Shown here: in pieces, positions 1 to 41,259 of the stretch
Layout of the letters: each line of letters starts with the position of its first letter
Numbering within the stretch: the stretch's first letter is position 1
NCBI GenBank assembly: GCA_028284945.1
Contig: JANQQJ010000003.1
Location: forward strand, 1-41,259
DNA: 41,259 nucleotides
Direction of reading: 5' to 3'
Source: Alphaproteobacteria bacterium
Lineage (GTDB): Bacteria; Pseudomonadota; Alphaproteobacteria; SMXS01
Made by a program: the position numbers and the translations under genes
Notes under the pieces: model-generated
Told to the model about the DNA's origin: nothing
Database searches by the model: none
Seen by the model: the letters and a program-made list of their open reading frames with translations, nothing else

Positions 1-321
1 CATCTCATAGGCGGCACTCGCGCCACCGACGAAATTGGCGGGGTCAAAATTGCGGTCTGCCACCATGATGCGTGACAGGGTGCGGCCCAGCGGGGTCGAC
101 CGGTCGGGCGCCACGGAAGTCGGCTGGTCCAGAACGGGGGCCGATTCGGCGCCTGGCCCTTCAACCGGGCGCCGCTCTGCAGCAGACTCGCCTGTTTGGT
201 TGCCATACGGGTTTTCATGCCGGCCTTCATTGCCGGTTTTTCGGCCGAGCACACTGACCAGGCGCAGGGCAATAAAGCCCGCGACCATTGCCAGAATGAT
301 GATATCTAAGCCGCCACCCAT
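1..321 (-). CDS. Tim44-like domain protein, N-terminal part (3' end outside window)
   Basis: The 107 codons present start at the ATG at 321 and run off the left edge. The protein opens with a glycine-rich stretch and one hydrophobic segment (residues 5-25, DIIILAMVAGFIALRLVSVL), then a polar, proline-rich linker, then the start of a Tim44-like domain, recognisable by FDPANFVGGASAAYEM near residues 92-107. Bacterial Tim44-like proteins are inner-membrane-anchored with the domain in the cytoplasm or periplasm; their role is poorly defined. It is divergent from fxsA across a 133-bp gap, an arrangement common in Alphaproteobacteria. The family call rests on the short conserved block and the context; most of the catalytically silent C-terminal domain is not visible. 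Confidence 0.8.
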   Translation of the reverse strand, partial: MGGGLDIIILAMVAGFIALRLVSVLGRKTGNEGRHENPYGNQTGESAAERRPVEGPGAESAPVLDQPTSVAPDRSTPLGRTLSRIMVADRNFDPANFVGGASAAYEM

Positions 322-454
322 GTTTCCGGTAACCCTTCAGAGCAAATTCACCGATTGACGCCTGTCCGAACCATCCCCAGCTTATGGGAGGCCCCGGGCA
401 TGCATCGCACGTTTCATCGGTCATAGATAAGCCCCGGGACCTGAAAGGACAAGC
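322..454. promoter_or_regulatory. Divergent intergenic region between the Tim44-like gene and fxsA
   Basis: This 133-bp gap separates two divergent starts and so must carry promoters in both directions. A GAAAGGA Shine-Dalgarno-like sequence precedes the fxsA ATG. I see no convincing -35/-10 pair or operator, so the call is positional. Confidence 0.4.
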
Positions 455-922
455 ATGCCGTTGGTATTCCTGATTTTCCTGATTTCGATTCCCGCGATCG
501 AAATCTACCTGTTTATCTCTGTCGGCGGCGCCGTGGGGGCGGGAACCACAGTGTTGCTGACCGTTCTGACCGCTGCGATCGGCCTATTTCTCGTGCGCGC
601 GCAAGGACTTGCGGTGATGCGGCGAGCACAGACAAGCATCGACCGCGGCGAAATGCCGGTCCAGGAGGCGATCCATGGCATCGCGCTTTTCTTTGCCGGG
701 ATCATGCTGATCATTCCCGGATTCTTTACCGATACCATCGGCGCATTGCTGCTAATCCCCTTTATCCGGCAGGGACTCGGGGCGGCACTGATGGCTAGAA
801 TGATCGTCGTGCGTAGTAAATCCCGCGCAGGCGACGGCACCATCGACGGCGACTATGAAGTCGTTCGCAAACCAAGGCCGGGAGAACCCCGTCTGCCGGA
901 CGGTTCCCGCGACGGCTCCTGA
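455..922 (+). CDS. fxsA: FxsA family membrane protein
   Basis: A 155-residue protein with hydrophobic segments at roughly residues 2-25, 27-48 and 75-105, matching the FxsA layout. The N-terminal LIFLISIPAIEIYLF and the IIPGFFTDTIGALLLIP block are family hallmarks. In E. coli FxsA (suppressor of F exclusion of phage T7) is an inner-membrane protein that relieves exclusion of T7 in F+ cells; its normal cell role is unknown. The C-terminal 40 residues are polar and charged, presumably cytoplasmic. The ATG at 455 follows a good GAAAGGA site. It is followed by secB 74 bp downstream on the same strand, a pairing widespread in Alphaproteobacteria. Confidence 0.93.
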   Translation: MPLVFLIFLISIPAIEIYLFISVGGAVGAGTTVLLTVLTAAIGLFLVRAQGLAVMRRAQTSIDRGEMPVQEAIHGIALFFAGIMLIIPGFFTDTIGALLLIPFIRQGLGAALMARMIVVRSKSRAGDGTIDGDYEVVRKPRPGEPRLPDGSRDGS

Positions 923-996
923 GCGAATTTCTAACAGGTTGAAGCGTCTGGACCGGGCCGGTATGGTCCGCGGCCCCACAAGATCGGAATGCGCAA

Positions 997-1464
997 ATGA
1001 CTGACGAAAACCAGGCTGGTGAAGAAGTTCAGGTGCAGCTGGCCCTGATCGCCCAATACCTTAAGGACATGTCGTTCGAGAACCCGAACGCACCTGCCGT
1101 GCTGCAGGAAATTCAACAGAACAAGCCCAACGTCAATGTGAACGTCAACGTCAATGCGCAGAAGATCGGCCAGGACGGGTATGAGGTGGTGCTGTCCTTG
1201 GCGACCGAAGCCAAGATCGGCGACAAGGTCGCCTTCATTGCCGAGATCGACTACGCGGCCCTGTGGGGTATTCGCGGCGTGACCGACGAACAATTGCAGC
1301 CGGTGCTGCTGGTCGAATGTCCGCGGCTGATGTTCCCCTTCGCCCGGGCCATTCTCGCCGATGCCATCCGTGAGGGCGGGTTCCCGCAAGTATTGCTGGA
1401 CCCGATTGATTTCGCCGGATTGTTCCGGCAGCAGCAGACCGCCCCGGATCAAACAATCAACTAA
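997..1464 (+). CDS. secB: Protein-export chaperone SecB
   Basis: SecB is a cytoplasmic tetrameric chaperone that keeps preproteins unfolded and passes them to SecA. This 155-residue protein has the usual length and the family pattern: an acidic N-terminus, the IAQYLKDMSFENPNAP block (residues 16-31), a beta-rich core with a repetitive NVNVNVNVNA strand, and the C-terminal CPRLMFPFARAILADA and GFPQVLLDPIDF blocks. It probably shares a transcript with fxsA. Its TAA stop overlaps the stop of the convergent lipase gene by 8 nt, so the two transcripts must overlap at their 3' ends. Confidence 0.97.
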   Translation: MTDENQAGEEVQVQLALIAQYLKDMSFENPNAPAVLQEIQQNKPNVNVNVNVNAQKIGQDGYEVVLSLATEAKIGDKVAFIAEIDYAALWGIRGVTDEQLQPVLLVECPRLMFPFARAILADAIREGGFPQVLLDPIDFAGLFRQQQTAPDQTIN

Positions 1465-2704
1465 AGCCGCCAGACCCGGTCCGGCTGAACTTAAAAAAGA
1501 AAGTGCCGACAAAAATAGCCAGGATCACGAGCACCATTTCGCCGGTTGAGATCACGGCATAGACCCCGAGCGCTAAGATCGCCAAGAGGACCAGGGCCAG
1601 AAAAAACCCGATAATCCCGAGGACGATGCGGTTTAGCCAACTGGTTTTTTTGTTCGACGCCGGTTGGGGAAACTCCACGAGAGCATCTCGAAACGCATAG
1701 TCCTCACCAAAAAACCCCGCATATCTCGTCTTTGCGTGATCCAGCGCTCGATCTTTCCCCCAAGACTTGGTCCCCAGCGCCGCGCTGAGAAACATCGTCA
1801 TCGGGACCACCGGCGTAGATTCGAGAGTTTCAGTCAGCGCTAGCATAAGGCGCGACTTCAGCGGCAGCTCCGAAGGATTGAGGGCGATGGCCGATGTGTA
1901 TACGGTCTGGCTGCTTCCCAACGGCTGGTCGTCGGTCCATCCGACATCCTGCGGGCTGCCGACATGTTTAAAGAACATCAATGCTGTCGGCACCCGGGGT
2001 ACGAGATCGCCCTTTGCAACATAGCGGATCGTTACGTCCCCAAGGGTTAACTGAGGTTGATTGACCAGATTGCATGATTGTTCGTTATAGCGGGAAGCAA
2101 AGAACGGCGACCCAACCCGCGGCGCGGCAAAGGTGATCAGCGCCTCTACAGGGACATCGTTTTCCCGGGCCAGATCATAGCTGGCCAGCGTGGCGATCCC
2201 GCCCCCCAGCGAATGACCCGTCAAAACAACGCTGTCGACCTCGTCAGCAACACCCGCGGCCCAATCAAGAACCTCGTTGCCCACGCCAGACCAGATGGAT
2301 TGGAATCCAAAATGGTAGCCCGGCATGGCAAGACAGTTCTGCGCCCAGTCTTCACGATCGTTGGAACCGCAAAACCCAATCCATGCCCGGCGATCGAGGA
2401 CAAAACCGATCCCAAAAGTGTGGCTTAATTCCGGCTTCAAATTCTCATGGAAAGCCTCGATATGGAGCGCGCCTTCCTTCTCCAAAACGGTCTTAATGTA
2501 AGAGACGTCGGCATAGGTCAGGACCGATAGGCCAGCCGAAAAAGCATGAAGCGGATCGGGCGTGGCGTCGCCCTCAATAGAACCCAACGGTGGCGGGACC
2601 AACCCGCCGGATACCAACCTGTTCCGCTGGTCAGGTGGAGGTGTGTCCACCACAACATCGTGCTTGCCCTGGGCAAAACGTCTTTTAGGTTTGGTAAACT
2701 TCAC
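1457..2704 (-). CDS. Class 3 (fungal-type) lipase family protein with C-terminal membrane anchor
   Basis: A 415-residue alpha/beta-hydrolase of the lipase class 3 family. The nucleophile elbow GHSLGGG places Ser165; GDLVPRVP supplies Asp233 and the following FKHVG His247, which together form the expected triad. There is no N-terminal signal peptide. Instead two hydrophobic segments lie near the C-terminus (about 360-384 and 388-406), so the catalytic domain is probably held at the cytoplasmic membrane facing the cytoplasm. The start is a GTG at 2704; no in-frame ATG fits better. It is inserted between secB and dnaQ, both core genes, and looks like an accessory gene. The substrate cannot be told from sequence; a lipid or other ester is likely. 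Confidence 0.83.
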   Translation of the reverse strand: MKFTKPKRRFAQGKHDVVVDTPPPDQRNRLVSGGLVPPPLGSIEGDATPDPLHAFSAGLSVLTYADVSYIKTVLEKEGALHIEAFHENLKPELSHTFGIGFVLDRRAWIGFCGSNDREDWAQNCLAMPGYHFGFQSIWSGVGNEVLDWAAGVADEVDSVVLTGHSLGGGIATLASYDLARENDVPVEALITFAAPRVGSPFFASRYNEQSCNLVNQPQLTLGDVTIRYVAKGDLVPRVPTALMFFKHVGSPQDVGWTDDQPLGSSQTVYTSAIALNPSELPLKSRLMLALTETLESTPVVPMTMFLSAALGTKSWGKDRALDHAKTRYAGFFGEDYAFRDALVEFPQPASNKKTSWLNRIVLGIIGFFLALVLLAILALGVYAVISTGEMVLVILAIFVGTFFFKFSRTGSGGFS

Positions 2705-2783
2705 TGCGCCATCCGAAAACCGCCCTGGCGCGGATCCTACCAGATTTTGCGTGTCCTATCAGGCAGAACGCCCTGCACAGGGA

Positions 2784-3467
2784 TTAACTTTCGGGATCCG
2801 CCAACCACATCGCATCTGAGACCTGCTCGCGGATAAAGGCGTCGTGAGCGGCCAGCTCCTCCGTTGACGGCGCATGTGGCCGTGGTGGACGGGCAACGCT
2901 TTTTGTAACCGCCACCGTGGTCCGCGATTCAACCGCCAGGGTCAGACCGGGCTGACGCCCGCCGACCAACTCAAGATAGACATCTGCCAGCAACTCCGCA
3001 TCGAGAAGCGCCCCGTGCAATGTCCGTGCGCTGGTATCGATCTCGAATCGGCGGCACAGGGCATCGAGACTATTCTGCGCACCGGGATATTTCTTACGAG
3101 CAATCGCTAGAGTATCCGTCACCTGAGTATCCGGGATTTTCGGTTGGCCCGCCCGCTGCAGTTCGGCATTCAAGAACCCGATATCAAATGGCGCATTGTG
3201 GGCAACAAGGGTTGCATCACCGACAAAGGCGGCAAAGTCGCTTGCGACATCGGCGAACAGCGGTTTATCGGCCAGAAAGTCTTCCGATAATCCGTGAACG
3301 TTGAACGCAGCCGTTGGCATATCCCGCTGCGGGTTCAGATAGACATGGTAGGTCTCGCCACTGGGAATGTGGTTAACCAGTTCGACGCAGCCAATCTCGA
3401 CCACCCTGTCCCCGTTGAGCGGGTCGAGCCCGGTGGTTTCTGTATCGAGAACGATCTCGCGTGTCAT
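2784..3467 (-). CDS. dnaQ: DNA polymerase III subunit epsilon (proofreading exonuclease)
   Basis: The 3'-5' proofreading exonuclease of the replicative polymerase. All three exonuclease motifs are visible: DTETTG (Asp8, Glu10), the ExoII block [13 protein letters not shown] (Asp95) and the ExoIII block [14 protein letters not shown] (His151, Asp156), so it is the DEDDh type. At 227 residues it has the usual length, with a C-terminal tail (from about 180) that in this family binds the alpha subunit. Its ATG overlaps the coaE TGA in an ATGA, so it is translationally coupled as the last gene of the ppsR-maf-aroE-coaE-dnaQ operon. Confidence 0.96.
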
Positions 3468-4102
3468 TTTCGTGCCCGCCGCCGTTTGACGCGTTCCGGC
3501 CAGACATGGCCTTTGCGCCCTTGCAAGGCTTTGATGATGCCACGCACCGCCTTCAATGCGAATCCCTTTCCGAGGCCGGAGGGCACGATAAAGTCTGCGC
3601 GGCGGCGTTTTTCCGCATCGGGTGTTTGTTGCGCGCGGATTTGCTCCAGCCGTTCATCCGTCATGCCGGGCCGGGCCAGCACACGCTGGCGCTGTAGAAA
3701 GGCAGGAGCCGAGACCGTAACCGCCACATCGACATAGCGATTGCCGCCGGTTTCGAACAGCAACGGAATATCGAGCACCACCATGGATTCGCCCCTGCGG
3801 CAGGCCTGTTCCAGGAAGCGGCGCTGCGCCAGCCCAACCAATGGATGGATGATCCGTTCCAGTTTGCGCAGCTCTTCGGGCTTACCAAAGACACGCTTGC
3901 CGAGGTCGGGTCTGACCACCGCACCATCCTTGACCACGCCGGGGAACACCGCTTCGACCTTGGCGACGGCAGCACCGCCCGGCGCCATCAGCTTGTGCAC
4001 GGCAGCATCGGCATCATAGACAGGAACGCCTTCGCGTTTGAACATCTTGGCGGTTTCGGATTTCCCCATCCCGATGGACCCGGTCAGGCCAATAAGAATC
4101 AT
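3464..4102 (-). CDS. coaE: Dephospho-CoA kinase
   Basis: Catalyses the last step of coenzyme A synthesis, phosphorylating the 3'-hydroxyl of dephospho-CoA with ATP. The P-loop GSIGMGKS lies at residues 8-15 directly after MILIGLT, which fixes the start at the ATG at 4102. That ATG overlaps the aroE stop (ATGA); a longer reading to 4171 would only run through aroE coding sequence. The 212-residue length fits the family. Other family features include [12 protein letters not shown] and the [12 protein letters not shown] block. The C-terminus is rich in Lys/Arg. It sits between aroE and dnaQ, both overlapped by 4 nt. Confidence 0.96.
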
Positions 4103-4950
4103 GATCCCTCCAGATCGTTGATGACCATTTGCCGCAACTCGTCTGATACTTGCGGGCGAACACCGAACCACGCTTCAAACCCGGCAACCGCCTGATAAAG
4201 CAGCATGCCAAGCCCGTCGACCACAGGATTGCCCCGTGTCCGGGCCTGGGCCAGCAGATCCGTTTCCAAAGGCGCATAGACAATGTCGTTAACCAGAGCA
4301 TTGGTCGGTAGCCTATCCAGATCGAGGTCCAGGGGCGCATGCCCGGTCATCCCCAGGCTGGTGGTATTGACCAGCAGGCTGGCGTCGGCCAGGACATCAT
4401 GCCGCATTTCCCATTCAGCAACTTTCATGCGTCCGTCGCTCAGGTCTGTGGCCAAAGTCTCGGCTCGATCATGGCTGCGATTGGTCAGGATGATTTCAGG
4501 CACACCTGCGTCCAACAGGCCAACGAGTACGGCCCGGGCTGCCCCGCCGGCCCCCAGCACGACGGCTGGACCTCGGGAAAAATCGGTATCCGGTTGGGCG
4601 TGCCGGATATTTTCGACAAAGCCTTCGGCGTCCGTATTGGTCGCATGGACCTGGCCATCCCGAACCACCAGCGTATTGGCCGCACCGATCCGCTTCGCCA
4701 GGTGATCAACCACCTCAGCCGCATCGAGCGCGGCATGTTTGTGCGGAACGGTCGCATTGAGTCCGGCCATACCAAGCTTCGGCAATGCCCGGATCAGATC
4801 GCCGACATCGTCAGGGCGCACCGGCATGGGAATATAGGTCCCGGCCAGACCGTGCTGCGCCAGCCAATACCGATGAATCATCGGTGACCTTGAGTGGGCA
4901 ATCGGCCATCCGATCACGCCTGCGATTTTGAATTCGGACTGTTCGGGCAA
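4099..4950 (-). CDS. aroE: Shikimate dehydrogenase (NADP+)
   Basis: Reduces 3-dehydroshikimate to shikimate in aromatic amino acid synthesis. The N-terminal block [19 protein letters not shown] and the substrate-site [12 protein letters not shown] (catalytic Lys71) with NTDAEGF (Asp107) are diagnostic. The NADP-binding Rossmann domain shows [17 protein letters not shown], and the NTTSLGM motif follows. At 283 residues the length is normal. The stop overlaps the coaE start; the gene starts 6 nt after the maf stop. The position in this leftward operon matches the conserved alphaproteobacterial origin-flanking order. Confidence 0.96.
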
Positions 4951-4956
4951 GGCGGT

Positions 4957-5550
4957 CTATTCCGGCAAAAGAGACTGGTCCCGCAGGAAAGCCAACAGCG
5001 GCAGCAAAGGCAAGCCCAGGATTGAAAAGAAATCACCATCGATGCGATCAAACAGCTGCGCACCACGCCCTTCGAGCTGATAAGCACCAACGCTGGTCAG
5101 TGCTGCAGAGCCCACGTCGCTGAGATAATCATCGATGAAACCTTCCGTCAGATGACGCATGGTCAGAGCCGGCGTCTCAAGGTGGGACCAGATCGTTTCA
5201 CCTTCGCGAACCACCGACGCAGCGGTCAGCAACCGATGGGTCTTTCCCTGCAGGTTTTGAAGATGCGACCTGGCCCCGGCCATATCCGAGGGCTTATCGA
5301 ATAGTTGCCCCTCGCATTCGAGGATTTGGTCGGCACCGATCACCAACGCATCAGCATTTTCGCGGGCCACATCCATCGCCTTAGCAACGGCAAGCGCCAT
5401 GGCAATCTCTTGCGCTTTCTCGCCCGCCCGTTGCTGCTTGATATAGGATTCGTCCACACCGGACGCACAGATTTCGAACGGGATACCAGCATTCTCCAGC
5501 AAGCGGGCGCGCACAACGCTGGCCGAAGCCAGGATTAACCCGGTGGTCAT
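4957..5550 (-). CDS. maf: Maf-family nucleotide pyrophosphatase
   Basis: Maf/YhdE/YceF-type nucleoside triphosphate pyrophosphatase that hydrolyses non-canonical or certain canonical NTPs and is linked to septum inhibition. The N-terminal LASASVVRARLLENAGIPFE is a version of the family SxSPxRxxLL signature; VIGADQILECEGQLFDKP is the second conserved block with the catalytic Asp; GAYQLEGRGAQLFDRIDGDFFSILGLPL is the third. The 197-residue length is normal. SASVVRARLL has Val in place of the usual Pro. The ATG at 5550 overlaps the ppsR stop by 4 nt. Substrate subclass (Maf or YceF type) is not resolved. Confidence 0.93.
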   Translation of the reverse strand: MTTGLILASASVVRARLLENAGIPFEICASGVDESYIKQQRAGEKAQEIAMALAVAKAMDVARENADALVIGADQILECEGQLFDKPSDMAGARSHLQNLQGKTHRLLTAASVVREGETIWSHLETPALTMRHLTEGFIDDYLSDVGSAALTSVGAYQLEGRGAQLFDRIDGDFFSILGLPLLPLLAFLRDQSLLPE

Positions 5551-6371
5551 TCGGCCGCGGCTTCGTCTTCGCGCCGCTGATAGAGATTGAAGATCGCCGC
5601 CGCGGTTTCTTCGATGGACCGCCGGGTCACATCAATCACCGGCCAGCGCTTCTTTGACAGCAAACGCCGGGCATGGGCCACTTCCTCGGCGACCACTTCC
5701 GGGTCGACATAATCTGTGTCCGGCGTTTCAGCCAATGCCTGCAGCCGCGTGCGGCGAATACCCACCAGCCTGTCGGGTGATACGGTCAAGCCGATGATCA
5801 TCGGCTTTTTCAGGCCGTCAAGTTCTTCGGGTAATGGAATGCCGGGCACGATCGGCACGTTTGCAATCTTCAGCCCGCGATTGGCCAGGTAGATCGATGT
5901 TGGCGTTTTCGATGTTCGTGACACGCCAACAAGAATGATATCGGCGCGATGCAAATCATCGGTCTTGAGCCCGTCATCATGCGCCATGGTATAGGTCATC
6001 GCCTCGATACGGCCGAAATATTCGGCATCCATCTGATGCTGCTGACCGGGCAGGCCAGCACTTTCCGCACCCAGATAGCGGCCTAGGGCCTGCACCACCG
6101 GGTCCATGACCGGAATGAACGGAATGCCCATTTCTGTGCACCCTGATTCCAGCTGGTCACGCAGGTCCGGGTTGACCAGGGTAAACATGACAAAGCCGGG
6201 CGTGCGCCCAACGGCTTCGACAACCAATTCCATTTGCTTGGGCGTCCGTACCATGGCGTGCAGATGCTCAATGGCATCGAAGCCTTCGAACTGAACCGAG
6301 ACGGCACGCGCAATGGCGTTCAGGGTTTCGCCCGTCGCGTCCGATACCAGATGCAAATGAAACTGCTGCAT
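5547..6371 (-). CDS. ppsR: Pyruvate, phosphate dikinase / PEP synthase regulatory protein (DUF299)
   Basis: Bifunctional Ser/Thr kinase and pyrophosphorylase that inactivates and reactivates PPDK or PEP synthase by ADP-dependent phosphorylation. The start is the ATG at 6371, giving MQQFHLHLVSDATGET, the typical DUF299 N-terminus, with AGGG 9 nt upstream; a longer reading adds 35 atypical residues. The 274-residue length fits. The P-loop G149VSRTSKT156 is followed by PTSIYLANRG, the family hallmark; the RRSIEETAAAI block closes the domain. It heads the leftward operon and borders the candidate origin. In other Alphaproteobacteria this gene (RP001 in Rickettsia) flanks the origin opposite hemE. 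The target dikinase is not in the window. Confidence 0.94.
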   Translation of the reverse strand: MQQFHLHLVSDATGETLNAIARAVSVQFEGFDAIEHLHAMVRTPKQMELVVEAVGRTPGFVMFTLVNPDLRDQLESGCTEMGIPFIPVMDPVVQALGRYLGAESAGLPGQQHQMDAEYFGRIEAMTYTMAHDDGLKTDDLHRADIILVGVSRTSKTPTSIYLANRGLKIANVPIVPGIPLPEELDGLKKPMIIGLTVSPDRLVGIRRTRLQALAETPDTDYVDPEVVAEEVAHARRLLSKKRWPVIDVTRRSIEETAAAIFNLYQRREDEAAAE

Positions 6372-6753
6372 AAGCGTTTTCCCTATGGCTGTGACCATGT
6401 GTGCACAACCCCGATGGAATCTCAACCGAAGGAATGTGGACCTGAGTCCCGTGAACAAACGAGCCGGGTTGTTCAATATCTCTGAAACTTTTTTGACAGC
6501 CTGCAGAAAACGGGGAAAGCATGCCAGCGCAAGACTGCGAAATTTCTATACCCGTTATCCCCACATTTCATTGGCCGGTATCAGATGGGGTTTCACAGGA
6601 CGGATTGCCGAAATGCGAGATTACAGATGACCGTACCGTTATGCTGGTCAGTCTGTGGACAAATGTGTAAGAGAGCGATGTCCCCGAAACTCACAGGGAT
6701 TCACTATCACTACTGTCTTTTTCTTTAAAAAGACTCTTATTAGAAGGCGCTGT
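6372..6753. other. Candidate chromosomal replication origin (ppsR-hemE intergenic region)
   Basis: A 382-bp gap between divergent ppsR and hemE. It holds three 9-mers one mismatch from the DnaA box TTATNCACA: TGTGCACAA at 6400-6408 (reverse), TTATCCCCA at 6555-6563 and TGTGGACAA at 6654-6662 (reverse). GANTC sites, the CcrM methylation sequence, occur at 6444, 6698 and 6732. An AT-rich stretch with a perfect inverted repeat lies at 6715-6734 next to hemE. The origin of Caulobacter and Rickettsia lies at the same junction, and the flanking operons point away on both sides. The boundaries and the function are inferred; no perfect DnaA box is present. Confidence 0.65.
6715..6734. repeat. Perfect 8-bp inverted repeat with 4-nt loop upstream of hemE
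   Basis: GTCTTTTT (6715-6722), CTTT, AAAAAGAC (6727-6734). It lies 20 bp from the hemE GTG inside the most AT-rich part of the gap. It could be a DNA unwinding element, a binding palindrome or a weak hairpin in the hemE leader. Confidence 0.6.
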
Positions 6754-7794
6754 GTGAAGAACGTGCGAACCGAAAAACGACTTCTAAAAGCACTCAACAA
6801 ACAATCTGTCGACCGGCCCCCCTTTTGGTTCATGCGCCAGGCGGGCCGCTACCTGCCTGAGTATCGTGAGGTCCGCGCACAGGCCGGCAATTTTCTCGAT
6901 CTATGTTACTCGCCGGAAAAAGCAACCGAGGTCACGCTGCAGCCGATAAGGCGATACGGCATGGATGCGGCTATTCTGTTCGCTGATATTCTGTTGATCC
7001 CGGACGCGCTGGGGCAACATCTGGAATATCGTGAGGGTGAGGGGCCGGTGCTGGCGCCGATCACCGACACCGCGGCTCTCAGCCAGCTGACGCCTGAAAA
7101 GATTCACGACCGTCTGGACCCGGTCTATGAAACCGTGGATCGGCTTTCATCAGCGCTGCCTGACGAAACCGCGCTGATCGGTTTTGCGGGGTCGCCCTGG
7201 ACGGTCGCCTGCTACATGGTCGAGGGGCATGGATCGAAGGAATTCGCCGCCCCCAGGCTTTGGGCGTTGCAGGATGAAGCCGGCTTCCAGGCCCTGATCG
7301 ATATTCTGGTAGAGAGTACGGTGGCCTATCTGTCCCGCCAGATCGATGCCGGGGCCGATGCGGTTCAGCTCTTCGATAGCTGGGCCGGTGTACTCTCCGA
7401 CGATCAATTTGCCCGCTGGTCGATTGCCCCGACGAAAGCCATCGTCGACCGGTTGCGGGAAAGCCATCCAGAGACCCCCATCATCGGTTTTCCCCGTGGC
7501 GGTGGGTCAAAGTCGCGCGAATACCTGCTGGAAACAGGCGTCAATGCCTGTGGGCTTGATACGGCGATGTCTGCGTCCTGGTCGGCTGAAGCGCTGCAAC
7601 CGATTGCCGCGGTTCAGGGCAATCTCGATCCGCTGACGCTGGTTGCCGGTGGCGATGCGATGCTGAATCAGGCCCGTGATATCTTGAACGCGCTGGGTGG
7701 CGGTCCATTTATCTTCAATCTGGGACATGGCATTGTGCCGCAGACACCGCCCGAGCACGTGGATGAACTGTCGGCCCTGCTGCGAGGCGAATAG
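6754..7794 (+). CDS. hemE: Uroporphyrinogen decarboxylase
   Basis: Decarboxylates the four acetate groups of uroporphyrinogen III to coproporphyrinogen III in haem synthesis. Family signatures are PPFWFMRQAGRYLPEYR near the N-terminus, the catalytic-site ILFADILLIPDALG, GFAGSPWTVACYM, and the C-terminal FNLGHGIVPQTPPEHV. I place the start at the GTG at 6754 because AGAAGG lies 6 nt upstream and the 346-residue length then matches the family; an upstream ATG at 6655 adds 33 residues unlike HemE and would run through the DnaA-box and AT-rich region, and a second GTG at 6763 is spaced too far from the ribosome site. hemJ follows after 8 nt. Transcription probably starts inside the candidate origin, as in Caulobacter. 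Confidence 0.95.
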   Translation: MKNVRTEKRLLKALNKQSVDRPPFWFMRQAGRYLPEYREVRAQAGNFLDLCYSPEKATEVTLQPIRRYGMDAAILFADILLIPDALGQHLEYREGEGPVLAPITDTAALSQLTPEKIHDRLDPVYETVDRLSSALPDETALIGFAGSPWTVACYMVEGHGSKEFAAPRLWALQDEAGFQALIDILVESTVAYLSRQIDAGADAVQLFDSWAGVLSDDQFARWSIAPTKAIVDRLRESHPETPIIGFPRGGGSKSREYLLETGVNACGLDTAMSASWSAEALQPIAAVQGNLDPLTLVAGGDAMLNQARDILNALGGGPFIFNLGHGIVPQTPPEHVDELSALLRGE

Positions 7795-7802
7795 GAACAT
7801 CA

Positions 7803-8255
7803 ATGTTTGATCTGCTGGTCGAATACGGCAATTGGATCCTTGCGCTGCACATCATCGCGGTCATCGCCTGGATGGCTGGCATGCTCTATCTGCCACGGCT
7901 GTTCGTTTATCATGCCGATACCGAGCCCGGATCAGAGGTTTCTGAAACCTTTAAGGTCATGGAACGGCGCCTGCTGAAAGCAATTTTGAACCCGGCCATG
8001 ATCGCGGCCTGGATATTGGGCATTTTGCTGATTTGGCGGTCGGACTGGAGCTATATGAGCCAGGGTTGGATGCACGGCAAGCTGCTGATGGTTCTGTTGA
8101 TGAGCGGCGTTCACGGTGTGCTGGTGGGCCATGTCCGGCGGTTTGCCAATGATGAGCGGGAAAAATCTGCCCGCTATTACCGGGTTATGAACGAGATTCC
8201 GACGGTCTTGATGATTATCACCGTGTTTCTGGTCGTCATCGGCACGCGTGGATAG
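7803..8255 (+). CDS. hemJ: HemJ-type protoporphyrinogen oxidase (UPF0093)
   Basis: A 150-residue, four-helix integral membrane protein that oxidises protoporphyrinogen IX to protoporphyrin IX. The first helix carries LALHIIAVIAWMAGMLYLPRLFVYH, the HemJ signature with the conserved haem-linked histidine; the second conserved block is GWMHGKLLMVLLMSGVHG with its invariant Lys. The C-terminal helix is VLMIITVFLVVI. It follows hemE by 8 nt, so two consecutive late haem steps are co-transcribed. No hemG or hemY is seen in the window, consistent with HemJ being the PPO here. Confidence 0.94.
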   Translation: MFDLLVEYGNWILALHIIAVIAWMAGMLYLPRLFVYHADTEPGSEVSETFKVMERRLLKAILNPAMIAAWILGILLIWRSDWSYMSQGWMHGKLLMVLLMSGVHGVLVGHVRRFANDEREKSARYYRVMNEIPTVLMIITVFLVVIGTRG

Positions 8256-8346
8256 GGTCAACCGGCGTGGCCAGACGGCAACACAGCCGCGGTTATCAAG
8301 CGTTTTCATCAGGAATTCACTGGACAAACCGTAACACGCTCTCCAT

Positions 8347-8492
8347 CTTGAGACTCTCAAGTGCCGGAAACAATGCCGGCACGCCCCATCTTCTGGGGTC
8401 CCTCGACTAAAAATAATCCCTAATAACGAACGAACCGATGGGCCCGCGTGGAGTCAATGCACTCAATAATCGTGCACGCTCCGTCTCGTTCG
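8347..8492 (+). promoter_or_regulatory. Structured 5' leader of rho
   Basis: Three adjacent perfect hairpins: CTTGAG/CTCAAG (8347-8361, loop ACT), GTGCCGG/CCGGCAC (8361-8382, 8-nt loop) and CCCCA/TGGGG (8384-8398, 5-nt loop). They are followed by a nested set: CGAACGA (8427-8433) with TCGTTCG (8486-8492), enclosing GCGTG (8446-8450) with CACGC (8475-8479) and GAGT (8451-8454) with ACTC (8461-8464). No run of T follows the first hairpins, so they are not a simple terminator. Rho is known to control its own synthesis through its leader in E. coli; a similar role here is an inference. The rho ATG has no clear Shine-Dalgarno sequence. Confidence 0.5.
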
Positions 8493-8520
8493 ACACACAA
8501 TCCAAGAATCGTCTAAACCA

Positions 8521-9777
8521 ATGAATCTCCAAGAATTAAAAGACAAAACTCCATCCGACCTGCTGTCCTATGCCGAGGAGCTGGAGGTCGAAAACGCCTC
8601 TAATATGCGCAAGCAGGATATGATGTTTGCGATCCTCAAGCAGTTGGCCGCGCAAGGCGCTGAAATTTCCGGCGGCGGTGTGCTGGAAGTGCTGCAGGAT
8701 GGTTTCGGGTTCCTGCGGTCGCCGGAAGCGAACTATCTCCCTGGACCCGATGATATTTACATTTCGCCCAGCCAGATCAGGCGGTTTGGGCTGCGCACCG
8801 GCGACACGGTCGACGGACCGATTCGCGCGCCCAAGGACAATGAACGCTATTTTGCGCTGCTCAAGGTCACCACGATCAATTTTGAAGAGCCGGAAAAAGT
8901 TCGGCACAAGGTTCACTTCGATAATCTGACGCCACTATATCCTGATGAGCGGATCCTGTTGGATCAGGACGATCCGACGGTGGAGGATTTCAGTTCCCGG
9001 GTGATCGACATCGTGTCACCGCAGGGTAAGGGCCAGCGTGCGCTGGTGGTTGCCCCCCCTCGCACCGGTAAAACCGTGCTGCTGCAGAACATCGCGCATT
9101 CAATCACGGCCAACCATCCGGAAGTCTATCTGATCGTGCTGCTGATCGATGAACGGCCGGAAGAAGTGACCGATATGGACCGTTCGGTAAAGGGCGAGGT
9201 CGTTTCTTCGACCTTTGATGAGCCGGCGTCCCGCCATGTGGCTGTCGCTGAAATGGTTATTGAAAAGGCCAAGCGCCTGGTCGAGCACAAGAAGGATGTG
9301 GTCATCCTGCTCGATTCCATCACGCGTCTGGCGCGTGCCTATAACACGGTGGTGCCATCCTCCGGTAAGGTGCTGACAGGTGGTGTCGATGCCAATGCAC
9401 TGCAGCGGCCAAAGCGCTTCTTTGGCGCGGCGCGAAACATCGAAGAAGGCGGGTCACTGACCATTATCGCCACTGCGCTGATCGATACCGGCAGCCGGAT
9501 GGACGAAGTCATCTTCGAAGAATTCAAAGGCACCGGTAACTCGGAAATCGTGCTCGACCGTAAGGTGGCCGACAAACGCGTGTTCCCGGCGATCGATATC
9601 CTTAAATCCGGGACCCGGAAAGAAGAGCTGCTCGTGGATAAGGGCACGCTTTCCAAGATGTGGGTACTGCGCCGCATCCTCAACCCGATGGGCACCGTTG
9701 ATGCCATCGAGTTCCTGCTCGGCAAGGTAAAGGATTCGAAGAACAACGCCGACTTCTTCGACAGTATGAATACGTAG
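8521..9777 (+). CDS. rho: Transcription termination factor Rho
   Basis: Hexameric RNA-dependent ATPase that terminates transcription. The 418-residue protein has the N-terminal Rho-N helical domain (residues 1-45), the RNA-binding cold-shock-like domain ([15 protein letters not shown] and [16 protein letters not shown], about 60-115) and the RecA-like motor with Walker A APPRTGKT (Lys184). The Walker B/Q-loop region [16 protein letters not shown] and the R-loop [18 protein letters not shown] are present, as is the C-terminal [18 protein letters not shown]. Arg-Thr replaces the Lys-Ala of the E. coli PPKAGKT motif. It lies 265 bp from hemJ behind a structured leader. Confidence 0.98.
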
Positions 9778-9812
9778 TCTCGACGTTCTTTTGCTGACAG
9801 CTTATTTCTGAC

Positions 9813-9929
9813 TTGTCATCCCCGACGAGCGGCCTCTCGGCCGCGAAAACGGGGATCCATCTGAATGAGGATGGCGGTGTCTATATGGTTCCCCGCTCGC
9901 GCCGCTATGCGGCTTGACGGGGATGACAA
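9813..9929. repeat. MITE-like / GTCATCCC-type interspersed palindromic repeat
   Basis: A 117-bp non-coding block with perfect 12-bp terminal inverted repeats, TTGTCATCCCCG (9813-9824) and CGGGGATGACAA (9918-9929). Each end contains a further hairpin: GCGGCC-TCTC-GGCCGC on the left and GCCGC-TAT-GCGGC on the right. An internal CGAAAACGGGGATCCA recalls the extragenic GTCATCCC...GGGATCC repeats common in alphaproteobacterial genomes. No transposase gene is inside it. It separates rho from the next gene and lies 29 bp upstream of that gene's ATG. Confidence 0.7.
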
Positions 9930-9958
9930 ATCTAGGTGTCTTCGGAGGAATTGGAGAC

Positions 9959-10492
9959 ATGACCCTGTTTATTCTGACCGGTCCGCCTGGCAGCGGAAAA
10001 ACTAGTGTTATCCATGCGTTGCGCGCTCGCGGGATCACCTGCGTTGATGAACCCGCGCGCCGGGTGATTGCTGACCAGCGTGCCACCGGCGGCCGTGGGA
10101 CCTCCGACCAGGATCCGGCTTTGTTCGTTGAGCTGATGTTGGAATGTGCGTTGGCGGATTACCGTCGCCACGCAGAGAGCGATAAACCGGTTGTCTTTGA
10201 TCGGGGCCTGCCGGACCTGATCACCTATGCCGATCATTTCGGGCTTGATAGTACGAACATCCGCCGTGCTTGCGAGCGCCATCGATATGAAACGAAAGTT
10301 CTGTTCGCCCCGGCCTGGGAGGCAATCTACACGACCGACGAAGAACGGACGATGTCGTTTGAGGCTACAATCGAGTTCGGCGCCTCATTGCAGGAGGCGT
10401 ATTTGAATATGGGCTACGAAATTGAAGTGCTGCCTGAGGCATCGGTGGAAGCCCGGGTTGATCTGCTTCTGTCAACAATCGATTGCTGCTAA
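9959..10492 (+). CDS. P-loop ATPase / nucleoside-kinase-like protein (AAA_28 type)
   Basis: A 177-residue protein starting with [21 protein letters not shown], a Walker A loop at residues 8-16. [11 protein letters not shown] and [19 protein letters not shown] resemble the AAA_28 (NadR-kinase-like) family, whose members are mostly of unknown substrate. The start is set by GGAGG at 9944-9948, 10 nt before the ATG at 9959; an upstream in-frame ATG at 9914 lies within the repeat element and is unlikely. It converges on coaA with a 4-nt overlap. Likely a small-molecule kinase or ATPase; the substrate cannot be named. Confidence 0.82.
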
Positions 10493-11427
10493 ATCCGCCT
10501 GAGCGCGACCGATTCGGTGGAATGGTCGGTTGCTTTCCTCAAAACCAGGTCGGCGCGTTCACGGGTCGGCAATATGTTTTCCCGCAAGTTTATGCCGTTA
10601 ATGGTGTCCCAAAGCTCGCTGGCGCGGGCGATGGCTTCTTCCTCGCTTAAATCCGCAAAGCGGTGGAAATAGGACCGTTCATCTTCAAACGCCGTCCGCT
10701 GCAGCCGTAGCCAACGGTCAATATACCATTGCCGGATGACCGTTTCGTCGGCATCGATGTAGATCGAAAAATCGAAGAAATCGGACACATAGGGCCGTGC
10801 ATCGTCGCCCTTGGTGGCGGGCTGAAGCACGTTCAGGCCTTCGATGATCAGAATGTCGGGCTGGTCGATATGCAGCCCCTCGCCCTGCCGGATGTCATAG
10901 GTCAGGTGGGAATAGACCGGCGCGGTCAGGTTTCTCGTCCCGGCTTTGACCTCCGAGAGGAAGTCAACCAGCGCGCCACGTTCATAGCTCTCGGGGAAGC
11001 CCTTGCGCTGCATCAGGCCACGGTCTTCAAGCACCGCATTTGGCAACAGAAATCCGTCTGTCGGCACCAGATCGACATTGGGATGTTCAGGCCAACGCGA
11101 CAGCAGGGTCCGCATGATACGCGCCACGGTGCTTTTGCCCACGGCCACACTGCCGGCCATGCCGATAATGTAGGGCACCTTGCTTTCGCTGCCGCCCAGG
11201 AAGGCCTGGCGTGCCTCGAACAGGCCCAAAGTGGCAGAAAAGTGCAGGTTGAGCAGCCGCGACAGAGGCAGATAGATGTCCACCACCTCGTCCATCGAGA
11301 CGGGTTCGTTCAGACCGCGCAGCGCGGCCAACTCGTCTTCTGACAGGGTCAACGGCGTATCGTCGCGCCGCCCCGCCCAGTCGGCGCGCGAAAAGGTCCG
11401 GTACGGTGAGGGGGTGACACTCAGTGG
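10489..11427 (-). CDS. coaA: Type I pantothenate kinase (start codon uncertain)
   Basis: First enzyme of CoA synthesis, phosphorylating pantothenate. The P-loop [12 protein letters not shown], the [24 protein letters not shown] block and [10 protein letters not shown] are typical of the bacterial CoaA. The first canonical start, a TTG at 11352, begins inside the conserved N-terminus, in the middle of [10 protein letters not shown]. Upstream codons still encode clear CoaA sequence, [20 protein letters not shown], equivalent to [20 protein letters not shown] in E. coli. There is no in-frame ATG, GTG or TTG before the stop at 11551-11553. I extend to the CTG at 11427, which has AAGGG 10 nt upstream. 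Alternatively one missing base in the five-G run at 11410-11414 would put the GTG at 11420 in frame. Confidence 0.88.
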
Positions 11428-11550
11428 TCTAACACCCTTAGTCGGCCTGAATTGTGCCGCGGCAGCGGCGGTGAAGGACCGAAGTCCTAGCCGCCTTGGC
11501 CTTCCGGTGCAACGGTCTTTGTTACCGCTGCGTGACGGTGAAGGTACCAG

Positions 11551-12243
11551 TCAGGCCAGATGCTGGTTGAAAAACTCTAGGGTGCGTTCATTGGCGACGG
11601 TGGCGTCGCGCTGGTCATAATGCTCGCCGCCCACCCGGGCAAAGGCGTGTTCGCGTCCCGGATAGTCGTGCAGGGTGACGAGGTCGTTGCCGTCCAGCCC
11701 GGCATGCATAGCTTTTTGGGCTGCTTCGTCGACAAAGCTGTCTTCGGTGGCGATATGCAGCATCAAGGGTGTCGAAATGCCCGATGCGGCATCCAATTGA
11801 TCTGCAATGGCCACGCCGTAATAGCCGACGGAGGCATCAATGTCGGTGTTGGCCGAGGTCAGATAGGCGAGCATGCCGCCCAGGCAGTAGCCGACGGCGC
11901 CCACCTTGGCCGATCCCGCAGCGCGCAGCACGGCGATGGTGGCGGCAATATCTTCAATACCCTTGGCGCCATCGAATCCGTTGAACAGCTCGAACGCCCG
12001 GGCCCATTCCTCTTCCGTCTGATCGGTGAGCTGTATGCCGGGCTCCTGCCGCCAGAACAGGTCCGGGGCGAGCGCATTGAAGCCTTTTGACGCCAGATCA
12101 TCGGCAATGGCGCGGACACCGGCATTGACGCCAAAGATCTCCTGAATCACGACGACACCCGGCCGTCCCTCGCCAGACTCGGCCAGATAGCCCATGAAAT
12201 TACCCGAACCGTCGCTGGCCTCAATCTCGATTTCCACGCCCAT
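11551..12243 (-). CDS. Dienelactone hydrolase family protein
   Basis: A 230-residue alpha/beta-hydrolase with the dienelactone hydrolase layout. The nucleophile is Cys120 in GYCLGG, with Glu35 (VVVIQEIFGVN), Asp168 (ATEDSFVD) and His199 (GREHAF). These enzymes cleave dienelactones in chlorocatechol degradation, but most chromosomal homologues away from aromatic-degradation genes have unknown substrates; no catechol genes are nearby. I use the ATG at 12243, with GGAG 6 nt upstream, over a TTG one codon earlier. It lies upstream of coaA on the same strand with a 123-bp gap. Confidence 0.9.
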   Translation of the reverse strand: MGVEIEIEASDGSGNFMGYLAESGEGRPGVVVIQEIFGVNAGVRAIADDLASKGFNALAPDLFWRQEPGIQLTDQTEEEWARAFELFNGFDGAKGIEDIAATIAVLRAAGSAKVGAVGYCLGGMLAYLTSANTDIDASVGYYGVAIADQLDAASGISTPLMLHIATEDSFVDEAAQKAMHAGLDGNDLVTLHDYPGREHAFARVGGEHYDQRDATVANERTLEFFNQHLA

Positions 12244-12329
12244 CAATCTCTCCTCGTCCTAAAAAGTGTTCCTGCGGTTTGAAGGGACTCTAACGGTGAG
12301 AATTCGCGCCCACAAGCCGGGTTAGCCTG

Positions 12330-12779
12330 CTACAGGAGCACCCCTTCCAGCCGAAGCAACGCGACCTTGGTCTCAAGCCCACCATCGCCCGAATATCCGC
12401 CCAACCGGTCGTCTGCCGCGAGCACCCGGTGGCAGGGCACGATGATGGGGATGTGATTGGCGCCACAGGCTTGGCCGACCGCGCGGGCGACGGACCCCAG
12501 CTGATGCGCCAGCCCGCCATAGGTCACTGTCTCGCCATAGGGAATGGCGCACATGGCGCCGACGACACGGTTCTGGAACGCGGTCCCGCCAGGCCGCAGC
12601 GGCAGATCAAATTCGGTCAAATCGCCATCGAAGTACGCGTCGAGCTGGCGTTTGGCTTCGAGCAGCAACGGCGTTTCGGACTGGTCTGCGCCCCAACCCC
12701 AATCGAGTGAAACAATCGCGCCGTTCTCCTCACTGACCGTGAGGTCTCCGACCGGGCTGTGCAGGGACAATTGCGGCAT
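12330..12779 (-). CDS. ogt: Methylated-DNA-[protein]-cysteine S-methyltransferase
   Basis: Repairs O6-methylguanine by transferring the methyl group irreversibly to its own active-site cysteine. The active-site sequence IIVPCHRVLA gives Cys116; the GTAFQNRVVGAMCAIPYGETVTYG DNA-binding block precedes it, and the short N-terminal ferredoxin-like domain is present. At 149 residues it is a stand-alone Ogt-type enzyme without an Ada regulatory domain. The ATG at 12779 lies 12 nt downstream of vapC. Whether its transcript begins upstream of vapBC is not clear. Confidence 0.93.
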   Translation of the reverse strand: MPQLSLHSPVGDLTVSEENGAIVSLDWGWGADQSETPLLLEAKRQLDAYFDGDLTEFDLPLRPGGTAFQNRVVGAMCAIPYGETVTYGGLAHQLGSVARAVGQACGANHIPIIVPCHRVLAADDRLGGYSGDGGLETKVALLRLEGVLL

Positions 12780-12791
12780 GGAACACTTACC

Positions 12792-13187
12792 CTATTCCAC
12801 CAAAACCGGGTCAATATCCGTTAGCGCAAAGTCATTTCCTTTGAACAATAACGGCTCTCCCGTGGCCTTACTGAGCGCATAGCTGAAGCAATCGCCATAA
12901 TTTAGTCTCGCTGGATGGCGGCCCTTTCCAAACCGCTGGAACGCCTGAAGAGCAATACGGAAGTGCGGTTCACTGAACGCAATAATTTCTATGTTGGCGC
13001 GGTGGACCAGAAGGTCGAGCTCGCGAAGCCCGCTTTCGTCCTGTTCGTCATCAATGACGATTGAGGTTTCGAGAATGGTAGGTGCACCGATCAGTCTCAC
13101 ATTGTCGGCTTCAATGGCGGTGGCAAAGCGTTGCGCGTCGGGCTTGCCAAACAGCATGGCAACCAATGCAGAGCTGTCGATGACCAT
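12792..13187 (-). CDS. vapC: VapC family PIN-domain toxin (ribonuclease)
   Basis: A 131-residue PIN-domain protein. Its acidic catalytic residues are Asp4 (MVIDSSAL), Glu40 (PTILETS), Asp99 (LNYGDCFSYALS) and Asp119 (KGNDF), the standard PIN quartet, so it should be an active endoribonuclease. The layout, with LNYGDCFSYALAK-like and LLFKGNDF blocks, is that of the VapC group paired with Rv0623-type antitoxins. The ATG overlaps the vapB stop in TGATG, so the two are translationally coupled. The target RNA (initiator tRNA in several studied members) is unknown here. Confidence 0.95.
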   Translation of the reverse strand: MVIDSSALVAMLFGKPDAQRFATAIEADNVRLIGAPTILETSIVIDDEQDESGLRELDLLVHRANIEIIAFSEPHFRIALQAFQRFGKGRHPARLNYGDCFSYALSKATGEPLLFKGNDFALTDIDPVLVE

Positions 13188-13438
13188 CAGGTCGGGAGTC
13201 CACGGTCATCATACCCGATGACCTGATCAGGCGTTCGATCGGACTTTCGCGGCAGTCGAGACGCTCGATGGCTGATGTCCATCAGCTGTTCGCTTAATCC
13301 GACCGGTGATTTTGCGCCCTCGCGCCTCAACTGTTCCTTGAGCGCGGTTTTGACGGCCTGGGTAATGGATTCGCCTGTCTTTTCAGCGAGTTCACGCGCC
13401 AGTCTATCCGCTTCCGGATCCTTGATGTTCAGAGACAT
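13187..13438 (-). CDS. vapB: VapB-type antitoxin, Rv0623-like
   Basis: An 83-residue protein beginning MSLNIKDPEADRLARELAEKTGESITQAVKTAL, the PSK/Rv0623-type transcription factor N-terminus that forms a ribbon-helix-helix DNA-binding dimer. The C-terminal half (SDRTPDQVIGYDDRGLP) is the part that binds and neutralises VapC in this family. It precedes and overlaps vapC. An array of TCTTTA-type inverted repeats lies directly upstream, the expected autoregulatory operator. Confidence 0.94.
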   Translation of the reverse strand: MSLNIKDPEADRLARELAEKTGESITQAVKTALKEQLRREGAKSPVGLSEQLMDISHRASRLPRKSDRTPDQVIGYDDRGLPT

Positions 13439-13450
13439 GAAGACGCACTT

Positions 13451-13482
13451 TCTTTAATAAAGATAAACTTCTTTATTCTTTA
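13451..13482 (-). promoter_or_regulatory. Candidate vapBC operator with TCTTTA repeats
   Basis: Just upstream of vapB. AATAAAGA (13456-13463) and TCTTTATT (13470-13477) form a perfect 8-bp inverted repeat with a 6-bp spacer, and TCTTTAATAAAGA (13451-13463) is a second overlapping palindrome. TCTTTA recurs at 13451, 13470 and 13477. VapB proteins commonly bind such repeats to repress their own operon. Confidence 0.6.
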
Positions 13483-13579
13483 TCACAAATCGCAATGAGA
13501 TGCGATTAGGTTGGTAAAACGGTCATTGCAAAACGTTAAAGTATTGAAAAAACTGATCAATCTGATGATCCGGAAGCAC

Positions 13580-13685
13580 TAGAGCGAGATAAGGAAAAGT
13601 GGATACCGGTTTTCCGTCCGATCCCGCTCTAACTTGTTGAATCTAGACCACGTTCATCGGTTTAGGTGAAGCCACCTAAACCGAT
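13580..13685. repeat. Intergenic mosaic repeat with two palindromes
   Basis: Two adjoining palindromes in a 277-bp gap. The first is bounded by TAGAGCG (13580-13586) and CGCTCTA (13625-13631) and contains GGAAAAGTGG and CCGGTTTTCC, a pattern I recognise from repeated intergenic elements of Rhizobiales and related genomes. The second is a perfect 13-bp stem, ATCGGTTTAGGTG (13656-13668) and CACCTAAACCGAT (13673-13685), with a 4-nt loop. It probably belongs to a dispersed family; no coding potential or transposase is seen. Confidence 0.65.
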
Positions 13686-13715
13686 CGTGATATAAGCCAG
13701 CGCCGCTAATCCCGA

Positions 13716-15749
13716 TCAGATCGTTGCGGTAAGCTGTAGCTTCAGATCTTCCGGATCAGCCATCGGCAGCGAGCATGTCGTACCGCGGCAAACATAGGCG
13801 GTGGCCTTGCCATCAACCTGTTCTTTGCCGTGGGCCGGGTGATGCGCGCCCAGGGACTCGCTGGGCGTGATGACCTGCAGTGAGCGGTTGGGCAAGGAGG
13901 TTGTATAGACCACGCCCAACAGGGCCTGTACGGCCTCGTCTGTGCGGTTGCCGATGATGACAATCTGGTCTGCATTCAGCAGATAATCCATGCCGCAGAT
14001 CAGGGTGCTGTGCGACGGCGCCTGTTGTGAGGCGGCGGCCGAAAAGCTCATAGCCAGTTCTTCAGCACGTTCACGATAGGCCTCGTCACCGGTGATGAGG
14101 TAAAGCCGGGAAAGGACTTCCATCATGATGCCATTGCCGGCCGGCACCGCATTATCAAGTGCGTTTTTAGTGCGGATGATGAGCGCTTCAGCTTCATCGG
14201 AGGTCAGGAAATAGCCGCCACTGCCACTGTCCCAGAAGTGGGCTTTGAGGGTAGCAGCCCATGTTGCGGCTTGATCAAGATAGGAGGGTTTGCCGGTCAG
14301 TTCGTGGAGCACAAGCGCAGCGCGGGCCATATTGGCGTAGTCATCCAGCAAACCATCATGCTTTGCGACGCCGCCCCGGAAACTGTGATGGAGCAGGCTG
14401 TGGTCGGTGCCATAGGCCTGATCACGAACGGTCGCGGCAAACGCCTGTTCAGCCAGATCGATCCAGGACGCTTCGCCTAGCGCCGCACCGGCATTGGCGA
14501 GGGCGGCGATCATCATGCCATTCCAGTCGGCCAGCACCTTGTCGTCCCAACCGGGCCGGACGCGGTGTGAGCGGGCTTGGAAAAGTCGCTGGCGCAGCGG
14601 CTCTAGCCGTTCTTCTGTCAGCTCATCTGGTGTTTCCCCAAGACTGAGCCGGTTGAGGATGTTTTTGCCTTCCCAGTTGCCGTCTACCGACAGGTCGTAG
14701 ACATGCGCAAAGAACTCGGTTTCAGCGCCCAACAGGTCAGCGATTTCGGTCGCACTCCAGACATAGAATTTGCCTTCTTCACCCTCGCTGTCCGCATCCA
14801 AGGTGGCGGCAAAGGCCCCGTTTTCGGCGATCATTTCGCGTTCCAGCCACCCAACGGTTTCGCGAAGTCGCCGTTCAAACAATGGGTTACGATCTTCTTG
14901 CCAGACGAGGGTCAGGAGTTCGATGATCTGGGCGTTGTCATAAAGCATCTTCTCGAAATGCGGGGCGAGCCAGCGATCATCGACCGAGTAACGGGCATAG
15001 CCGCCGCCCAGATGGTCATAAATACCGCCTTCCGACATGCGGTCCAGCATGACGGTGAGCGCGCGCCGGTAGTTCTGCTCCCCCGTTTTCTGCCAGGCAC
15101 GCCAGAATAGCCGGAAGATGGGTGGATTGGGGAATTTTGGTGCGCCGGACAGCCCGCCGAGTTCATAGTCGACGCCACGGACCAGTTTTTCAGCGACCTG
15201 TTCGACCGAGTCATGTCTTAACGTCGTGCCATCACGCTCATTGCGCGCCATGTCACTCAGCCGGGCAACCAGGGCAGACCTGTTCTTCTCTATAGTTTCG
15301 GTATCGTTATGAAATATCTCTGCAACCCGGTTAAGCACTTCGGTAAACCCTGGGCGGCCCCATTTCGCTTCTGACGGGAAATAGGTGCCGCCCCAGAAGG
15401 GTTCGCCATCGGGCGTCAGAAACATGGTGAGCGGCCAGCCCCCCTGGTGACCAAGCAGGGCCAGTGCGGACTGATAGATCGTATCAATATCCGGCCGCTC
15501 CTCCCGGTCGACCTTGATGTTGATAAACAGGTCGTTCATCACCGCGGCAATCGCGTCATTCTCAAAGCTTTCATGCGCCATGACGTGACACCAATGGCAG
15601 GCCGCGTAGCCCACCGACAGCAGGATGGGTTTATTGGCAGCCTTCGCTTCGGCCAACGCATCTGGCCCCCAAGCGCGCCAATGCACGGGATTGTCCTGAT
15701 GCTGCAGAAGATAGGGGCTGGTTTCTTGGGAAAGCAGGTTTTCGGTCAT
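13716..15749 (-). CDS. Thioredoxin-domain protein of the YyaL/SSP411 (DUF255) family
   Basis: A 677-residue protein. The N-terminal thioredoxin-like domain (about 1-165) opens with [18 protein letters not shown] and carries the redox motif C51HWC54H, the family signature; [23 protein letters not shown] follows. The remainder resembles an (alpha/alpha)6 barrel with [16 protein letters not shown] and [14 protein letters not shown] blocks, as in the human SPATA20 homologue. Its biochemical role is unknown; a thiol redox or N-acyl-sugar related activity has been guessed for the family. The ATG at 15749 diverges from the DUF6489-like gene across 83 bp. Confidence 0.92.
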
Positions 15750-15832
15750 GGAAGCTCCGGTCAGGGTCCGGCGCAGTATTGCACGCCATCTGCGCTTGCC
15801 CTACCGTCCGCTGGAACCAGATGAGGGCTGCG

Positions 15833-16087
15833 ATGAAAATCACCATCGACATAGACTGCACACCGGAAGAGGCGAGGACCTTTTTGGGCCTGCCTGATGT
15901 AAAACCGTTTCAGGATGCCATGCTGGAGGAGATGCAGACACAGGCTGCCGCGACCATGCAATCCATGACGCCCGAAGCGTTGATGAACACATTCTTCCCC
16001 TCGGGCATTCCGGGCATTGAGGAAATGCAGCGCATGTTCTGGAATATGGCCACGGGCAACACTGATTCATCTAATAAAAAGAAATAG
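15833..16087 (+). CDS. Small conserved protein, DUF6489-like
   Basis: An 84-residue protein starting MKITIDIDCTPEEARTFLGLPDV, with a methionine-rich middle (MLEEMQTQAAATMQSM) and a lysine-rich tail. I recognise the N-terminal pattern as the DUF6489 family of Alphaproteobacteria; function unknown. The ATG at 15833 has GAGGG 5-6 nt upstream; an earlier start at 15779 would overlap the divergent promoter region. It is followed by the ferredoxin-like gene after 9 nt, so the two are probably co-transcribed with mnmE. Confidence 0.8.
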   Translation: MKITIDIDCTPEEARTFLGLPDVKPFQDAMLEEMQTQAAATMQSMTPEALMNTFFPSGIPGIEEMQRMFWNMATGNTDSSNKKK

Positions 16088-16096
16088 TTAAGGTCA

Positions 16097-16444
16097 ATGA
16101 ACGACACCGACCTGTTCTATGACACACATGTGTTTTGCTGCGTCAATGAACGCCGTGAGGGGCATCCGCGCGGGTGCTGCCAAGAGAAGGGTTCAGGCGC
16201 GTTACGCGACTATATGAAAAAGCAGGCCAAGGCGATGGGCCTGAAAAAGGTGCGTATCAACCAATCCGGCTGTTTGGACCGGTGCGAACTGGGTCCGACC
16301 ATGGTGATCTATCCGGAAGGTGTCTGGTATCACATTCGGACAGAGGCTGACGTGGATGAGATCCTGGCGCGGCATGTGGCCAAGGGCGAGCGCGTCGAAC
16401 GATTGCTGTTGCGTTCTGATCAAACCCGCCTCGGCGAGTCATGA
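16097..16444 (+). CDS. Thioredoxin-like [2Fe-2S] ferredoxin
   Basis: A 115-residue protein of the stand-alone thioredoxin-like ferredoxin group (COG3411). Cysteines lie at 14, 15, 27, 28, 59 and 63; the arrangement CCVNERREGHPRGCC and SGCLDRCELGPTMVIYPEG is the family hallmark, with four of them ligating the cluster. The family is related to the 24-kDa NuoE fold and is presumed an electron carrier; the partner is not known. The TGA overlaps the mnmE ATG (ATGA). Confidence 0.9.
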   Translation: MNDTDLFYDTHVFCCVNERREGHPRGCCQEKGSGALRDYMKKQAKAMGLKKVRINQSGCLDRCELGPTMVIYPEGVWYHIRTEADVDEILARHVAKGERVERLLLRSDQTRLGES

Positions 16445-17754
16445 CAACGATCTATGCGCTGGCGTCGGCAAAGGGCCGCGCCGGTGTGGCAGTGGTCAGA
16501 ATATCCGGGCCTGAATCTGGTCAAGTTATTGAAATATTAACAGGAAAGCCAGTTCCGCAGCCGCGGCGCGCTGTCCTGAGCGGATTTGCGAATCCGCGTA
16601 CCGGCGTCACCATCGACAGGGGCCTTACGCTCTGGTTTCCGGCACCCAATAGCTTCACCGGTGAAGATGTTGCTGAACTTCATCTCCATGGTGGGCCGGC
16701 GGTAATCGCAGCCATGGTTGAAACGCTCAACGAGATAGAGGGGCTGGCGCCGGCCGGCCCTGGGGAGTTTACGAGGCGGGCATTTGAGCATGGCAAGGTC
16801 GACCTGACCGAAGCCGAGGGTGTGGCGGATCTGGTTGCGGCCGAGACCGAAGCGCAAAGGGTTCAGGCGCTACGGCAGATGGATGGGGCGTTGGGCGCGG
16901 TCTATGAAGGGTGGCGCGCTGACCTGATTCGCGCTTTGGCCTATCTGGAGGCCGAGATCGATTTTCCCGACGAGGACTTGCCCGGTGGCCTGGCCGAACA
17001 GATCCGGGGCCCTTTGGAACAATTGATGGCTGAGATGCGGCAGCATCTGGCGGACAACCGCCGTGGCGAGGCTCTGCGCGAAGGCTTTCAGATCGTGGTT
17101 CTTGGTGAACCGAATGTCGGTAAATCCAGTCTTATCAATGCCTTGGCCAGGCGTGATGTGGCGATCGTCTCTGATATTCCAGGGACCACGCGAGATCTGA
17201 TTGAGGTGCGCCTCGACCTGGGCGGCTATCCTGTAACATTGGTGGATACCGCTGGATTGCGGGATACAGAAGACCGGGTCGAGCAGGAAGGCGTGCGCCG
17301 CGCGCGGGATCGCGGACGACAAGCTGACTTAAGGCTCAAGCTTTTTGATGCTGCCCATGGTCCGGCTCAGAGCGATGACGATGAGAACACGCTGGTCATC
17401 ATCAACAAGATCGATCTGGGTTCGTGGGAGGTGGATGGGTCGGACGCGTTACCGATATCCGTCAAAACTGGTGAGGGCCTGGAAAGACTTCTCGATGTGC
17501 TTGAGCAAACCGTGGTCGAGCGCATGGCATTGAAAGAAACGCCGAGCCTGACGCGTGCCCGTCACAGGCAATCGCTTGGCGAGGCTGTTGAGCACTTGGA
17601 GCGGGGTCTGGCGTCAGCAGCAGGCAGTCTGGACACGGAACTCATCACCGAAGATGTCCGGCTAGCCGCGCGCGCATTGGGTCGTATCACAGGCCGTGTT
17701 GATGTTGAAGACGTGCTTGATGTGGTGTTCGCGGACTTCTGCATCGGTAAGTAA
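16441..17754 (+). CDS. mnmE: tRNA modification GTPase MnmE
   Basis: With MnmG it makes the 5-carboxymethylaminomethyl modification at wobble uridine 34. The 437-residue protein has the N-terminal folate-binding domain (TIYALASAKGRAGVAVVRISGP), a helical domain, an inserted G domain with GEPNVGKSS (Lys228), DIPGTTRD, DTAGLRDT and NKID, and the C-terminal FCIGK, which ends with the invariant cysteine motif. The length is slightly shorter than E. coli (454). Its start overlaps the ferredoxin stop. A perfect parS site begins one base after its stop codon. Confidence 0.97.
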   Translation: MTTIYALASAKGRAGVAVVRISGPESGQVIEILTGKPVPQPRRAVLSGFANPRTGVTIDRGLTLWFPAPNSFTGEDVAELHLHGGPAVIAAMVETLNEIEGLAPAGPGEFTRRAFEHGKVDLTEAEGVADLVAAETEAQRVQALRQMDGALGAVYEGWRADLIRALAYLEAEIDFPDEDLPGGLAEQIRGPLEQLMAEMRQHLADNRRGEALREGFQIVVLGEPNVGKSSLINALARRDVAIVSDIPGTTRDLIEVRLDLGGYPVTLVDTAGLRDTEDRVEQEGVRRARDRGRQADLRLKLFDAAHGPAQSDDDENTLVIINKIDLGSWEVDGSDALPISVKTGEGLERLLDVLEQTVVERMALKETPSLTRARHRQSLGEAVEHLERGLASAAGSLDTELITEDVRLAARALGRITGRVDVEDVLDVVFADFCIGK

Positions 17755-17770
17755 TGTTTCACGTGAAACA
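17755..17770. promoter_or_regulatory. parS site 1 (ParB binding)
   Basis: The 16-bp palindrome TGTTTCACGTGAAACA is identical to the widely conserved bacterial parS sequence. It begins directly after the mnmE TAA in the 102-bp gap before mnmG, about 11 kb from the candidate origin and 3.4 kb from parB. Confidence 0.97.
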
Positions 17771-17856
17771 TCTGCTCAATCATCGACTCTTCTTGCTCTG
17801 ATCTGCGGGTCTGCATAGAGTGCGCGCCGAACGGCGGAAAACCGGGCAAATGCGCC

Positions 17857-19743
17857 ATGTATGATGTCATCGTCATTGGTGGAGGACACGCCGGCTGCGA
17901 GGCAGCGGCGGCGTCTGCACGCCTTGGCGCCAAGACCCTGTTACTGACTCACAAGATCGAGACCATCGGGCAAATGTCCTGCAACCCGGCCATTGGTGGG
18001 CTGGGCAAGGGGCATCTGGTGCGCGAAATCGATGCACTGGACGGCGTGATGGGGCAGGTCGCCGATGCATCGGGCATTCAATTCCGTCTACTGAACAGGC
18101 GTAAGGGTCCGGCGGTGCGTGGCCCCCGGACTCAGTCTGACCGCAAGCTCTACCGCGAGGCGATGCAGCAGATCATGCTGAATTACCCGAACCTGACCGT
18201 TCAGGCAGGCGCTGTGGAAGATTTGCTGATTGAGCGCCATGAGGAAACCGGTGACCGGGTGGGCCGCGTTACGGGGGTTGTCACGGAGGGTGGTGTCGAA
18301 ATCCGCGCTGGCCGGGTGATTCTGACGACCGGCACATTTTTACGCGGTGTGATCCATATGGGCGAGGAACAGCGGGCGGGGGGCCGGATCGGTGAGGCGC
18401 CGTCAACCGGGCTGTCGCAAACCCTGCTGAGTATTGATTTTGCCCTCGGCCGGCTCAAGACCGGGACGCCACCGCGTTTGGACGGACGGACCATTGTGTG
18501 GTCCGGACTTGAAGTTCAGCCTGCTGATGATCCACCGGTGCCGTTCTCGTTCATGACGGACAAGATCGCGGTGCCGCAGATCGATTGCCATATCACTTAT
18601 ACCAATCCGGCAACGCATGATCTTATCCGGGATAATCTGCACCGGGCGCCGATGTATTCGGGCCAGATTGATTCATCGGGACCGCGATATTGCCCGTCGA
18701 TTGAAGACAAGGTCGTGCGTTTTGCCGACAAGTCCCGGCACCAGATCTTTCTGGAACCGGAAGGGCTGGATGACCATACGGTCTATCCCAACGGGATATC
18801 GACCTCGCTTCCCGCCGAAGTCCAGGCGGCTCTGTTGAAAACAATTCCGGGTCTTGAAAACGCTTCTGTTCTGCAGCCGGGCTATGCCATCGAATATGAT
18901 TTCGTCGATCCAAGGGAACTTCGCCCGACCCTTGAAACCCGAAAGATATCAGGGCTTTACTTTGCTGGACAGATCAACGGGACGACTGGATATGAAGAAG
19001 CGGCTGCTCAAGGGTTGATGGCAGGCCTTAATGCTGGCTTGTCCGCCGGCGACAGTGGCGCGTTTATCCTGGATCGAGCTGAAGCCTATATCGGTGTCAT
19101 GATTGACGACCTGGTCACCCGGGGAACGCGCGAGCCCTATCGCATGTTTACCTCGCGTGCCGAATACCGGCTGCAGCTGCGCGCCGATAATGCGGATCAG
19201 CGGCTGACCGACCGGGGTATCGAGATCGGTGCGGTGAATGCAGCTCGAGCCAGCGTGTGGTCGAAAAAGAAGGCCGCCTTGGCCGAGGCGCGTTCACAGG
19301 TACGGTCGCTGGAGATCACCCCGAACGAAGCGGGCCGTTATGGGTTGAAAATCAATCAAGACGGACGCCGCCGAAGCGCGCACGATCTGCTTGGGCACCC
19401 GGATATTGATCTGGACCGGTTGGGCGCCGTTTGGCCCGAACTCGGCGAGATTCGCGCCGATGTCCGGGAACAGCTCGAGATCGATGGCCGCTATGCCGGC
19501 TATATGGATCGGCAGGAGGCCGACATTGTGGCTTTCCGGCGTGACGAAGCCCTCATTCTGCCCATCGACCTGGATTATGCCGCGGTCGGCGGGTTGTCGG
19601 CCGAGATCAGGGAAAAACTCACGCAGGCGCGCCCGGCGACCTTGGGTGCTGCTGCACGGATTGCTGGCGTCACACCTGCGGCGCTGACGGCCCTGTTGGG
19701 ACATGTGAAGCGCGGCGGGGGCCGGGAGCAAAAAACAGCGTGA
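17857..19743 (+). CDS. mnmG: tRNA uridine-5-carboxymethylaminomethyl modification enzyme MnmG
   Basis: FAD-dependent partner of MnmE in wobble-uridine modification. The 628-residue protein begins with the dinucleotide-binding motif [36 protein letters not shown] and the second conserved block [13 protein letters not shown] with DGRTIVWS match the family; [19 protein letters not shown] and [20 protein letters not shown] complete it. The catalytic cysteine region ([12 protein letters not shown]) is intact. Length is normal. Its stop overlaps the rsmG GTG start. Confidence 0.98.
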
Positions 19744-20366
19744 GCGGGCTGTTCGACGCTGCGGCCTTTGCCCAGGCGACCGATGTTTCACGTGAAACAC
19801 TGACCAAACTCGAAGCCTATGCCGCGCTGCTGGAAAAGTGGCAGCGGCAGATCAATCTTGTGTCCAAGGCAACGATTCCGGACCTCTGGCAACGCCACAT
19901 GCTGGATTCTGCCCAGCTTTCTTCGTTGATAGAGGATCTGGACTGCGAAAACCCTTCCTGTATCGACATGGGCACGGGGGCCGGGTTTCCCGGCATGGTT
20001 CTGGCGATCATGGGCGTCGGACAGTGGACACTTGTGGACAGCGATAGCCGTAAAGTTGTCTTCCTGCAGGAGGCCGCCCGTGTCACGCAGACTGCGGTTC
20101 AACTGATCACCAGCCGGCTTGAAGATTTGGCGTTGGAGCCAGTCGATATTGTGACCGCTCGCGCCTGTGCGCCGCTGGTGGTTCTGCTTGGTTATGCCGC
20201 GCCGTTGATGCATGCTCACAGCACGGCGATCTTCCTAAAAGGACAGAGTGTGGACGCGGAATTGGAGACGGCGCGCAAGGACTGGGATTTCCAGATTGAG
20301 GCGTATGACAGCGTGACCGATCCGTCGGCGAAAATTCTAAGAATACAGAGACTTAGACGTGTCTGA
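19740..20366 (+). CDS. rsmG: 16S rRNA (guanine-N7) methyltransferase RsmG
   Basis: SAM-dependent enzyme that methylates G527 (E. coli numbering) of 16S rRNA. The 208-residue protein shows [32 protein letters not shown], the SAM loop [15 protein letters not shown], and [13 protein letters not shown], all typical. The start is the GTG at 19740, overlapping the mnmG TGA (GTGA). A second parS site lies in its coding sequence and is read as V-S-R-E-T near residues 16-20, which shows that codon use here is constrained by ParB binding. Its 3' end overlaps parA by 8 nt. Confidence 0.96.
19784..19799. promoter_or_regulatory. parS site 2 (ParB binding) inside rsmG
   Basis: A second exact copy of TGTTTCACGTGAAACA, 2,029 bp from the first, inside the rsmG reading frame. 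Confidence 0.97.
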
Positions 20367-21171
20367 GAGCGTTCAGAAGGCAGGGCACGATCACCGCCGG
20401 ACCATCGCGGTTGCCAACCAAAAAGGCGGTGTCGGCAAGACGACGACCGCGATCAACCTGGCAACGGCGCTGGCGGCGATTCGACGGACGGTTTTACTGG
20501 TCGATCTGGACCCTCAAGGGAATGCCAGCACGGGCCTGGGAATTGACCGGCAAAGCCGCGAACGGACCGCCTATGACGTTCTGCTGGGCGAGGCGGGTGT
20601 CAGCGACTGTATCAGCCAAACCAATATCCCGGGGCTTTCGGTCTTGCCGTCAACGGTTGATCTTGCAGGCGCCGAGCTCGAACTGGTGGCCGAGGAGGGC
20701 CGGTCGCACCGGCTGAGCGAGGGGTTGCAGGCCGCCAGGGGGGACTTTGACTATATCTTGATCGATTGTCCGCCATCGCTTGGGCTTTTGACGCTGAATG
20801 CGTTGGTGGCGGCTGATACGATTCTGGTGCCGCTACAGTGTGAGTTCTTTGCTCTTGAAGGGCTCAGCATGCTGTTGCGGACGGTCGAGCGGGTTCGCGC
20901 CAGCTTCAACCCGGATTTGGATATCGAGGGTGTGGTTCTGACCATGTATGACCGCCGCAACAGGCTATCCAGCGCGGTTGAAGACGACGTCCGGGATTTC
21001 ATGGGGGATAAGGTGTTCAAGACCGTTATTCCCCGGAATGTGCGACTGTCGGAAGCGCCGAGCCATGGGCTTCCGGCGTTGGTCTATGACATGAAGTGTC
21101 GCGGCAGCCAGGCCTATATCAAGCTCGCCAAAGAACTTCTCAAACGTGAGAAAACTCTTGAAATGGTTTAA
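20359..21171 (+). CDS. parA: Chromosome partitioning ATPase ParA
   Basis: Deviant Walker A ATPase that moves ParB-parS complexes apart. The motif KGGVGKTTTAINLA lies at residues 22-35, with VDLDPQGNASTGLG (Walker A') and ILIDCPPSLGLLTLNAL (Walker B). The 270-residue length, without an N-terminal DNA-binding domain, is that of chromosomal Soj/ParA. The GTG start at 20359 lies inside the end of rsmG. parB follows after 33 bp. Confidence 0.97.
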   Translation: MSESVQKAGHDHRRTIAVANQKGGVGKTTTAINLATALAAIRRTVLLVDLDPQGNASTGLGIDRQSRERTAYDVLLGEAGVSDCISQTNIPGLSVLPSTVDLAGAELELVAEEGRSHRLSEGLQAARGDFDYILIDCPPSLGLLTLNALVAADTILVPLQCEFFALEGLSMLLRTVERVRASFNPDLDIEGVVLTMYDRRNRLSSAVEDDVRDFMGDKVFKTVIPRNVRLSEAPSHGLPALVYDMKCRGSQAYIKLAKELLKREKTLEMV

Positions 21172-21204
21172 TATCAATAACTTAAGTAAGGTCGGACGGA
21201 GCCG

Positions 21205-22056
21205 ATGGTAAAGAAACGCGCATCCGGACTGGGCCGAGGGCTGTCCGCATTGATGGAAGATACGCCGCCCGCTGACAGTGTCGTGGCGGCCAATCGCGAG
21301 GTACCGATTGAGCATCTGCACCCCAATCGCTATCAGCCGCGTGTCGTTTTCGATGAGGCCGCGCTCAAAGAACTCAGCGATTCAATTGCCGAGCGCGGCA
21401 TCATTCAGCCGATCCTGGTACGCGATTCGCAGGAGCACCCCGGTGAATATGAGATTGTCGCGGGAGAGCGGCGCTGGCGCGCCGCTCAGCGGGCCAAGCT
21501 GCACAAAGTGCCTATCGTCGAGCGGGCGTTCTCTGATCAAGAGGCGCTTGAAGTCGCCATCATGGAGAATGTTCAGCGGCAGGATCTGTCGGCGATCGAA
21601 GAAGCGCAGGCTTATCAGCGGCTGTCCGATGAATTCGACTATGGGCAAAAGGCCATCGCCGATGCGGTGGGCAAAAGCCGCCCACATATCGCCAATATGT
21701 TGAGGCTTCTGAGCCTGCCGGAGCGAGTCCAGGCAATGGTCAATGATGGCCGGTTGAGCATGGGCCATGCGCGCACACTGGTTGGCGCCGATGATGCTGC
21801 GTGGCTGGCCAGCGAGATCGTCCGCCGGGGTTTTAATGTGCGCCAGACCGAGGCGTTGCTGCGCCAGGGCCGTCCGTCGGCAAAGAAGCGCGGTAGCCGA
21901 CGGAAGGACGCTGACACGGTGGCTTTGGAAAAGCAACTCAGTGACCGGTTGGGCTTGCCGGTCTCCATCGACGGTACGGGCCGTGGCGGCAAACTGACGA
22001 TTAAATACAAGACGTTAGAACAGCTCGATCTGATCACAGACCGGCTCAAAAATTAA
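21205..22056 (+). CDS. parB: Chromosome partitioning protein ParB
   Basis: parS-binding CTPase clamp. The N-terminal RASGLGRGLSALM is the short ParA-activating peptide. The CTP-binding region has ELSDSIAERGIIQPILVR and GERRWRAAQRAKL; the helix-turn-helix domain contains AIADAVGKSRPHIANMLRLLSLPE. A C-terminal dimerisation segment ends the 283-residue protein. Its stop overlaps the convergent holA stop in TTAA. Both parS sites lie just upstream in the same operon. Confidence 0.97.
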   Translation: MVKKRASGLGRGLSALMEDTPPADSVVAANREVPIEHLHPNRYQPRVVFDEAALKELSDSIAERGIIQPILVRDSQEHPGEYEIVAGERRWRAAQRAKLHKVPIVERAFSDQEALEVAIMENVQRQDLSAIEEAQAYQRLSDEFDYGQKAIADAVGKSRPHIANMLRLLSLPERVQAMVNDGRLSMGHARTLVGADDAAWLASEIVRRGFNVRQTEALLRQGRPSAKKRGSRRKDADTVALEKQLSDRLGLPVSIDGTGRGGKLTIKYKTLEQLDLITDRLKN

Positions 22057-23087
22057 CGCTTGGCGCCTGCCCTGGCGGCACCGGCCAGGCGCAGCATGGC
22101 TCTGGCCGCGATGGCCTGGTCCGGCATACCGGTGGTTTTGCACTGGGTTTCTGCTTCGAGAAGAATTTCCAGCGCCGCCGCCAGCCGTCCAGGTGTCCAG
22201 CGTGAGAGCAATTGCCGTAACTCGGATTGTTCGGCCCGCCAGGCTGGCGGCTTGAGGGCCTTGAAGGCAGCGTCCAGTGGCGTGCCGCGTTCAGCGAGGC
22301 TGGCCACCAGATGCAGCCTCTGCAGGCGGCGCACGGTAAGCCGCAGCATGCCAATGGGGCTTTCGCCGGCGTCCCGGGCCTTGTCGAGCGCCCGGAACAA
22401 CCCGGCCATATCACCGACGGTTGCGGCCCGGCCCGCAGCGTCAAACACCTCCGCCGAAGAATCGCCGATACAGACGCGCACATCGTCCAAGGTGACCCTG
22501 GGCTCATCGCCAAGTTTATAGATCGCTAGTTTTTCAAGCTCCTGGCGGCTGACCATCCTATCACCGCCCAGATTGTTGCGCAGGAAAAGCCGCGCATCAT
22601 CATCGATGGTGAGCTCTGCGGCCCCCAGCACCTGGCCGATCAATGAATCGAGTGTTTCGTCGGAGTCCGATGCACAGGCGACAGCCGCCGCGCAATCCGC
22701 GCCTTCGAACGCCTTGCGCAGGCTGCCTTTGGCGGTCAGGTCTCCGGCGGTGACCAGCACGAAGCCGTCGCCTGGCGGGTCGGCCAGGAATTCCGTGAAT
22801 AGTTTACCTAGCCTGTCGGTCACGCTGGTCACCTGGATCAGCCGTTGTCCGCCGGTCATCGCCATGGCAGCGGCTTCATCGGCCAATCGCGCCGGGTCAT
22901 CCTGCAGTTCAGGCTGGGTCAGGCTGACCGTACGGAACGGGTCGTTCAGATCCTCGACAATGGCTTCAGCGACCGCCTTCGCGCGTTCGCGGACAAGCCC
23001 TTCATCAGAACCGAAAATCAGCACGGCGCGCAATTTTGCGTCTGGCTGTTGGACGAATTTCTGGAGCTGTGCGGGCGAGTATTTCAT
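22053..23087 (-). CDS. holA: DNA polymerase III subunit delta
   Basis: Clamp-loader subunit that opens the beta clamp. The 344-residue protein shows the family N-terminal ALIFGSDEGLVRERAKAVAEAI, TGGQRLIQVTSVTDRLGKLF, NNLGGDRMVSRQELEKLAIY and a helical C-terminal domain with ESPIGMLRLTVRRLQRLHL. It is the last gene of the DUF3576-leuS-lptE-holA transcript, separated from lptE by 35 bp, and it converges on parB. leuS-lptE-holA is a common alphaproteobacterial order. Confidence 0.93.
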   Translation of the reverse strand: MKYSPAQLQKFVQQPDAKLRAVLIFGSDEGLVRERAKAVAEAIVEDLNDPFRTVSLTQPELQDDPARLADEAAAMAMTGGQRLIQVTSVTDRLGKLFTEFLADPPGDGFVLVTAGDLTAKGSLRKAFEGADCAAAVACASDSDETLDSLIGQVLGAAELTIDDDARLFLRNNLGGDRMVSRQELEKLAIYKLGDEPRVTLDDVRVCIGDSSAEVFDAAGRAATVGDMAGLFRALDKARDAGESPIGMLRLTVRRLQRLHLVASLAERGTPLDAAFKALKPPAWRAEQSELRQLLSRWTPGRLAAALEILLEAETQCKTTGMPDQAIAARAMLRLAGAARAGAKR

Positions 23088-23122
23088 GACGGGGGCATTA
23101 TGCCCCGCAGGAATTCCGGCGG

Positions 23123-23620
23123 CTACTTCTCGCGGTCGAAATAGACGGCCAAGCGCGTCGTGATCTCTTCAGCAATCTCGTCGGCAAGCCGCCGCTGGGC
23201 ATCTAACTCTGCTGTTACCGTGGCAAAGTCCTGCTGCACAACGTCGAACGCGGTCTGCGACCAGGTTGTGCCGGTGATCAACACGTCATCACTTTCAAGG
23301 TCGATCAGATCGAACTGTGCGCTCAGGCGATAATTGGCCCGGGTGATTGAGGCATCACCCCTGATGCCCACGTCTTCCCTCTCTTCGATCACTGAAACTT
23401 TCAATGAATAGAGAGGGTTGGAGGGAGCACCGGTTGGCGTGATGCGGTCTGAAATGGCGCCTCGAACCAGTTGTCCCAACCGGTCCTCCATCGGGGCGAT
23501 GTCGACCCTGGCCAGTTCCTGAGTGACAGCCGGCGCCTCGGCACGCTGCCCGTACATCGGCTTGAAACCGCAGGCCGACAGAGCGAGAAGCAGAACGAGA
23601 CTGAGAGCGCCGCGAGTCAT
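23123..23620 (-). CDS. lptE: LPS-assembly lipoprotein LptE
   Basis: Outer-membrane lipoprotein that plugs LptD and helps insert lipopolysaccharide. The 165-residue protein has a signal peptide ending in the lipobox LSAC (Cys17), directly followed by GFKPMYG, the LptE signature. A C-terminal alpha/beta domain follows (RLADEIAEEITTRLAVYF). It begins 4 nt after the leuS stop and is followed by holA, the usual order. Confidence 0.93.
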   Translation of the reverse strand: MTRGALSLVLLLALSACGFKPMYGQRAEAPAVTQELARVDIAPMEDRLGQLVRGAISDRITPTGAPSNPLYSLKVSVIEEREDVGIRGDASITRANYRLSAQFDLIDLESDDVLITGTTWSQTAFDVVQQDFATVTAELDAQRRLADEIAEEITTRLAVYFDREK

Positions 23621-23624
23621 GCCC

Positions 23625-26183
23625 TTACACTACGATATTCACGATGCGATCGGGCACGACAATTACCTTGCGGATATCCTTGCCCTCGGTCGCCTGTTTG
23701 ACCTTGTCCTGTTCAAAGGCGGCAGCTTCGATATCGGCTTTGTCCGCGCCTCGCGCCATATCGATGGTCGCGCGCAGCTTGCCGTTGATCTGGACGGCGA
23801 TGGTGACGGTATCATCGGTCGCCAGCGACGGGTCCGCGTCAAGCCAGGCTGTCTCGAACAGCGGCGTTTCATGGCCCAGCAGAGCCCAGGCTTCTTCCGC
23901 CAGATGCGGCAGCATGGGTTCCGACAGGCGCACCAGTGTTTCCAGGGCTTCGCGTTTGGCCCACGCGTCATCCGGGCCGGCTCCTTTTGCACCGGCAATC
24001 GCATTGGTGAGTTCGTAAAGCTGGGCCACCGCCGTGTTGAACCGGAAGTTTTCAATGCCGTCTGTAACGCCTTGAATCGCCTTGTGCATTGACCGCCTTA
24101 GCGCGATGGCAGCGTCGCCCATCTGTGACGGCATATCGCTGCCAGCCTCCGGCAGACTGTCTAGCGCTTCGCTGATCAACCGCCAGACACGCTGTGTGTG
24201 CCGCCACGCGCCATCGATACCGCTTTCGCTCCAATCCAGATCCCGTTCGGGCGGGCTATCGGACAGCATATACCAGCGAGCCGTATCGGCACCGTAACTA
24301 TCTATGATATCCGTAGGGTCGACGGTGTTTTTCTTCGATTTCGACATCTTCACGGAACGGCCTACCGTGACGTCTGCGCCATCATGTGTGGTGATCATGC
24401 CGCCGGTCCGCGCGATGTCTTCCGGGGCCAGCCATGCCCCGTCCGGACCCTGATAAGTCTCGTGATTGACCATGCCCTGGGTGAACAGGCCCTCAAATGG
24501 TTCTTTCATTCCGACCAGGCCACAGCGCTCCAGTGCGCGCGTAAAGAACCGCGAATAAAGCAGGTGCAGAATCGCGTGCTCGACCCCGCCAATATATTGG
24601 TCGACTGGCATCCAGTGGTTGACCGCCTCTGTATCCAGCGGCGCGTCAGGGTTCAATCCGCAGAAGCGCGCGAAATACCATGAGGAATCCATGAATGTGT
24701 CGAACGTGTCAGTTTCGCGGATTGCAGGCTTACCGCAGGACGGGCAATCGACATGCTTCCAGGTCGGGTGATGATCCAGCGGGTTGCCCGGCTTGTCGAA
24801 GGTGACGTCGTCCGGTAACTCGACCGGCAGCTGATCGACCGGGACGGGGACCGTGCCGCAGTCCTCGCAATGAATTACCGGAATCGGGCAGCCCCAATAA
24901 CGCTGCCGGGAGACACCCCAATCCCGCAGGCGATAGTTGACCTGCCGGGTGCCTTTGTCAGCCATTTCCAGCTCATCAATGACGCGGGCTTTGGCATCCT
25001 CGACATTCAAGCCGTCCAGGAACCGTGAATTACCCAATATGCCGTCGCCGGTATAGGCGACATCATCAACGGCAAAACTGTCAGCCGACTCACCGTCGGG
25101 GATCACGACCGCCTGAACCGGTAGACCATATTTCCGCGCGAATTCCAGATCGCGTTCGTCATGGGCCGGGCAGCCGAAGATGGCGCCGGTACCATAATCC
25201 ATCAGCACAAAGTTCGCGATATAGACCGGCAATGTCCAACCATCGTCCAGCGGATGAACAACCTTAAGGCCGGTATCGAACCCTCGCTTCTCGGCGGTTT
25301 CGATTTCTTCTTCTGTCGTCCCGCTGCGTTGAACGTCTGCGATGAAGGCCGCGGCATCCGGATTGCTCCCGGCGACCTGGCTTGCCAACGGATGGTCGGC
25401 TGCAATGGCACAGAAGCTGGCGCCGAACAGCGTGTCCGGGCGTGTGGTGTAGACTTCAATCGCCTGATCAGTGCCCTCAATATCAAACTGAACGCGCGCA
25501 CCCTCTGACCGCCCGATCCAGTTGGCCTGCATGGTCCGAACCTTGTCCGGCCACCGGTCCAGCGTCTCAAGGCCGTCCAGCAGGTCTTCGGCAAAGTCGG
25601 TGATTTTCAGGAACCACTGCGACAGCTTGCGGCGTTCCACCGGCGCGTCGGACCGCCAGCCTTTGCCGTCGATCACCTGCTCATTGGCGAGCACGGTCAT
25701 GTCGACCGGGTCCCAATTGACAAAGGATTCCTTGCGTTCCACCAGCCCTTCGTCAAGAAACGCCAGGAACAGCGCCTGTTCGTGGGCGTAGTAAGACGGG
25801 TCGCAGGTCGCAAACTCCCGGCTCCAGTCAATCGCCAGCCCCAGGCTTTTGAGCTGATCGCGCATAGTGGCGATGTTTTGCCGGGTCCACGATCCGGGAT
25901 GAACGCCGCGTTCCATGGCCGCATTTTCCGCCGGCATGCCAAACGCGTCCCACCCCATGGGATGCAGCACGTTGAAGCCCTTGGCCCGCTTGTAGCGGGC
26001 GATTACGTCGCCCATCGTATAATTGCGCACGTGTCCCATATGGACGCGCCCGGATGGATAGGGGAACATTTCCAGGACGTAGTATTTGGGTCGATCGGAT
26101 GTCGCATCAGCAGCAAAGCAATCCTGCTTTTGCCAATAGTCCTGCCACTTCCGCTCGGTAACCTTGGGGTTATAGCGGGTCAT
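23625..26183 (-). CDS. leuS: Leucyl-tRNA synthetase
   Basis: Charges tRNA-Leu. The 852-residue class I synthetase has the HIGH-type motif [15 protein letters not shown] (residues 41-55; HMGH at 48-51), the KMSKS motif at 612-616, the CP1 editing domain with [12 protein letters not shown] and [16 protein letters not shown], a zinc-like cysteine region ([17 protein letters not shown]), and the anticodon-binding C-terminal domain. The length is normal. It follows the DUF3576 lipoprotein gene after 39 bp and is followed by lptE. Confidence 0.98.
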
Positions 26184-26222
26184 TCAACATCGCCTCTGAA
26201 CGGGTGCCACGTGCCGGTGACG

Positions 26223-26672
26223 TTATTCGTTATCGATAACCGTACCGATCCTGATCTGGCGGGCACGCACCAGAATGGCGTCCTCCAGTCCGGCAACAGT
26301 GGTCTGTTGAACCGGCGCGTCGATCCAGTTTCCGGCGTTTTGTGTCTGCCGGGTAACGGCAACCCGCAGGGCATCCGCACGCAGCTTGGCGTCAAGAATG
26401 GTCACCCGCACCTTGGTCCGCTCATTCGGTGCTGAGGGGTGGCTGTACCATTCCGTCACAATCACACCGCCCGTCGCGTCGGTTGACTCGAACGGCATGA
26501 AGGACAGCGTCTCCAGTGCGGCTTGCCAAAGATAGCCATTGACCCGTAGCGCGGGTGCCTGGTCAAGATCGACCGGACGGTAGCGGTCGGAGATTTCTTT
26601 GCTCCCCCCGCCACACGCGGTCAGGACGGCAACGCTTAAGACGATCAAAACTCTTGGGATGGCGAATGCCAT
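26223..26672 (-). CDS. DUF3576 family lipoprotein
   Basis: A 149-residue protein with a signal peptide and lipobox LTAC (Cys20) followed by GGG. The conserved body contains VNGYLWQAALETLSFMPFESTDATGGVIVTEWY, typical of DUF3576. Function unknown; it is nearly always upstream of leuS in Alphaproteobacteria. The envelope context (lptE in the same transcript) suggests a role in the outer membrane, as an inference. Confidence 0.9.
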   Translation of the reverse strand: MAFAIPRVLIVLSVAVLTACGGGSKEISDRYRPVDLDQAPALRVNGYLWQAALETLSFMPFESTDATGGVIVTEWYSHPSAPNERTKVRVTILDAKLRADALRVAVTRQTQNAGNWIDAPVQQTTVAGLEDAILVRARQIRIGTVIDNE

Positions 26673-26811
26673 GGGCAGGGCCTCTGCACTGGTTTGCTGT
26701 TGGCTGAGAGGCGACTTTATACAGGCGCTCGTGACCTCACAACAACCGGTTTAACGGATAAAGTGGCTTAACTTAATAGATAGGGATCGTGCGCTAAATT
26801 CATCGCTTTAG

Positions 26812-26841
26812 TTGAATTTTGTGCCTCTCTGGGTCTATATG
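26812..26841 (+). promoter_or_regulatory. Candidate promoter of the porin-like gene
   Basis: TTGAAT (26812-26817), 18-bp spacer, TATATG (26836-26841) in the 289-bp divergent gap. A transcript would have a leader of about 110 nt before the ATG at 26962. Confidence 0.4.
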
Positions 26842-26843
26842 AA

Positions 26844-26852
26844 TGTGGATAA
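26844..26852 (-). promoter_or_regulatory. Perfect DnaA box beside the porin-like promoter
   Basis: TGTGGATAA, the reverse of TTATCCACA, overlaps the expected start of transcription. It is the only perfect 9-mer I found; by chance alone about 0.3 copies would be expected in a window of this length, so it may be coincidental. Confidence 0.45.
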
Positions 26853-26961
26853 GTAAATTGATAACGCGCCAGATTTGCGGTTGGGGAGCCGTTGAGACCT
26901 GATCTGGTGCCTTGAGAGTGAGGAGCGCAGACTGCCGCCAAGGCGGCGAACGCGTAGGGAA

Positions 26962-27984
26962 ATGGGTCGGCTGAATAGAACCATGGCAGCGGTTTTCGCA
27001 ACAGCGTTCATCGGAACGTCTGTCTATGCCTCTGATTCTATTGAGCTAATAGATACGACCGATTTGCCGGAACCTCTGGCCCAAAATGAACCATGGCCGG
27101 GTATCGCAACAGAACCGATCCGCCTTGCCGACCCGCTCATGCTTGAGGATAAGTCCGGTCCCGTGCGGCTGACGCCGTTGGAACGACTGGACGACGGTGT
27201 GCGACTCGGAGTCGAGATTAACCTGAATGATTCCGATCAGATTGAGCTGCGCGACGACGATCGGCTCTATCTCGAAGCTGATTTCGGCCGGTTTGACAGT
27301 TTTGCGCCGTTGGCGACCGACATTTCACTGGCATTTGGCGATAGCGTGATGACCGAGCGCGGGCTCGATTCTGTGGCTCTGCTTAGCCGCGCATCGAGTT
27401 TGGCATTGGATGCGCCGTTTGCCGCCCTGCTTTTGTCCGATCCGCAGGCCATGACCCCCAGGTTCGCCGGTATCCGGGTCGGCTTTGCCTCGTCTGAGCG
27501 TGGTGTTGCCCCCAGTGACCGCGGCCTGGATATTTCGGTATCCAGCATGCTGATGGTGTCAGCACCTGATTCAGGCGGCTTTTCCTACATTGATGCGGCC
27601 AGCATCGCCGGGTCCGACAAGGTGTTTAACATCGGGCTTAATATCGGCTATCGCGGCTTCACCGTTGCAGCCTCGTTCCTGCGCGGGACGGGGCCGGCTT
27701 TTGTTGGCTATGAAAGCTATGACTTCGGCGTGAGTTATGACTTCGGCAATTGGGCAACCAGTGTCGCCGTTGGCGGCTATTTCAGCGATGGCGGCCCGCT
27801 GAGCATGTTGGGCGCGGTCGAGTTCGACCGGCTTTACAGCGTGGAAATCGGTGCGTCCTACAGCCTGCGCCCGGGGATCAAGATCCTCGGCCGGTTGCGC
27901 TTCTTCGACTATCAGACGCTGTTCGATACCGGTCTGCATGGCCAGGGCGGCAGCGTCTATCTCGGTACCAGTTTAGGCTTCTAA
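26962..27984 (+). CDS. Putative outer-membrane beta-barrel (porin-like) protein
   Basis: A 340-residue protein with a signal peptide (MGRLNRTMAAVFATAFIGTSVYA, predicted cleavage near residue 23). After an acidic linker, the C-terminal half has alternating strands rich in Gly and aromatic residues (VFNIGLNIGYRGFTVAASF, YDFGVSYDFGNWATSVAVGGYF) and ends in GTSLGF with the terminal Phe recognised by the BAM complex. The last part resembles the Gram-negative porin family, but I cannot assign a family firmly. The first 120 residues are unusual for a porin and could be a periplasmic domain. It is followed by cysD across 196 bp. Confidence 0.7.
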   Translation: MGRLNRTMAAVFATAFIGTSVYASDSIELIDTTDLPEPLAQNEPWPGIATEPIRLADPLMLEDKSGPVRLTPLERLDDGVRLGVEINLNDSDQIELRDDDRLYLEADFGRFDSFAPLATDISLAFGDSVMTERGLDSVALLSRASSLALDAPFAALLLSDPQAMTPRFAGIRVGFASSERGVAPSDRGLDISVSSMLMVSAPDSGGFSYIDAASIAGSDKVFNIGLNIGYRGFTVAASFLRGTGPAFVGYESYDFGVSYDFGNWATSVAVGGYFSDGGPLSMLGAVEFDRLYSVEIGASYSLRPGIKILGRLRFFDYQTLFDTGLHGQGGSVYLGTSLGF

Positions 27985-28084
27985 ATGTCGCTGCACGATC
28001 CGTGGCGCCTGGGCATTTTGTCCCATATTTACAAATAAAAGATGTATAATTAATCAATATACACCTCCATTCAGCATAAATAAC

Positions 28085-28113
28085 TTGACAGTCTTCTGCA
28101 TAGGGTCGATATG
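28085..28113 (+). promoter_or_regulatory. Candidate promoter of cysD-cysNC
   Basis: A perfect -35 TTGACA (28085-28090), a 17-bp spacer and GATATG (28108-28113), 67 bp before the cysD start. AT-rich sequence lies upstream (28015-28080). I see no clear CysB site. Confidence 0.5.
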
Positions 28114-28180
28114 CCCCGTAACCCGCTGGTTTTGCACCGGATGGGGTCGGTTCGTCTGCAGTGATCAGTAAGGAAGTCCG

Positions 28181-28975
28181 TTGACCAATCTCGATGAGTT
28201 GGAAGCCCAAAGCATCTATATTTTCCGCGAGGCATTTAACCGCCTCGAAAACATTGCGATGCTCTGGTCGCTGGGAAAAGACTCCAACGTAATGATCTGG
28301 CTGGCCCGCAAGGCCTTCTTTGGTCATGTGCCTTTTCCGGTCGTTCACGTTGATACCGGCAAGAAGTTTCCTGAAATGTACGCCTTCCGTGACCGATATG
28401 CGAAAGAGTGGAACCTGAACTTCATCCGCGGAGAGTGTCCGCCGGTTGAAGATATCGACCCGTCCCTGCCCCCTGCGGCACGGTCGGCGGCCCGCAAGAC
28501 CGAGGGTCTGAAGTGGATCGTCGAAGAACACGGTTTTACCGGCCTTTTTGCCGGCATCCGGCGTGATGAACAGGCGATGCGCGCAAAAGAACGGGTCTTC
28601 TCACCCCGTGGGGAAGGCGGCAAATGGGACTTCCGGGATCAGCCGCCGGAGTTCTGGGATCAGTTCAAGACCGATTTCCCGCCGGGAACCCACATCCGGA
28701 TTCATCCGTTGCTGCATTGGACGGAAATCGATATCTGGCGTTATTCGCTGCGGGAAAACATTCCGCTGATCGATCTCTATTTTTCGAAAGACGGTAAACG
28801 CTACCGGTCCTTGGGTGACCAGGACATCACCTTCCCCGTCGACAGCGATGCCAGTACGCTTGAAGAGATTATCGAGGAACTGGAAACCACCAGGGTCTCT
28901 GAACGGGCCGGGCGGGCCATGGATCATGAGGCCGAAGACGCTTTCGAGCGTCTGCGGGCCGAGGGGTATATGTAA
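28181..28975 (+). CDS. cysD: Sulfate adenylyltransferase subunit CysD (short variant)
   Basis: The PP-loop ATPase subunit that, with CysN, forms adenosine 5'-phosphosulfate from ATP and sulfate. The PP-loop [47 protein letters not shown] and [19 protein letters not shown] are clear CysD blocks. At 264 residues it is shorter than the 302-residue E. coli protein; the C-terminal FRTLGCWPLTGAVES region is replaced by [19 protein letters not shown]. The start is a TTG at 28181 with AGGA 6 nt upstream. The TAA overlaps the cysNC ATG (TAATG). Confidence 0.92.
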
Positions 28976-30885
28976 TGAGCGAAGCTGCACGCAGTGCCCG
29001 TGATCTGCTGAAAATCGTCATGGTCGGCCATGTCGACCATGGCAAGTCGACGCTGGTCGGCCGCCTTTTCCACGACACCGGGTCACTGCCCGATGGCAAG
29101 CTGGAAGCCATCAAGGCCATGTGTGATGCCCGTGGCATGCCGTTCGAGTGGGCGTTTTTGATGGACGCCCTGCAAGCTGAGCGCGACCAGGGCATTACCA
29201 TCGATACCAGCCAGATCTGGTTCAAGACAAAGCAGCGCGACTACGTGCTGATCGATGCGCCGGGCCACAAGGAATTCCTCAAAAATATGATCACGGGTGC
29301 GGCGGCATCAGATGCTGCGGTGCTGGTGATCGACGCGCATGAAGGCGTGCAGGAACAGTCTCGCCGGCATGGCTATCTGCTGCACCTCTTGGGCGTCAAA
29401 CAGGTGGCTGTTGCGGTCAACAAGATGGATCTTGTCGATTATAGCGAAGAGCGGTTCTACGAAATCGAGCGTGAATATACCGCCTATCTCGCCTCCATCG
29501 GCGTCAAGGCGACCTATATGATCCCGGTCTCGGGGCGCGAGGGCGACAATGTCGCCACCCGGTCAGAGGCGATGCCCTGGTATCATGGCCCCACCATCGT
29601 CGGTGCCTTGGATGCGTTCGGGTCGGTGACAGAACTGCGCGACTTGCCGTTGCGGATGCCGGTGCAGGACATCTACAAATTCGACGAGCGCCGCATTATT
29701 GCCGGACGCATCGAATCAGGTGTGCTGAAGGTTGGCGATGAACTGCTGTTCTCGCCGTCCAACAAACGAGCTCGGGTGAAAGCGATTGAAAGCTGGAACA
29801 CGCCGGAGGTCGCGGTGGAAGCCGGTGCCGGGCAAAGCGTCGGAATTAGGCTCGATGAACAACTGTTTCTGGAGCGTGGTGAGATTGCCAGCCATGTAAC
29901 AGCGGCGCCCGTTGAGACCGATGTCTTTGTCGGTCGGCTGTTCTGGCTGAGCGACCAGCCGTTAAAGGTTGGCAGCCGCTATACGATGAAGATCAACACC
30001 TTCGAAGCTCCGGTTGAAGTGCAGGAGATCAAGCACGTCATCGACACGGGCGATTTGGGTGAAACGGTGTCTGAAAAGGTGGAGCGGCACGCGGTCGCGG
30101 AAGTCGTGTTGCGCACCAAGAAGATGATGGCGCTGGACTCATTTAACGACCTGTCCCGCACGGGCCGGTTTGTCCTGGTCGATGGCTACGACATCGCAGG
30201 CGGCGGCATCATCAGCATGGAAGGATATGCCGACCAACGTGATCTGATCACCATGGCCTCGACCAATGTCACCCGGGTTGAGCACGAGGTGACCGATACC
30301 TTGCGCGCCGCGCGCAACGGCCACCAGGGCGGTGTGCTCTGGTTTACCGGGTTCTCAGGGGCCGGTAAGTCGACCCTGGCGATCGAGGTGGAAAAGCGGC
30401 TCTTTAACAAGGGATATCAGACCTATGTGCTCGATGGCGACAATGTGCGCCACGGCCTGAATTCCAATCTTGGTTTTTCCCCGGAAGACAGGGCGGAGAA
30501 CATCCGCCGCGTCGGCGAGGTTGCCGCGCTGTTTGGCCGTTCAGGCATGATCGCCATCACCGCCTTTATCTCACCCTACCGGTCAGACCGGGACCGGGCG
30601 CGTGAAGCGGCGGGTGACCGGTTCCATGAAATTTATGTTCATGCGGATCTGGAAATCTGCGAACAACGGGATCCAAAGGGCCTCTATAAGAAAGCTCGTA
30701 CCGGCGAGATCAAGGACTTCACCGGCATCTCGGCGCCATATGAGCCGCCCGTGAACCCGCAGCTTACGGTCGATACCGGTGTCAACGATATCGAAACCTG
30801 CGTGCAGCAAATTGTCGATTATGTTGGCGAGCACTTCTCGGCAACCTCGCGCCCGGCGGTCCGCGAAATTACCTCAGGCGGCTAA
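28975..30885 (+). CDS. cysNC: Bifunctional sulfate adenylyltransferase subunit 1 / adenylyl-sulfate kinase
   Basis: A 636-residue fusion. The N-terminal part is the GTPase Cys[10 protein letters not shown] (Lys24), [23 protein letters not shown], then the two EF-Tu-like beta-barrel domains. The C-terminal part (from about 455) is the APS kinase Cys[10 protein letters not shown] (Lys465), [28 protein letters not shown] and [16 protein letters not shown]. Together they convert sulfate via APS to PAPS. The G3 motif is DAPGH, not the DTPGH of E. coli CysN, and the GTPase follows the less common [10 protein letters not shown] pattern. No cysH, cysI or sulfate transporter is in the window, so assimilation or sulfonation cannot be told apart. 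It overlaps cysD by 1 nt. Confidence 0.94.
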
Positions 30886-30894
30886 GGCCCTGGA

Positions 30895-31578
30895 TTATTG
30901 GCCCGCAAGGCCTCCGATTGCGCCGATACCGGCAAATGCCGACCCTTTGAGCCGTTGCAGGGTGCGGTCATCAATGCCACCCAGCGCGAAGACAGGTATC
31001 GCTGCCTGCTGCGCCATCCTTGATGCGCGGACCGGCCCCAGTGTCTTCGCCCCGGGATGGCTTTTTGTGGGGAATATGGGCGATAGAAAAGCAGCGTCCG
31101 CTCCTATCTGCGCCGCAGCGCCCAAGGCCTGCAGGTTATGGGCTGCAGCAGTAACCAGAAAGTCCGGATAGTTACGCTTGATCCCAACGGCTCGTTTCAG
31201 CGCTGTTTCCGGTAGGTGGACACCAGCGGCCCCAACCTGCGAAGCCATAAGCGGATCCAGGCCAACCAGAAAGGTAAGACCGTTTTCGGCGGCAATTGTC
31301 GCCAGCGCCTCTGCCAGTTTGGTTCGGTCCGGATGGTCGTAGTCGCGCAGGATCACACCCCCGCCCTCGGGCATGCGGCTGGCAATGCTGAGTGGGTCGG
31401 CAACCCGGGCTTGATCAGTCAAAAACCAAAGCGGTGGAAGGTCACTGCGGGCACCGGATGCCTGCTGAAGCTGCTGGGCGCCGCGCCACAGGGACTTGAT
31501 GCTCTGCCTGGCGGATATTGTCGTGATCAGTGTTGCCTCTATGTGATCCTGCGAGTGATCGACTATAACACCGCCCAT
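30895..31578 (-). CDS. Thiamine-phosphate synthase-like (ThiE/TenI family) protein
   Basis: A 227-residue TIM-barrel protein of the ThiE/TenI type. It has GADAAFLSPIFPTKSHPGAKTLGP, a version of the ThiE PIFPT loop, and PVFALGGI, similar to the AIGGI phosphate-binding loop. The N-terminal substrate region (VILRDYDHPDR) lacks the usual RxK pattern, so the true substrate may not be that of ThiE. The first 45 residues are longer than in typical members. Its ATG (31578-31576) overlaps the divergent yggS ATG. ThiE-like/YggS neighbours recur in Alphaproteobacteria. Convergent with cysNC, 9 bp apart. Confidence 0.78.
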   Translation of the reverse strand: MGGVIVDHSQDHIEATLITTISARQSIKSLWRGAQQLQQASGARSDLPPLWFLTDQARVADPLSIASRMPEGGGVILRDYDHPDRTKLAEALATIAAENGLTFLVGLDPLMASQVGAAGVHLPETALKRAVGIKRNYPDFLVTAAAHNLQALGAAAQIGADAAFLSPIFPTKSHPGAKTLGPVRASRMAQQAAIPVFALGGIDDRTLQRLKGSAFAGIGAIGGLAGQ

Positions 31579-32266
31579 GTTGGAGCAAAATCAGCAACCC
31601 ATTGGAGCACGGCTCGCGGAAGTCCGGACGCAGATTGATGCCGCAGCGGATAACGCCGGTTTATCTGGTGACGATGTTTCATTGATCGCGGTCTCAAAGA
31701 CTCACCCGGCTGAAAAGATCGAACAGGCGATTGCCGCGGGCCAACGCCATTTTGGCGAAAACCGCGTCCAGGAAGCCCAGCAGAAATGGCCGGCGCTGAA
31801 AGAAGCCCATCCGGATATGGTGCTGCACCTTATTGGCGGGTTGCAATCCAATAAGGTGAAGGACGCGGTCGCGCTGTTCGATGTGATTCATTCCGTCGAC
31901 CGGCCGAAGCTGGCCCGCGCCATCGCCCGCCATGCCGAGGCGTCGGGCCGGTCGCCACGCTGCTTTATTCAGGTCAATACCGGCGAAGAGCCGCAAAAGG
32001 GCGGCGTTTTGCCTGCGGATGTGGAGGCGTTGGTGACACTGTGCCGGGACGACTTGGCCATGCCGCTCGAGGGATTGATGTGCATCCCGCCGGCGGATGA
32101 AGCCGCCGCGCTTCACTTCGCCTTTCTGCGCACCCTGGCTCAGCGAAACGGCCTGAAAGGCCTCAGCATGGGCATGAGTGGAGACTATGAACTGGCCGTT
32201 GAGATGGGGGCGACCCATGTTCGGGTCGGAACAGCGATTTTCGGCCCTCGCGGAACCCTGACCTGA
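31577..32266 (+). CDS. yggS: YggS family pyridoxal-phosphate homeostasis protein
   Basis: A 229-residue PLP-binding protein without known catalysis, needed for vitamin B6 and amino acid balance. The PLP lysine is Lys41 in LIAVSKTHP; HFGENRVQEAQQKW, HLIGGLQSNKVKDAV, IQVNTGEEPQKGG and LSMGMSGDYELAVEMGATHVRVGTAIFG are all standard. The typical FIGxLQxNK block reads LIGGLQSNK. It starts at an ATG sharing CATG with the divergent ThiE-like gene. Converges on the L,D-transpeptidase gene 9 bp away. Confidence 0.93.
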   Translation: MLEQNQQPIGARLAEVRTQIDAAADNAGLSGDDVSLIAVSKTHPAEKIEQAIAAGQRHFGENRVQEAQQKWPALKEAHPDMVLHLIGGLQSNKVKDAVALFDVIHSVDRPKLARAIARHAEASGRSPRCFIQVNTGEEPQKGGVLPADVEALVTLCRDDLAMPLEGLMCIPPADEAAALHFAFLRTLAQRNGLKGLSMGMSGDYELAVEMGATHVRVGTAIFGPRGTLT

Positions 32267-32275
32267 TCCGACAGC

Positions 32276-32770
32276 TCAGGTGATGTGCAACGTGTCCGAA
32301 CGGGACACGTTTTCCAGGATGGTCAAAAGGTCGTCACGCGACACCGCGACGCAGCCCTCTGTCGGTGCATAATCGTCGGTCGCAACATGAAGAAAAATCG
32401 CGCTGCCTGCACCGGGCACGACCGGATCGTCATTGTGGCCAAGCACGACAATCAGGTCATAGAGCGCGTCCGACCGCCAGAGCGGCTCGGTTCGGGCAGG
32501 ATAGGGCGTTACTACCTTGGTGTTGTAAAGCGGATAGTCCGGATCATCGCACCAGGCGTCGTTCTTCATGATCTCGACGACCGGCAACCCGGTTTTTGGC
32601 CGTTCTAATCTGTCCGGGCGGTACATTAGCCGCCTTAGCGGAAACGCGCCAACCGGGGTCGCGCCGTCGCCTTCGCGTTTGGTGTCAGAGACACCGGACC
32701 GGCCCAGTGCGCATTTTACCCTTGTGCCTTCCCAGCTGAGCCAGCCGCTGCGTTCGACCAGAATCTCCAA
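32276..32770 (-). CDS. L,D-transpeptidase (YkuD) family protein
   Basis: A 164-residue YkuD-domain protein. The catalytic motif is present: His128 in SAIFLHVATDD and Cys140 in APTEGCVAV. L,D-transpeptidases cross-link peptidoglycan or attach lipoproteins to it, but this one lacks a signal peptide or membrane segment; it belongs to a short group often found in Alphaproteobacteria with an unproven site of action. The only usable start is the TTG at 32770, three bases after the ribA stop, so it is probably coupled to ribA. Confidence 0.86.
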   Translation of the reverse strand: MEILVERSGWLSWEGTRVKCALGRSGVSDTKREGDGATPVGAFPLRRLMYRPDRLERPKTGLPVVEIMKNDAWCDDPDYPLYNTKVVTPYPARTEPLWRSDALYDLIVVLGHNDDPVVPGAGSAIFLHVATDDYAPTEGCVAVSRDDLLTILENVSRSDTLHIT

Positions 32771-32773
32771 GGT

Positions 32774-33919
32774 CTAGGACTTTCCTTCGGCGGTTTTTGA
32801 CGACGCCGTCAGATAGTGACCGCTGCGTTTGGCTTTGGTCGCTAGGTAAAGCTCGTTATGGGCGTTGGACGGGAACTCGTGCTGAACACGCTCAACCACG
32901 TCTATTCCCAATTCGCGCAGCGATGCGACCTTGTCCGGGTTGTTGGTCATCAGCCGGACTTTCTCGAATCCCAGATTGCGCAGCATTTCCGCAGCAGAAA
33001 GGAACAGCCGCTCGTCCGGTTCAAACCCCAGCCGCTCATTGGCCTCGATCGTATCGAACCCGTCGTCCTGCAGCCGATAGGCCCGCAGCTTGTTGATCAG
33101 GCCGATGCCACGGCCTTCCTGGGCGAGATAGAGCAGCACGCCACCTCCGGCCTGGCCAATCTCTTCAATGGCACCACGCAGTTGCTGGCCACAATCGCAT
33201 TTCAGAGACCCCAACAGGTCGCCGGTAAAGCACTCCGAATGTAACCGCGCCAGCACCGGTTCATCGCGGGGCGGGTCGCCGATGACAATGGCCAGGTGTT
33301 CAACGCCCCCATCCATTGGCCTGAACGCGATCAGCCTGGAATCTTCCGCCCCATCAAGTGGCACCCGCGCCGACGATACCCGGCTCAAGCTCACGGCAGC
33401 GACCTCATCGAATGCCATAATGTCATCCACGCTGACCTCGGGCAGCTCGCGGGACGGCGTAGTGGTTTCGGTAAGGACGGCCATGGGCAGGAGTTGCGCA
33501 TGCTTGCACAGCTGGATCGCGGCCTCTGCCGCCGCTGGTATATCTGCTGTGAGGGGGATGAACGGCCCCCGTACCGGATTGCTGAAGTCTTGTGTCGGGT
33601 CAGCCAGCGACCGGATCAGCCGGGAATTGAAGTGCTCTGCAAGGCTCAGGCATACGGTCTTTTCCCCGGTTGGACTAATGCGAAGCACAGCGGCCCGCTG
33701 TGCCGTCATGGCCACCATCGGGGAGTCAGCCGCATGTTGCTTCAAGTTTGTCAAACCATCGCCGGTAATGTTTTCTGCGGCGTGTACCACGAAGACCCGT
33801 TCATCCTGGCGGATAATCGCCATGCGGCCACGGCGCAGGGCCCGGCCCGCCAGATCGACCCGGCGGAGCAGATTCTGTCGGCTGTCTATGTCGTACGGCA
33901 CACTCGACGAATGGGTCAT
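32774..33919 (-). CDS. ribA: GTP cyclohydrolase II with N-terminal extension
   Basis: Converts GTP to 2,5-diamino-6-ribosylamino-pyrimidinone phosphate, the first step of riboflavin synthesis. The C-terminal domain has the zinc ligands Cys230, Cys241, Cys243 (CFTGDLLGSLKCDCGQQL), YLAQEGRGIGL with the catalytic Glu/Arg, and MTNNPDKVASL. The first 190 residues resemble a decayed DHBP synthase-like domain lacking the acidic active-site motif, a layout known in alphaproteobacterial RibA. I use the ATG at 33919 (381 aa); a TTG at 33955 would add 12 residues. It diverges from the response-regulator gene across 73 bp. Confidence 0.93.
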   Translation of the reverse strand: MTHSSSVPYDIDSRQNLLRRVDLAGRALRRGRMAIIRQDERVFVVHAAENITGDGLTNLKQHAADSPMVAMTAQRAAVLRISPTGEKTVCLSLAEHFNSRLIRSLADPTQDFSNPVRGPFIPLTADIPAAAEAAIQLCKHAQLLPMAVLTETTTPSRELPEVSVDDIMAFDEVAAVSLSRVSSARVPLDGAEDSRLIAFRPMDGGVEHLAIVIGDPPRDEPVLARLHSECFTGDLLGSLKCDCGQQLRGAIEEIGQAGGGVLLYLAQEGRGIGLINKLRAYRLQDDGFDTIEANERLGFEPDERLFLSAAEMLRNLGFEKVRLMTNNPDKVASLRELGIDVVERVQHEFPSNAHNELYLATKAKRSGHYLTASSKTAEGKS

Positions 33920-33992
33920 CACGCTTATATACGGCTGTTGGAAGCGGTATAACAATGGCCTTCACAGAGATAAGCCGCCCGACGGAGTAGAA

Positions 33993-34682
33993 ATGACCTC
34001 GCACAAGAAAGCCCTTTTGATCGATGACGACAACGATTTGCGGTCGTCTCTTGCTGCCCAGCTGGGTCTGACAGACGAGTTTGAGACCGATGAGGCCGAG
34101 ACCGGGTCAGAAGGCCTGACCAAGGCGCGCGAGGGCGAATACGACATTGTGCTTCTTGATGTTGGGCTGCCCGATATTGATGGGCGAGAGGTCTGCAGGC
34201 TGATGCGTAAGAGCGGTGTGAAGGTGCCTGTCATCCTGTTGACCGCTGCTGATTCAGATGCTGACACAATTCTGGGTCTGGAATCAGGCGCCAATGATTT
34301 TGTCGGTAAGCCCTTTAATTTCGGGGTCTTGCTGGCGCGTGTCCGGGCGCAGCTGCGCCAGTTCGAAACCAGTGAAGACGCGGTCTTCAAGATTGGTCCC
34401 TATACGTTCCAGCCCAGCCGCAAGCTGCTGATCGATGACGAGCAGAACGGTCAGAAGGTTCGGCTGACGGAGAAGGAGACGGACATTCTGAAATATCTCT
34501 ACCGCGCCGGTGCACCGGTCGGCCGCGATACGCTGCTCGATGAGGTCTGGGGCTACAATGCCGGTGTGACGACCCACACGCTTGAAACGCATATTTATCG
34601 TCTGCGTCAAAAGATTGAGCGTGACCCCGCCAACGCCGCCCTGTTGGTAACCGAAAGTGGTGGGTACCGCCTGGTCGTCTGA
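33993..34682 (+). CDS. OmpR/PhoB-family response regulator
   Basis: A 229-residue regulator with a receiver domain (phosphoacceptor Asp56 in IVLLDVGLPDIDG, conserved Thr in ILLTA, Lys in VGKPFNF) and a C-terminal winged helix (VRLTEKETDILKYLYRAG, TTHTLETHIYRLRQKIE, LLVTESGGYRL). The ATG at 33993 has GGAG 5 nt upstream; readings that start earlier run through antisense ribA. No histidine kinase is next to it, so it is an orphan. A role like the envelope regulator CenR is possible but not shown by the sequence. Confidence 0.92.
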   Translation: MTSHKKALLIDDDNDLRSSLAAQLGLTDEFETDEAETGSEGLTKAREGEYDIVLLDVGLPDIDGREVCRLMRKSGVKVPVILLTAADSDADTILGLESGANDFVGKPFNFGVLLARVRAQLRQFETSEDAVFKIGPYTFQPSRKLLIDDEQNGQKVRLTEKETDILKYLYRAGAPVGRDTLLDEVWGYNAGVTTHTLETHIYRLRQKIERDPANAALLVTESGGYRLVV

Positions 34683-34703
34683 CCAGGATCCCCGCATGGC
34701 GCG

Positions 34704-35531
34704 ATGGCCCCAAAAGACGGCATGCAGGTTAAATTCTGGGGCGTTCGCGGGTCTGTTCCCTGTTCCGGGCCGGCAACGGCAAAATATGGTGGCAACTCAT
34801 CCTGCGTTGAAATCTGGTGCGGTGACCGCCGGCTGATTCTCGATGCAGGGACTGGGATTCGCCCGCTGGGTGATACAATCAGCGGGCCCGAACGCGTCGA
34901 TATCTTTCTCAGTCACTGCCACTATGACCATGTGATTGGTCTGCCGTTTCTGGGCCCATTATTCATGCCCGGGTTTGAATGCCATATCTGGGCCGGGCAT
35001 CTGGGTGCCGGTGGCGGGATCAAGCGGGCCTTGTCTGACATGCTGCAGCCGCCACTGTTCCCAATCACCTTCGAGACGTTCCATGCGGAGATCGACTTTC
35101 ACGATTTTGTCGCGGGTGAGACGGTGAAATTCACCGATGAGATAAGCTTGGAGACGACACCGCTCAATCATCCAGATGGGGCAACGGGCTATCGGGTGGA
35201 GTTTGACGGGCGGTCGGTCTGCTATGTCACGGACACGGGCCATGTACCTGGCGAACCTGACAGCAACATACTGGGCCTAATCGAGGGCGCTGATCTTTTC
35301 ATCTATGATTCAACCTATACCGATGCGGAATTCGCCCGTCATGGGGGCTTCGGTCACTCGACCTGGCAGGAAGGTATGCGCCTGGCTGATCAAGCCGGGG
35401 TCGGGACCTTTGCGATCTTCCACCACGATCCGGGCCATGATGACGGCTTCATGGACGCTGTTGCATCAGAAGCCGAACAGGCGCGCCCCGGTACGTTGGT
35501 TGCGCGCGACGGATTGCTGCTAGAGCTCTAG
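34704..35531 (+). CDS. MBL-fold metallo-hydrolase
   Basis: A 275-residue metallo-beta-lactamase-fold protein. The metal motif is SHCHYDHVIGLPF (His71, His73, Asp75, His76); further ligands are His in NHPDGATGYR and Asp in VCYVTDTGHVPG, with a C-terminal HHDPGHDD. The N-terminal KFWGVRGSVPCSGPATAKYGGNSSCVEI block is typical of a group near PhnP/RNase Z. The substrate is unknown. The ATG at 34722 (MQVKFWG) is an alternative start. It follows the regulator by 21 bp and may be co-transcribed. Its 3' end overlaps xthA by 12 nt. Confidence 0.88.
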   Translation: MAPKDGMQVKFWGVRGSVPCSGPATAKYGGNSSCVEIWCGDRRLILDAGTGIRPLGDTISGPERVDIFLSHCHYDHVIGLPFLGPLFMPGFECHIWAGHLGAGGGIKRALSDMLQPPLFPITFETFHAEIDFHDFVAGETVKFTDEISLETTPLNHPDGATGYRVEFDGRSVCYVTDTGHVPGEPDSNILGLIEGADLFIYDSTYTDAEFARHGGFGHSTWQEGMRLADQAGVGTFAIFHHDPGHDDGFMDAVASEAEQARPGTLVARDGLLLEL

Positions 35532-36317
35532 ATCGACGGTAATCGGCGCGTGGTCCGAGGGTTTTTCCCAGTCCCGGGCTTCGTCCAGAATATGCATCTT
35601 GCTGATATGCGGCTGCAGCGGCGGCGTTACCCAGATGTGATCGAGGCGCCGGCCACGGTTTGACGCGCGCCAGTCGCGCGACCGGTAACTCCACCAACTG
35701 AACAGTTTTTCCGGTTCCGGCACCATATGGCGGACGGCATCGACCCAGTCGATCGAGTTCTGGACCGCGGTCAGTTTTTCCACCTCGATCGGCGTGTGCG
35801 AGACGATCTTGAGCAGTTGCTTGTGTGACCAGACGTCGAATTCGGATGGCGCCACATTCAAATCCCCGACCAGGATCATTTTGTCCTTCGGTTTATAGTT
35901 GCCGGCAAACCAACCGGTCATGTCGTCCAGAAACTCCATCTTGTGGGCGAACTTTTCGTTCTCGGCCGGGTCGGGAATATCGCCGCCGGCGGGCACATAG
36001 AAATTGTGGACAGTGATGCCGCCTTCCAAGGTCGCATAGACGTGGCGCGCATCTTCCTTGCCGCACCAGTCGCGCCGCGTGACATTCTCCATCGGGATTC
36101 GCGACAGGGTGGCGACCCCGTGATAACCTTTCTGCCCAGCGATGGCGTGATGCTCATAACCCAGCTTATTGAAGGCCTTTACTGGAAAAAGCGGGTCCGG
36201 AACCTTGGTTTCCTGCAGGCAGATGACGTCCGGCTGCACCTTTTCCAGGAACCGCGTCACAAGATCGATCCGCAGGCGCACGGAGTTGATGTTCCAGGTC
36301 GTCAGCCGCAGGGTCAT
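35520..36317 (-). CDS. xthA: Exodeoxyribonuclease III
   Basis: AP endonuclease and 3'-5' exonuclease of base excision repair. The 265-residue protein has RLTTWNINSVRLRID, DVICLQETKVPD (catalytic Glu36), GYHGVATLSR, the LVGDLNVAPSEFDVW block, RGRRLDHIWVT and the terminal SDHAPI catalytic His. Family length is normal. The stop overlaps the end of the MBL gene by 12 nt in a convergent arrangement. Confidence 0.96.
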   Translation of the reverse strand: MTLRLTTWNINSVRLRIDLVTRFLEKVQPDVICLQETKVPDPLFPVKAFNKLGYEHHAIAGQKGYHGVATLSRIPMENVTRRDWCGKEDARHVYATLEGGITVHNFYVPAGGDIPDPAENEKFAHKMEFLDDMTGWFAGNYKPKDKMILVGDLNVAPSEFDVWSHKQLLKIVSHTPIEVEKLTAVQNSIDWVDAVRHMVPEPEKLFSWWSYRSRDWRASNRGRRLDHIWVTPPLQPHISKMHILDEARDWEKPSDHAPITVDLEL

Positions 36318-36327
36318 GGAAAAACCT

Positions 36328-36909
36328 TCAGAAGATGTGGAATGTCCGGCCGCTCAACCCGATGGGCCACCGGCCCATTTCGAGCAGCCGGAATTTGAGC
36401 GCGAAGGGGTGATCTTCAACCGCCTGCGCCGCAAGCACAAGCCCAGCGCAGTAACAGGCCTGGACGGCTTGCCCGGCAGCGGCATCGATAATCGTGCCGT
36501 CTTCAACCGCCCAAAGCGAGGCGGCATGGGCAGCTGCATCCAGGACGATGGGGCCGGCGGCATCGGCGATACGGGCCAGAGCGTCGGTCAGCGATGCTTC
36601 GTCGAAATAGGTAAGCGCTTCCCGGCTCAGATCAGCCCGGAGTTGCTCTTCGACCTCCCAGCCTTCGCTGTCGAAGTCGGGATTTTCGGCGGCAAACCCG
36701 GCTTCCGTCCAATCCTCAGCCAGGATCGCTTCGGCGTCCGGAAAGCCGAGCATATCGAGATAGCGCTGCGCGACGTCGCGTTCTTCGGCTCGGAGCGGTT
36801 GCCCCAAGCGGCTGAACCAGGGCAGCCCATTGATCACCTGTTCAAGCCGGCCAATCGCCTGCAGGGCCGATTGACGGTCTTCTTCCAGAATGTCGAGATC
36901 GTCGTCCAA
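36328..36909 (-). CDS. Uncharacterised acidic protein
   Basis: A 193-residue protein I do not recognise. It is strongly acidic in the first 110 residues (MDDDLDILEEDRQS; EDWTEAGFAAENPDFDSEGWEVEEQLRADL) and more hydrophobic after that (IVLDAAAHAASLWAVEDG, AVQACYCAGLVLAAQAV). No signal peptide or clear membrane segment. The start is a TTG at 36909; the upstream in-frame codons give no other start before a stop. It precedes xthA by 10 bp on the same strand, so probably the same transcript. A strong hairpin lies 65 bp upstream. Confidence 0.65.
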   Translation of the reverse strand: MDDDLDILEEDRQSALQAIGRLEQVINGLPWFSRLGQPLRAEERDVAQRYLDMLGFPDAEAILAEDWTEAGFAAENPDFDSEGWEVEEQLRADLSREALTYFDEASLTDALARIADAAGPIVLDAAAHAASLWAVEDGTIIDAAAGQAVQACYCAGLVLAAQAVEDHPFALKFRLLEMGRWPIGLSGRTFHIF

Positions 36910-36973
36910 GCCGGTGCGCTTTCGGGGAGGTGGTAGATTGAACTATGCAGATTAACAGGCATGCCTGAATAAA

Positions 36974-37007
36974 GAAGCCCGGCCAGAGAAAATTCTGGCC
37001 GGGCTTC
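36974..37007 (-). terminator. Strong intrinsic terminator-like hairpin
   Basis: A perfect 14-bp stem, GAAGCCCGGCCAGA (36974-36987) and TCTGGCCGGGCTTC (36994-37007), with a 6-nt loop. On the minus strand it is followed by TTTATTC, a short T-rich tail; on the plus strand no T run follows. It would end the RNA candidate or lolA read-through. Confidence 0.75.
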
Positions 37008-37117
37008 GCGCTTTCGCGCCTTGGTACCAGGAGGGGGTCCGGTACCAACGACAGCCCGATGCAGAACACCAAGGGAGGGGTTGTGAAGCTACACCGCAAC
37101 GCCGCCGTTGAGGTGTA
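36974..37117 (-). ncRNA. Candidate structured small RNA with anti-Shine-Dalgarno motifs
   Basis: In the 427-bp gap between the unknown gene and lolA. Read on the minus strand, the order is: a stem TACACC-CAACG/CGTTG-GGTGTA (37090-37117); a CCCCTCCC stretch (37073-37080); TTGGTACC/GGTACCAA with a 12-nt loop containing CCCCCTCC (37021-37048); GCGC-GAAA-GCGC (37008-37019), a GNRA tetraloop; and a terminator. Loop CCUCC sequences are typical of alphaproteobacterial cuckoo/alpha-r14-like sRNAs, a resemblance, not an identification. A promoter TTGAAC (37139-37144), 17 bp, CAAATA (37116-37121) would start at about 37109 and so clip the first stem. The 37008-37080 hairpins are directly visible; transcription is inferred. 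Confidence 0.5.
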
Positions 37118-37181
37118 TTTGGTCCGTCTGTCACAAAAGTTCAACAGGGATTTTGCCTATTTTCGCGTCACTTTCCTGTGA
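37083..37181 (+). CDS. Possible 32-residue small protein
   Basis: A GTG at 37083 preceded by GGGAGGGG (37073-37080) opens a frame of 32 codons, rich in Lys/Arg and aromatic residues (KLHRNAAVEVYLVRLSQKF, then NRDFAYFRVTFL). An in-frame ATG at 37059 would add 8 residues but lacks a well-placed ribosome site. It lies opposite the RNA candidate, so the same GGAGG is the complement of the CCUCC motif. I know no homologue; this is a tentative entry. Confidence 0.25.
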   Translation: MKLHRNAAVEVYLVRLSQKFNRDFAYFRVTFL

Positions 37182-37336
37182 TTTTGAAATAAGGCGTGTA
37201 TTCAAGGCGTTGTGACACCTGCGCGGAATGCACGGCAGGGTAGATATTGTGGTTTTTTGAGGCAACACGGCCTCCAGCGGGAACGACTCGCTGAAAATGG
37301 TGTGCTTTTCGATGGATTTTCGGCTGGTTTGACGCG

Positions 37337-38011
37337 TTACCGTTTACCCGGCAAACGCCTGTTTCGGACCGGTCTGGGGTCCTTGAACTTCCACAGCTTG
37401 TCTTCAAGCTCGACGTTTTTTTCAAGGTTGTCGAGCGCCACGATGGTTACCTGCCCACGGCCATCGACAACTTCCCATTGGCTGAGTTCGAAGGGCTCGC
37501 GTTCAAACACCAGACGCATGGTGCCCTCGTCCCGGTTCTTCGGGTCGACAACACTGACCCGGATCCATTTGTCGCTGCGTTCCAGGTCGACGATCTCGAC
37601 ATCCTCGCCGAAGGCCAGTTGCGCGCGCACCAGCGGGCGCAGGGGCGTGTCGTTGATCGGCCAGCGAGTCACCTGTTTCAGGTCATAATCGACAAGCGTG
37701 ATCGCCGAGCCGTTGGACACCACCAGCAAGGGTGATGGTGGCTCATACTCGAAGCGCAGCTTGCCCGGCTTTTCCAGCGATAGCGTGCCTGTCGAGACAT
37801 ATCGGTTGGGCGCTGTTTGATGGAACCGAGCCCGCAGCGTGGTAATCGCCGACATATAGGCCTCGATCTGAGCCAGGTCGGCTTCTTCGCTGGTCGTGGC
37901 AGGACCGTCCGGGCTGGTCCAAACTGCGCTCATAGGCGGGGTGTCCGCGCCTGCTAATGCGGGAAACAGCGCGGCAGCCAGCCCCAAAATGATAATCTTG
38001 ATGCGAATCAT
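37337..38011 (-). CDS. lolA: LolA-like outer-membrane lipoprotein carrier protein
   Basis: Periplasmic chaperone that carries lipoproteins from the LolCDE complex to the outer membrane. The 224-residue protein has a signal peptide (MIRIKIIILGLAAALFPALAGA, cleavage near residue 22) and the family blocks TLRARFHQTAPNRYVSTGTLSLEKPGKLRFEYEPP and VSNGSAITLVDYDLKQVTRWPI. The C-terminal KFKDPRPVRNRRLPGKR is basic. It follows ftsK by 57 bp, the usual alphaproteobacterial order. Of the outer-membrane genes in the window, it would serve LptE and the DUF3576 lipoprotein, as an inference. Confidence 0.92.
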   Translation of the reverse strand: MIRIKIIILGLAAALFPALAGADTPPMSAVWTSPDGPATTSEEADLAQIEAYMSAITTLRARFHQTAPNRYVSTGTLSLEKPGKLRFEYEPPSPLLVVSNGSAITLVDYDLKQVTRWPINDTPLRPLVRAQLAFGEDVEIVDLERSDKWIRVSVVDPKNRDEGTMRLVFEREPFELSQWEVVDGRGQVTIVALDNLEKNVELEDKLWKFKDPRPVRNRRLPGKR

Positions 38012-38068
38012 GGGTGAAACCCTACACCGGTAAACCTGTCTCTGGGATGAATATAGGGCGTGCGGCGA

Positions 38069-40411
38069 TCAGGCGCTGTGATCGCCGACCAGCACCTCGC
38101 GCTTGCCGACATGGTTGGCGGCGCTCACCACACCTTCCTTTTCCATGCGTTCAATGATCCGCGCGGCGCGGTTGTAGCCGATCTGAAGGTGCCGCTGAAC
38201 AAAGCTGGTCGAGGCCTTGCCTTCCCGCGCGACCAGCGCAACCGCCTGATCATAGAGCTTGTCTTCTGCTGACCCGCTGTCAGACCCACCACCGCTGGCC
38301 ATATCAAGGATGGTGTCGAATCCGCCCTCGGGCTCCTCGGTGACAGAGGTGACATAGTCCGGCGCACCCTGTTTCTTCAGGAAGTTGACGACATCTTCCA
38401 CTTCTTCATCGCTGACAAAGGGGCCATGAACGCGGGTTAATCTCCCACCCCCGGCCAGATAGAGCATGTCGCCCTTGCCGAGAAGCTGTTCGGCCCCCTG
38501 CTCGCCCAGGATCGTCCGGCTATCGATCTTCGATGTGACCTGGAAGCTGATCCGGGTCGGGAAGTTGGCTTTGATCGTGCCGGTGATTACGTCGACCGAC
38601 GGACGCTGCGTTGCCATGATCAGATGGATGCCGGACGCGCGCGCCATTTGCGCAAGCCGCTGGATCGAGCCTTCGACCTCCTTGCCAGCGACCATCATCA
38701 GGTCGGCCATTTCATCGACGATAACGACGATCAGCGGCAACGGCGTCAGGTCGAGCTCCTGATCCTCATAGATGGGCTGGCCGGTGTCGGGGTCGAAGCC
38801 GGTTTGCACCGTCCGGATCAACTGCTCGCCCTTTTTCTCGGCTTCGGCAAGCCGCTGGTTGTAAGCGCCCAGGTTCCGGACGCCCAGCTTCGACATCGCC
38901 TTGTAACGGTCTTCCATTTCCCGCACCGCCCATTTCAGGCTGACCACGGCCTTGCGCGGGTCGGTCACCACGGGCGTCAGAAGGTGTGGGATATCGTCAT
39001 AGACCGACAGTTCCAGCATTTTGGGGTCGATCATGATCAACCGGCAATCCGCCGGCGTTAACCGGTAGAGAAGCGACAGGATCATCGTATTGATCGCGAC
39101 GGACTTACCTGACCCGGTCGTGCCCGCGATCAACAGGTGCGGCATGGTCGACAGATCGGCGATCACCGGCGCCCCGCCAATATCTTTGCCCAGGGTTAGC
39201 GGCAGCGCCGCCTTGTTCTTGTCATAGGCGCGGTCCGACAGCAATTCGCGCAGCGCCACGGTCTCCCGGTTGGCGTTTGGCAGCTCAATGCCGATGGCGT
39301 TGCGGCCCGGCACGACGGCGACGCGGGCGCTAATGGCACTCATCTGGCGGGCAATATCATCGGCCAGACCGATGACGCGGGAAGATTTGGTCCCCGGTGC
39401 CGGTTCCAGCTCATAGAGGGTTACGACAGGCCCTGGCCGAACCTGTGTAATCTCACCCTTTACGCCAAAGTCATCCAGCGCGGATTCCAGCAGCCGGGCA
39501 TTCTGTTCCAACGCGTCTTCGTTGATCTGATCAGCGGGGCTGGGCGGCTCCGGCTCGGCCAACAGCGCCAGCGGTGGAATGGTGAAATCCGCGCCTGGTT
39601 CCAGATCGAGGGTCGGCTGTTTTTCGGCCTGGCTGCGTTTGCTTTCACGCAGTTTGGGCGGCTCGCGGGTTACACGGGCCTTTCGCTTTTCCTTGGTCGC
39701 CGCTTTCGGTTTCTTCGTGGCCTTGGGCTTTTTTGCTGTCCGGGCTTTGGGTGCAGGCCTGTCTGGTTCGGGATCTGCCTGGTCAGTATCTGAACTGCGC
39801 TGTCTGCGCACCGGCCATAGCAACGCCTGACCCAGGGCCTGCCAATGATGTGCCGGAACGCCCAGTGCCGGCAGCAGTAATGCCAGGGCTATCAGTGTCA
39901 GTAAAAGAAACAGCACAAATCCCGGTAAACCGGCCTTGGCGACCAGCGGCTGCACCTGAAGGTAGATGAACTGCCCCAGATAGCCGCCAAGTCCTGTACC
40001 CAGCGGCCCTGGATTGGCTGGGCTGAATGCGGTCGCCGCCGCTGCGGTCAGAATCAATGCCAGCGGCAGCAATGCGGCATAAACCCAAAAACCGCGCAAA
40101 GGCTGGTGGGTCATGATGCGCGCGCCCCAGCCGATCAAGGCGGTTGCAATGGCATAGGCGGCATAACCCAGCATCTGGATGGCGATATCGGCGGCATAGG
40201 CGCCGGGCACGCCCAGCCAGTTCTGCGGCGCGGCATCTACTGTCGTATTCCAGCTCGGGTCGTCAGGGCTGAAGCTGAACAGGGCCAGGGCGAAGGCAAC
40301 GCCCAGGGCCACCACCAGCAGCCCAGCCAGTTCGACTGACCGCCTTTGTAGAAAGACGACAAGTCCTTCGGGCAAAAACGAGCCTCTGGAGCTTGCTGCA
40401 GTCCCTGCCAT
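38069..40411 (-). CDS. ftsK: DNA translocase FtsK
   Basis: Divisome ATPase that pumps DNA through the septum and activates dif recombination. The 780-residue protein has four N-terminal membrane helices (about 25-48, 78-97, 108-128, 160-183), a Lys/Pro-rich linker (about 205-275), a motor domain with Walker A AGTTGSGKS (Lys436) and Walker B VVIVDEMADLMM, the RASGIHLIMATQRPSVDVITG block, and the C-terminal gamma winged helix (STSFVQRHLQIGYNRAARIIERMEKEG) that reads KOPS. Four helices and a short linker are typical of Alphaproteobacteria. The ATG overlaps the dapC-like stop (TAATG). Confidence 0.97.
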   Translation of the reverse strand: MAGTAASSRGSFLPEGLVVFLQRRSVELAGLLVVALGVAFALALFSFSPDDPSWNTTVDAAPQNWLGVPGAYAADIAIQMLGYAAYAIATALIGWGARIMTHQPLRGFWVYAALLPLALILTAAAATAFSPANPGPLGTGLGGYLGQFIYLQVQPLVAKAGLPGFVLFLLLTLIALALLLPALGVPAHHWQALGQALLWPVRRQRSSDTDQADPEPDRPAPKARTAKKPKATKKPKAATKEKRKARVTREPPKLRESKRSQAEKQPTLDLEPGADFTIPPLALLAEPEPPSPADQINEDALEQNARLLESALDDFGVKGEITQVRPGPVVTLYELEPAPGTKSSRVIGLADDIARQMSAISARVAVVPGRNAIGIELPNANRETVALRELLSDRAYDKNKAALPLTLGKDIGGAPVIADLSTMPHLLIAGTTGSGKSVAINTMILSLLYRLTPADCRLIMIDPKMLELSVYDDIPHLLTPVVTDPRKAVVSLKWAVREMEDRYKAMSKLGVRNLGAYNQRLAEAEKKGEQLIRTVQTGFDPDTGQPIYEDQELDLTPLPLIVVIVDEMADLMMVAGKEVEGSIQRLAQMARASGIHLIMATQRPSVDVITGTIKANFPTRISFQVTSKIDSRTILGEQGAEQLLGKGDMLYLAGGGRLTRVHGPFVSDEEVEDVVNFLKKQGAPDYVTSVTEEPEGGFDTILDMASGGGSDSGSAEDKLYDQAVALVAREGKASTSFVQRHLQIGYNRAARIIERMEKEGVVSAANHVGKREVLVGDHSA

Positions 40412-41259
40412 TATCCGTTCCCCAAGGTTTTAACCAGGGATGTCAGCGCGTCTTCCGTGACAGAAAGGGATTGTACCAGAGCGACGCGAATATATTGAGC
40501 GCCGGGATTATACCCCCGCTCATCTGTGCGCGCCAAATAGGCCCCCGGCAGCACCCGGACCCCGGCTTCCGTCCAGAGCTGTTTTGCCGCCGCCTCGCCA
40601 TCACCTACGTCCAACCATAGATAAAATCCGCCACCGGGCCGATAGGCGCCGAAATGTCCGTTTAGAATTTGATCGGCCGCATCGAATTTCTGGCGATAGA
40701 GCGACCGGTTTTCTTCGACATGCGCCTCGTCAGCCCAGGCTGCAGCCGCGGCGGCATAGACCGGCAGCGGCGATGGCGCCCCGCCATAGGCGCGGAGTTC
40801 ACGATAGGCTGCAATCAGCACCGGGTCACCGGCAACAAAGCCTGAGCGCAGCCCCGGTGCGTTCGAGCGTTTGGAAAGCGAATGAAACGCCAACACGTGT
40901 GAATAGGGATCGGCCCGGTCGCCTTGTCCCATTTCGGCCATCAACCGGCAGACTTCGAGTGCGCCCAGCGGCGGTGCGTCGATATAGATCTCTGCGTAGC
41001 ATTCATCGACGACGAGCGTAATGTCATGCCGTCGGCACAGCGCGATTAGGGTCTCAAAGTAAAGCTGATCAGCCACGGCGCCTTGCGGGTTTGCCGGCGT
41101 GCACAGATAAATCATCGCCGTCCGTGCCAGCACGTCGTCGTCGAGCGAGGCAAAATCCGGCAGGAACCCGGTTTCTGCTGTTGCAGAAACATATTGTGGT
41201 TCCGCACCTGCCGACAGCGCCGCTGCGGCATAGCACTGGTAGAACGGGTTCGGCATCAG
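40411..41259 (-). CDS. dapC: Class I/II aminotransferase, DapC-like (5' end outside window)
   Basis: The last 282 codons of a PLP-dependent aminotransferase; the N-terminus lies beyond the right edge. Visible blocks include TAMIYLCTPANPQGAV, LVVDECYAEIYID and the PLP-lysine loop FHSLSKRSNAPGLRSGFVAG, which is typical of succinyldiaminopimelate aminotransferase (DapC) in Proteobacteria; GGGFYLWLDVGDGEAAAKQLW and PGAYL follow. It would act in lysine and peptidoglycan precursor synthesis, fitting its coupling to ftsK. Family-level call is secure, the DapC label less so because the other aminotransferases share much of it. Confidence 0.85.
   Translation of the reverse strand: MMPNPFYQCYAAAALSAGAEPQYVSATAETGFLPDFASLDDDVLARTAMIYLCTPANPQGAVADQLYFETLIALCRRHDITLVVDECYAEIYIDAPPLGALEVCRLMAEMGQGDRADPYSHVLAFHSLSKRSNAPGLRSGFVAGDPVLIAAYRELRAYGGAPSPLPVYAAAAAAWADEAHVEENRSLYRQKFDAADQILNGHFGAYRPGGGFYLWLDVGDGEAAAKQLWTEAGVRVLPGAYLARTDERGYNPGAQYIRVALVQSLSVTEDALTSLVKTLGNG

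Follow-up and report, generated by a model that had tools for sequence, protein, structure and literature searches.

Does the 427-bp gap between a hypothetical ORF (start 36909) and lolA (end 37337) encode a small RNA (sRNA) on the minus strand, and to which known RNA would it be related? The initial annotation of the window (here, the whole 41,259-nt stretch that was analysed) had described a series of minus-strand hairpins in this gap and proposed a structured sRNA with two anti-Shine-Dalgarno (aSD) motifs. Coordinates and folding confirmed the size of the gap and the hairpin series. A structured trans-acting sRNA with two aSD-type loops is well supported as a prediction by family conservation, covariation and folding z-score. 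The remark that the order of its elements was not a recognised one was also fair; Rfam gave no match above gathering cut-offs anywhere in the whole window.

Conservation and predicted structure of the RNA

The minimum free energy (MFE) of the minus-strand gap was -80.4 kcal/mol, compared with -56.8 +/- 4.65 kcal/mol for dinucleotide shuffles (z = -5.07), and none of 200 shuffles folded equally well. A DNA search of 60 relatives detected the block in eight of the nine other genomes of the window's family (f1) and in no other relatives. Three segments were conserved across these nine aligned sequences, the window included: a stretch resembling a promoter (TTGAA and CAAATA with 17 nt between them), the RNA, which carries both C-rich motifs, and the terminator. 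Both C-rich motifs were invariant or nearly so in the eight other genomes. When 84,980 species genomes were scanned for the sequence pattern, the matches were seven MAG contigs from Alphaproteobacteria, not all of them reliably labelled, and a single contig from a Gram-positive, which was taken as a chance match.

The predicted RNA consists of four stem-loops, an arrangement supported by the alignment: SL1 (loop CCCCUCCCUU), SL2 (loop CCCCCUC), a small SL3, and a Rho-independent terminator. In a consensus and named-structure count, 97.5% of cells were paired in the conserved fold and six pairs were changed on both sides; none of 500 shuffles scored as high. The window RNA takes this form when folded from just past the -10-like hexamer. 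Several parts of the fold had been anticipated: the hairpin carrying CCCCCUCC and the GCGC-GAAA-GCGC hairpin are both present on the minus strand, and the 14-bp stem with T-rich tail was located at 37007-36974 on that strand, with compensatory changes in relatives.

The 5' part of the RNA required correction. The initial annotation drew a first stem with a 1x1 mismatch (UACACC-U-CAACG/CGUUG-C-GGUGUA), which can form in this one sequence; in the relatives 53.8% of its cells were paired, the same as in shuffles, and no compensatory change was found. This stem is probably absent from the RNA, because it overlaps the likely -10 hexamer. Its 3' half pairs downstream instead, and therefore CCCCUCCC, which had been described as unpaired between the first two hairpins, is placed in the loop of the covariation-supported compound stem-loop SL1. 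The expectation that relatives would keep the stems by compensatory change was borne out for the SL1 compound helices and the terminator; the first stem was broken without compensation.

Table 1. Features of the lolA-xth locus and of the predicted RNA (window coordinates).
Feature	Position	Strand	Evidence or remark
lolA, upstream neighbour defining the locus	37337..38011	-	PF03548, E 5.4e-27
-35-like hexamer TTGAAC (TTGAAA in most relatives)	37139..37144	-	Sequence; TTGA kept in all relatives
-10-like hexamer CAAATA, 17 nt from -35	37116..37121	-	Predicted; CCAAATACA or CCACATACA in 9/9 sequences
Predicted sRNA	36971..37115	-	z -5.07; covariance models R2/R3 132.7/131.5 bits; homologs in 8/9 other family genomes
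SL1, compound stem-loop: outer helix and inner GGUGUAG/CUGCAUC helix	37048..37108	-	Window MFE with start at 37115; covariation in helices 1 and 2
SL1 loop motif CCCCUCCCUU, putative aSD-type seed	37071..37080	-	Invariant in 9/9 sequences; mostly unpaired in ensemble
SL2 hairpin UUGGUACCGG...UGGUACCAA	37022..37047	-	Folding; counterpart of RusT SL2 GCCGGACCCCAUCCCCUCCCGGC in Caulobacteraceae
SL2 loop region GGACCCCCUCC, proposed seed	37030..37040	-	GGACC(C/G)CCCUCC kept in relatives; common to RusT SL2
SL3, GCGC-GAAA-GCGC (most relatives: GCG-UAACA-GCGC type)	37008..37019	-	Fold and alignment; RusT has its Hfq site here, putative in the window RNA
Rho-independent terminator, 14-bp stem and T-rich tail	36966..37007	-	Terminator scan; all cells of helix 6 paired (100%), compensatory changes present
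Conserved hypothetical protein, 193 aa, between sRNA and xth	36328..36909	-	Unmatched in Pfam and NCBIfam
xth, exodeoxyribonuclease III, downstream neighbour defining the locus	35520..36317	-	TIGR00633 and TIGR00195 over cut-off

Putative promoter and transcript ends

In the alignment of relatives, the -35-like hexamer sits inside a wider conserved block, AGGCAAAA...GTTGAA..TTTGTGAC. Caulobacteraceae copies of the RNA have a comparable CAAATT at the -10 position. A generic sigma-70 scan called no promoter, including at the -35-like hexamer. The true 5' end of the sRNA is probably near 37109-37115, which would give a length of about 137-145 nt.

Relationship to Caulobacter RusT

RusT (CCNA_R0199) of Caulobacter crescentus is a 118-nt RNA with four stem-loops whose gene is flanked by lolA and xth. 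NtrYX controls it and iron starvation induces it; Hfq binds it at SL3, and it represses TonB-dependent receptors and OmpW via SL2 (PMC11005374). Beyond RusT, we found no report of an sRNA at the lolA-xth locus in the literature on lolA-linked sRNAs. In the window, lolA, the sRNA and xth follow in this order, all on the minus strand, with one extra ORF between the sRNA and xth. The order lolA-sRNA-hypothetical-xth is identical in the family contigs, as far as these extend. The 193-aa protein encoded by the extra ORF is of a type that adjoins xth in several alphaproteobacterial families.

The two RNAs share the lolA-xth locus and strand, four stem-loops of which the last is a terminator, a C-rich loop in SL2 (GGACCCC..CCUCC), a small SL3, and a -10 of the CAAAT type. 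They differ in that the window RNA is longer (about 140 vs 118 nt) and that its SL1 forms a long compound helix and adds a second aSD loop, whereas an SL1 aSD motif is not described for RusT; the window locus also has the 193-aa ORF before xth, unlike the RusT locus. For comparison of sequences we used family f63, which was taken as Caulobacteraceae since CrfA, a Caulobacter sRNA, scored over cut-off in it (among control genomes, CrfA was found in Caulobacter only). The lolA-xth gaps of f63 carry RNAs with SL2 GCCGGACCCCAUCCCCUCCCGGC, vs ACCGGACCCCCUCCUGGU in the window. The SL2 loop seed is shared, being CCGGACCCC(au)CCCUCC in f63 and CCGGACCCC-CCUCC in f1, where the comparison is with f63 copies and not with NA1000.

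We conclude with good confidence that the gap is likely to encode a trans-acting sRNA of the Hfq type, about 140 nt long and transcribed independently, that would be the positional and structural ortholog of RusT.

Similar RNAs at lolA across Alphaproteobacteria

A covariance model built from f1 (R2) gave weak matches with the same layout in family f5, and one f43 RNA, found with the alpha-r14 model, lies directly 3' of lolA. For these reasons, regions around lolA were collected from 35 families. Among other weak class-wide R2 matches, L031 (a terminator only, in look) and L029 and L030 (no C-rich loops) were dropped. When the lolA regions were scanned for a hairpin with a C-rich loop followed by a terminator with a C-rich loop, 17 clusters were obtained vs 2.3 in shuffles. 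Thirteen of the 17 lay downstream of lolA on its strand and two on the opposite strand; the remaining clusters were L102, which is doubtful and 5.5 kb away, and L073, whose contig lacks lolA. Adding f1, f4, f70 and f167 to the scan candidates gives about 16 families with similar RNAs at lolA. Support was strongest for f1, f4, f5, f10, f63, f70, f145 and f167, and intermediate for f43 and f146; f51, f60, f95, f138, f155 and f156 had the position and loop type, with a weak model score or none. MAFFT placed the terminator arms wrongly when the SL2-to-terminator module was aligned across families, and a model-guided alignment was used instead.

A held-out model (R3) was built from f1 and f5 only, without Caulobacteraceae. 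Over 481 kb of other lolA regions, its best eight matches were all downstream of lolA on its strand, a class that made up 36% of the searched sequence (binomial p 3e-4); three of the eight were in f63. R3 matched the f63 copies in the right place at ranks 3, 6 and 7 of 24, with modest scores of 14-21 bits (E 0.035-1 over 481 kb). Class-wide, new R3 matches in G147 (2.5e-6), G354 (6e-4) and G078 (0.004) were all beside lolA, and one in G068 (0.009) was away from it. Given the modest R3 scores, sequence homology alone is not decisive, and it is locus and architecture that would carry the RusT identity. The lolA-linked, RusT-type sRNA is probably old and spread across alphaproteobacteria.

The position of the RNA varies within f5: it lies 6.8 kb from lolA in G013 and on a separate contig from lolA in one genome (L073, G326:C6:28949-29219). 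In this family, then, either the RNA has moved or neighbours were inserted.

Alternative explanations

Alphaproteobacterial sRNAs (alpha-R8, alpha-r14, cuckoo) commonly have C-rich aSD loops, and covariance-model scores between f1 and Caulobacteraceae are weak, as would be expected of a new lolA-linked aSD sRNA that converged on the position and loop type of RusT, is non-homologous to it and has other targets. However, locus, strand and the order of the four stem-loops are identical, CCGGACCCC..CCUCC in SL2 is common to both RNAs, and intermediates with the same layout occur in f4, f5, f10 and f167; convergence is improbable. The structure might instead be a lolA 3' UTR and terminator with incidental C-rich loops and no separate sRNA, since it shares the lolA strand, lies about 220 nt past the lolA stop codon and ends in a terminator. 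Against this reading stand the conserved promoter-like block upstream, the C-rich loops, which are the most conserved part, and the several families that carry the RNA apart from lolA, beside xth or elsewhere; RusT, moreover, is transcribed on its own from a promoter that is itself regulated (PMC11005374). We regard the 3' UTR explanation as highly improbable.

The initial annotation had named alpha-r14 and cuckoo RNAs as kin. A divergent alpha-r14 (NfeR1, Rfam RF02344) member, whose aSD-loop hairpins would silence ABC-transporter and ntrBC mRNAs, agrees with the general design of several hairpins exposing aSD motifs and a Rho-independent terminator. Among Rfam families that stayed below threshold, alpha-r14 also came closest (23.9 bits, E 0.028 for 751 bases), and the RNA at the G051 lolA locus has a weak alpha-r14 score (31.8 bits). 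However, the window score falls far short of the 58.8-bit gathering score, and the feature that defines alpha-r14, an identical CCUCCUCCC in the loops of three hairpins, is absent: the window loops are CCCCUCCCUU, CCCCCUC and a terminator loop that is U-rich, not C-rich. The alpha-r14 locus is other than that of the window, and stronger alpha-r14-like RNAs (L010, L012) differ in look and have flanks without a lolA match. Membership was rejected on the cut-off and on the missing loops, and the alpha-r14 reading is quite improbable; locus and SL2 point to RusT. The Hfq sRNAs of the alpha-R8 group (MmgR, SisA-D), likewise alphaproteobacterial, have UUUCCUCCCU as their aSD core. That core is single-stranded below a weak hairpin, whereas the window motif CCCCUCCCUU is in a loop; the 10-mer itself is not found (the window motif is ACCCCUCCCUU), and the alpha-R8 gene usually stands beside N-formylglutamate amidohydrolase, unlike the window sRNA with lolA and xth. 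Cuckoo RNAs (CcsR) of Rhodobacter have CCUCC-type loops too. They occur in tandem after a DUF1127 gene (ccaF1), and this assignment was rejected in that no DUF1127 gene adjoins the sRNA, which is flanked by lolA and by the gene of a protein unmatched in Pfam.

A search of the relatives with alpha-r14 gave nothing above cut-off. At L010 (G031:C1:245431-245802, minus strand), tandem alpha-r14-like RNAs with UCCUCCUCCC loops scored 52.9 and 56.9 bits, just below 58.8; these are probably true alpha-r14 members.

Proposed mechanism and targets

The genome contains hfq (E 4e-32) and 29 TonB-receptor plug domains. By analogy with RusT, the promoter of the sRNA would fire under envelope or iron stress (NtrYX), and Hfq would dock at SL3 and the terminator, so that the bound RNA presents the CCCCUCCC and CCCCCUCC loops. 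These C-rich loops could then pair, with the help of Hfq, with extended G-rich ribosome-binding (Shine-Dalgarno, SD) sites of mRNAs, chiefly those of TonB-dependent receptors and other outer-membrane proteins, and pairing there would block translation. Hfq-assisted loop pairing with extended SD sites is, on the RusT precedent, the most likely mechanism.

An enrichment of seed complementarity among TonB receptors (p 0.0008) vanished when SD strength was controlled and was dropped as evidence; after this control, the receptor start regions showed no enrichment (p 0.19 and 0.87). Because the receptor group shows no enrichment, the target assignment is taken from RusT. Two TonB receptors surpassed all 178 control genes in pairing with the SL1 seed, with 8-9 nt of perfect complementarity at their ribosome sites, GGAGGGGU at G000:C16:205396 (L121) and GGGGAGGGGU at G000:C43:9953 (L138). 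For both of these best target sites, the relatives were checked and have large TonB-receptor expansions without clear orthologs. The L121 receptor gene has the look of a siderophore receptor and an AT-rich upstream region.

Significance

RusT homologs have been reported in close Caulobacteraceae only (PMC11005374), and the window RNA has no Rfam family. Grouping the lolA-linked RNAs of about 16 families would place a characterised regulator of iron and envelope stress in a deeper evolutionary frame and supply a comparative alignment for it. Its seed, its Hfq site and the rule for its targets (outer-membrane receptors with extended G-rich SD sites) would then be directly testable in many species. 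Short aSD loops alone are a poor basis for assignment to alpha-r14 or cuckoo RNAs; the locus is a better guide. We lean towards the view that RusT is an ancient alphaproteobacterial sRNA anchored at lolA-xth, and that the window's family has a two-seed form of it, with aSD loops in SL1 and SL2, which may broadly restrain the translation of outer-membrane proteins and is encoded beside a lipoprotein-export gene.
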